From: Candidatus Krumholzibacteriia bacterium
GTDB taxonomy: Bacteria; Krumholzibacteriota; Krumholzibacteriia; WVZY01
Length of the DNA stretch: 49,569 nucleotides
NCBI GenBank assembly: GCA_029863805.1
Contig: JAOTUR010000002.1
Coordinates: forward strand, 1-49,569
Direction: 5' to 3'
Both the position numbers and the translations under genes were made by a program. Shown here piece after piece: positions 1-49,569 of the stretch; position 1 is the stretch's first letter, and each line of letters begins with the position of its first letter. The notes under the pieces are model-generated. The model was not told where the DNA came from and did no database searches. It worked only from the letters and a program-made list of their open reading frames with translations.

Positions 1-1
1 G

Positions 2-571
2 GCGCATCGTTTTCGAGCCGTGAATCTGGGAGTTCTGGTGGGTATTGACACAATCCTTATCGACGCACCGCGCTTGGACTGCCGATTGTTGGATGGCGTG
101 AAATCGCCCGTGCCTGTTGTGCTCGATACGCGCCTACGATTTCCGGATCGATATCCGTGGATAGCGGAGGGCCGAGAGTTTTTGATCGTCACCGGGCCAA
201 ATCCCGATCCCGACAAGGTCCGCAAGCTCGAGCAAGCGCGGGGTGAGGTTATACGATGTGAATTGAGTGGGGGTCGCGTGGACATTGCCTGTGCCATGGA
301 GTTGGTTGCCAAGCGGGGTATATCGAGCGTTCTTATCGAGGGAGGAGCAAAAGTTCTAGCGAGCTTCCTGGCGCCAGGTTTGTGGGATGGTCTGCATCTG
401 TTTATGTCCCCTACGCTTTTTGGGCCCGAGGGCGTGAATCTGGTTGGGGAACGGGTGGATGTGGGTGAGTCGTTTCTGGCCAACGTCGGGCAGGTGTCAG
501 GAGACGTCCTTACCAGCTATCTCAACGCAAAGACCCGCGCCACCATGCTGGAGCGGTTACTCTGGGGGTAA
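2..571 (+). CDS. ribD: RibD C-terminal reductase domain (5-amino-6-(5-phosphoribosylamino)uracil reductase), truncated at the window's 5' edge
   Basis: Frame 2 is open to the window edge (AHRFRAVNLGVLVGIDTILIDAPRLDCR); motif LIEGGAKVLASFL; followed directly by ribE-ribBA-ribH. Confidence 0.88.
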   Translation, partial: AHRFRAVNLGVLVGIDTILIDAPRLDCRLLDGVKSPVPVVLDTRLRFPDRYPWIAEGREFLIVTGPNPDPDKVRKLEQARGEVIRCELSGGRVDIACAMELVAKRGISSVLIEGGAKVLASFLAPGLWDGLHLFMSPTLFGPEGVNLVGERVDVGESFLANVGQVSGDVLTSYLNAKTRATMLERLLWG

Positions 572-578
572 GAGAGGC

Positions 579-1229
579 GTGTTTACAGGCATCATACAGC
601 ATGTGGGCACGATCGAACGGAAAGGGGAAAGGCGCGAGGGTGTCGAGTTCGCCGTCGTGGCGTCCAACTTCGCAAGGCGGTTGTCTCCCGGTGACAGCGT
701 ATCCATAAATGGTGTGTGTCAGACTGTCGAGACCGTGGTTGCCGACACGTTCACTTTTACGGCGGTGGGCGAGACGCTCAAGCGGACGACCTTCGACAGG
801 GTCAGATCGCGAAGCGCGGTCAACCTGGAAGCCGCGGCGACGGTCGAGACAGCGCTAGGGGGACACCTGGTTCAGGGGCATGTTGATGGTGTGGGGATCG
901 TAGAGGCTTTCGAGTGGGTGGGAAAAGACCGGCTGCTCACGATCGGATTGCCGGAGAGTATTTTTGCTTATATGGTGCCAAAGGGCTCGATAGCCGTCGA
1001 TGGAGTGAGTTTGACCATTGTAGAAGCCACAGTGGAAAACAGAGTGACGATCACGATCATCCCTTTTACCATCGAAAAGACAGTTTTCAAGCACTATCGG
1101 GCAGGGACGCGCGTCAATATTGAGGTCGACATCGTTGGAAAGTATGTGAAGGAATATTTGGTGAAGATCATTGGTGACGGCAGTCGACGAGAGGACGAGC
1201 TGTCGAGGAAGTCAAAAGAGGTGACGTAA
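579..1229 (+). CDS. ribE: Riboflavin synthase alpha chain
   Basis: [15 protein letters not shown] start (GTG at 579) and two lumazine-binding repeats ([19 protein letters not shown]). The ORF-track start at 444 is over-extended into ribD. Confidence 0.93.
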
Positions 1230-2476
1230 TGGACGTCTTTTGCAGCGTTGAACAAGCCATTGACGAGATTCGGCGGGGCAACATAGTCATCGTAGTGGAT
1301 GATGAAGCCAGAGAAAACGAGGGCGATATGATCCTCGCGGCAGATAAGGTAACGCCGGAAAACATTAACTTTATGACGAAGTACGCGCGAGGGCTGATAT
1401 GTCTGGCGTTGACGGGTGAAAGACTGGAAGAGCTGGACCTCAAACCCATGGTGTCCAAGAACACGGCAAAGATGGGAACTGCGTTCACAGTATCCATCGA
1501 CGCCATAAGAGGTACAACGTCCGGTATCAGCGCTTTTGACCGCACCATAACCATACAGTCCGCTCTAAGTCCAGAGGCACAGGCCAACGATTTTGCTCGG
1601 CCGGGTCACGTGTTTCCTCTGCGGGCCTATCCCGGCGGAGTTCTGCGGCGAGCGGGACATACCGAGGCCTCGGTAGATCTGTCCATCATGGCTGGCCTCT
1701 ATCCGGGTGGTGTGCTGTGCGAAATCATGGATGAGGATGGCCATATGGCTCGTTTACCACGTCTGATCTCCGTCGCGGAGAGGCATGGCTTGAAAATTTT
1801 GACTATTCAGAATCTCATCGAGCATCGAAGAAAACACGAGAAGCTTGTCGAGCGCCGGTGCGCCACTCTGTTGCCCACTCGCTATGGTGACTTCACGCTA
1901 CATCTTTATCAGAATCGTCTGGATGGTTCACAGCACGTCGCCCTTGTAAAAGGGGAAGTTCGGCCGGACGAACCGATTCTGGTTCGGGTCCATTCGGAAT
2001 GCCTCACCGGTGATTTGTTCCGATCCTTGCGCTGTGATTGCGGACCGCAGCTGCACAGGGCGCTGCTGAACATCGCACAGGAAACGGCGGGCGTTCTGCT
2101 TTATATGCGGCAGGAGGGCCGCGGAATAGGTCTGGAAAACAAGATTAAGGCTTACGAATTGCAAGATGCGGGCCGCGATACGGTTGAGGCCAACGAGGAT
2201 CTTGGGTTCCCCGCTGATTTGCGCGACTATGGTATTGGAGCACAGATACTGGTAGACCTAGGTGTTCAAAAAATGCGGTTACTTACCAACAACCCAAAGA
2301 AGGTTGTTGGTCTAAAGGCGTACGGAATAGAAATCGTCGAGCGCGTGCCCGTGGAAGTGCCTGCCAACGAGAATAATGTCCGTTATCTGTCTACAAAGCG
2401 TGATAAGCTTGGCCACATGCTCGAAGGTCTGTCAGTGGACCTCGAGCGGCTAAACGGTACGGATCGGAAGGAGTAG
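1229..2476 (+). CDS. ribBA: Bifunctional 3,4-dihydroxy-2-butanone-4-phosphate synthase / GTP cyclohydrolase II
   Basis: [16 protein letters not shown] (RibB) and [20 protein letters not shown]...RQEGRGIGL (RibA, zinc Cys cluster). Confidence 0.95.
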
Positions 2477-2479
2477 ACG

Positions 2480-2941
2480 ATGCCGAACGTGCACGAGGCC
2501 ATGATGAAGGCGGCGAAAAAAAAGGTTGCAATCGTCGCTGGCCGATTCAACGATTTTGTCACGGGACGTCTGGTCAGTAGCGCAATCGACTGTGTGGTAA
2601 GGCATGGTGGAAACTCTGCCGACGTAGATGTCTACTGGGTGCCCGGGTCGTTTGAGGTGCCTCAGCTGGCGGCGAAGATAGCGATGGACAAAAAATTCGA
2701 TGGCATAATCTGCGTGGGGGCGATAATAAGAGGTGAAACGAATCACTTTGATAATCTCTGCGTAGCGGTTATATCGTCGATCGCTAAGGTGTCGATGAAC
2801 TGCTCGATACCTGTAACATATGGCATAGTCACGGCTGACACCGCCGAGCAAGCGATGAACCGTGCCGGAGGCAAGAATGGCAACAAGGGCTGGGACAGCG
2901 CGTTGGCTCTAATCGAAATGATGAGCCTGTGGGAGAGCTGA
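2480..2941 (+). CDS. ribH: 6,7-dimethyl-8-ribityllumazine synthase
   Basis: VAGRFNDFVT, VPGSFEVPQLA, GAIIRGETNHFD, NKGWDSALALIEM. Confidence 0.94.
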   Translation: MPNVHEAMMKAAKKKVAIVAGRFNDFVTGRLVSSAIDCVVRHGGNSADVDVYWVPGSFEVPQLAAKIAMDKKFDGIICVGAIIRGETNHFDNLCVAVISSIAKVSMNCSIPVTYGIVTADTAEQAMNRAGGKNGNKGWDSALALIEMMSLWES

Positions 2942-2948
2942 CAGCAAC

Positions 2949-3365
2949 GTGGGTAAGCGACGTAAGGCACGGGAAGTTGTTCTGCAGGTTCTCTACGAGG
3001 CAGAATTCTCTGATTGCTCATGGGAGGAAATCCTCCAAGAACAAGTTGGCCGCAGGTCGTCCAGCGATGATACTGTACAGCACGCGAGAGCACTGCTGGC
3101 AAAGGCATACGAGCATATGTCCGAGCTGGATGAAAAAATTCGTGCCGTGCTCAGCAACTGGGACCTTGAGCGAGTGTCTCTGATCGACAAGAACATAATG
3201 AGGTTTGCGCTCGCCGAGATCCTGTTCTTTCCACAAGTACCGTCAAAAGTCATTATCAATGAGGCGATTGAAGTTGCACACAAATATAGCTCCCGCGAGG
3301 CTGGGAAGTTTGTCAACGGAATCCTAGATCGCTTCGTGCAGACTTACCGGCAGGATTTAATTTGA
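2949..3365 (+). CDS. nusB: Transcription antitermination factor NusB
   Basis: GKRRKAREVVLQVLYEAEF...VPSKVIINEAIEVAHKYSSREAGKFVNGILDR; usual position after ribH. Confidence 0.93.
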   Translation: MGKRRKAREVVLQVLYEAEFSDCSWEEILQEQVGRRSSSDDTVQHARALLAKAYEHMSELDEKIRAVLSNWDLERVSLIDKNIMRFALAEILFFPQVPSKVIINEAIEVAHKYSSREAGKFVNGILDRFVQTYRQDLI

Positions 3366-4093
3366 GATTCTTAGTTCTTTCGGACATTCACAGCAATCTC
3401 GAGGCACTGACCGCCGTTCTCGCCGATGCCGAAGACAAACAGATCGATTCGATTGTTTGTTTGGGCGATTTTGTGGGTTATGGCGCAAACCCAGACGAGT
3501 GCGTGCAGACTATTGCCAGTGTGCCCAATGCGACCGCGGTCCTGGGCAATCACGATGCTGCCGTGATCGATAGTGATCAGCGGGAGCTTTTCAACCCCGT
3601 CGCCAAAGCGGGTATACTCTACAGCGAGAGCAGGCTCGGCGAGGATAGCAAGGCGTACCTCAGCGGCTTGCCTCTCGTTATTGAATCGCCTCCGAATTTT
3701 ATCGCCGTCCACTCCTCGCCCTTTCGCCCTGAGGGTTGGGTGTATGTGATTGAACCTTCCGACGCTGCGGATGCCTTCTACAGCATGAGGCAGACACTCG
3801 CGTTTATCGGGCATACCCACTTTCCTGTCGTGCATGCCGATAACGGATCGGTGATCCCGTTTCTTCCGGGGGATCGCGTCAAAGTCGATGAAAAACAAAA
3901 AATAATGATCAACGTGGGGAGTGTCGGGCAACCGCGTGACGGAGACGCGCGTGCGGCTTATGTTGTCTATGATTCTGGCCAAAAGGCGGCGAGTATATTC
4001 CGGGTGCACTACGACATCGATCGCGCTGCCGCCAAGATTATAGAGGCGGGGCTTCCCCCTATGCTAGCGGCCAGACTTCGGCGTGGCTACTAG
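3362..4093 (+). CDS. Calcineurin-like metallophosphoesterase (YfcE/MJ0936-type)
   Basis: LSDIHSNLEALTAVL, GDFVGYGANPDE, LGNHDAAV, GHTHFP, NVGSVGQPRDGD; TTG start overlapping nusB. Confidence 0.88.
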   Translation: MRFLVLSDIHSNLEALTAVLADAEDKQIDSIVCLGDFVGYGANPDECVQTIASVPNATAVLGNHDAAVIDSDQRELFNPVAKAGILYSESRLGEDSKAYLSGLPLVIESPPNFIAVHSSPFRPEGWVYVIEPSDAADAFYSMRQTLAFIGHTHFPVVHADNGSVIPFLPGDRVKVDEKQKIMINVGSVGQPRDGDARAAYVVYDSGQKAASIFRVHYDIDRAAAKIIEAGLPPMLAARLRRGY

Positions 4094-4110
4094 ACCTGCG
4101 GCGTGGCTGG

Positions 4111-4869
4111 ATGAAGCGATCTTCAAATAAAACACATTGGGATGACTTCTGGTCGGCGTCACGCGATCTTGGGGATGTCTATGGCACAGACGACCGTATC
4201 CTCGAGAATCTGGGTAAATATGTAGATCTTGCCGGGCTCCGTGTCTTGGAAGTCGGTGCAGGAACGGGAAGGGACACCGACAAGATCGCCTCACAGCAGG
4301 CGTTTGCCTGCGCGTTGGATTACAGCGAGCAGTCCTTGACGTTGATGAGTGATAATCTCAAGCACTCCGTTTACATCGTTTGCGGTGACGCGTTCAACCT
4401 ACCTTTTACGGATGAGTCTTTTGACGTCGTTTTTCATCAAGGCCTAATGGAGCATTTTAGGAATCCCGGTGAAATGTTGGACGAGAACGTTCGTGTTTTG
4501 AAAAAGGGCGGCCTACTACTGGTCGACGTGCCACAGCGTTACCATTACTACACTCTTTTGAAGCACATTCTAATTCTGTTCGGAAAGTGGTTTGCGGGAT
4601 GGGAGACCGAGTTCTCCGTATCGCAGCTTCGTCGCCTCATCGAGGAGCGAGGACTGCGGGTAGCGGGAATTTATGGACATAATCCGTCGCCTCCGATATG
4701 GTATCGGGGACTTCGCCGGGTGCTTCTCCGGCTGGGCGTGCGTCTTTCGATGTATCCCGTGACTCCCCGAGTCGTGCGAACGGTGCTGCGATCTGCCCGG
4801 GGCTTGGTGCCACCACGATTAATTTTGAATACGGCGATGGTAATTGGCTGTGTAGCCAGAAAGAATTAG
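4111..4869 (+). CDS. Class I SAM-dependent methyltransferase
   Basis: VLEVGAGTGRDTDKIA, ALDYSEQSL, DVVFHQGLMEHF. Confidence 0.85.
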   Translation: MKRSSNKTHWDDFWSASRDLGDVYGTDDRILENLGKYVDLAGLRVLEVGAGTGRDTDKIASQQAFACALDYSEQSLTLMSDNLKHSVYIVCGDAFNLPFTDESFDVVFHQGLMEHFRNPGEMLDENVRVLKKGGLLLVDVPQRYHYYTLLKHILILFGKWFAGWETEFSVSQLRRLIEERGLRVAGIYGHNPSPPIWYRGLRRVLLRLGVRLSMYPVTPRVVRTVLRSARGLVPPRLILNTAMVIGCVARKN

Positions 4870-4882
4870 AGCGGAGGGCTGT

Positions 4883-5995
4883 TTGGCAAGATTTGTGGCC
4901 GTGAACTGGCGCGATCTCAGAAATCCAGAAGCCGGAGGGGCCGAGGTTCACCTTCACGAGATACTGAAACGAATGGCCGCTAGCGGTCATGAAGTGACTT
5001 TATTTGCAACGGGTTTCCCAGGAGGTTTGGAAAGAGAAAGCTACGATGGTATAGATGTAATTAGAAAAGGTTCTTGGTACAATGCCAACTACGTCCTGCC
5101 GTTACAGGTAAGATCCTTTTGTGCGCGTAACACAGTCGACCTGGTCATCGAGGACATAAACAAGATTCCTTTTTTTCTTCCAGCTCTGACAAAAACCAGG
5201 GTGCTCCCAGTTATCCCACACCTTTTTGGTACGACCGTATACCGCGAAACCAACTTTTTGTTAGCCAGTTACGTCTTCCTGTGGGAACGACTCATCCCCT
5301 GGGTTTACAGAGGCTGCCGCTTCGCCGTGATAAGCCCCAGTACGAAGAGTGACCTTATCGCAAGGGGGATTCGCGAAGACCGGATAGAAGTCGTCCTGTG
5401 CGGGCTCGATCATGCTAAGTATCGGCGTATTGAGGGGCTGGACAGGTATTCTGATCCGACCATCATCCATTTCGGCCGAATCAGAAAATACAAGTCAATT
5501 GATTTGGTCGTCAGGGCTTTTGCGCGGATAAAGGCAGAGATGCCAAACGCCCGGTTGCTCGTTGTCGGGGACGGACCGGAGAAACCCCACATCGTCGATT
5601 TCGTTGACAAATTGGGCCTTAGCGAATCTGTAAGATTTCTGGGGGTAATAAAGACCGAAGAACTGGTAAGGCTGCTCAATCAGGTCCACGTTTTTCTCAA
5701 TGCGAGTCCGAAAGAAGGATGGGGGCTAACCGTGGTCGAGGCCAACGCCTGTGGAGTACCGGTGGTCGCGAGCGATCGTCCCGGACTTCGCGATTCGGTT
5801 CAGGAGGGCGAAACCGGTTACCTCGTCGAGTATGGTGATGTCGCGGCTTTCGCCGAAAGGTCGCTGTCGTTGATAAGGGACACGCAGAAGTGGCATGATA
5901 TGAGTGCGGCGGCCACGGCCTGGGCGAAATCACTGACTTGGGACCGCACTGCCAGTGAGATGGAGAAGATCTTTCACGACGAAATGGCAACGTAA
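4883..5995 (+). CDS. Glycosyltransferase family 4
   Basis: GGAEVHLHEI N-terminus; GT4 C-terminal motif FLNASPKEGWGLTVVEANACGVPVVASDRPGLRD. Confidence 0.9.
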   Translation: MARFVAVNWRDLRNPEAGGAEVHLHEILKRMAASGHEVTLFATGFPGGLERESYDGIDVIRKGSWYNANYVLPLQVRSFCARNTVDLVIEDINKIPFFLPALTKTRVLPVIPHLFGTTVYRETNFLLASYVFLWERLIPWVYRGCRFAVISPSTKSDLIARGIREDRIEVVLCGLDHAKYRRIEGLDRYSDPTIIHFGRIRKYKSIDLVVRAFARIKAEMPNARLLVVGDGPEKPHIVDFVDKLGLSESVRFLGVIKTEELVRLLNQVHVFLNASPKEGWGLTVVEANACGVPVVASDRPGLRDSVQEGETGYLVEYGDVAAFAERSLSLIRDTQKWHDMSAAATAWAKSLTWDRTASEMEKIFHDEMAT

Positions 5996-6006
5996 GACCA
6001 TTCAAT

Positions 6007-6996
6007 ATGAAGTTGTCGAGTACAGTCGCTAGGCTCTTCCTAAAGGTTGTCGTCAGCACCTCGCTGCTTATTTTTCTTTTTAGCAAGATCTCCGCCGAAA
6101 GTCTCCTCGTCCATTTGCACAGCATGAATCGGGCGACGATTGCCGTCGGCATCCTCGTGTTTTTTGCGAGTAATCTCATTGGGTCTTTTCAGTGGCATCT
6201 TTTGCTCACTGCGAGTGGGGTGCGCCTTGCCTTTCTACAGTCGTTTCGTTTTTATTTCGTGGGGCTGTTTTTTAATAACTTTCTACCCGCCAATATCGGG
6301 GGGGACGTCGTGAAGGTTCACAACGTCACCAGGATTGGTAGTAGTGTTTATCAAGTAATTGCCGTTACGCTGCTCGATCGCCTGTTAGGTATCTTCAGCC
6401 TCTGTTTGCTAGCTACCGGTGCTGTTATCGGCGTGATGCGGTTCTCACCCATAGACTTCCTTGGCATTTACTTTATCATTTTTGTTGGATGCATGGCCGC
6501 ACCCCTCGGTTTTTACTACTGTGAGCCGCTCAGCTGCAGGCTACGGCGTTTGGTCGCATCTATTCGTCCTCTGTCCCTGGACAAGAGAGGATCTTCGATT
6601 CTCGATTACATGGGCGAGTTCAAATCCCGGCGATTATTTGTCGCCAGGCTTGTATTGCTGTCAGTCGTAATACAGTTCTTGCGCGTGTTGACTCACGTTT
6701 TGGTAGCGCTGGGACTCGGGGTTCACGTCGACCCAGCGGTCTTCGGTCTGTTTTTTGTGTTCGTTCCACTGCTCAGCCTGGCCATGATACCACCGATTAC
6801 CGTGAACGGCCTGGGCGTACGCGAGGGGCTCGGTATTCTGCTTTTTGCCGGTGCAGGAATCGGTCGAACCGATGCCTTCGCCATCGAGTTTCTGACATAT
6901 ATCGTCTCGGTTCTGGTGAGTCTGCTGGGGGTGATTTTCTTCCTAGCGCGACCCAAGAGCCGGGACAAGGCAAGTTTTGATACCGTACACATTTAG
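6007..6996 (+). CDS. LPG_synthase_TM / UPF0104 (AglD-like) multi-pass membrane protein
   Basis: FNNFLPANIGGDVVKV motif and multiple hydrophobic segments. Confidence 0.82.
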   Translation: MKLSSTVARLFLKVVVSTSLLIFLFSKISAESLLVHLHSMNRATIAVGILVFFASNLIGSFQWHLLLTASGVRLAFLQSFRFYFVGLFFNNFLPANIGGDVVKVHNVTRIGSSVYQVIAVTLLDRLLGIFSLCLLATGAVIGVMRFSPIDFLGIYFIIFVGCMAAPLGFYYCEPLSCRLRRLVASIRPLSLDKRGSSILDYMGEFKSRRLFVARLVLLSVVIQFLRVLTHVLVALGLGVHVDPAVFGLFFVFVPLLSLAMIPPITVNGLGVREGLGILLFAGAGIGRTDAFAIEFLTYIVSVLVSLLGVIFFLARPKSRDKASFDTVHI

Positions 6997-7012
6997 CGGT
7001 TGATCGTCTAGG

Positions 7013-7055
7013 CGAGCTGAGGTAGGTTATAAGCTCGATAATTTGATGTTTTTTT
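7013..7055 (+). terminator. Possible weak intrinsic terminator
   Basis: CGAGCT (7013-7018) / AGCTCG (7032-7037) inverted repeat, with a 7-T tract 11 nt later (7049-7055). Spacing is not ideal. Confidence 0.25.
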
Positions 7056-7135
7056 GATGGAACCTTAGAGGCCAAAATCAATAGAATCTAAATAGCCAGA
7101 AGACGTATCTATTTATCGAACAAGGGTTAGACTAG

Positions 7136-9664
7136 ATGGCGCGTGGACAGAAGCTCAAGCCCGAGCGCAGCAATGCCACTCGCGGGCAGGACCCGCCGGT
7201 GGGGACGATCGGCGTGACGCCGGTGGCGAGACGCTACTTTTGGATCGGTGGCATGATGGTGTTTGTCTTTAGCCTCGGGCTTTACATAAGGACCATGGCC
7301 CCGAGCGCTCCATTTTGGGACGCCGGAGAGTTCATCGCCACCGCGTTTACCTTGGGTATTCCCCACTCGCCTGGCACGCCACTCTACGTAGTCGTCGGGC
7401 GAGTTTTTACCATGCTGCCGCTTCCCTTCAGCATCGCGGCCAGGGTCAACTTCATGTCGGTTCTTTTTGGCAGCCTGGGCGTGGTCTTTGTCTATGTGCT
7501 TGCGGTACGATTTCTCGATTACATGTTGGACAAGAGCGTCACTAGGTCGGACGCGTTCATCAAGGTGGTCGGTGCGGTCGTCGGTGCGTTGTTCATTGCT
7601 TTTAGCGAGACGTACTGGACTAACTCGACTGAAGCCGAAGTCTATGCAATGAGCGTGTTCTTTATGGGTTTTGTCACTTGGTTGGGGCTCAAGTGGTCGG
7701 ATAATCCGACGGGTGAAAAATCGGTTGTTTACATTTATCTGCTTTTCTACCTTCTCGCCCTTAGCGTAGGTCTTCACCTGGGAACCATACTGGCAGCGTC
7801 CGGGGTGTTCTTGTTGATCCTCATGACGAAAACAAAGACATTTAGCAATACACAGTTTCTGCTTGCATGCGCAGGAGTCGCCATATTTGTCGGAGACGCT
7901 ACATTGTACAGGGCAGGAACGGTGACGCTGGTGCTGCTGGCGCTGTTTGTCCTTGCCATAATGTTCTTCTATACCCAATCCAAGTCAAGATTCGCAATCA
8001 TCTGCAGTGCGTTATTCTTTGTGGGCTTATCGATTCATTTTTATCTGTTGATTCGCTCGGGTCACAACCCGGCTATAGACGAGGCCGATCCCGAGACGTG
8101 GCGCGGTCTGTACGCGGTATTACGACGGGAACAGTATCCTCCGCCCAACGTTTTTGCGCGTAAGGCGTCCTTCGCTTTTCAGCTCCAGCACTTCAACGAC
8201 TACTTCCAAGGTCAGTTCAAGATGGCAACGGCGTATATCGGCAAACTGAACATGGGTTCGGTGATACCGCTGGCGCTGGGTATCTGGGGTATGGTCGATC
8301 AGTACGCGAAACATCGAAGAACCTTTGTCGTGCTTTTTGTGACTTGGCTGGTGGTGAGCATGGGCATGATTCTTTATCTGAACTTTTCCGATGCTGAAGT
8401 CAGGGAGCGCGACTATTTTTATCTACCGGCTTTTTATTATTTTGCTGTCTTTATCGGCATAGGGGTCGGGAGCTTGCTGGCAGAGATCAGACGTTTCCTG
8501 GCTCGAAGGTCCATCAGCGGAATGACCGCGGTCATCGTGCCGGCTGTGGTCTTCATAAGTCTCCCTTTATTCACGATGCGTCATCACTTTCATGAGCGCG
8601 ACAGGTCCGAGGACTACGTTTGTCGAGAGTACGCCAAGAATATGCTGGTTGGTCTCGGGGATGATGCGATCATCTTCACCAACGGGGACAACGACACCTT
8701 CCCGCTTTGGTATATTCAGGAGGTCGAAGGGTACAGAAAAGACGTGCGGGTTGTGAATTTGAGTCTTTTGAATACTCCATGGTATCTCAAGCAGTTGAAA
8801 AATAATGAGCCGAAACTGAAAATGGCGTGGACCGATCGCGAAGTAGAGGGACTACGCCCGATCAAGGCAAAAGACGGTTGGATTCTTATCAGGGATCTGG
8901 GCGTTCAACATATCCTCAGGCAAAACAGCAACTCCAGGCCGATCTATTTCGCTGTGACAATTCCACCGGACATATATTTGCCTTATCGCGAGTTCATGGA
9001 GATGGAGGGCCTCGCGTATCGTATAGTTCCAAAAAAGGGCAGAAACATGGTGAATGTGGCAAAATTAGAGGACAATGTCTGGAATAAATTCAGTTACCAG
9101 GGTCTGCTCAACGCAGACTGGACTCGAGATGAATCGGTCCATCAGCCACCGTTTGTGCGCCGTTTGTGTCAAAACTACTCGGCGGCCTTCGCTCAACTGG
9201 GCTTCATGAAAGCTCAGGTGGGGAACTATGAGGAAGGGATCAAGAATCTCGAGGTGGCAGAGCGAATCACGCCGGATCTCCCCGCGGTTGTGACCTGGTT
9301 GGGTTGGTACTATCTGGAAAGCGGTGACTCGACAAAGTCAGTGGAATATTATAGAAGTCACATCGAAAGAAACCCCAATAATTGTGATTTTCGTTACCGT
9401 TTGGCAGGTGTTCAGGAGCGGATACGTGATCTGACAGGCGCCCTTGAGACTCTCGAGGAACTCATCGGATACTGCCCAGATTATCGAGACGCGGTGCTCA
9501 GTGCGGTCGCCATCTGCGTCAACTTCAATTTCATCGATCGCGCGCTAAAATACGTCGATGATTGGCTAGTCCGCTATCCCAATGACGCAGCGATGAGACA
9601 AACACGCGAAGATTTGGTCAGCCGTCGCGCGCCGACGGGAGACACAACCCGCCAGCGACAGTAA
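7136..9664 (+). CDS. DUF2723 (TMEM260-like) GT-C membrane protein with C-terminal TPR-like region
   Basis: FWDAGEFIATAFTLGIPHSPGTPLYVVVGRVF; many TM segments; C-terminal helical repeats (YEEGIKNLEVAERITPDLPAVVTWLGWYYLESGDSTKSVEYY). Confidence 0.85.
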   Translation: MARGQKLKPERSNATRGQDPPVGTIGVTPVARRYFWIGGMMVFVFSLGLYIRTMAPSAPFWDAGEFIATAFTLGIPHSPGTPLYVVVGRVFTMLPLPFSIAARVNFMSVLFGSLGVVFVYVLAVRFLDYMLDKSVTRSDAFIKVVGAVVGALFIAFSETYWTNSTEAEVYAMSVFFMGFVTWLGLKWSDNPTGEKSVVYIYLLFYLLALSVGLHLGTILAASGVFLLILMTKTKTFSNTQFLLACAGVAIFVGDATLYRAGTVTLVLLALFVLAIMFFYTQSKSRFAIICSALFFVGLSIHFYLLIRSGHNPAIDEADPETWRGLYAVLRREQYPPPNVFARKASFAFQLQHFNDYFQGQFKMATAYIGKLNMGSVIPLALGIWGMVDQYAKHRRTFVVLFVTWLVVSMGMILYLNFSDAEVRERDYFYLPAFYYFAVFIGIGVGSLLAEIRRFLARRSISGMTAVIVPAVVFISLPLFTMRHHFHERDRSEDYVCREYAKNMLVGLGDDAIIFTNGDNDTFPLWYIQEVEGYRKDVRVVNLSLLNTPWYLKQLKNNEPKLKMAWTDREVEGLRPIKAKDGWILIRDLGVQHILRQNSNSRPIYFAVTIPPDIYLPYREFMEMEGLAYRIVPKKGRNMVNVAKLEDNVWNKFSYQGLLNADWTRDESVHQPPFVRRLCQNYSAAFAQLGFMKAQVGNYEEGIKNLEVAERITPDLPAVVTWLGWYYLESGDSTKSVEYYRSHIERNPNNCDFRYRLAGVQERIRDLTGALETLEELIGYCPDYRDAVLSAVAICVNFNFIDRALKYVDDWLVRYPNDAAMRQTREDLVSRRAPTGDTTRQRQ

Positions 9665-9679
9665 CAAAACTGCACTCCC

Positions 9680-10657
9680 ATGCCTCAAAAAGTACTTGTA
9701 ACAGGCGCGGCAGGATTCATCGGGTCACATCTATGTGAATCGTTGCTGGCGAGAAGTTTCGGTGTGGTCGGCGTTGATTGCTTTACGTCTAACTACGACG
9801 TACGGATAAAGAGAGAGCACGTCAGGCATCTGCAAGAGAGTAAAGACTTTTCGCTGGTCGAGGCGTCGCTGAACGACGTCGATTTGGACGGTCTTCTTGC
9901 AGACGTAGACTGCATTTTTCATTTGGCCGCCCAGCCGGGGGTCAGGCAAAGTTGGCACGAGCGCTTCGACGATTACGTGGACTGTAATATTCGTGCGACC
10001 CACAAGCTGTGCGAGTCTGCAAGAAAACAAGATATCAGGCGTTTTGTGTTTGCGAGTTCAAGCTCGGTATACGGAAACACTGCTCAGCTTCCGATGAGCG
10101 AGTTGCATCCCACACACCCGGTATCGCCGTATGGGGTGACCAAACTGTGCAGCGAGGATCTCTGCTTGCTCTTCAGTCGCAATTTTGGTTTGCCGGTTGT
10201 GGCACTGAGGTTTTTTACCGTTTTTGGCCCCCGCCAGCGACCCGATATGGCGTTCCACCGATTCATAAAGAGCGCGTTGGAAGGACGATCGATCTCTGTC
10301 TTCGGAACGGGCGCTCAGACCAGAGACTTTACGTTTGTAAGCGACGTCGTTGATGCGATCCTGCTTGCAATGGATTACTCGGGCAGCGAAAGTATCTTCA
10401 ACATCGGTGGTGGTAAACGCATTACGCTGAACTCGGCGCTTGACCTGCTCGCGGAGGTGCTTCCGCACGAGGTCGACGTACGTTATGAGGAACCCGCGAT
10501 AGGCGATGTCACGCATACATACGCTGATATCGGTCTGGCGCGCAGGGAGCTGGGGTACTCGCCGCAGACAAGCATCGACGAAGGTCTTGCCAGGGAGGTA
10601 GAGTGGGTGCAGACTCTTCGCAAACGGCTAAAGAGCTATTATAGGGAGGGGTTCTGA
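9680..10657 (+). CDS. NAD-dependent nucleotide-sugar epimerase (UDP-glucuronate/UDP-glucose 4-epimerase-like SDR)
   Basis: VTGAAGFIGSHL, FASSSSVYGN...SPYGVTK (YxxxK), DFTFVSDVVDAI. Confidence 0.9.
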   Translation: MPQKVLVTGAAGFIGSHLCESLLARSFGVVGVDCFTSNYDVRIKREHVRHLQESKDFSLVEASLNDVDLDGLLADVDCIFHLAAQPGVRQSWHERFDDYVDCNIRATHKLCESARKQDIRRFVFASSSSVYGNTAQLPMSELHPTHPVSPYGVTKLCSEDLCLLFSRNFGLPVVALRFFTVFGPRQRPDMAFHRFIKSALEGRSISVFGTGAQTRDFTFVSDVVDAILLAMDYSGSESIFNIGGGKRITLNSALDLLAEVLPHEVDVRYEEPAIGDVTHTYADIGLARRELGYSPQTSIDEGLAREVEWVQTLRKRLKSYYREGF

Positions 10658-11619
10658 TGATTTCAGTGGTTGTGCCTCTCTATAATGAAGAAGAGAGTCT
10701 CACCGAGCTTTTTGACCGCTTGGAGTCCGTCATGGCAGAATTGGGGGAGGAGTACGAGTTAATCTTCATTGATGATGGTAGCGTGGACAAGTCGCTGCTC
10801 ATTCTAAGAGACCTGTACGAAAAATCTTCTCACGTCAAAGTACTGAGTTTACGTCGTAACTACGGAAAGTCAGCTGCGTTGTCGGTCGGATTCAAGGAGG
10901 CAAAAGGGGACATCGTGATCACGATCGACGCGGACTTGCAGGATGACCCCGCAGAGTTACCCGTGCTCATAAAGAAGATCGAGGACGGGGCCGATCTTGT
11001 GTCAGGATGGAAGCGGGACCGGCAGGATCCTTGGACGAAGCGTGTACCATCGAAGTTCTTCAATTCGGTAACCTCGTTGATGAGTGGTCTCCGATTACAC
11101 GACTTCAACTGTGGCCTAAAAGCATACAGAGCTGAGGTCGTGAAAAGTATTTCCGTATATGGTGAGTTGCACCGTTTTATACCAGTTCTGGCCGGATGGG
11201 AAGGATTCCGGGTTGAGGAAACACAGGTGCGGCACTTCAAGCGAAAGTACGGTCGGAGCAAGTATGGCGGAGAGCGTTTCTTGAATGGTTTCTTCGATTT
11301 GGTAACGGTGATGTTCATTACGCGACGAGCTTTGAAACCACTGCATTTTTTTGGTCGTATCGCTTTCGTGCTGTTCGTAGTTGGATTGATTCCTCAGATC
11401 ATGTTCCTTTTTCAGTATCTCGGTGGCGCCGGTCTCAGGGTAAGACCGATCATGCTGGCTGGGTTTGTGCTGATCATTGTGTCGCTACAGATAGGGTCGA
11501 TTGGGCTGCTGGCAGAGTTGTTCTCTGCTCGAAGCGGTCAGGAACCCAGTTATACCTTGAAGCAGCATCTGGCGAGGGATTCCCAGCAATCACCTGGTGG
11601 AAGTGAGCTGGCGCGATGA
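10657..11619 (+). CDS. GT2 with C-terminal TM pair (GtrB/ArnC-like polyprenyl-phosphate glycosyl synthase)
   Basis: VVPLYNEEESLTELFDRL, DDGSVDKS, DADLQDDPAELP, SGWKRDRQD, two C-terminal hydrophobic segments. Confidence 0.9.
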   Translation: MISVVVPLYNEEESLTELFDRLESVMAELGEEYELIFIDDGSVDKSLLILRDLYEKSSHVKVLSLRRNYGKSAALSVGFKEAKGDIVITIDADLQDDPAELPVLIKKIEDGADLVSGWKRDRQDPWTKRVPSKFFNSVTSLMSGLRLHDFNCGLKAYRAEVVKSISVYGELHRFIPVLAGWEGFRVEETQVRHFKRKYGRSKYGGERFLNGFFDLVTVMFITRRALKPLHFFGRIAFVLFVVGLIPQIMFLFQYLGGAGLRVRPIMLAGFVLIIVSLQIGSIGLLAELFSARSGQEPSYTLKQHLARDSQQSPGGSELAR

Positions 11620-12746
11620 CGCCAAGGGTCTGTCTCGTCGGGCCTGTGTACCCATTTCGAGGCGGGATCGCGCACTATACCACAGTTTTGGCGCAGGAGT
11701 TTGCCAAAGACCACGAAGTGCAGGTCGTAAATTTCAAGAGGTTGTATCCCTCATTACTCTTCCCGGGAAAAACGCAGTTCGATGAGAGCGGTAATCCGTT
11801 CACCGTTGAATCGGTGAGACTCATCGATTCAATCAATCCCATCTCCTTCTGGCAGACTGCCAGGGCGATCGCGGCATTCAAGCCCGACGCAGTGTTTTTT
11901 CAGTGGTGGCAGCCATTTTTTGCGGTGGCCTATGGCACGACTGTGCTCTTCCTCAAACGCTCGAGCTCGGCGAGGATAGTATTTCTTTGTCATAACGTGC
12001 TGCCGCACGAATCTTCACCGGTCGATCGTATCCTCATTAAACTGGGTCTGAGAGGCGTTCGTCATTTCCTCGTGCATTCTGAAGAAGATCGGCGCAACCT
12101 GTTGACGTTGAACACGGACGCGGTTGTTTCCCTCCATCCTCTGCCCGTTATGGACGCGTTCAAACAGGGTAGGTACGATAGACAGGCTGCAAAGCGAGAA
12201 TTGGGATTGTCGGGGCGGATCATTCTTTTCTTTGGTTATATTAGGCGCTATAAGGGATTGGACGTTCTCATCGAAGCGTTTGCTGAGTCCGTGCAGCGGC
12301 TGGACTCCACGCTTTTGATAGTGGGAGAGTTCTACGAGTCCAAGCAGGCATACATCGATATGATTCGGAAGCTCGGCATCGAAGCCAAAGTTGTCTTAGT
12401 GGATCGTTACGTGCCGAACGAAGATGTCGAGAAATTCTTTGTTGCCAGTGACGTCGTTGTACTGCCGTACCGGTCAGCGACCCAGAGCGCGATTGTCCAG
12501 GTGGCCTATAGTTTTGATCGGCCCGTTATCGTGACCTCCGTGGGGGGGCTTCCGGATGTTGTGGAAGACGGTTTGACCGGTTTTGTGGTGCCCCGTGATG
12601 ATCCACAGAAGCTTTGTGGTGCGATCTGCAAGTTCTTTGATGAGGAGAGAGGAAAGCGAATGGAAGGCGATATCGCCCGTGCGAAGCGGCGCTTCTCCTG
12701 GCAGGCGTACAAGGAAACGCTTGTCGGTTTGGGCGGTATGGGATAA
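11616..12746 (+). CDS. Glycosyltransferase family 4
   Basis: GPVYPFRGGIAHYTT; FFGYIRRYKGLDVLIEAF; PYRSATQSAIVQVAYSFDRPVIVTSVGGLPDVVEDG; overlaps the previous ORF. Confidence 0.88.
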   Translation: MTPRVCLVGPVYPFRGGIAHYTTVLAQEFAKDHEVQVVNFKRLYPSLLFPGKTQFDESGNPFTVESVRLIDSINPISFWQTARAIAAFKPDAVFFQWWQPFFAVAYGTTVLFLKRSSSARIVFLCHNVLPHESSPVDRILIKLGLRGVRHFLVHSEEDRRNLLTLNTDAVVSLHPLPVMDAFKQGRYDRQAAKRELGLSGRIILFFGYIRRYKGLDVLIEAFAESVQRLDSTLLIVGEFYESKQAYIDMIRKLGIEAKVVLVDRYVPNEDVEKFFVASDVVVLPYRSATQSAIVQVAYSFDRPVIVTSVGGLPDVVEDGLTGFVVPRDDPQKLCGAICKFFDEERGKRMEGDIARAKRRFSWQAYKETLVGLGGMG

Positions 12747-12763
12747 GGCATTCGTATTATATG

Positions 12764-12792
12764 ATTTACGGGGACACCCGGTCTGTGATAAT
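12764..12792 (+). promoter_or_regulatory. Candidate sigma70 promoter with extended -10 upstream of the yfhO-like gene
   Basis: Extended -10 TGTGATAAT (12784-12792), weak -35 ATTTAC (12764-12769, 17-nt spacer), in the longest gap of this part of the locus. Confidence 0.35.
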
Positions 12793-12813
12793 ATGACCGT
12801 AAGGGGCTGATTC

Positions 12814-15414
12814 ATGACGAAAAAGAGAAAAAAGAAAACGGAGAGAGCGGAGAAGAAGACCGCTCCTCGCGGCCCCGCCTTGGTGTCCGCTTCTCCACTC
12901 GCCAGCAATCTTCGTCGCAACCAACAAGTCCTCATATCAGTCTTTCTTCTGATCGCGAGCATATGCGTCCTCTACCCTGACCTCGTATTCCAGGACAAAA
13001 TCCTGGCCGCGGCGGATGCGGAGTCCGCGACGAGTTTGGCCGCGCCGATTCAGAAAGGGATGAGTGAGGGCGAATACCCGCTATGGAATCCACTCCTATT
13101 CGCGGGTATGCCAAGTTATGCGAGCTTGTCCTTTAACCCGTACGTGTATCCGGTAAGTCTCTTGACCGGGTTTCTGTCGAATCACCTCAAATTCCCGGCT
13201 TATACATGGCTTCTGTTGCATATTTTTATGCTTGGTCTCGGCGTTTGGCTGCTCCTCGTCGAAAGGCGAGTCCATTTTTTGATCGCAGCCGGGGCCGGGA
13301 TTATAATGATGTGGATGCCGAACCATGTTGCGGTCGGTGTTCACGGACATGGTAGTCAAGCCAGCGCAGTTGGTTTTATACCGTTCGTTTTGTTTTTCTG
13401 GGATCGTTTGTGGAGGGGTAAGGGGATCGTCATCAATGCAAGTGTTCTGGTGATTCTGCTCGGGTTTCAGCTTCTAAGGGCTCATATTCAGATCTCGTAT
13501 TACACGTTTGGTCTCCTGGGCTTGCACCTGGTGTTTTTTGGGTTCCTCAGAATCCGAGACACATTTCGGCGCCAAGCCGATGGAGTTTCACAGTTGATAT
13601 TCCGATTCTTGTATCGGCCCGGTGGTGCGATCTCTATGCGCCAGGCAGCCATCTTGGATGTTGTCGGCGCGGCAGTCATCCTTGCGGTGGTTGTTTTGGG
13701 ATCCCTGGGTGTCAGCGCCGTGCTTCTCGCGCCGGTGCACGATTATTCAGGATATTCCATCCGTGGCGCTGCGGGTGGCGGAGGCTTGGACTATGACTAT
13801 GCAACGATGTGGAGTCTTCATCCTCTTGAGTGCCTGACCTTCGTCATTCCGTTTGCGTTTGGTTTTGGCAAGTTCTTTTACTATGGCTATATGCCATTCA
13901 CCGACTACCCGAACTACGTTGGGATCGTCGTGGTTGTTTTCGCCGTGATTGGACTCTTTATCGTGCGAAAACGATTTTGCTGGTTTCTTCTCTTTGTAAT
14001 TGTGTTTTCTACGCTGGTCGCATTCGGTAACCATATGCCGGTGCTTTACAACTTGCTCTTCAAGTTTTTGCCGTACTTTAACAAATTCCGCGTTCCGGTA
14101 ATGTTCCTTATCGTACAACAGATTGCTTTCGTTCTGCTGTTTGCGATGGGGCTGTCGGCGATTCTAAGCTATGATGCAGTCCGCGGGCGCCGCGCAGCTA
14201 AGTGGGCTGTGGGGGCCTCGGCTGCCGTGCTATTGATTGTGCTTTTTACCCATGACTACTGGACTGGTGGTTTTGCGAGCTCGATTGCGGGCCGGATCCG
14301 GAACGTTCGTTCGGTACAAGAGCAAGTCGCGGTGGCTAATCTGGCAGGCGATTTGCTCTTCAAAGACCTGTTGAAGTTCTCGGTACTGCTTATTGGGATG
14401 TCTGCACTGGCGCTGTTGTTTTTTCGGCGTCATATCAATGCACGAGTGTACGTCATGCTTGTTTTGGTGGCGGCGCTTGTGGATGTGTTTCTCGTTGATC
14501 GACACATTCTTCACCCCGAGAGACTTTACCGGGTCCAACAGTTGCAAATTATCCGCGATAGGCCTGATGCGGAGCGTTTTACGCAATCGGACCCCTTGGT
14601 GGAGTATTTGCAGAGTCGACCCGGGCGCTATCGCATATTTCCCATGACACATCCTTCGTCGGCGCGCTACGGTGAGTTTGAGTCGAATCGTTATATGAAT
14701 TTTGGCATTCCATCGATAGGTGGCTACCACCCAGCGAAGCTGGCGATATATGAGCAATTCTTGAACGCTATGGCGGACGCCGTTAAGCGGGGAAACTTAC
14801 AGATGGTTAATATACTCAACGCACGTTACTTGGTTACGCCCAACCAAATCAAAGAAAGCGCAGCTCTGAAACCGGTTTGGCGCGGGGGCGATTATAAGGG
14901 TCAGGAGAAGTTTGTATATGAAAACTTGCAATCGTTGCCCAGAGTGTTCTTCGTCGATCAGTTCGAGGTTCTAACGGACAACACGGCCATTGACAGGATG
15001 ATAACCGATGAGAGTCTTGATCTCTCACAAACGGTTCTATTGGAGAGTGTGCCCCAGATAGCACCGGTATCTGCCGAAGGAGCGAGCGCCGAGATCACCA
15101 AGTACGGGTTCAACGAGATTCACATTGATGCGTCGTTGCCGGCACCGGCGCTGCTGGTTGTGAGCGAAATATACTATCCCCGATGGCGCGTGTGGGTGAA
15201 CGGCGAACCGGGGGAGATTATCCGGGCAAACCACGTGTTACGTGCCGTGGCACTGGGTGCGGGTGACAACGAACTCGTATTCCGATACGACCGGTCGTTG
15301 TTCAAGAAGTCGCTAATCTTGTCTGTTGTTACGTTATCGGCAGCGCTTTTCACTCTGGCTGTCGCCTTGACTGCAAGGCGATGGGGTAAGGCAAAGTGGA
15401 AACTCTCATCATAA
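12814..15414 (+). CDS. YfhO family membrane protein (GT-C-like)
   Basis: DKILAAADAESATSLAAPIQKGMSEGEYPLWNPLLFAGMPSYASL; many TM segments; C-terminal YYPRWRVWVNGEPGEI...ELVFRYD typical of YfhO proteins. Confidence 0.85.
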   Translation: MTKKRKKKTERAEKKTAPRGPALVSASPLASNLRRNQQVLISVFLLIASICVLYPDLVFQDKILAAADAESATSLAAPIQKGMSEGEYPLWNPLLFAGMPSYASLSFNPYVYPVSLLTGFLSNHLKFPAYTWLLLHIFMLGLGVWLLLVERRVHFLIAAGAGIIMMWMPNHVAVGVHGHGSQASAVGFIPFVLFFWDRLWRGKGIVINASVLVILLGFQLLRAHIQISYYTFGLLGLHLVFFGFLRIRDTFRRQADGVSQLIFRFLYRPGGAISMRQAAILDVVGAAVILAVVVLGSLGVSAVLLAPVHDYSGYSIRGAAGGGGLDYDYATMWSLHPLECLTFVIPFAFGFGKFFYYGYMPFTDYPNYVGIVVVVFAVIGLFIVRKRFCWFLLFVIVFSTLVAFGNHMPVLYNLLFKFLPYFNKFRVPVMFLIVQQIAFVLLFAMGLSAILSYDAVRGRRAAKWAVGASAAVLLIVLFTHDYWTGGFASSIAGRIRNVRSVQEQVAVANLAGDLLFKDLLKFSVLLIGMSALALLFFRRHINARVYVMLVLVAALVDVFLVDRHILHPERLYRVQQLQIIRDRPDAERFTQSDPLVEYLQSRPGRYRIFPMTHPSSARYGEFESNRYMNFGIPSIGGYHPAKLAIYEQFLNAMADAVKRGNLQMVNILNARYLVTPNQIKESAALKPVWRGGDYKGQEKFVYENLQSLPRVFFVDQFEVLTDNTAIDRMITDESLDLSQTVLLESVPQIAPVSAEGASAEITKYGFNEIHIDASLPAPALLVVSEIYYPRWRVWVNGEPGEIIRANHVLRAVALGAGDNELVFRYDRSLFKKSLILSVVTLSAALFTLAVALTARRWGKAKWKLSS

Positions 15415-16121
15415 TACCAACATACAACGAGCGAGAGAATATCGATACTCTCATAAACCGGATACTGGATCTTAAGCTTGACCTCGGTGTTCTGGTTGTG
15501 GACGATAATTCGCCGGATGGCACGGCAGGTGTCGTCGAGAAATTGGGCAAGGCGCGAGATCAAGTACACTTGCTGAAGCGACCGAGTAAGATGGGTCTTG
15601 GCAGCGCCTATATCGCCGGGTTCAAGTGGGCACTCAAGAATAAGGCAGTGCAGTACGTTTTCGAAATGGATGCCGATTTTTCTCACGATCCGAGTGCTTT
15701 GCCCGAGTTCCTAAGCGCGATCAAAGACGCAGACCTCGTGCTCGGATCTCGCTATCTCGACGGTATCACAGTGATGAATTGGCCGCTGTCGAGACTGTTT
15801 TTGAGCGTCGGCGCCAATATCTATACAAGGGTCATTACGGGAATGCCGCTAAAAGACGCCACCGGTGGATTCAAGTGTTTTCGGCGTGTGGTCCTCGAGA
15901 GCTTGCCGTTGGATGACATCAAGAGCGATGGGTACTCGTTCCAGATCGAAGTGAATCATCACGCGTGGAAAAAGAAGTTTAGAATTAAGGAGATACCGAT
16001 TACCTTCGTCGATCGAACCAGCGGCACCTCAAAAATGTCCCGTCGCATAATTTGGGAAGCGGCATTTCTCGTCTGGAAGCTTCGTTTCGAATCGATTCGA
16101 AAGGGTTTTCAGAAAGAATAG
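15396..16121 (+). CDS. GT2, DPM1-like polyprenol-monophosphate mannose/glycosyl synthase
   Basis: IIIPTYNERENIDTLI, VVDDNSPDGTA, EMDADFSHDP, DATGGFKCFRR, SDGYSFQIE. Confidence 0.9.
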   Translation: METLIIIPTYNERENIDTLINRILDLKLDLGVLVVDDNSPDGTAGVVEKLGKARDQVHLLKRPSKMGLGSAYIAGFKWALKNKAVQYVFEMDADFSHDPSALPEFLSAIKDADLVLGSRYLDGITVMNWPLSRLFLSVGANIYTRVITGMPLKDATGGFKCFRRVVLESLPLDDIKSDGYSFQIEVNHHAWKKKFRIKEIPITFVDRTSGTSKMSRRIIWEAAFLVWKLRFESIRKGFQKE

Positions 16122-16128
16122 TGTTTCC

Positions 16129-18234
16129 GTGGATATCTCCGTAATCATCGTAAGTTACAACAGTCGCGCCGATCTTGAGCCCTGTCTAGAATCACTCAAG
16201 AAGCAGAGTCTCTTTGATCGCACCGAGGTGGTCGTCGTGGACAACGCGAGCACCGACGGAACACCGGAAATGGTCCGCGATCGTTATCCCTGGGTCAATC
16301 TTCGTTTGAGCGGTCGAAACGTGGGCTATTCGCGTGGCGTGAATCTCGGTATGCAGGTGGCGCAGGGCAGATATTTTCTGGTTTTAAACCCTGATACCGT
16401 CGTCAGAGAGCATTCGATCGAGAAATTGTTTCAGTTCATGGAGCATACGCCGGATGCAGGCGTCGTCGGCCCAAAGCTAATATTCAATGATGGTAACGTC
16501 CAATACTCTTGCCGGAGATTCTACAACTGGAAGGTGCTAATACTGCGCAGGACGTTCCTGGGTAGAATATTCAAGAATTCAACAGCTATTTCCGAACATT
16601 TGATGCTGGATTACGACCACGAGACGACAACGGCAGTCGACTGGATTATAGGTGCGTGTATGCTGGTTCGGCGCCAGGCGGTTGAGTCGGTCGGTCCCAT
16701 GGATGAGAGGTTCTTTTTGTACTTTGAGGATGTTGATTGGTGCTACCGGATGAAGCAGAAGGAATGGGGGGTCTATTATTGCCCCGAAGCTGTTGTTGTC
16801 CACGGTTACGAAAGGGAGAGTGCACAGTCAGTAATAAATCGGTCGTTTGTCGCACATCTGGCAAGCCTTATTCGCTACTACGAAAAATGGAATTTCGTGT
16901 TCTACATGCTTAAGAAGTATCGAGAGGTTGTCAAGATTCTACTTTTTGTCGTGGTCGATATTGTTGCGTTCAACGTCGCGTTTCTGTCCGCATACAATTT
17001 GAGGATCTTGCTGGGCGACGTGTTCGTAAAGCCGATTTTTGAAATTGGCGTCTATGAGCGGTTTGTGGTCTTTGAGAACTTGCTATTCATCTTCGTGTAT
17101 TTCAGCCTGGGTCTCTACAAAATAAGAAGGGAGACGTCCGCCGTTGACGAACTGTTCAGAATCGGAAAGGCGATTGTACTCGCATCGATACTTCTTATGG
17201 CGAGCACATATCTGAGCCAGATTCGCACATATTCGCGGGTGGTCGTCATATTTCTGGTCCCTTTTGCGATTTCTTATGACTGGATACTAAGGACCCTGGT
17301 ACGCCGATTACACAGAGGGCTGATATCACAAAAGATCGATCTCAAGAGGGTTTGTATTGTCGGCCCGATGGATAAGGCGAGGGAGCTTGAAGAGAGGCTG
17401 GTTTTGGACACCTCGCTCGGTATTGACGTTGTTGGTGTAGTAGAGACCTCGGAGAATGCTGGAGAGGTCGGGGGTGGCAGTTTGGGAGATCTTTCACGTA
17501 TAGGTGAGATTATCGATAGGTTTCTCATCCATGAGCTGGTATTCCTGCCTGGCGCGGTGCCCGAGGGCAAGCTTGCCGAGCTAGTGAGGTTGGGGCGTAG
17601 GCGGGTTATCGATATCTCGGTGCTGACCGACTATTCGGGACTGGTGGTCCACCAGGCGACGGTGGCCAATCTGGCGGGACGCCCCGTGATCGCCTACCGC
17701 AGGGATACCCGTTACGCTCTCGATCGGTTTGCGAAGCGGCTGCTGGACATCGTTCTGGGGACAGGTTTTCTCGTGGCGTCGGTGCCTTTCTCTGTGGTAT
17801 ATTTACTATATTCCTCAATTCGAGGCAGTGCTCCTTACGCGTGGGAGTCACGACTCGGCTTGGGCGGCAAGTCTTTCATGCTTCCGGCGGCAGGTGCGAG
17901 GAGTTCGAACGGTCCCTCTGATATTGTCAATCTACCCCTCTTTTGGCTGGTCATAGTCGGCAGGATGAGTATCGTCGGTCCCTATCCGTTTCCGGCGTTG
18001 GGGGTCGCTCTGGTCGACCGGGCGGCTAAGTTCCGGTTTGATGTTCGACCCGGTATCACTGGATATTGGAGAGTGGGAGAAGAACAAGAGATTGCTCTCG
18101 ATGAGCTTCTTGCACAGGACGCCAACTATACTAGAAACTGGTCTTTTGTAGAGGACGTCAAGATCCTAGTGATAACTTTTGGCAACATCCTGATGGGTAA
18201 GAAACGCAGCCTTAGACTGAAAGACCCGTCGTAG
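16129..18234 (+). CDS. Fusion: N-terminal GT2 + C-terminal WbaP-like polyprenyl glycosylphosphotransferase with a degenerate catalytic motif
   Basis: N-terminus VSYNSRADLEPCLESL / VDNASTDGTPE / LNPDT / FLYFEDVDWCYR; then TM segments, a nucleotide-binding-like region, and KRLLDIVLG...GRMSIVGPYP...RPGITGYWRVGEEQEIALDELLAQDANYTRNWSFVEDVKIL. Confidence 0.85.
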   Translation: MDISVIIVSYNSRADLEPCLESLKKQSLFDRTEVVVVDNASTDGTPEMVRDRYPWVNLRLSGRNVGYSRGVNLGMQVAQGRYFLVLNPDTVVREHSIEKLFQFMEHTPDAGVVGPKLIFNDGNVQYSCRRFYNWKVLILRRTFLGRIFKNSTAISEHLMLDYDHETTTAVDWIIGACMLVRRQAVESVGPMDERFFLYFEDVDWCYRMKQKEWGVYYCPEAVVVHGYERESAQSVINRSFVAHLASLIRYYEKWNFVFYMLKKYREVVKILLFVVVDIVAFNVAFLSAYNLRILLGDVFVKPIFEIGVYERFVVFENLLFIFVYFSLGLYKIRRETSAVDELFRIGKAIVLASILLMASTYLSQIRTYSRVVVIFLVPFAISYDWILRTLVRRLHRGLISQKIDLKRVCIVGPMDKARELEERLVLDTSLGIDVVGVVETSENAGEVGGGSLGDLSRIGEIIDRFLIHELVFLPGAVPEGKLAELVRLGRRRVIDISVLTDYSGLVVHQATVANLAGRPVIAYRRDTRYALDRFAKRLLDIVLGTGFLVASVPFSVVYLLYSSIRGSAPYAWESRLGLGGKSFMLPAAGARSSNGPSDIVNLPLFWLVIVGRMSIVGPYPFPALGVALVDRAAKFRFDVRPGITGYWRVGEEQEIALDELLAQDANYTRNWSFVEDVKILVITFGNILMGKKRSLRLKDPS

Positions 18235-18255
18235 GGTTAACCGCCAAGACTCCGC

Positions 18256-20625
18256 ATGAGCATTTCAGCCAGTAAGACCGCTAAAACAATCCTGATTCTA
18301 GCCGCTCTTCTTTTCTTGTGGGATTTGCCCGCAGGTGCTCAACGCGGTAAGTGGATCAGCCATGTCAACCCAAGCATGATTTCGGAGATCATCCTCAAGG
18401 ATGAAGAACTGTTCGTTGCCAGCAGCGGTGGGCTGATTATTTTTCAGCCTCGTGACTCGACCTTTGAGCAGTTTACCAATACCATCGGCTTGCCATCAAA
18501 TCTCCTCACCTGCCTTGCCTTTGACGCGGGCGGCGCGCTCTACGTTGGGACGGATCAGGCCGGTATCGCGCGCCTTGATTTTGTGCCGGGTGGCTTTGCG
18601 GTGAATACACTCAGCTCGACCTTTGACGGGCTCGCGGACGACCGGATTACCACACTCACCGCGTGGGGTGATAGCATTGCTTACGGAACCATGCGGGGTG
18701 CGGGCCTGATCGTTGAAGGGTTCCCCGGTCCTCGCTTTCTTGTCAAGGACGGTCTTCCCAGCGAGTTCATTGACGACCTTTTTGCCGATGGAGATCGGTT
18801 GTGGTTTGCGACCGATAATGGCGTGGCCCGCCTGGACAAGTTTGGTTTTATAACGGAGTTTTCAACAGGATTGCCCAGCGTCAATACACACGTGTTTGCA
18901 AGAGATGATACGGCCCTGTGGGTAGGTACGGAGGCAGGAGTTGCCCGCTTCAACCCGTCGGACAGCACTTGGATCCCGGATGGTTTGGGCAACCAGTCGA
19001 TTTTCTCGTTAAAGTACGACGGTCAGAAGCTGTGGGCGGCCTCGCGCGTGAGTCTGTTCGACAACGACGGCAGCGGATGGGCGGGGCGCAGTTTTTTCGA
19101 CGTTTACCAGAGGAACTTTCTCACCATAGCATTTTCTGAAGTAAGAGGGCTGCAGCCGATGTCAGACGGTACTGTTTACCTTGGCGTCCGTCAGCTGAAT
19201 CAGCGAATAGGCGCATACTTGATGGTGTTTGACGGAACACGCGTAAGAGAATTTCCGAACAATGCTCCGCCAGAGAACCATCTGGTGCGCGCGACCTTTG
19301 ATATCGATGGTTCTCTGTGGGTGTCAAGTAGGCGATTGGGTGTAAGCAAACTAACTCCCTCCGGCGTTTGGTTCGCCTATAACCCTGCCGCAGGCGATAC
19401 TAACTTGAGCTCGCAATTTGACAATTTCACGCTGCTCGCCGACTCCCAAGGCTCAAAGTGGTTTAGTACGCTGTGGAGGCCCGGGTTCCCAGTCCCGATG
19501 GATGAACTGCAAGACGGTATTGACCTTTCACGCGACAACGATGTGTGGATCCACCACACAATCGGATCCGGTGGTGGCGATGGACTGGGATCCTTAAGAA
19601 ATCAACGGGCTCTGGAGGATCCAGCGGGCAACCGTTGGTTCTTGTCCGACATCGAAGAAGGTACTTCGCCGTTGGGTTGGTGGGGCATAAACATACTGAG
19701 CGCGGACCGATCCGAGTGGAAGCAGGTCAACCCCGCGAACACGAGCCTGGGAATGCCGGTTGGCAATATAACCGATGTCGCGTTTGGCCCCGACGGCGTG
19801 GTCTGGGTCGCCGACAAGGTGTTTGGCGTTATTGAGTGGCTTACTGGTGGTTATGATCAGGCCAACCTGTTTGATCTGAGCGACGATATATGGATCACGC
19901 GTGGCACGGTTAGTGGCAATTTTGACTCTAAGAATGTCACAGCGCTCGCACTGAGAAGCGATGGCGTGTTGTGGGTGGGCACGGAGTTGGGAGTCTTCAA
20001 ACTCGACAATGGAGTATTCCGTAACATACGTGCGAATCGTGGCTTGGGAGTGGGTTTACTGAGCAACAACGTTTTCGATATCTTATTGGATCGGGATGAG
20101 AATCTGTGGGTGGCCACTGAGCTGGGGCTGGATCGAATTGCGCGTGATGATGATAACGATATCACATCATTTACGACGGGTGTAGTTTGGCAGACTCAAT
20201 TGAGCCTTTTCTTTCCGCCTGATGTGGTGTCACCGCTCACCGGTGCCCGTTGTGAGGCGTTCGCGCTGCACCCGACGAGAGACTTGCTTTATATTGCCAC
20301 GCTTGGTGGACTGTCGATATTGGACTTGTCGTCGCTCGAACCTACAGCGTTAGATTTATCGACGGTTTTCGTCTTTCCAAACCCAATTCGTACGCGCCGG
20401 GGGCATGGCGCGCTAAAGATTGCCAATCACAATCGCCCAGTCGACGTGGAAATCTATACGTTGGAAGGCGAATTGGTTCATCGGGCAAGAAACGTCGGAG
20501 CTTCTCAGGACGTGGTGTGGGAGCTGACCACGGAGGCGGGTTTTCTTGCCGCCAGCGGGGTTTACCTGGTTAGAATCCGCTCCGGCGGAGACTCGATTGT
20601 CAGAAGGGTTTCACTAATTCGATAG
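18256..20625 (+). CDS. Secreted two-component-regulator-type beta-propeller protein with C-terminal T9SS/FlgD-like Ig domain (PorZ-like)
   Basis: N-terminal signal peptide (ILILAALLFLWDLPAGAQ); repeats such as GLPSEFIDDLFADGDRLWFATDNGVARLDK; C-terminus VFPNPIRTRRG...VEIYTLEGELV...ASGVYLVRIRSGG. Confidence 0.75.
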   Translation: MSISASKTAKTILILAALLFLWDLPAGAQRGKWISHVNPSMISEIILKDEELFVASSGGLIIFQPRDSTFEQFTNTIGLPSNLLTCLAFDAGGALYVGTDQAGIARLDFVPGGFAVNTLSSTFDGLADDRITTLTAWGDSIAYGTMRGAGLIVEGFPGPRFLVKDGLPSEFIDDLFADGDRLWFATDNGVARLDKFGFITEFSTGLPSVNTHVFARDDTALWVGTEAGVARFNPSDSTWIPDGLGNQSIFSLKYDGQKLWAASRVSLFDNDGSGWAGRSFFDVYQRNFLTIAFSEVRGLQPMSDGTVYLGVRQLNQRIGAYLMVFDGTRVREFPNNAPPENHLVRATFDIDGSLWVSSRRLGVSKLTPSGVWFAYNPAAGDTNLSSQFDNFTLLADSQGSKWFSTLWRPGFPVPMDELQDGIDLSRDNDVWIHHTIGSGGGDGLGSLRNQRALEDPAGNRWFLSDIEEGTSPLGWWGINILSADRSEWKQVNPANTSLGMPVGNITDVAFGPDGVVWVADKVFGVIEWLTGGYDQANLFDLSDDIWITRGTVSGNFDSKNVTALALRSDGVLWVGTELGVFKLDNGVFRNIRANRGLGVGLLSNNVFDILLDRDENLWVATELGLDRIARDDDNDITSFTTGVVWQTQLSLFFPPDVVSPLTGARCEAFALHPTRDLLYIATLGGLSILDLSSLEPTALDLSTVFVFPNPIRTRRGHGALKIANHNRPVDVEIYTLEGELVHRARNVGASQDVVWELTTEAGFLAASGVYLVRIRSGGDSIVRRVSLIR

Positions 20626-20654
20626 GTTCGTCCTTTGCGGGTGGTTCGCTGGGT

Positions 20655-22076
20655 ATGTCGAAAAAGTTGCTGATAATCGGTGCCGGCGAGGCCGGAAGGA
20701 TGGTCGTGCGCGAGATTTGCGCCCATTCCAGTAGTGATCTCGAAATCGTTGGTTTTCTCGACGACGATCTAGCTTTGCAGGGGCGGACGATCGAAGGCTA
20801 CCCTGTCCTCGGTGACACCACGAAGTTACCGGAAGTGGCCAACGAAAAGCCAGTGGACGAGGTCATTATCTCGGTGCCATCCGGGTCGCGAGATTTTGTA
20901 CGTCGTATGGTTGCGCTGTGCCGTGACGCCAAGGTGTCGTTCAAGATCGTGCCTGGGCTCATCGAGATCATCCGTGGACCCGTTCATCTGGAGCAAATCA
21001 GAGAGGTGCATCCCGAGGATCTGCTGGGTAGAGAAACGGTCGCATTCGCGGAAGAAGCGATCGGTCGAGAGCTGGCCAATCGCAGGGTAATGGTTACCGG
21101 AGCTGGTGGCTCAATCGGAGGGGAGATATGTCGCCAACTGGGACGGTTTGACATGGGTGAACTTCAGTTGTTCGGGCGTGGCGAGAACCAGATATATGCC
21201 ATCGAGGAGGAAATCCGCCGAGCCCATCCGGGATTGCGCGTTCGGCCGGTGATCGGCGACGTGCGGGATGGGGAAGGGCTCATGCACGCTTTCAAACGTC
21301 TTCGCCCGGAGTTCGTCTATCATGCGGCTGCTCACAAACACGTGCATTATATGGAGGCACACCCCGAAGAGGCGGTGAAGAACAATATTTTTGGCACTGA
21401 GCACATCATTGGGGCATCTCGGGAAACGGGCGTACAAAGACTGGTGATGCTCTCTACAGACAAAGCGGTCAGGCCCGTGGGCATTATGGGTGCGAGCAAG
21501 CGGGTCGCGGAGTATCTGATGATCCACGGCTCTCTCACCCGCGGAGGGCCGCGTTTGATCACTGTGCGTTTTGGCAATGTCCTGGGGAGTCGCGGCAGCG
21601 TTGTACCTCTTTTCATGCGTCAGATCCGGAGAGGTGGTCCTGTAACCGTTAGTGACCGAGAAACCTCTCGCTTCTTTATGACACTCAAAGAGGCCTGTCT
21701 GCTGGTCGTGCAAGCATCGGTGATGGGCAAGGGTGGTGAGGTGTTCATATTGCAAATGGGCGAACCGATAAGGATCATCGAGATTGCCAAGGATCTTATC
21801 GCACTGCACGGTCTGCGATCGGAGATTGACGTTAAGATCGAGTTCACAGGTCTTAGAGCCGGCGAGAAAATGCACGAGGATCTGGTCGCCGACGGAGAGG
21901 TTGTTGAAAAATCTCCTCATGACTTTATCTTGACGTCGCGCCCAGAGTTGCCGAAGGGGTGGGATCACGATAGAATACTCGAACGGTTCAAAGAGCTGAC
22001 ACGCCGAGGTGACAGCGACGGTATACGAGACCTTCTCGGTACTATAATTCCGGATGCGAAGCTCAGAAAAGTCTAG
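20655..22076 (+). CDS. CapD/PglF-like UDP-sugar 4,6-dehydratase, apparently without an N-terminal TM region
   Basis: VTGAGGSIGGEICRQL, HAAAHKHVHYMEAHPEEAVKNN, LSTDKAVRPVGIMGASKR; starts directly at a Rossmann-like GAGEAGRMVV. Confidence 0.9.
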   Translation: MSKKLLIIGAGEAGRMVVREICAHSSSDLEIVGFLDDDLALQGRTIEGYPVLGDTTKLPEVANEKPVDEVIISVPSGSRDFVRRMVALCRDAKVSFKIVPGLIEIIRGPVHLEQIREVHPEDLLGRETVAFAEEAIGRELANRRVMVTGAGGSIGGEICRQLGRFDMGELQLFGRGENQIYAIEEEIRRAHPGLRVRPVIGDVRDGEGLMHAFKRLRPEFVYHAAAHKHVHYMEAHPEEAVKNNIFGTEHIIGASRETGVQRLVMLSTDKAVRPVGIMGASKRVAEYLMIHGSLTRGGPRLITVRFGNVLGSRGSVVPLFMRQIRRGGPVTVSDRETSRFFMTLKEACLLVVQASVMGKGGEVFILQMGEPIRIIEIAKDLIALHGLRSEIDVKIEFTGLRAGEKMHEDLVADGEVVEKSPHDFILTSRPELPKGWDHDRILERFKELTRRGDSDGIRDLLGTIIPDAKLRKV

Positions 22077-22106
22077 TCGTTTGTTTCTCTCAATGGTCAC
22101 ACTGCT

Positions 22107-23315
22107 ATGAACGCCAAACACATCGACTTACCAGCGATCGAAGGGGGTAAACCGGTCAGGGAAGACTTTCTGCCTTTCTTCCGACCATCGATCGATGAAG
22201 CGGATATAAGAAGCGTTACCGATACCTTACAGTCCGGTTGGCTGACCGTCGGTCCGAAAACTCAGTTGTTCGAAGAACGGCTCAAGCAATACCTTGGCGT
22301 ACGCAATGTTGTTGCTGTGAGTTCGTGCAGCGCGGCGATGTTTCTTGCTTTGAAGGCAATGGGGATCGGACCGGGGGATGAAGTGCTCACGTCGGCGCTC
22401 ACATTTGCGTCGACCGTACACGCCATCATACACACGGGCGCCACGCCAGTTCTGGCGGATATCGAGACGGAGACCTTTGGCCCATCGCCCCAAGATTTGG
22501 CAAGCAGGAGCTCAGCAAGAACTCGTGCCTGTATTCCCGTGCATTTTGGGGGCCAGGCCTGTCGGATTGACGAGATACAAGACATGGCCGAGTCCAGGAA
22601 TCTCTTGCTACTCGAAGACGCGGCCCACGGCTTTGGAGCGATATGCAATGGCAGGAAGATCGGCACCATCGGTGATGCGACGGCGTTTAGTTTTTATGCT
22701 ACCAAGAATCTAACCAGCGCTGAAGGTGGATGTCTGGCGACGGACAGCGATGACATAGCGCGTAAGCTCAAGATCCTATCCTACCACGGCATGTCTTATG
22801 GAAGTTGGGATCGCTACAGTCGGAGGGGGTCCTGGTATTACGACATTGAGAGCGCAGGATATAAGTTCAACGTGAGTGATGTCCTGTCATCGCTCGGACT
22901 GTCGCAACTTCAGAAGATCGATCATTTGCTGACCAGAAGGCGTGAGGTGGCTGAGAGATTCTCACAGTTACTCAGCAGCTCGCCGTATTTTGAACTACCG
23001 CGCGTTCGCAGTGGCAACACCCATACGTGGCACCTGTTCGTTGTGTTGCTGAAATCCGAGAGTCTCGCTATCGACCGCGATCGTTTCGTGGAAGCGCTGG
23101 CTGCTGAGAACATAGGCTGCTCTGTGCATTTCATTCCAGTGTATAAGCACACTTTTTTCGCACCATATCGCAAAGCGGATATGCAGTTTCCCCTGTGTGA
23201 ATCGTACTTCTCGCGTTGTGTCTCTCTGCCAATATTTCCAGGTATGAGCGATGAGGATGTTGATGATGTGGTCGAAGCCATGAACCGAATCGCTGTCCAC
23301 TACACCAGATTGTGA
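22107..23315 (+). CDS. DegT/DnrJ/EryC1/StrS PLP aminotransferase
   Basis: SGWLTVGPKTQLFEERL, LEDAAHGFGA, FSFYATKNLTSAEGGCLAT (PLP lysine). Confidence 0.93.
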   Translation: MNAKHIDLPAIEGGKPVREDFLPFFRPSIDEADIRSVTDTLQSGWLTVGPKTQLFEERLKQYLGVRNVVAVSSCSAAMFLALKAMGIGPGDEVLTSALTFASTVHAIIHTGATPVLADIETETFGPSPQDLASRSSARTRACIPVHFGGQACRIDEIQDMAESRNLLLLEDAAHGFGAICNGRKIGTIGDATAFSFYATKNLTSAEGGCLATDSDDIARKLKILSYHGMSYGSWDRYSRRGSWYYDIESAGYKFNVSDVLSSLGLSQLQKIDHLLTRRREVAERFSQLLSSSPYFELPRVRSGNTHTWHLFVVLLKSESLAIDRDRFVEALAAENIGCSVHFIPVYKHTFFAPYRKADMQFPLCESYFSRCVSLPIFPGMSDEDVDDVVEAMNRIAVHYTRL

Positions 23316-24277
23316 TGCAGATCGAGACTATTGACTCCTTCCCGACCGAGCTCGATGAGATTGCCCGCGGCTCTCCCGATGCGACTTTTTTCCAGACCAG
23401 CACGTGGATCGAGAGTGTTCATAACAGCTTTGCAAACCTGGAGTGCCGGTGTCTGGTTGCTCGCGCTGGTGGGACCATAGTCGGATATCTTCCGTTCTTT
23501 GTGATCCGACGTGGGATGGTACGTCGTTATTGGTCGTTGCCTTTTGGCACCTACGGTGGTGCTGTTGTCCTGGCGGACCGGTCGGTCGCTGATCTCTTGA
23601 CCGACCGTTATCTGCAATTGCGTCAGCAACCGGGGGCGTGCGAGGTTGCCCTGGTCGATTACCAAAACATTGTGCGAGCGCCGTCGTTGCCGGTGGAGAA
23701 AGTCGTTACCCAGTTGCTCGATTTGCGGGGCGGTTTTGAAAGCGTGTGGAGCAGCCAATTCGATAAGTCGAAACGCCGGCAGACGAGAAAGGCAAAGCGA
23801 GAGGGTATTGAGATCCTGGTGTCGCGGTCGCCGGATGAGGTCAGACAATATCACTCGATCTATGCCCAGCGATGTGTCGAATGGCAGCAGCGAATGAGGT
23901 ATCCAGAATCGCTGTTTGTCGAGCTGGTGCGAACAGGAGGAGAAAGGGTAAAGCTATTTCTTGCACGTGCGGGCGACACAATTCTTGGCGGCCATCTGAA
24001 TTTTTATTTCGGGGATACCGTTATTGCATGGAATGGTGTGACAACGGTGGACAGTCGGAGTACACAGGTAAGCACGTTGCTTTACAGTACGTGCATCCGG
24101 CACGCATGCGAGAATGGATACAGACGCTATAACCTTGGTGCGAGCCTTGGGAAAGAGTCGCTTATGCTCTATAAAGAATCACTTGGGGGCGTTCAGTATC
24201 CTTATCGCGTACTACGGTGGCGTTCGATGAGCGCGAGGATCGCTGCGGTGGCGAGAAAGCTCGTACCAAGACGCTGA
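23312..24277 (+). CDS. FemAB-like / GNAT acyltransferase
   Basis: ATFFQTSTWIESV, KSKRRQTRKAKREGIEILVS, GHLNFYFGDTVIAWNGV, LGASLGKESLMLYKESLGG; 4-nt overlap with the DegT gene. Confidence 0.78.
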   Translation: MMQIETIDSFPTELDEIARGSPDATFFQTSTWIESVHNSFANLECRCLVARAGGTIVGYLPFFVIRRGMVRRYWSLPFGTYGGAVVLADRSVADLLTDRYLQLRQQPGACEVALVDYQNIVRAPSLPVEKVVTQLLDLRGGFESVWSSQFDKSKRRQTRKAKREGIEILVSRSPDEVRQYHSIYAQRCVEWQQRMRYPESLFVELVRTGGERVKLFLARAGDTILGGHLNFYFGDTVIAWNGVTTVDSRSTQVSTLLYSTCIRHACENGYRRYNLGASLGKESLMLYKESLGGVQYPYRVLRWRSMSARIAAVARKLVPRR

Positions 24278-24318
24278 GTCGATGAAGAGCCCCGTATATT
24301 TGACTGCGAGAGACGAAC

Positions 24319-25602
24319 ATGAAAGATCTTCTTATGATTGTCCCCTTTTTCCCCCCGCACGGTGGTGGTGGGGTATACCGGGCGTTGTCGTTCGTAAGGT
24401 ATCTGGAGAAATACGGTTGGCGTGCTACTGTGATCTCCCCGCGTGCGGACTCCTACTGGGTGTCCGACGAAAGTTTGCTCGACGATGTGCCGTCGTCCTG
24501 CCGGGTATATCGTACGAGAACACTCAGTGGGCAATTCTTGCTGCGTTTTTTGCAAAGAGGACTAAAGGGTCACGGTTCACAAACTCGATCGAGCCGACGA
24601 TTCGGACTTTTAAGAACGCTGGGGTCGTTCGTGCTGGTGCCAGACACTTACGTGGGATGGTATCCGTTCGCTGTAAGAGTTGGTCGGCGTCTGCTTGGCC
24701 GCGGCAGGTTCGATGCGATTTTCTCGACTTCTCCTCCCGAAACCAGTCACCTCATTGCCCATGAGCTTCATCGCTCCTCGGCTATTCCCTGGGTCGCGGA
24801 TTTTCGTGACCCGTGGACACACCTCTACGTCTTGCAGACACCGACGCTGATCCATTCACGAATACACGAAAGGTTGGAGAGAAAGGTGTGCACAAACGCA
24901 TCGGTTGTTGTGACCAACCGTAGCCATAAAGATCTTCTGCAGAAGAAGTACCCAGAGATGAAGTCGATTCAGATAATATCGAACGGGTACGACCATATGA
25001 AGTTCGAGGCATACTCGCAAGTCGAACCGCCATCTGAAATATGTCGCATATTCCACGCTGGCATGCTCACAGAAAGAAGAAGCGCCGTAGCTTTTCTGCA
25101 GGGTGTGAGGTTGTTCCTGAACCGACAGCCGGAGGCGGCACGGCGGTTGCGAGTATTGTTTGTTGGGCCGAGGGAAGACGAGAACGACTTGAACGTTCGT
25201 CGATTGCAGTTGGATGAAGTGGTCGAGTTTCGAGATACGGTACCTCATGCCGAATCGTTGAGATTAGCCCACAGCTCGCATATACTGCTGTTGATTGCGC
25301 TGCCACACCAAATGCCCGGCAAGTTCTTCGAATACCTCGGTGCGCGACGGCCGGTTTTGGCTCTGGTCTCGGAAGGTGAGGTCAGTGACCTCGTTCTAGG
25401 CCTGAAACGTGGCGAGGTAACATCGATGACAGATCCTGTTGGGATCGCGGACAAGATCAGAGGCTTGTACGGGAAGTACGTCACGGGTACGCTCGAGAAA
25501 GACTACGACTTGTCTGTGGTAAGGGAATTTCAAAGAGAGACATTGACCGCAAAGCTCGCCGAGTATTTGGACTCATTGCACAGCGGAGGACGGACATCGT
25601 GA
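24319..25602 (+). CDS. Glycosyltransferase, GT4-like
   Basis: MIVPFFPPHGGGGVYRALSFVRYL, STSPPETSHLIA, VADFRDPW, PGKFFEYLGARRPVLAL. Confidence 0.87.
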   Translation: MKDLLMIVPFFPPHGGGGVYRALSFVRYLEKYGWRATVISPRADSYWVSDESLLDDVPSSCRVYRTRTLSGQFLLRFLQRGLKGHGSQTRSSRRFGLLRTLGSFVLVPDTYVGWYPFAVRVGRRLLGRGRFDAIFSTSPPETSHLIAHELHRSSAIPWVADFRDPWTHLYVLQTPTLIHSRIHERLERKVCTNASVVVTNRSHKDLLQKKYPEMKSIQIISNGYDHMKFEAYSQVEPPSEICRIFHAGMLTERRSAVAFLQGVRLFLNRQPEAARRLRVLFVGPREDENDLNVRRLQLDEVVEFRDTVPHAESLRLAHSSHILLLIALPHQMPGKFFEYLGARRPVLALVSEGEVSDLVLGLKRGEVTSMTDPVGIADKIRGLYGKYVTGTLEKDYDLSVVREFQRETLTAKLAEYLDSLHSGGRTS

Positions 25603-27104
25603 CCGCCAGAGAGTTCGGCGCGCTGCTGGTGCCAGTGGCGGTTTTCGTGGCATTGCTTGTGCCACTGAAAAGTGGTTTTACTGACGACGGCTATATACAC
25701 ATTCAATACGCACAGAACCTGATCACGCGTGGGGAGTATAGTTTCAATCCCGGTGAGGTGTCATTTGGTACAACCAGTCCGCTGTGGGTGATGATGCTTG
25801 CGTCGGTGGGAAAGCTGCTGGGTGGTGGAGAGAATCTGATCTCGATAAGTCGTGCCCTGTCGTGGTTTAGTGGCATTGCGGCAGTAGTATTGATGTTCGT
25901 GTTTGCACGGGCCCTGCAACTCGCTTGGTGGACGGCGTGGTTCTGTGCGATGACCATGGCTACTCATGCCTGGCATGTCCGCTGGTCCGCGCTCAGCATG
26001 GAAACATCATTATCCGTGCTTGCCATGGTCAGTGTGGGCATCGTATCGGTGTCGGCATACAAGGCAGAAACTAGAGCGTGGGGTGCCGGAGTGGTCATGG
26101 CACTGGCCACGCTGATCCGACCCGAGGCGTATTTACTGGTGCCGGTGTACCTGCTGGCCATGATTGTCGTGGGGCATGAACGCAAGTGGGCCTGTGTATT
26201 GCGGACGCTTGCAGCATATGCAGCCCTGGTGGCGCCCTGGTTGTTGTTTGCCAGATTTCATCTGGGACAGTTTCTTCCCAACACCGCGGCAGCCAAGCGT
26301 GGAGGGCTCACGCTTGACCCTCTCGAGATTCTCGACAAGTTGAAGCCCATTTTCAAAATATCCGCTAGCACCGAGGGCATTCTCGGGGTGATGATTCTCG
26401 TCGCAATCCTCGGGCTTCGTGGTCGGACCCGGGTGTTCACACCCGCTTGCCGGTTCCTACTGCTTTGGATCATCGGGTTGCCCATCGCCTATGTGGTCTT
26501 GGACGTCCAGGTGTTGTCTCGTTACATGTTGCTTGCCACACCGTTTACCATCGTGCTCGGATACACGGCGCTGGAGGATATCATGTTCCGGTTGAAAACC
26601 CGGCACAGCGCTGGTCGAGCTGCACTCGCGGTGGTTGCGCTGGTGGTGGCGATCTGGAACACGGGTTTTTACTTGGGTGTTGTTGTCGAACCGTCACGCA
26701 GCTTCTCGTACGGTCTTACGCATGAGCTGAAAGAGGTTGCCCGCTATCTGCGAGAAAACTCGGACCTGGATGACGTGGTGGCGGCCATGGACATTGGTTA
26801 TCTGGCCTTTTACTCCGAGCGGCGCGTTCTAGATCTGGGTGGACTGGTGGACACGGAGACCAACCAACTGCGAGAGAAGAGCACGTATGAAGAAGTGGTT
26901 CATAGAGGCCTCTACCTGGATCTGGACGGTTACCCGCGTGTCGATTTCCTGGTCGATCGGGCCCGCGTGCCCAATCGTTTTCAAGACAGCACCATAAATG
27001 GTCACCGGTTGCAGAGTGTTCGAGTAGCCCGTATGGACAATCTGGGCATTCGATCACCCGGCCCGTACTATTTCACTCTCTATCGTATTCGAAGACAGGG
27101 ATGA
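25599..27104 (+). CDS. GT-C-like membrane glycosyltransferase (DDxY type, ArnT/AftB-like)
   Basis: FTDDGYIHIQYAQNLITRGEYSFNPGEVSFGTTSPLW plus many TM segments; 4-nt overlap with the upstream GT. Confidence 0.72.
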   Translation: MTAREFGALLVPVAVFVALLVPLKSGFTDDGYIHIQYAQNLITRGEYSFNPGEVSFGTTSPLWVMMLASVGKLLGGGENLISISRALSWFSGIAAVVLMFVFARALQLAWWTAWFCAMTMATHAWHVRWSALSMETSLSVLAMVSVGIVSVSAYKAETRAWGAGVVMALATLIRPEAYLLVPVYLLAMIVVGHERKWACVLRTLAAYAALVAPWLLFARFHLGQFLPNTAAAKRGGLTLDPLEILDKLKPIFKISASTEGILGVMILVAILGLRGRTRVFTPACRFLLLWIIGLPIAYVVLDVQVLSRYMLLATPFTIVLGYTALEDIMFRLKTRHSAGRAALAVVALVVAIWNTGFYLGVVVEPSRSFSYGLTHELKEVARYLRENSDLDDVVAAMDIGYLAFYSERRVLDLGGLVDTETNQLREKSTYEEVVHRGLYLDLDGYPRVDFLVDRARVPNRFQDSTINGHRLQSVRVARMDNLGIRSPGPYYFTLYRIRRQG

Positions 27105-27110
27105 GCGACC

Positions 27111-27176
27111 GCCGCCCCGGCGGCACCGCCTCCGGTGACCCGAGAGTAGGGGAGTCCACGACCCGTTCGCTGGGTC
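27111..27176 (+). repeat. Three consecutive perfect hairpins at the junction between the glycan locus and the dcw cluster
   Basis: GCCGCC-CC-GGCGGC (27111-27124), CACCG-CCTC-CGGTG (27124-27137), GACCC-GTTCGCT-GGGTC (27160-27176). Confidence 0.5.
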
Positions 27177-27272
27177 AGCGGCAGAGTATCACGCCCGCCA
27201 AGCTCAATATTCATAAACAGTTACCGAATTCACGGGAATTGACCCAAAGTTCCGCACAGGCCGATTTTGGCC

Positions 27273-27301
27273 TTGACCAATTCCCAAATAGAACTTATTC
27301 T
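27273..27301 (+). promoter_or_regulatory. Candidate sigma70 promoter of mraZ / the dcw operon
   Basis: -35 TTGACC (27273-27278), 17-bp spacer, -10 TATTCT (27296-27301), about 70 bp upstream of the mraZ ATG. Confidence 0.5.
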
Positions 27302-27374
27302 GGGGCCCATTGTGGTGGTGGTTCCCAATTCTTGGCATATTTAAGAACTAAATCCAAATTTTTTGTTTATATCT

Positions 27375-27818
27375 ATGCACAACTACTTCAATGAGAAGTC
27401 GCTCCACAATATCGACCCTAAGGGTCGTCTCCTCCTTCCCAAGGACATCCGCCACGCGTTCAAGATAAAGAAGGGGGACCCGTTGTACCTAGTTCCCAAC
27501 CTTTCCGATCCTCAGTATCTGGAAATCCGGACCGCCAAACAGTGGGGTGACTACTGTGAGAGCCTACGGCGAGAGACCTCCGGCGAACAGAAAAAAGACA
27601 CATTCAGGTACGCCATGATGAGCAAGGAGCAATCGACCGTCGATGGCCAGGGACGCATCCTCATACCTCAAGGGATACGAGATAGCTGCAAACTCGATGG
27701 TTCGGTCGCTGTAATCAACATGGACCAGTACACCGAAGTCTGGTGCCAGGAACACGTGGAAAGAAAATATGCAGATATGGTGCGTGCCTTTAAGGCGACC
27801 AACGATCGGATATTTTAA
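27375..27818 (+). CDS. mraZ: Division/cell wall cluster transcriptional regulator MraZ
   Basis: Two AbrB-like repeats: IDPKGRLLLPKDIR and VDGQGRILIPQGIR; first gene of the dcw cluster. Confidence 0.93.
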   Translation: MHNYFNEKSLHNIDPKGRLLLPKDIRHAFKIKKGDPLYLVPNLSDPQYLEIRTAKQWGDYCESLRRETSGEQKKDTFRYAMMSKEQSTVDGQGRILIPQGIRDSCKLDGSVAVINMDQYTEVWCQEHVERKYADMVRAFKATNDRIF

Positions 27819-28798
27819 TGCCGCCGGCGACCAGCGTGACCGAAAGGGATGAGATCTATCGTGTGTCGTGTTCTTGGGAGCATTTGATGTCTCACAAACC
27901 GGTGATGGTGCAGGAAACTCTGACCTATTTACTACATGATAATTCGCAATCGATTCTGGACGCTACAGTGGGCTGTGGAGGCCATACGATGGCGATTCTC
28001 AAAGCCGATCCTAGTGTTCGGGTGCTGGGCATCGACCGAGATGCGCAGGCCCTGCGAGACGCGCAGCGAATGTTGAAGGCTTTTGCGACGAGAATCCGAT
28101 TGGTGGAGACGAACTTCGTGGATGTGGGGAAGGTGCTTTCGGAATGGGGAAGAGTCGACGGCATCCTGGCGGACCTTGGTGTATCGAGTTTGCAACTGGA
28201 CACATCATCGCGTGGATTCAGCTACAGCAAGGACGGTCCACTAGATATGAAAATGTCACCAGAGGGAAGAACGGCGAGAATGCTTTTGCAGGAGACGCAA
28301 CACAGCGACCTGGCCCAGATCTTGAGACAGTACGGCGAGGTTTCAGGAGCAACGAGAATCGCGCGATCGATCCGGCGGGCGGTTGAGAGAAACAACATGA
28401 GAACTACAAGAGATCTCGCAATAGCCATAGACTCCGCATTACCTGGCGTAGCAACACCAGCCTTGCTCAGCAAGGTCTTCCAGGCAGTTCGCATAGCGGT
28501 AAACGACGAGCTGCGGAACATCACGGAGTTTCTGGAACGAGTTTTCACATATGTGAACCAGAACGCGAGGATTGTTATCATCAGCTATCACTCTTTGGAA
28601 GACCGATTGATAAAAGACTTCTTCCGGCGCGAGAGTAAGGATTGCCTGTGTCCGACAGCAGTACCGGTGTGCACCTGTGATCACAGTGCCAGGCTCGAGG
28701 TTTTGACGCGGCGGGTAGTCAAGCCGTCTGTAGAGGAAATCACACGGAACACGCGTGCGCGCAGCGCAAGACTGCGCGCAGCGCGAGTTCTGGGCTAG
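27818..28798 (+). CDS. rsmH: 16S rRNA (cytosine(1402)-N(4))-methyltransferase; start could be ATG 27887
   Basis: HKPVMVQETLTYL, DATVGCGGHTMAIL, DGILADLGVSSLQLD...GFSYSKDGPLDMKM, SYHSLEDRLIKDFF. Confidence 0.95.
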   Translation: MPPATSVTERDEIYRVSCSWEHLMSHKPVMVQETLTYLLHDNSQSILDATVGCGGHTMAILKADPSVRVLGIDRDAQALRDAQRMLKAFATRIRLVETNFVDVGKVLSEWGRVDGILADLGVSSLQLDTSSRGFSYSKDGPLDMKMSPEGRTARMLLQETQHSDLAQILRQYGEVSGATRIARSIRRAVERNNMRTTRDLAIAIDSALPGVATPALLSKVFQAVRIAVNDELRNITEFLERVFTYVNQNARIVIISYHSLEDRLIKDFFRRESKDCLCPTAVPVCTCDHSARLEVLTRRVVKPSVEEITRNTRARSARLRAARVLG

Positions 28799-28808
28799 GA
28801 GAAGAATA

Positions 28809-29252
28809 TTGAAGACAACGCGCAATCATATCTATCGAAGGTTCAGCAGTCTCGTATTCGCAGCTCTGACGTGTCAGGCGAGGTTGTCTGTGACACTTGC
28901 CGTGTACTCATCGATTGCGCTGCTGTTGTTGACGTACGTGACTGCACAAGTGTACACCAGTGCTCTCACCCAGCAGATTGCGGAGCTGAAGCAGGAGAGG
29001 CACGTCCACAAAGAGATCCTTCACAGAATGTCAAGCGACTACATTTCGTTATCGTCCAGGGCTCGTGTGACGCACTACTGTGAGAGCGTTTTGGGCATGA
29101 CACAGGCAACGGATGATAGCATGGAAAGGATCGCAATCTCTGACGACATCATCGGTTTTCGAGAACCGATCGCGTTCACTCTTCGCGATGCGCGGCCCCC
29201 TGATCCGAACCGTTTCACACTGCTCCGTGAAGACGGAAAGTCAGGTCAATGA
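28809..29252 (+). CDS. ftsL: FtsL-like cell division protein
   Basis: One TM segment plus coiled-coil (TSALTQQIAELKQERHVHKEIL) between rsmH and ftsI; likely TTG start at 28809. Confidence 0.7.
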   Translation: MKTTRNHIYRRFSSLVFAALTCQARLSVTLAVYSSIALLLLTYVTAQVYTSALTQQIAELKQERHVHKEILHRMSSDYISLSSRARVTHYCESVLGMTQATDDSMERIAISDDIIGFREPIAFTLRDARPPDPNRFTLLREDGKSGQ

Positions 29253-31360
29253 AAAGTTGGAAAAATAATCTCCGACTCTATGTCGTCGGTGGCATCTTTG
29301 TACTCTTTACCTTTGTGCTGTGGGCCCGACTGATCCAGGTTCAGGTTTTCGGCCAGGCGCACTATGGGAACATCGCCGAAAATCAGTGGAAAGTGACGCG
29401 TCAAATACCGCCGGTGCGCGGGGGCATCTTCGATCGCAACGGCCGTCCACTGGCATTGAGTATACGCTCCTGTTCGGTATCTTTGCGACCACAAGAGGTC
29501 AAAGAGCCGGCCAGAGTTATCTCGCTTCTTTCCAAACGTCTGTCGATATCCAAGCGTTCAATCAAGAAGTACCTCCGTTCGGACAAGCCTTTTGTTTGGG
29601 TAAAAAGACAGTGCTCCTTGTCCGAAAAGTCACGACTGGAGCTGAAGTCGATTCCCGGCGTGGATATTCATTGGGAAGCCGACCGTGTATATCCGTTCGG
29701 AAGTACAGGGGCAAAGATCGTGGGTTTTGTCGGACGTGACAGCAAGGGGATGGCCGGCATAGAAGCCACTTTTGACGAGACGCTAGCGGGGGAGCCCGGT
29801 TGGGAGAAAGTGCAGCGAGACGGAGCTTACAGATCTCGAGGTTATTACACCTATGCACAAAGAAAGCCAAAAGACGGCAGGCATGTGTTCTTGACCATTG
29901 ACGCAAGCATTCAGGAAATTGCTGAACTCGAGCTAGAGCGGGCAACGGAACAGATGGGCGCAAAAGGTGGAACGCTAATCGTCCTGGATTGCAAGAGCGG
30001 TGAGATCCTGTCTTTGGCCGAGTATCCCGCTCCCACCTCTCGAGAGAACGAGGATTTGGTTGATTCGCTATGGACTATTCGTTCGATCTCCCATGCCTAT
30101 GAGCCCGGTTCCACATTCAAGTTGGTGACCGCAGCGGCTCTGCTCGAAACGTCGAAGATTCGCAGCTTTGATGTATTCGACGCGGAAAACGGCAAGGCGG
30201 ACCTAGGGGTCGCCGTCATATCAGACGCCCATCCACATGGCCACTTGACGTTTAGGGAGGGGTTCGTGTTATCCAGCAACATTGTCATGGCCAAAGCCTC
30301 CCTCAATCTCGACCCGATGGAATTTTTCAAGTTTATTCGCGTGTTTGGCTTTGGCGCGAAGACGGGTGTCCAATTTCCCGGCGAATCAGCTGGCCGTGTC
30401 GCACCGGTAAGCGAGTGGTCGCGGCGGACTCAGGTAACAATGGCGTTTGGTCAGGAGATCGCTGTAACCCCTCTGCAAATGGCAAACGCGTTTGCCGCCG
30501 TCGCAAACGACGGAGTGCTAATGGTCCCCAGAATCGTGAAATCGGTCGTAGATGAGAATCGGGGCACGGTCAAAGCGTTTGATGCCGTGAAGGTTCGCAG
30601 GATCGTATCGGAGGACACCGCCCGGCGCCTCAAGAGCTTCTGCCAGGCAGTAGTCGAGGAAGGGACCGGTACCAAAGCAGCTCTGGATTATTTGCGTCTG
30701 TCCGGCAAGACGGGCACGGCAGAGAAGGCGTCGGTGCAGGGGGGCTATTCATCTAATCGGTTTATAGCGAGCTTTATTGGATTTGCACCTTACGACGATC
30801 CTCAGATCGTCTGTTTGGTGTCACTCGACGAACCCAGCTATTACTACCGGTTTGGCGGGGTCTCCGCGGCACCCGTTTTTGCTAGGATGATGGCAGCGAT
30901 TGCGAACTCCTCGTCCATTTTTGACGAGGTCCTGTTGAGCGATTTTCTTGAGGATGACCCAATGGCAGCTGCGGGTACGCACATAGCCCCAAATTTCTTG
31001 AGGCTCGATCGCGACAGGGCTATGCAGCGTGCAAGGCAGCTCGAGCTAAACGTGTTGTGCAAAGGGGAAGGTGGTGAAGTGGTAGCCCAGGATCCTGACC
31101 CCGGTGTGGCTATGGCACGCGACGAAGTCATCCGGCTTTACATGAGTGGCAATGGCTCGTCGTCGGTGTCTGAAACACCGGATCTCGTGGGCTTGCCGTT
31201 ACGTGTCGCCAAACGCAGAGCCGTAGAGGCGGGACTCCGCTGCCGCGTCACTGGCAGTGGGGTAGTTACTTCGCAGTATCCTCCGCCCAAACACTCAGCG
31301 AAGGGTGGCGTTGTCAAAATCTATTGCGAGAACAAGCTGGTAGCAGGGTTCAAGAGTTGA
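29249..31360 (+). CDS. ftsI: Peptidoglycan transpeptidase (FtsI/SpoVD-type) with C-terminal PASTA domains
   Basis: SxxK in PGSTFKLVTAA, SxN in VLSSNIVMA, KTGT in LSGKTGTAEKA; C-terminal PASTA-like TPDLVGLPLRVAKRRAVEAGLRCRV. Confidence 0.93.
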   Translation: MKSWKNNLRLYVVGGIFVLFTFVLWARLIQVQVFGQAHYGNIAENQWKVTRQIPPVRGGIFDRNGRPLALSIRSCSVSLRPQEVKEPARVISLLSKRLSISKRSIKKYLRSDKPFVWVKRQCSLSEKSRLELKSIPGVDIHWEADRVYPFGSTGAKIVGFVGRDSKGMAGIEATFDETLAGEPGWEKVQRDGAYRSRGYYTYAQRKPKDGRHVFLTIDASIQEIAELELERATEQMGAKGGTLIVLDCKSGEILSLAEYPAPTSRENEDLVDSLWTIRSISHAYEPGSTFKLVTAAALLETSKIRSFDVFDAENGKADLGVAVISDAHPHGHLTFREGFVLSSNIVMAKASLNLDPMEFFKFIRVFGFGAKTGVQFPGESAGRVAPVSEWSRRTQVTMAFGQEIAVTPLQMANAFAAVANDGVLMVPRIVKSVVDENRGTVKAFDAVKVRRIVSEDTARRLKSFCQAVVEEGTGTKAALDYLRLSGKTGTAEKASVQGGYSSNRFIASFIGFAPYDDPQIVCLVSLDEPSYYYRFGGVSAAPVFARMMAAIANSSSIFDEVLLSDFLEDDPMAAAGTHIAPNFLRLDRDRAMQRARQLELNVLCKGEGGEVVAQDPDPGVAMARDEVIRLYMSGNGSSSVSETPDLVGLPLRVAKRRAVEAGLRCRVTGSGVVTSQYPPPKHSAKGGVVKIYCENKLVAGFKS

Positions 31361-31366
31361 TCCGTC

Positions 31367-32881
31367 ATGGGGGCGAGACGTAAGAAGATCGATGAGACCT
31401 TTCGTCTCGCCAGACTTATGGACGCTCTAGATAAAGTGGGCGCGAACAACATGCGAGATCTGGATGTGCGGGGACTAAAGAGCGACTCTCGGGCGGTGGA
31501 GCCGGGGGATGTTTTTGTCGCACTGCGCGGTGTGACGTTTGATGGCCATGGTCACGTGCGTGAGGCTATAGAACGAGGCGCCGTCGCTTGTGTCACTGAA
31601 CACCGCGTCGAGACCGGCGATGTGCCAAACGTTGTCGTGACGGATACAGCAAAAGCGCTAGCTGTGTTGGCGTCACATATTGCTGAAGATCCCGCACGAG
31701 ACTTGCGCTTGGTTGGGGTGACCGGCACCAACGGCAAGACGTCGACGGCCCACTTGCTACGCGCGATCTGTGATAAATCGTCCTGGGGCAAGATGGGGAT
31801 AATTGGCACGGTCGGGCACGGGGTGGGCACTGAATTGGAGGAGGGCGCACATACCACTCCGGAGCCGATCACACTCCACCGATTGTTGAAGAAGATAAAA
31901 AAGCAGTCTTGTGTCGGGGTGGTCATGGAGGTCAGTTCTCACGCGGTGAGGCAGCAACGCGTTTGGGGGCTGGATTTTGAGATTGGGATGCTTACCAATA
32001 TAACCCGTGATCACCTCGATTATCATCCAACCTTCGAAGACTATGTCGATGCGAAACGGGAGTTCTGTTACTCGCTGATTGCCGCAGGTCGGCGTAAGGA
32101 AGCCGGTACCTTGATATACTCAGTGGATAACGAGCAATCCAAAGACATCGGCGAGAGATTCCCCGGCAAGAAGATCTCGACCAGCTCGAGAGTCAAGGCT
32201 GATGTTTTCGCCGCAGGTGTAAGAGCGACCCGTGAGGGAACGCGGTTTGAGTTGCATTTCGCGTCCGGTCGCATCTCTGTCAACTTGCAACTGCTGGGGA
32301 CTTTTAGTGCTGCAAACGCGGTGATGGCCGCGGCGGGAGCACATCAGCTTGGCATCGATCACGAAGCGATAAAGCAGGGTTTGGAGTCTGTGAGTCGCGT
32401 GCGCGGTCGCTTCGAAGCGCTGGGAGGCGGAACCAAACCCCTGGTGATCGTGGACTACTCGCACACGCCCGATAGTCTAGAGCGAACCCTCAAGTTTTGT
32501 CGAGTACTTACCCCAGGGCGGCTTATAACCGTCTTTGGATGTGGCGGCGATCGTGATAAGGGTAAGCGTCCCCTAATGGGTGAGATCGCGGAGAAGTACT
32601 CTGATATTTGTTACGTAACCAGCGATAACCCTCGGAGCGAGGATCCGGGACGAATCATAGAAGAAATCCTCTCGGGCATGGATCCCCATGGTGAGCAGCT
32701 TCATGTTGAGGTGGACCGGAGAAAGGCAATTCACGAAGCTATCGAACAATCAGCCAAAGGCGACCTGGTGGCGATTTGCGGCAAGGGTCACGAGGATTAT
32801 CAAATCATCGGTGCGAGAAGAATTCACTTTGACGACCGTGAGCAAGCCGAACGAGCTCTGCAAAAATGGGACATGAGTTGA
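31367..32881 (+). CDS. murE: UDP-MurNAc-tripeptide synthetase, probably meso-DAP adding
   Basis: GVTGTNGKTSTAHLLRAI, HTTPEPITLHRLL, and DNPR (TSDNPRSEDP), characteristic of mDAP-specific MurE. Confidence 0.95.
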   Translation: MGARRKKIDETFRLARLMDALDKVGANNMRDLDVRGLKSDSRAVEPGDVFVALRGVTFDGHGHVREAIERGAVACVTEHRVETGDVPNVVVTDTAKALAVLASHIAEDPARDLRLVGVTGTNGKTSTAHLLRAICDKSSWGKMGIIGTVGHGVGTELEEGAHTTPEPITLHRLLKKIKKQSCVGVVMEVSSHAVRQQRVWGLDFEIGMLTNITRDHLDYHPTFEDYVDAKREFCYSLIAAGRRKEAGTLIYSVDNEQSKDIGERFPGKKISTSSRVKADVFAAGVRATREGTRFELHFASGRISVNLQLLGTFSAANAVMAAAGAHQLGIDHEAIKQGLESVSRVRGRFEALGGGTKPLVIVDYSHTPDSLERTLKFCRVLTPGRLITVFGCGGDRDKGKRPLMGEIAEKYSDICYVTSDNPRSEDPGRIIEEILSGMDPHGEQLHVEVDRRKAIHEAIEQSAKGDLVAICGKGHEDYQIIGARRIHFDDREQAERALQKWDMS

Positions 32882-34278
32882 TGGCAAAGACGTTGACTTG
32901 GGTCGAGCGCTCTCTCAAAGACGCTGATCTGCTGCGGAGGGGCGATTTGTTCGGGCGTGATGACGACGGTTGGCTGGGAGCCACGATCGACTCCCGAGGG
33001 GACTGCTCGCAACGCATATTCTTCGCCTTAAAGGGAGAACACACGGACGGTAATCGTTTTGCTGGGGAAGCTCGGTCCAAGGGGTGTCGTGCCGTCATTA
33101 TCGACCGTAAGGATACGGTCGATGAGGTTGTCCACAACAGAATACCCTTCTTTCTTGTCGAAGACTCGTTGACTGCGCTTCAGCAACTGGCGCGGGCGTA
33201 TAGGGGCTCAGTGGACGTTCGAGTCATTGCCGTGACGGGTAGCGCGGGAAAGACGACTACAAAAGAATACATAAAGATGATTCTGAAGAAGAACTACAAG
33301 GTTCATTCAAATCGGGGCAATCTCAACAACCATATTGGTGTACCCCTCACTCTATTGGAAATGGACCACGAAAGCGAGTACCTGATCTCCGAGGTCGCCG
33401 CCAATCACGTCGGGGAGATCGATTTTCTTGCTGAGATTTTGAGTCCGGATATCGGAGTCATTACCAATATTGGAGATGCTCATATCGGTCTTTTCGGGAG
33501 CCGGGCAAAAATCGCCGAGGCGAAGGCAGAGCTGTTACATAGAATCGAAGCCGCAGGAACGGCGGTTTTACCTGGTGATGACGATTATCTCGAGGTGCTT
33601 ATGAAGGGCACGCGATGCAAAATCGTGACTTTCGGGTATGGCGACGAATGCACATTTGGAATTTCTTCGATCGTCGAGCAGGAGGAACGGATTGCGTTCG
33701 AAATAAACGGGCAACGTCTAGCGATAAGAACTTTTGGGTTATACAACGTGTTGAATGCCGCTGCAGCTTTTGCCGTTGGAGACCTGTGTGGCATCGAAAT
33801 AGAACACATTGCACAAGCGTTTGCCGAGGTAGAACCGATACGTGGTCGGGCTCACATGCAGCGCGTGCGAGATGTCGTGTTGATTGATGACTCATACAAT
33901 GCTAATCCAACGAGCATGCGCGTCTCTCTCGATGCGATGTGCCGCGTTGCCGGCAAGCGTCGGATCGCCATCCTAGGTGATATGGCTGAACTCGGGTCGT
34001 ACTCCGATTCCGAACATCGCCAGCTCGGTAGCTATATCGTCGGCTCGTGTGTCGACCGAGTATATTGGTTGGGTGAAGAAGGGCAACACGTGGCTGAGGG
34101 GATGGGATCGGGTGAGAAATCGATACTTTTGTTCGATGGATTGGAAGAACTGTGTGGATTTGTTGAAGGGGATCTGCAGTCAGGCGATGTAGTGCTGGTC
34201 AAGGCGTCGCGGGCGTCTGCTCTCGATAAACTGGTTGCGCGATTACAGCAGACTGTTCTCAAGGAAGACGGGAAGTAA
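32881..34278 (+). CDS. murF: UDP-MurNAc-tripeptide--D-Ala-D-Ala ligase
   Basis: AVTGSAGKTTTKEYI, SNRGNLNNHIGVPLTLL, DDSYNANPTSM; TGATG overlap with murE. Confidence 0.95.
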   Translation: MAKTLTWVERSLKDADLLRRGDLFGRDDDGWLGATIDSRGDCSQRIFFALKGEHTDGNRFAGEARSKGCRAVIIDRKDTVDEVVHNRIPFFLVEDSLTALQQLARAYRGSVDVRVIAVTGSAGKTTTKEYIKMILKKNYKVHSNRGNLNNHIGVPLTLLEMDHESEYLISEVAANHVGEIDFLAEILSPDIGVITNIGDAHIGLFGSRAKIAEAKAELLHRIEAAGTAVLPGDDDYLEVLMKGTRCKIVTFGYGDECTFGISSIVEQEERIAFEINGQRLAIRTFGLYNVLNAAAAFAVGDLCGIEIEHIAQAFAEVEPIRGRAHMQRVRDVVLIDDSYNANPTSMRVSLDAMCRVAGKRRIAILGDMAELGSYSDSEHRQLGSYIVGSCVDRVYWLGEEGQHVAEGMGSGEKSILLFDGLEELCGFVEGDLQSGDVVLVKASRASALDKLVARLQQTVLKEDGK

Positions 34279-35363
34279 TGCTATATCATCTCCTTTATCC
34301 CTTGCATGAGTATTTCTCCGCCTTAAATGTATTTCGTTACATTACGTTTAGAGCAGCCTACGCGACGGTCACCGCGCTCCTCATTAGCTTTGTCATAGGA
34401 CCGTGGTTCATTCGTTTCCTGCAAAGACGTAACGTCTGTGAGCAGATCAGCGATGACGGGCCGGAGACGCACGCTGCCAAGCGTGGTACGCCGACCATGG
34501 GCGGGCTACTTATCCTTGCGGCGATAGTTGTTCCAGCGCTTCTGTGGTGTAATCTGACGAATCCTTACGTGCAGATTGCCTTGATCACAACGTTGTGGAT
34601 GGGGCTAATCGGTTTTATTGACGACTACCTGGGGGTCATCAAGAAGCGACCAAAAGGTCTTGTTGGTCGTTACAAGCTTATTGGCCAAGTAACCTATGGT
34701 TTAGCTCTGGGTGCCTTCCTTTATTTCAGGCCGCTTCTAGCGGATGCCGGAACACTGTCGAGCATTCCATTCATGAAGGGTCTTTTCATCAACTTCGGAC
34801 CGTTGTACATCATTCTGGTGATGTTAGTGCTGACGGCAACCAGTAACGCGGTCAACCTCACCGACGGTGTTGACGGCCTGGCAATCGGACTGGGCGCGTT
34901 TTGTTTTTTGGCCTTTGCGGGATTGGCTTATTTGAGTGGTCACCGGGTTTTCTCCGAATACCTCAATATACTCTACCTCGATGGCAGCGGTGAGCTAAGC
35001 ATCTATTGTATGGCTGTCGTGGGTGCGTCGCTTGGCTTCCTGTGGTACAACAGTCATCCCGCTCAAATTTTCATGGGCGACACGGGCTCGCTAGCCTTGG
35101 GTGGTGCGCTCGGCGCTGTTGCGGTTCTTCTCAAAAGAGAACTCCTGTTGCTCGTCATAGGTGGAATTTTTGTCGCTGAGGCGCTGAGTGTGATTATTCA
35201 AGTCGCCTCTTTCAGATTTAGAAGAAAGAGGATATTCAAGATGTCGCCACTTCATCATCATTTCGAGCTTAGTGGCTGGTCCGAATCCAAAATTGTCGTC
35301 CGTTTCTGGATAATCGCTACCTTGCTGACTCTGCTGAGCCTCAGCACATTGAAACTTCAATAA
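34278..35363 (+). CDS. mraY: Phospho-MurNAc-pentapeptide transferase
   Basis: AKRGTPTMGGLLIL, GFIDDYLGVIKK, NLTDGVDGLAIG, MSPLHHHFEL. Confidence 0.96.
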   Translation: MLYHLLYPLHEYFSALNVFRYITFRAAYATVTALLISFVIGPWFIRFLQRRNVCEQISDDGPETHAAKRGTPTMGGLLILAAIVVPALLWCNLTNPYVQIALITTLWMGLIGFIDDYLGVIKKRPKGLVGRYKLIGQVTYGLALGAFLYFRPLLADAGTLSSIPFMKGLFINFGPLYIILVMLVLTATSNAVNLTDGVDGLAIGLGAFCFLAFAGLAYLSGHRVFSEYLNILYLDGSGELSIYCMAVVGASLGFLWYNSHPAQIFMGDTGSLALGGALGAVAVLLKRELLLLVIGGIFVAEALSVIIQVASFRFRRKRIFKMSPLHHHFELSGWSESKIVVRFWIIATLLTLLSLSTLKLQ

Positions 35364-35374
35364 ACCGGGTCGAC

Positions 35375-36733
35375 ATGAATATCTCAAAAAAGAAATCCTT
35401 CTTGGTCCTTGGAATGGGAAAGAGCGGAATAGCGGTCGCCAGACTTCTGGCAGACAAGGGTTTTTCGGTGGTGGTCTTCGACGATGATCGATCCGCCATG
35501 GATGTCGCGAGCAGCATGCCGGAAATCACTGGTATCAGAGATAGCATCGAATTTGCCAGCGGGGAAAGTGTCCTTCGCCATCTGGTGCAAAGTGATTGTC
35601 TTGTCGTGAGTCCCGGCGTGCCACTCGATCATCCGTTGGTAAAGAAAGCCGAGCTTGATGGCATCGAGCTCACGGGAGAGCTGGAAGTAGCGTATCACTT
35701 TTGCTCCTCCAATCTAGTGGGCGTCACCGGAACGAATGGTAAATCCACGGTGGTGGGGCTGCTCGGCAGTATTTTTACTGCCGCAGGCAAGCGGTGTGTC
35801 GTTGCGGGAAATATCGGGACGCCGTTGTCATCGGTCGTGGACAGTAAAGAGCAATTCGACATCATTGTTCTCGAGATCAGTAGTTTCCAGCTCGACACAA
35901 TATCCGATTTCAAGGTTGGAGTCGCAGTACTTTTGAATGTGACAGCGGACCACCTCGATAGGTATGACAACTCTTTCGAGCGATACTCCCAGTCCAAATC
36001 AAGGATTCTCAATCGTGCAGATGAAAACACGTTTTTTGTCTATAATGCCGAGGATGCGGTGTGTCGACGGATCGCTGCTGGTTTTCGGGGCAAGAAAATA
36101 CCTTTTAGTTCTGCAAAACGCTTGTCGTGCGGAGTGTATCTCGACGACGATGCGATCGTCGAGCGCTGGCAAGGCCATGCGAGTTCGATCCTGGCGACGA
36201 AAGATTTCTCTCCGGTCGGTGTTCACAACCTTGAAAACGCAATGGCGGCTGTAGCTGCTGCCAAGCCCTTCTCCATCTCCGGGGACATTATCCGTGGAGC
36301 GCTCAAAAGATATCATTCTCTACCGCATCGAATGGAAATGACGCGAATTGTACGCGGGGTGGCCTATATCAACGATTCCAAAGCAACCAACGTGGATGCG
36401 GCCATCAAGAGTGTACGTAGCATCGAGGGTTCGCTGGTCTTGATCATGGGTGGCCTCGATAAGAATGGCGATTTTACGCCGCTAGTAGATCATATCGGTG
36501 GTGTCAAGCTGGTTGTGGTTATTGGGCAGGCAAGCGACAAGATTGTGTCCGTCTTGAACGGTCACTGCGAGATACAACGCGCAGACAGCATGGAAGCGGC
36601 GGTCAAGATCGCGAGCGAGCACACCACCGCGGGGGACACGGTCCTCCTTGCACCGGCATGTGCCAGTTTTGATATGTTTCGCGATTACATGGCGCGAGGT
36701 GAGGCATTCACCGGCGCCGTTAACTCTCTGTGA
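35375..36733 (+). CDS. murD: UDP-MurNAc-L-alanine--D-glutamate ligase
   Basis: VLGMGKSGIAVARLL, GVTGTNGKSTVVGLL, LPHRMEMTRIVRGVAYINDSKATN. Confidence 0.95.
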   Translation: MNISKKKSFLVLGMGKSGIAVARLLADKGFSVVVFDDDRSAMDVASSMPEITGIRDSIEFASGESVLRHLVQSDCLVVSPGVPLDHPLVKKAELDGIELTGELEVAYHFCSSNLVGVTGTNGKSTVVGLLGSIFTAAGKRCVVAGNIGTPLSSVVDSKEQFDIIVLEISSFQLDTISDFKVGVAVLLNVTADHLDRYDNSFERYSQSKSRILNRADENTFFVYNAEDAVCRRIAAGFRGKKIPFSSAKRLSCGVYLDDDAIVERWQGHASSILATKDFSPVGVHNLENAMAAVAAAKPFSISGDIIRGALKRYHSLPHRMEMTRIVRGVAYINDSKATNVDAAIKSVRSIEGSLVLIMGGLDKNGDFTPLVDHIGGVKLVVVIGQASDKIVSVLNGHCEIQRADSMEAAVKIASEHTTAGDTVLLAPACASFDMFRDYMARGEAFTGAVNSL

Positions 36734-36743
36734 GTAATTAGCA

Positions 36744-37916
36744 ATGCGTAAGCTGAACCCAGCACAGATGGAATGCGATAAGCGAATCCTCTTGATCGTT
36801 GTGATTCTGCTGGCGGTAGGGGCAAGCCTTGTAGCGTCGTCAAGTTCGTACTTTTCCACAGCCAAGTTTTCAGATCCCTATTTCCTGCTCAAACGACATC
36901 TTGTCAGAATGTTGATCGCGGGTTTGTTTCTCATTCTTGCCATGCACATTGATTACCGGATTTTTCGTAAGCTGTCGCCTGTGGCCCTGACGGTGGGCAT
37001 TGCCATGCTCGTAGGGCTGCTTATTTTTGGACACGCTATCAGGGATACGATGCGATGGTATCACGTGCGATTTCTACAAGTGACATTTCAACCATCGGAG
37101 ATGGCACGTCTATCGTTAGTGCTGTTTCTCGCTTACTGGGTAGCGCGCAAGGGAGAATCGCTCCAAGATTTCAAGAGCGGATTTCTTCCGCCGGCGGCTG
37201 CAATTGTTGCAGTGCTCGGTTTGATGGCAGCACAACCAAACTATGGCTCTGCGTCTGCGACGGCGATTATAGCCTTTTTGATGCTCTACTTAGGTGGGGT
37301 AAGAATTCGCCACCTGACCGTGCTGGGGCTGTCCGTCGCGGGGGTCGCACTACTTAGAGTGATAAGTGGCGGATATGTACGCGAAAGAATCGTGGCATAT
37401 TTCAACCGCAGTGAGGGTATCGGCGACATGAATTGGCAGCTTTATCAGTCGCTGGTGGGACTCGGGTCGGGTGGTCCACTGGGCTTGGGTTTTGGCGAGA
37501 GCAGGCAGAAACTAAATTGGTTGCCCGACTCGCACACCGACTTCATCTTCTCGATACTGGGCGAGGAAGCGGGGTTGATCGGGACACTGTTGGTAAGCCT
37601 CTTGTTCCTGCTCTTGGTGCTGCGTGCACTCAAGATATCGACGAACAGCGGAGACAAGTTTGGACAGATGCTGGTTATCGGGATTGGCTGTTCTATTTTC
37701 GTCTATGCAATGCTCAACATGTCCGTCGCTACGGGGCTCTTCCCCGTTACGGGATTGCCACTTCCCTTCCTGAGTTATGGCGGTTCCGCGTTGGTGGTAA
37801 ATGCGTTTTCCGTCGGTATACTTTTGAATGTTTCCAAAAGAACATCGTTGTCGAATCCGTCGCGAAGACGTCGGCGACCTCTTCGCGTCTATGTCAAGGG
37901 GGAGCGATGCGTGTAA
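36744..37916 (+). CDS. ftsW: Lipid II polymerase FtsW (SEDS family)
   Basis: MRWYHVRFLQVTFQPSEMARL, PDSHTDFIFSILGEEAGLIG, TGLPLPFLSYGGSAL. Confidence 0.95.
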   Translation: MRKLNPAQMECDKRILLIVVILLAVGASLVASSSSYFSTAKFSDPYFLLKRHLVRMLIAGLFLILAMHIDYRIFRKLSPVALTVGIAMLVGLLIFGHAIRDTMRWYHVRFLQVTFQPSEMARLSLVLFLAYWVARKGESLQDFKSGFLPPAAAIVAVLGLMAAQPNYGSASATAIIAFLMLYLGGVRIRHLTVLGLSVAGVALLRVISGGYVRERIVAYFNRSEGIGDMNWQLYQSLVGLGSGGPLGLGFGESRQKLNWLPDSHTDFIFSILGEEAGLIGTLLVSLLFLLLVLRALKISTNSGDKFGQMLVIGIGCSIFVYAMLNMSVATGLFPVTGLPLPFLSYGGSALVVNAFSVGILLNVSKRTSLSNPSRRRRRPLRVYVKGERCV

Positions 37917-39079
37917 TGATAGCTGGTGGAGGAACTGGCGGACACGTTTACCCCGGTATCGCGATATATGAGGCCTTCAAGCGGTGTGGTCACGGCGTGG
38001 ATGTGCTGTTCGTTGGCGCCAAGTCAGGGGTTGAAGGTCAAATTCTTGATGATCTCCAACTCCCTCACGTGCTCTTGGCGGGCAGTGGTGTACGTGGTGC
38101 ATCGGTGATATCAAAGTTGACCAGCCCCTTCGTTTTTCTTGCGAGCATCGTGCGAGGGATAAGGGAGATAATCTCCTTCAAGCCGGATGTCGTTATCGGC
38201 ACCGGGGGCTACGCCAGCGTGGCTGTTGTTGTGGCTTCTGTCGTGTGTGGCAAGAAGCGAGTCCTGCAGGAGCAAAACAGCGTGCCGGGTCTCGCCAATC
38301 GTCTGCTGTCGCGGTTCGCCCATCTCGTGTTGCTTTCTTATCAGGAATCTCGCGCGTATTTTGGGAATTCAGTCCCCTGCGCTGTAGTTGGCAACCCGCT
38401 TCGATTCAAGCCGGATAAGGACCGTGATACGGCGCTCAAGTTTCTGGATTTGAAGGACAATGTGCACACTGTGCTGGTGTTTGGCGGGAGTCGGGGCGCC
38501 CACACCATCAACAAGGCGGCGTGCTCGGCGGTGGCGCGAATCCTTGCCAAGCGCGAGGTGCAGTTCGTGTTTTTGACGGGCGCACAAGACTATGACCGTG
38601 TCCGTAACCAGATGAAAGAATATGGGCCGTACGTTCGTGTCTATCCCTTCCTCGAGCAGATGCAACACGCCTATGCCGTGTCGGATATCGCGGTTTCGAG
38701 AGCCGGCGCTTCGGCAGTATTTGAGCTGGCGTCGTTTGGAATCCCTTCGATATTCGTGCCCTACCCGTACGCGGCCGACGACCATCAGAAGCGTAATATC
38801 TCGGAGCTGGTTGAACGGAAGGCCGCGATCGTCATTGACAATGATAAGGTCGATGGCGAGGCGCTCGAGAAACTGATTGTGTCATTGCTCGACGACAGCA
38901 CCGGACGTAGGGAAATTTCAGAAAGAATGCGAGGCTGGTCGAAGACCGACGCGGACGTCCTGGCTTCATCGAAGATCGCCGAGCTCGTGTCCCTGAAGTT
39001 CATCTACGCCGAAACGGGACCGGCAAGATCATCAGACTCATCAAGAGACTCGACAGTATCTGATAGTTGGGCGGTTTAG
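37907..39079 (+). CDS. murG: UDP-GlcNAc:undecaprenyl-PP-MurNAc-pentapeptide GlcNAc transferase
   Basis: MRVMIAGGGTGGHVYPGIA start at ATG 37907; EQNSVPGLANRLL; SRAGASAVFELASFGIPSIFVPYPYAADDHQ. Confidence 0.96.
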   Translation: MRVMIAGGGTGGHVYPGIAIYEAFKRCGHGVDVLFVGAKSGVEGQILDDLQLPHVLLAGSGVRGASVISKLTSPFVFLASIVRGIREIISFKPDVVIGTGGYASVAVVVASVVCGKKRVLQEQNSVPGLANRLLSRFAHLVLLSYQESRAYFGNSVPCAVVGNPLRFKPDKDRDTALKFLDLKDNVHTVLVFGGSRGAHTINKAACSAVARILAKREVQFVFLTGAQDYDRVRNQMKEYGPYVRVYPFLEQMQHAYAVSDIAVSRAGASAVFELASFGIPSIFVPYPYAADDHQKRNISELVERKAAIVIDNDKVDGEALEKLIVSLLDDSTGRREISERMRGWSKTDADVLASSKIAELVSLKFIYAETGPARSSDSSRDSTVSDSWAV

Positions 39080-39081
39080 AC

Positions 39082-40470
39082 GTGGTTTTTCTGGGTAGAA
39101 CCAAGCGAATTCATTTTGTGGGCATTGGCGGTATCGGTATGAGTGGAATCGCCGAGGTCTTGCTGAATTTAGGTTTCGAGGTGTCCGGCTCAGATCTGAA
39201 ACGGTCTGACATTACCGACAACCTCATGCGACTCGGCGCAGTTATTCATGACGCACACGAGCCGGCCAACGTCGATGATGTGGACGTGGTCGTGTACTCG
39301 AGTGCGGTTAATGCCACCAACCCGGAACTGGTCGCAGCCAAGACCAATGCGGTACCCACCATTCCGCGAACTGAGATGCTTGCGGAACTGATGAGGCTCA
39401 AGTTTGCGGTGACGGTAGCTGGGTCACACGGGAAAACAACTACCACATCACTGATATCGTCGGTTCTCGCGGACGGCGGCCTGGATCCCACCGTCGTTGT
39501 TGGGGGAAAGCTGAAGGCCATTGGCAGCAATGCGCGCTTGGGCGATAGCCGTTACATCGTAGCCGAAGCCGATGAGAGCGATGGCAAGTTTGTTCAGTTA
39601 CCATCGAGTATCGCAGTGATCACAAACATTGATTTGGAGCACCTGGATTTTTATTCCGATCTGGAAGCGATAAAAGATGCGTTTGTCGAGTACGCGACGC
39701 GTGTTCCGTTCTACGGTTCGGTCGTCCTTTGCGTCGACGATCCCAACGTGCGTTCCATCGTGCCTCGTATCAGAAAGCGAAAAGTGTCCTATTCGCTTGG
39801 CGGCGATGCCGACGTGCAAGGCCAGATCGTGAGCAAGGACGCGAGTGGCTGGCTCTTCGAGGTTCTCCATCTTAACAAGGTCCTCGGCAAGATTCGAATC
39901 GAGTTTCCAGGGGAACACTATGTCAGAAATACACTTGCAGCCATAGCCGTTGGGCTGGAACTAGATCTTTCTTTTGCAGCGATAAAAAGTGGCGTCGAGT
40001 CTTTCACCGGAGTAGGACGCCGTTTTGAAGTCAAAGGCACGTCATCGGGCATAACGGTGGTCGATGACTACGGCCATCATCCAACGGAGATCGCGGTTAC
40101 GATTCGAGCGGCAAAGGAGAGTTTTGATCGGCGTCTCATAGTGTTCTTCCAGCCACATCGGTTCACCCGTACTCAAGCGCTTGCCGATCAGTTTGCCAAA
40201 TGTTTCGAGGGGGCCCAAATCGTCTTTATGACCGATATTTATCCTGCCGGTGAGGATCCGATCCCCGGCGTATCGACCGATATGCTGGCCGAGAAGGTGA
40301 GGAAATCCGGCACGATCGAGGTTCATCACGCGGCCTCGTTTGAAGCGATGGTCGATGCAGCTATGCCGCAGCTCAAGGAGGGGGATCTCGTACTCACGTT
40401 GGGGGCGGGCGATATCTATCGTGCGGGCGAACTTCTTCTCCGCCACCTGGCGAAGGTTGGCAAACGATGA
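39082..40470 (+). CDS. murC: UDP-MurNAc--L-alanine ligase (start GTG 39082 or TTG 39067)
   Basis: IHFVGIGGIGMSGIAEVL, VAGSHGKTTTTSLI, DDYGHHPTEI. Confidence 0.95.
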   Translation: MVFLGRTKRIHFVGIGGIGMSGIAEVLLNLGFEVSGSDLKRSDITDNLMRLGAVIHDAHEPANVDDVDVVVYSSAVNATNPELVAAKTNAVPTIPRTEMLAELMRLKFAVTVAGSHGKTTTTSLISSVLADGGLDPTVVVGGKLKAIGSNARLGDSRYIVAEADESDGKFVQLPSSIAVITNIDLEHLDFYSDLEAIKDAFVEYATRVPFYGSVVLCVDDPNVRSIVPRIRKRKVSYSLGGDADVQGQIVSKDASGWLFEVLHLNKVLGKIRIEFPGEHYVRNTLAAIAVGLELDLSFAAIKSGVESFTGVGRRFEVKGTSSGITVVDDYGHHPTEIAVTIRAAKESFDRRLIVFFQPHRFTRTQALADQFAKCFEGAQIVFMTDIYPAGEDPIPGVSTDMLAEKVRKSGTIEVHHAASFEAMVDAAMPQLKEGDLVLTLGAGDIYRAGELLLRHLAKVGKR

Positions 40471-41399
40471 TGGGTTCCGTCACAGAGGTGGTTGCAGTGG
40501 ATTACTCCCAGGTTGAGAAGGAGCTACGAAAGACCTGCCCCAGAGGTGTACGTGTCGACGAACCGATGTCCAAGCACACGACGATCGGCGCTGGGGGCAC
40601 GGTGCGCTTTCTTGCGGTACCGCAAAACGTATCCGAACTGGTGGCGGTGGTCAGAACGGCGCTCAAATACGATGTGGACTACCTCGCAATCGGCCGAGGA
40701 TCGAACCTGCTGGTTCGCGACGGGGGTTTCAACGGTTTGGCCATAAAGGTGGCGAACAATCTCGCAAACCTGCGTCTGTATAAGCGGACAGCCTACGCGG
40801 AAGCGGGTGCTTCGTTTACGCGCCTGGGTAGAATCCTTACCAGACATGGCCGTCCGCATTTCGAGTTTGCGATCGGTATCCCCGGCTCGGTTGGTGGTGC
40901 GGTGCGTATGAATGCCGGTGCATACGGATCCGAACTCTCGCGCGTCTTAAAAAGCACGAAGATCATAACCACCGATGGGCGCATCACGATTCTCAAACCC
41001 GAGCAGTTAGCGTTCCGTTATCGTGGCAGCTCGTTGCCCCGGAGGGCGATCGTGATCTCCTCGATCTTCTGGTGTCCACCGGGTGAAGTGGATCAGGCGG
41101 TACTCAAACAAGCTTTGAGCCGAAAGGACACGCAGCCGATCGCCGATCGCAGTTTTGGTAGCACCTTCAAGAACCCACCTGGGAGTTTTGCAGCTCAAAT
41201 GATTGATAGGTGTGGTTTGAAAGGGATGCGACGTGGTGGAGCTATGATCTCGAAAAAACACGCCAATTTCGTCATAAATGTAGGGGATAACACGAAGGTG
41301 AGTGATATCGAAAGCCTCATGGAATTCGTGATTGCACGGGTAAAGGATCGCTTTGGCGTTACTCTAGAACCGGAGGTGATCATAATTGGGAATCCATAG
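40467..41399 (+). CDS. murB: UDP-N-acetylenolpyruvoylglucosamine reductase
   Basis: GRGSNLLVRDGGFNG, GIPGSVGGAVRMNAGAYG, FGSTFKNPPGSFAAQMIDRCGLKG. Confidence 0.95.
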   Translation: MMGSVTEVVAVDYSQVEKELRKTCPRGVRVDEPMSKHTTIGAGGTVRFLAVPQNVSELVAVVRTALKYDVDYLAIGRGSNLLVRDGGFNGLAIKVANNLANLRLYKRTAYAEAGASFTRLGRILTRHGRPHFEFAIGIPGSVGGAVRMNAGAYGSELSRVLKSTKIITTDGRITILKPEQLAFRYRGSSLPRRAIVISSIFWCPPGEVDQAVLKQALSRKDTQPIADRSFGSTFKNPPGSFAAQMIDRCGLKGMRRGGAMISKKHANFVINVGDNTKVSDIESLMEFVIARVKDRFGVTLEPEVIIIGNP

Positions 41400-42156
41400 G
41401 ACCAAACAGCAGCGTAGGCAGGCGGTCAGGGCATTAATCATTCGATTGGTTACCTCGGCGACGCTTGCGACGATGATTGTGGCCTGTTTCCACGCCTACA
41501 ACTTCTTGACGACGACCGAAAAACTGGCGATCAGCGAAGTCGATTTTCAAGGGTTAAGCCGGCTCAATACCACCGAGATCGAAGAAATTGTCGGGGATAT
41601 CAAGGGGCAAAACATTCTTCTTGTGCCATTGCAGAGTTATGCGGCACGATTTGCCGAGCATCCGCGAATCAGGAGCACCGAGTTCAGACGTGTCCTGCCA
41701 AACAGGGTGATTTGCGAAGTCACCGAGCGAGAACCCGTCGCGCTGGTTTACTCGAGCAGGTTTCTCGAGGTTGATGAAGAGGGGATGATCATGAACTCCG
41801 ACGATCTGACGGGTCTTCTCGACCTGCCCATTATAACGGGCGTCGAGGGGGGGGCGATCAAGGAAGGCAAGCTATGCGCCGATGCGCAGCTGGTAGGAGC
41901 GTTACGAACCCTGATGTTGTGCAAGCGATTTGGTGGTCGCTTCGCGGACAATATTTCCGAATTGAGGGTGGGCGAAGCTGGATTAAGCATTGTCTCCTTA
42001 CGCGAGGGCGTGGTATTGCTGCTTGGGCAATCGGAGTTTGAGAACCGGTTGAAAAAATTCTTCTTGCTTCAAAATACGATTGCCAGAAAAAATGATTCAG
42101 CCAAGTTTATCGATCTGCGCTTTGACGACCAAATCGTCCTTCGAAGCGGAATCTAG
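41386..42156 (+). CDS. ftsQ: FtsQ/DivIB-like cell division protein
   Basis: One N-terminal TM, POTRA-like KLAISEVDFQGLSRLNTTEIEEIV, and RVICEVTEREPVALV; between murB and ftsA. Confidence 0.87.
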   Translation: MGIHRTKQQRRQAVRALIIRLVTSATLATMIVACFHAYNFLTTTEKLAISEVDFQGLSRLNTTEIEEIVGDIKGQNILLVPLQSYAARFAEHPRIRSTEFRRVLPNRVICEVTEREPVALVYSSRFLEVDEEGMIMNSDDLTGLLDLPIITGVEGGAIKEGKLCADAQLVGALRTLMLCKRFGGRFADNISELRVGEAGLSIVSLREGVVLLLGQSEFENRLKKFFLLQNTIARKNDSAKFIDLRFDDQIVLRSGI

Positions 42157-42175
42157 CCCGAGAGAGGTGCGAATC

Positions 42176-43408
42176 GTGAAGAATGATACGCAACTGGTTG
42201 GAAGCCTTGACATGGGCACGACAAAGGTCTCCGCGATGCTTGGTGAAAGGCACGGAGACGGAATAAGGATCATTGGACTGGGCACGACCGCGGCGGAAGG
42301 CCTCAAGCAGGGTGTCGTCGTGGACATCGAAAAGGCAAGCCGGTCCGTTACAAACGCCGTCATTGAAGCGGAAAAAATGGCTGGCGTGTCAATCCGACGA
42401 TACAACGTGGGCGTGGCGGGCGAGCACATCCTCAGTATGAACAGTCGCGGAGTTGTGGGCATCCCGGACCCGGACAACGAGATTAGCCGCGACGATGTCG
42501 GTCGATCACTACGCGCGGCGGCCAATTTCGCACTGCCCAACGACCGTGAGATTCTTCATACCCTGCCTCAAGGGTTCATCATCGATAACCAGGAGGGCAT
42601 TCGCGAACCTTTCGGTATGTACGGGACACGGCTCGAGGCGAGGGCCCATGTTGTAACCGCGTCGCGTGCGGCACTCGATAATATCTCGAAGTCGCTCGAA
42701 AACTGTCGTCTCGAAATTGGAGACCTAGTTCTAGAGCCTTTGGCCTCGAGCAGGGCGGTTGTGGCCGAGGATGAGCGCGAAATCGGCGTGATGGTGATCG
42801 ACATAGGCGGGGGCACGACCGATGTGATGATTCACCATGATGTAGGGGTTGTGGCGAGTGGTGTGATCGGTATCGGCGGCAACAACATCACCAGCGATAT
42901 TGCGTACGGACTCCGCACCGCGATGAAAACCGCCGAAAGCATCAAAATAGAGCATGGCTGCGCGCTCTCCAGCTTGGTATCGGCGAATGATGATATTGAT
43001 GTTGCAGGCATTGGCTTTCGAGAGGAACGAAAGGTGGGGAAACAGTTCTTGGCCGGAATTATCGAACCACGGGTCACCGAGCTGTTCTGCTTGATAAACG
43101 AGCAAATCACCAAGAGTCACTACAAAAAATCGCTGGGAGCAGGAGCGGTGCTGACGGGTGGATCGTCGATGCTCGCGGGGACGAGGGAGCTGGCGGAACA
43201 GATTTTTGATTTACCCGTGCGAATTGGATCGCCGTTAGCGGTCGATGGACTCGCCGAAGTCGTCAGTCATCCGAAGTACTCGACGGGAGTCGGCTTGCTA
43301 CTTTACGACGGCATTCTGGGTGGCCCAAGGCTGGGGAGAGAATCGTCAGGAAATTGGTGGAGGCAGTCGTTCAACCAACTTCGGAAGGCAATAGCAAGTT
43401 TTATTTAG
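42176..43408 (+). CDS. ftsA: Cell division protein FtsA
   Basis: [55 protein letters not shown]. The upstream ORF extension overlaps ftsQ. Confidence 0.94.
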
Positions 43409-43428
43409 GCGAAGAAAGGAGCACGAAC

Positions 43429-44592
43429 ATGCGTTTTCAACTCGATGAAGAAAAGCGGCTCACAGTCCTGAAGGTCGTGGGAGTTGGTGGTGCGGGTGGC
43501 AACGCTGTCAACAGGATGGTGAGTGCGGGCTTTAACGGCGTGGACTTTACCGCGCTAAACACCGATCTCCAGGTCCTTAGGGGTTCCGAGGCGCACCAGC
43601 GTATCCAGATTGGCGCCAAAATAACCCGGGGACTCGGTTCGGGGGGTGACCCTCGCATCGGCGCGAAAGCTGCCGAGGAGAGCCGAGAGGTTCTCAAGGA
43701 GTGCCTGCAAGGCGCCGACATGGTTTTTCTGACCGCGGGTATGGGAGGCGGCACCGGTACCGGCGCATCGCCGATCGTTGCGTCCATCGCGCGTGAAACT
43801 GGAGCGCTGACAGTGGGCATAGTGAGCCGGCCTTTCTTCTTTGAGGGCGATCAACGCATTGCGCAGGCAGAGGAGGGAATCGAGGAGCTGAAGCGAGAAG
43901 TAGACACGTTGCTTGTCATCCCAAACGACAAGCTGCTGGCGATCACAGAAGAGAACACGCCGCTGCTGGAAGCCTTCTCAATGGCTGATGAGGTGCTTTG
44001 CAACGCGACGCGTGGCATCTCGGACCTCATTACCGAGACCGGTGTGGTCAACCTCGATTTTGCGGATGTCAGGAGCGTTATGAGCAATGGGGGCGACGCC
44101 ATCATGGGCACCGGAGTCAGCAATGGCAAGAACGGTGCTGAGGAAGCCGCCAACACGGCGATCGCGAGTCCGCTGCTGGATAACATTTCGATCAGAGGTG
44201 CGAGCGGTATCCTGGTAAACATCACCGGGTCGAAATCGCTTAGCCTCCAGCAGGTGAGTAAGGCAGCGACGATAATCAACAAGGAAGCGGGACCGGGAGC
44301 GCATGTTTTTCTGGGAGCGGTGATCGACGAAAAGATGGCGAACGATGAGATGAGAGTTACCGTGATCGCAACGGGTTACGACAGCGTACCGGCAGTGAAG
44401 CAGGAAGAGGCTACGGCTAAGAAGGAGATCAACTTCACAGAATTGTTGAGCAGTGATCAGCGGGTTGTTGAGTTGCACCCGGAGCCTCGAGAAGAAAAGG
44501 AAGAAACGGTCGTGACCGACAGCGGCTCCATCCGCACGTTCAACAAAGATGATTTTAGAATCCCGACTTTTGTGCGTAAGCAGATGGACTAG
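43429..44592 (+). CDS. ftsZ: Cell division protein FtsZ
   Basis: [33 protein letters not shown]-terminal peptide [20 protein letters not shown] upstream of ATG 43429. Confidence 0.97.
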
Positions 44593-44906
44593 AGCGGGGA
44601 GCTGAGCAACCCCTCTTGGGACTTTTCGAAATCGGGTCGCGGGAGTATCCCGGAAGACAGAAGGATTCCCGCAGAAGCGTATCCGATTTCTTGGACCGAG
44701 AGCACAGGAAGAGGAATAGTTTTAGTCCATGATAATCAGCGCAACAGCTTCCGGAGAACCCTTCTATTTCAAGTGTAGTTACAAAAGTGACGAATGTCAA
44801 CTTTGGGTGCTAAAGAGATCGAAAAAAACTCCTACGGTTAACAGTCCCGTGGGGTTATCTGATTTTATGACTTCGGAATACAGACTGGCGTGCTGAACGC
44901 CATTTT
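44593..44906 (+). ncRNA. Candidate structured non-coding RNA or structured 3' UTR after ftsZ
   Basis: 10-bp helix GAAATCGGGT/ATCCGATTTC (44628-44637/44681-44690, one G-U) enclosing GCGGGA..ATCC/GGAT TCCCGC; further hairpin TCCTACGG/CCGTGGGG near 44830-44854; ends at a terminator-like hairpin; no credible ORF. Confidence 0.4.
44886..44906 (+). terminator. Rho-independent terminator-like hairpin
   Basis: TGGCGT-GCTGA-ACGCCA followed by TTTT on the + strand; no T tract in the opposite direction. Confidence 0.55.
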
Positions 44907-44945
44907 AGTGGATCGTTTAAGAGCGGTGGGCGACCGACGGCGAGG

Positions 44946-45137
44946 CTAAACGACTTTTCTGATCTTGCCTGACCGAATGCATGAGGTGCAGACGTACGCC
45001 GTACGTACCCTGCCATCGAGTTCAAACGTGATCTTCTGAAGATTGGGGAGCCACCGCCGCTTGTTCAAATTGTGCGCGTGACTCACCGTGTTCCCTGCCA
45101 TGGGTCCCTTGTTACAAACCTCACATCTCCGACTCAT
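44946..45137 (-). CDS. rpmB: 50S ribosomal protein L28 (zinc-ribbon, CxxC form)
   Basis: [34 protein letters not shown]...[18 protein letters not shown] just upstream on the minus strand. Confidence 0.95.
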
Positions 45138-45165
45138 TCTATAGACCTCCTAAAAAATTTCACCT

Positions 45166-45194
45166 AAGATAACAGAAGTTGCATTCGAAAGCAA
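45166..45194 (-). promoter_or_regulatory. Candidate sigma70 promoter of rpmB
   Basis: Minus strand -35 TTGCTT (45194-45189), 17-bp spacer, -10 TATCTT (45171-45166). Confidence 0.5.
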
Positions 45195-45204
45195 GGAGTA
45201 CTCG

Positions 45205-47301
45205 TTGGCCGATCCGTACAGCAGACGTCGCTCGTTGGCAGATTACTGCCAGTATCTAAAAGGGGTTGGGCCGGTCCGGGCCCAACGCCTGCTCAAGCTG
45301 GGCATCGAGAACGTAAACGATCTCCTTACCCATTTTCCTCGCAAATACTACGATCGTCGTAACCTGAATAAAATAAATAGCTTAAGCTTGGATGATGATG
45401 TGAGCTTTCTGGGTCAGGTGCTGTCGGTGGCACAGCGAACGCTGCGGGGACGCAAATCGATCATCACTGCCGCCGTGGGGGACGACACCGGTATCGTGCA
45501 AGTGGTCTGGTTCAACCAGCCGTACCTCATGAAGCACCTGAAGCCGGGTGGCGAGCTTATAATAACCGGCGAGCTGCGTTACTTCCAGGGAGCCAGGCAA
45601 GTTGTCAATCCAGAGTTCGAAGTGGTGGGCGACGCGCTGGACCAAGAACTGGTACATACTGGGAGGATCACCCCTGTGTACCCGTTAACCGCTGGAGTTT
45701 CACAACGCTACCTGCGGGATCTAATAGCCAGAGCGCTTGCCGACTACCTCGAGGTGATTCCAGAGAATCTGCCGCCGGCGATCTTTCAATGCCGCCATTT
45801 GATGAGTCGAGCAGAGGCGTTGCGCGGAATTCACTTTCCGGAAGATTGGGAGCATTTCAAACAAGCGCGGTGGAGGCTAAAGCTGGAGGAGCTTTTCTTC
45901 ATGCAGTTGATTTTCTCTTTACAGCGGCGAACTCGCTCACATATGCGGAGCCGACCACGTATCAATATCGACTTTATGCTGGAGAAGAAGCTCGTTGAGT
46001 CGCTTGCTTTCGAGCTGACCGGCGCACAGTTGGAAGTTCTGCAGGACATCCATTCGGATCTTACCAGCAAGCGGGGTATGCACCGGCTGCTGCAGGGTGA
46101 TGTGGGGTGTGGGAAAACCATCGTTGCGGCTGCGACGCTTCTCGCGGCCGTCGAAGCCGGACACCAGGCCGCGTTAATGGTTCCCACCGAGATACTGGCG
46201 CTGCAACACGCTCAAACTCTCTCTCGCTCATTTGAAAGGCTGGCAGTTCCCGTCACGCTGCTCATCGGATCGTTGAAAGCAGGTGACAAACGTCTCGTAC
46301 GGTCGCAAATCGCTGACGGCACTGCACGGGTGGTCGTCGGTACGCACGCGCTGATTCAGGAAGACGTGAGCTTCAAGGCGCTCGGCGTAGTCGTCATCGA
46401 CGAACAACACCGTTTCGGAGTGAGGCAACGCGCGGCGTTGCTGGGCAAGGATGCAAACCCGCACATGTTGGTGATGACCGCCACGCCGATCCCCCGGACC
46501 TTGGCGCTGACCGCCTACGCAGATCTAGACCTATCGGTTATCGACGAAATGCCCGCCAGTCGGGCTCCCGTCAAGACTCGTATCGTTACACCCGAAAAGC
46601 GCAGGGCGATGTACGATTTTATCCGTGCCCAACTCGAACAAGGAACCCAGGCTTATTTTCTATACCCGGTCATCGAGGAGACTCAGAAACAGGACCTGGA
46701 AGCGGCCGCGTCTGCATTCGAGGAGCTTTCGCAAGAGATCTTTGATGGAGTAGCCATGGGGCTCATCCACGGGCGAATGTCCTTCGCCGAAAAAGAGCAG
46801 GTGATGAGGGATTTCTCGTCTGGAGCGATCAAGCTGCTGGTTGCGACCACGGTGATCGAGGTCGGGGTTCACGTACCCGAGGCGACGATTATGGTCGTTC
46901 ACCATCCGGAACGGTTTGGTCTCTCCCAGCTGCACCAGTTGAGGGGGCGTGTAGGTCGTGGGGGTAAGCCGGGGTATTGTTTCCTGTCGGTCGTCGAAGA
47001 TTCGTCGTATCAGTCCAGGCAGAGACTAAAAGTGTTCACGCGCGTAACAGACGGATTCAAAATAGCCGCAGAGGATCTAAAAATCCGCGGGCCGGGTGAG
47101 TTCTTCGGTCTCAGACAACACGGTGTGCCGGGTCTAAAGATAGCGAATCCCGTGTTGGACCAGGACATCGTCGAAATTGCCCGCGGCCAAGTCAAAGGCC
47201 TGCTCGATGCTGATGCGAGGCTGGAGAGCGCCGAGGCGGCCCCTTGTCGCCGTTTTCTCGAGGAACTCGAGCTCGACGCCTTCGGTCGCACAATCAGCTG
47301 A
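45205..47301 (+). CDS. recG: ATP-dependent DNA helicase RecG
   Basis: KGVGPVRAQRLLKLGI, LLQGDVGCGKTIVA, VIDEQHRFGVRQRAAL, MTATPIPRTLALT, QLHQLRGRVGRGG; TTG start with SD AAGGAG. Confidence 0.95.
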   Translation: MADPYSRRRSLADYCQYLKGVGPVRAQRLLKLGIENVNDLLTHFPRKYYDRRNLNKINSLSLDDDVSFLGQVLSVAQRTLRGRKSIITAAVGDDTGIVQVVWFNQPYLMKHLKPGGELIITGELRYFQGARQVVNPEFEVVGDALDQELVHTGRITPVYPLTAGVSQRYLRDLIARALADYLEVIPENLPPAIFQCRHLMSRAEALRGIHFPEDWEHFKQARWRLKLEELFFMQLIFSLQRRTRSHMRSRPRINIDFMLEKKLVESLAFELTGAQLEVLQDIHSDLTSKRGMHRLLQGDVGCGKTIVAAATLLAAVEAGHQAALMVPTEILALQHAQTLSRSFERLAVPVTLLIGSLKAGDKRLVRSQIADGTARVVVGTHALIQEDVSFKALGVVVIDEQHRFGVRQRAALLGKDANPHMLVMTATPIPRTLALTAYADLDLSVIDEMPASRAPVKTRIVTPEKRRAMYDFIRAQLEQGTQAYFLYPVIEETQKQDLEAAASAFEELSQEIFDGVAMGLIHGRMSFAEKEQVMRDFSSGAIKLLVATTVIEVGVHVPEATIMVVHHPERFGLSQLHQLRGRVGRGGKPGYCFLSVVEDSSYQSRQRLKVFTRVTDGFKIAAEDLKIRGPGEFFGLRQHGVPGLKIANPVLDQDIVEIARGQVKGLLDADARLESAEAAPCRRFLEELELDAFGRTIS

Positions 47302-47447
47302 CATGGGCGGTCTTTTGGCGTAATTGTTGCATACTTGCCACGACAACGTTAGGAACGCAATCACGATCCGGATGTCGTTGCGTAATAAAGCGCTTACGTG
47401 CAATATTGCCTTTTTTGCCTTGTCGGGTTGAGACGAGGGGTCTACCC

Positions 47448-47957
47448 ATGATTATTCAGTGTGAAGGTTGCGCCGCTAAGTACTTCCTGCCGGAATCCAA
47501 GGTGCCTGCAAAGCCGGTCAAGGTGCGTTGCCCGCAGTGCAAGGCCGTTTTCACGCTGATTCCGCACAAGCAAAATGTGGTTGCCGGTGCGGACGAGTCC
47601 GTGCTAACGTCTGCCGCGAAATCGCCCGAGGCAGAGGTCAAAGCGCAAGAAACAGCGCAGAAGCCAGCGCCAGCCCCGAGCACGCCGGCGCCCAAGCCTA
47701 AGGCGGCGGATGGCGATGAGAATCACGCGAGAGCCAAACGGCTTGCCCGCGTGTTGGTGTCGGATATTCTCTGTTACAATCAGGAAAAGAGGGATCGAGC
47801 ACTGCTTGACGGCAGCCTCATGACGGTTCTTGGCGACGAGATCAAGAAGTCATGGGAGCTCTATAAGGACAAGGTCGGCCCCGAGGTCGCCAAGTCCACT
47901 GATTATTTCAAAGAGGCCCTAAACGAGATTTTAGCGGATGGGCAAAAAGTTTTCTGA
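47448..47957 (+). CDS. MJ0042-type zinc-ribbon protein
   Basis: MIIQCEGCAAKYFLPESKVPAKPVKVRCPQCKAVFTL, Ala/Pro-rich linker, C-terminal helical region. The ORF-track start at 47244 overlaps recG. Confidence 0.82.
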   Translation: MIIQCEGCAAKYFLPESKVPAKPVKVRCPQCKAVFTLIPHKQNVVAGADESVLTSAAKSPEAEVKAQETAQKPAPAPSTPAPKPKAADGDENHARAKRLARVLVSDILCYNQEKRDRALLDGSLMTVLGDEIKKSWELYKDKVGPEVAKSTDYFKEALNEILADGQKVF

Positions 47958-48852
47958 ACAGGGCATTTCGAACCAAACCAACCACAGCACGCGCAGCGCG
48001 CGAGTCCCCCTCGTATTCATGGTATCCAGTGATTCTGCGCAAGTGGACGCGGTCCTGTCGCAGTGCTCCGATGTGCCCGAGAATTACACCGTCTACCCCA
48101 ACATTAGCGAGCTGATGTCAGCGCTTTCGCAGCTGACCAGGTTGCATTTGGCCTTCGCCGTCATCGTGGAGAAATCAGCCGACGCCGTAGACGCTCCTCT
48201 GCTTCGTAGCTGCAAGCTCGAGTACCCACAGCTCAACTACGTCCTTATGCTCGAGGACTGCACGCAGGCCCACTATCTGAGGTTTCAGTCGATTGGCATC
48301 CAGAACGTTATAATACCGCCCTTCGATGACGTGAGTCTCACAAGCGAAATTGCAACGGCTCTACCCAACATACCACAGTTCAAGAGACATCCCGAGCTCA
48401 CTAAGCGAGGCATGGTGCGATTTGATTTTCTGATTCCGAGCGACCTTGCATACGCGCTGGGTATCAATTATCTGATCTCGTTGTTGCTTAAGGAATTCTC
48501 GTATCCCCTTGCCGACTGCAGGATCAATATCCCGCTGGCATGTGACGAAGCCATTACGAACTCGATCCTGCACGGGAACCGCTCCGATCCCAAGAAGAAG
48601 GTGAGCATCCACATCTATATAAGCTCTTCGCGGTTCAAGATTAAGATAAAGGATCAAGGGGGCGGTTTCGACGTTGCAGACGTGGCGAATCCTACAAAAG
48701 GTCAGAATTTGATGCGTTCATCGGGGCGGGGTATCTACCTAATGCATTCTATCATGGACAAAGTCAAATACAGCGATGGCGGGCGAACTGTCGAACTGGA
48801 AAAGACGAACGCGAACACGAGCCCGGAAAACCACAGCGGCAAGAAATCCTAG
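47938..48852 (+). CDS. Receiver-like N-terminus + RsbW-like HATPase_c protein
   Basis: N box CDEAITNSILHGN, G1 DQGGGFD, G2 GRGIYLMHSIMDKV; N-terminal alpha/beta region ending IGIQNVIIPPFD resembles a response-regulator fold. Confidence 0.78.
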   Translation: MGKKFSEQGISNQTNHSTRSARVPLVFMVSSDSAQVDAVLSQCSDVPENYTVYPNISELMSALSQLTRLHLAFAVIVEKSADAVDAPLLRSCKLEYPQLNYVLMLEDCTQAHYLRFQSIGIQNVIIPPFDDVSLTSEIATALPNIPQFKRHPELTKRGMVRFDFLIPSDLAYALGINYLISLLLKEFSYPLADCRINIPLACDEAITNSILHGNRSDPKKKVSIHIYISSSRFKIKIKDQGGGFDVADVANPTKGQNLMRSSGRGIYLMHSIMDKVKYSDGGRTVELEKTNANTSPENHSGKKS

Positions 48853-49304
48853 TCCTGCTGCCACTTCTCCTTGACTATCCTTGCCAACATATCGTCGATC
48901 TGATTCCAGATCCTGGCGTTTTGATCCGGTTCGAAAAGGGCTTTCTTGACTCTGCCGTATTCGTCTTTCTTGACGTAACGGATGGCCTTGAGGGTCTCCA
49001 TCGGCACCAGAATATCTTTGCAGACTTTTACTTCCAGGGCCTTACTGTCCAGATTTCTCTTGGGATTGTTATCCGGGTGCATACCAAGGCCCCAACCGTG
49101 CGCGATCATGCTGCAGATTAGCGCGCGAAACGTGTTTTGGCCTTGAACGGTGTCGAGATCGAGCGTTCCCTGGATCTTATCCGAGACGCCTTCGACGACA
49201 GGTACGAGTTTTTCCACAACGGTTGGGGAAATTTCAATATTTAGAAGCCGTGAAAACATTTCCGAAAGCATCTTTTCGATAATACGCATGGCAGGATCAC
49301 CCAT
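48849..49304 (-). CDS. Hypothetical helical protein
   Basis: ATG on the minus strand at 49304 (MGDPAMRIIEKMLSEMFSRLLNIEISP...). The longer ORF to 49559 overlaps the MFS gene in another frame. Confidence 0.65.
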   Translation of the reverse strand: MGDPAMRIIEKMLSEMFSRLLNIEISPTVVEKLVPVVEGVSDKIQGTLDLDTVQGQNTFRALICSMIAHGWGLGMHPDNNPKRNLDSKALEVKVCKDILVPMETLKAIRYVKKDEYGRVKKALFEPDQNARIWNQIDDMLARIVKEKWQQD

Positions 49305-49318
49305 CTTGAGTAATGACT

Positions 49319-49569
49319 CTACGCCTTGAGGAACTTCTTCCTTAGGAGTAACACCCCCATTACAGCAAGAAATACGCCGACGGCCACCATGATCATGTCT
49401 TTGCCGACAAAAGCGTTCGCCAGGGTTGCCAAAAAAGAAGTGATGAGGAAAGCGGTCTTGGTAAGGATCTCTCGGGTTGAGAAGATTCTTCCTCTGAACG
49501 CTTCCGGAGTCTCGACTTGGAGCAGCGTCTCGGTAACAATGGCGACGGGTGAAACGCAAAGCCCCATCA
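49319..49569 (-). CDS. MFS transporter C-terminal fragment, truncated by the window's 3' edge
   Basis: VETPEAFRGRIFSTREILTKTAFLITSFLATLANAFVGKDMIMVAVGVFLAVMGVLLL; hydrophobic, MFS-like loop. Confidence 0.62.
   Translation of the reverse strand, partial: MGLCVSPVAIVTETLLQVETPEAFRGRIFSTREILTKTAFLITSFLATLANAFVGKDMIMVAVGVFLAVMGVLLLRKKFLKA

Follow-up and report, generated by a model that had tools for sequence, protein, structure and literature searches.

A GT2 glycosyltransferase fused to a large phosphoglycosyltransferase-like scaffold lacking the catalytic Asp-Glu dyad, conserved across a Krumholzibacteriota-like phylum sample

A single open reading frame of the window analysed here (the whole stretch of 49,569 nucleotides, part of a 3.68 Mb MAG) joins a GT2 glycosyltransferase domain to the scaffold of a large phosphoglycosyltransferase (Lg-PGT) from which the catalytic Asp-Glu dyad has been lost. 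Whereas the dyad has been described for every member of the monotopic PGT superfamily (PMC10519829), none of the 62 fusion members readable at this position in a sample of 80 Krumholzibacteriota-like genomes carries it, as compared with all 16 of the canonical PGTs that were sampled in this phylum. No pseudo-enzyme form of a PGT or of WbaP was found in the open-access literature searched, subscription papers being outside the scope of the search, and literature searches yielded nothing direct on GT2-PGT fusions or on Krumholzibacteriota with type IX secretion (T9SS). The fusion gene and its parts are as follows.

16129..18234, plus strand: GT2–large-PGT fusion ORF, 701 aa, GTG start
16138..16848, plus strand: GT2 glycosyltransferase domain, residues about 4-240 (PF00535, E 2.9e-28)
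16921..17328, plus strand: four long helices, residues 265-400, predicted equivalent of the WbaP four-TM bundle (AlphaFold model; Foldseek)
17344..17697, plus strand: Rossmann-like part of PF13727 (CoA_binding_3, the Lg-PGT DUF), residues 406-523 (Pfam; model)
17707..17823, plus strand: predicted reentrant membrane helix, residues 527-565, with an AKR motif and a V-P break (AlphaFold model)
17848..17925, plus strand: shortened segment ahead of the dyad, with KFRSM and roughly 24 residues gone (spacer length)
17920..17922, plus strand: Asp598 (alignment with phylum members)
17926..17931, plus strand: Val600-Asn601 at the catalytic Asp-Glu position (codons gtc aat; alignments)
17983..17985, plus strand: Tyr619 replacing the VGPRP Arg (sequence; alignment)
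18049..18195, plus strand: kept PGITGYW motif and C-terminal helices, residues 641-689 (Pfam; model)

The N-terminal domain belongs to the GT2 family (PF00535, residues 4-186, 99.3 bits), and the columns D38, N39, N87, D89, E200, D201, D203, W204 and R207 are kept in 71-72 of 72 homologues; since these catalytic columns are invariant, we infer that the domain would be an active transferase. The PF13727 match covers residues 327-464 (27.4 bits against a cut-off of 25), and the core domain belongs to PF02397 (Bac_transf) both by sequence and by fold, scoring 77 bits over a cut-off of 27 with no Asp-Glu at the dyad, its best stretch (residues 601-688) covering only profile positions 90-178. The combination of GT2, PF13727 and PF02397 thus indicates a GT2 enzyme joined to a complete large-PGT scaffold, and not to a PGT domain alone. 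The original prediction concerned the PGT domain and did not take in the N-terminal GT2, PF13727, the conservation of the fusion across the phylum or the PorZ-like neighbour, which is described below. With Lg-PGTs such as Salmonella WbaP (PDB 8T53) and WcaJ, the fusion would share the four-TM bundle and the PF13727 DUF ahead of the core, the reentrant helix and the PF02397 core fold, as judged from the model; it differs from them by the absence of the Asp-Glu dyad, of KFRSM and of the VGPRP Arg, by having about 24 residues fewer, and by the added N-terminal GT2. Published criteria for the reentrant-helix motif are Lys-Arg and (Ser or branched-chain)-Pro (PMC6133551); in this region R537 is near-invariant and a Pro is found in only 25 of 72 homologues. 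As in Bi-PGTs (PMC10942596), a further functional domain is joined to a monoPGT, but the PGT core of Bi-PGTs is presented as catalytic, whereas that of the fusion is without the dyad. Finally, the GT-A fold and the conserved GT2 residues recall the rhamnosyl/fucosyl-type GT2 transferases (TIGR01556; WrtF structures), although the fusion scores below the TIGR01556 cut-off and, unlike them, is joined to a pseudo-PGT.

The replacement of Asp-Glu by Val-Asn, as originally predicted from the codons gtc aat, is agreed upon by three independent alignments. In a phmmer alignment with WbaP 8T53, the segments 'ivnlplfwlvivgrmsivgpyp' and 'ldelpqlfnvlkgdmslvgprp' match without gaps and place V600-N601 on the dyad; the same register was obtained with the family profile against WbaP 9S7S and by MAFFT alignment with the 16 canonical PGTs, and a local misalignment of the dyad is ruled out by these comparisons. 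The predicted substitution of the VGPRP Arg by Tyr619 and the retention of the downstream PGITGYW and NWSFVEDVKIL segments were likewise found. The segment ahead of the dyad is indeed shortened and has lost KFRSM, but by less than the roughly 50 residues that had been claimed: the spacer between the RxG motif and the dyad measures 27 residues in the fusion versus 50-51 in canonical copies, so that the true deletion, KFRSM included, amounts to about 24 residues. An alternative Asp-Glu pair is not present; an upstream Asp (Asp598) lies two residues before the lost dyad, in a register set from sequence alone, and has no Glu following it. Asp598 is invariant in lineages f1-f5 and f8 (28/28), in which the dyad mostly reads VK, FK, VN, LN or LK, and is absent from f6 and f7, in which all 34 members have Gln at the Glu position. 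An active bifunctional PGT-GT with a normal dyad is excluded by the sequence.

The dyad-less form constitutes a conserved clade. Counted at E below 1e-90, the fusion is found in 67 of the 80 genomes, a few of the counted copies ending at contig ends and most of the remaining genomes being incomplete MAGs. All fusion rows of these lineages fall on one side of a branch with an SH-aLRT of 95 (quick search, with composition warnings), the canonical side also holding three fusions from Wallbacteria, with Asp-Lys, and three fusions from other records that lack the dyad (L042-L044), one of them labelled Gemmatimonadetes. It had been anticipated that uniformly canonical homologues in sister genomes would speak against a genuine loss, and such homologues are not what the fusion family contains. 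A sequencing error or recent mutation was also considered and rejected, because the nearest relatives share PSDIVNLPLFWLV and the loss is phylum-wide. Canonical PGTs are encoded elsewhere: PF02397 is found above its cut-off in 77 of 78 genomes, most matches being full length and far stronger than that of the fusion itself, and the genome of the window holds three PF02397 copies with intact DE.

Loci outside the phylum sample may represent other states of the same protein.

L055:6944-9330 (Paenibacillus): adjacent, slightly overlapping genes for a GT2 and a canonical Asp-Glu Lg-PGT
L060:5998-8267 (Eubacteriaceae): adjacent, slightly overlapping genes for a GT2 and a canonical Asp-Glu Lg-PGT
L047:537-2615, L049:6001-8061 and L051:6001-8037: GT2-PGT fusions of Wallbacteria with the dyad Asp retained and Lys in place of Glu
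L137:3226-4866 and L139:4255-6033: GT2-TM-PF13727 fusions without a PGT core, adjoining the same polyprenyl-P-sugar synthase gene as the dyad-less fusion

The split gene pairs of Paenibacillus and Eubacteriaceae likely correspond to the pre-fusion state, and the whole can be read as a series from split genes to an Asp-Lys fusion, a dyad-less fusion and a PGT-less fusion, an ordering that is interpretive and in which the direction of change is unproven.

A domain devoid of its catalytic residues may be either retained or in decay, and the original reading, that of a retained pseudo-enzyme, holds in view of the open frame and of the purifying selection acting on the domain. No internal stop occurs in the phylum-wide best matches of the fusion, and dN/dS of the PGT-like part lies between 0.09 and 0.37, thus well below 1 in 13 of 13 pairs (some with dS near saturation), the GT2 part giving mostly 0.05-0.14 in the same pairwise comparison. 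The fold also appears to be kept. The AlphaFold model of the full protein (mean pLDDT 80) has WbaP 8T53 as its best PDB match (Foldseek, E 6e-17), although the full-model superposition is poor (rmsd 18.7), and domain placement is therefore uncertain; the PGT-like part alone (pLDDT 80) is predicted to adopt the PGT fold at which the original prediction had pointed, matching PglC and WbaP at fold level with TM scores of 0.68 and 0.70, with no other fold being significant. The main rival to retention is slow decay, in which the PGT-like part would be a tolerated passenger of an ancestral fusion and only the GT2, the TM bundle and PF13727 would matter. Slow decay also fits the evolutionary rate of the PGT-like part, about double that of the GT2 part, and it is kept alive by the f6 members, in which this part is much degraded, with little left beyond L-x-GPR and PGLTGxW; two genomes outside the phylum (G080 and G086) are entirely without the PGT domain, their GT2-TM-PF13727 fusion ending before the PGT core. 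We nevertheless regard decay as rather unlikely given the selection, the open frames and the predicted fold, the residues that are invariant within single lineages at the dead site, and the maintenance of the fusion in so many genomes of the phylum.

The neighbourhood of the fusion gene suggests in which pathway the retained protein may work.

12814-15414: 866-aa membrane protein without a match in Pfam or NCBIfam, conserved phylum-wide in its place upstream of the fusion
15396..16121, plus strand: polyprenyl-phospho-sugar synthase-like GT2 (DPM/PpgS type), adjoining the fusion
18256..20625, plus strand: PorZ-like propeller protein, directly downstream of the fusion (NF052228, E 1.5e-27; synteny)
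20371-20610: T9SS C-terminal domain of the PorZ-like protein itself (TIGR04183)
20655..22076, plus strand: nucleotide-sugar dehydratase with PF13727 and Polysacc_synt_2 (PseB/CapD/PglF-like)
22107..23315, plus strand: DegT-type sugar aminotransferase
23312..24277, plus strand: FemAB/GNAT-like transferase (PF13480)

In the 20 neighbourhoods read, the genes follow the order TMEM260-like, epimerase, ArnC-like GT2, (GT4 and/or GT2 paralogue), large membrane protein, DPM-like GT2, fusion, PorZ-like, PseB/CapD, often DegT, then FemAB, towards MraW/FtsI; not every lineage has all of these genes, and some contigs end early. The DPM/PpgS-type synthase stands beside the fusion in 20 of 20 neighbourhoods, as it does in five other loci from outside the phylum sample, and the PorZ-like gene in 18 of 20, not being recognisable in L115 and L121. 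We also observed that positions 4111-29249 of the window make up a glycan locus, conserved in gene order phylum-wide, that runs into the dcw cluster (MraW at 27818, FtsI at 29249).

The downstream neighbour is named 'PorZ-like' only, because its score with the PorZ model NF052228 (96 bits) is under the curated cut-off of 260, which is exceeded in none of 78 genomes; the best NF052228 match of many genomes is nevertheless the gene that adjoins the fusion. The T9SS link is hence based on synteny, on domain composition and on the T9SS genes that the genomes contain. The genome of the window encodes both the SprA translocon (517.9 bits summed, cut-off 200) and CTD cargo (81 matches). PorU scores above its curated threshold in 53 of the 78 genomes of the phylum, the MAG of the window itself giving partial matches only, below the cut-off (best E 9.2e-36). 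A PorZ-like protein with a T9SS CTD is encoded beside a glycan locus in a genome that lies outside Bacteroidota and has SprA. In Porphyromonas gingivalis, PorZ delivers A-LPS to PorU (PMC8545088), and WbaP, VimA and the Wbp enzyme PorR/WbpE belong to the A-LPS gene set (PMC7468200). By gene content, the present locus resembles this A-LPS or Wbp-Vim anchoring pathway (PMC7468200, PMC8545088): T9SS genes are found in the genome, and a PorZ-like protein, a nucleotide-sugar dehydratase, a DegT aminotransferase and a FemAB/GNAT transferase are found in the locus. The phylum is different, however, the PorZ-like gene is under the curated cut-off, and the P. gingivalis set includes WbaP. The likeness may be taken as a lead and not as a proof.

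We consider it rather probable that the pseudo-PGT serves as an anchor for an active GT2 and orients it on a polyprenyl-linked acceptor, the glycan so made being probably a surface or cargo-anchoring one. An anchoring, dimerising and acceptor-holding role is suggested by the lack of the main catalytic PGT features tested together with the occurrence of canonical PGTs elsewhere in the genomes. The acceptor would be primed by these canonical PGTs; the PGT-like module would form no phosphosugar adduct, its reentrant helix and PGT fold instead binding the polyprenyl-(pyro)phosphate end of the acceptor, to which the GT2 domain would then add the next sugar. PF13727 might dimerise the fusion protein as it does WbaP, in which this domain mediates dimerisation and has been implicated in uridine-nucleotide binding (PMC10942596). 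The product would most likely be the glycolipid of the locus, located at the surface or anchoring T9SS cargo; this link is the weakest step of the scheme. The broader proposal, that a PGT fold has phylum-wide been turned into a lipid-acceptor holder for the attached glycosyltransferase and is dedicated to a T9SS glycan-anchor pathway outside Bacteroidota, is put forward tentatively, as a possibility that we judge to fall short of probable.

The same PF13727 properties could be read in favour of a regulatory subunit, in which the pseudo-PGT would dimerise with canonical large PGTs, regulate or recruit them, and couple initiation to addition of the second sugar. This would agree with the coexistence of canonical PGTs in the genomes and with the PF13727 of the neighbouring dehydratase, yet in none of the neighbourhoods read does a canonical PGT gene adjoin the fusion, and we regard the idea as improbable. 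That catalysis has been relocated, with Asp598 as a new nucleophile of an active divergent PGT, is very improbable, since the invariance of Asp598 in the f1-f5 and f8 members, with Lys, Asn or Ser at the Glu position, has to be set against the missing Glu, the Pro, Tyr, Leu, Ala or Gln found for the VGPRP Arg in these Asp598-bearing lineages, the loss of the KFRSM block, and the f6 and f7 proteins, which do without Asp598 in the same architecture and synteny.

A conserved clade of dyad-less proteins with an attached glycosyltransferase would form a pseudo-enzyme branch of the monotopic PGT superfamily and would offer a natural test of the role of the PGT fold apart from catalysis. It would also warn that annotation based on PF02397 overcalls glycan-initiating enzymes. 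For the organisms themselves, the neighbourhood of the fusion is a candidate locus for the synthesis of a surface or cargo-anchoring glycan in T9SS bacteria outside Bacteroidota.
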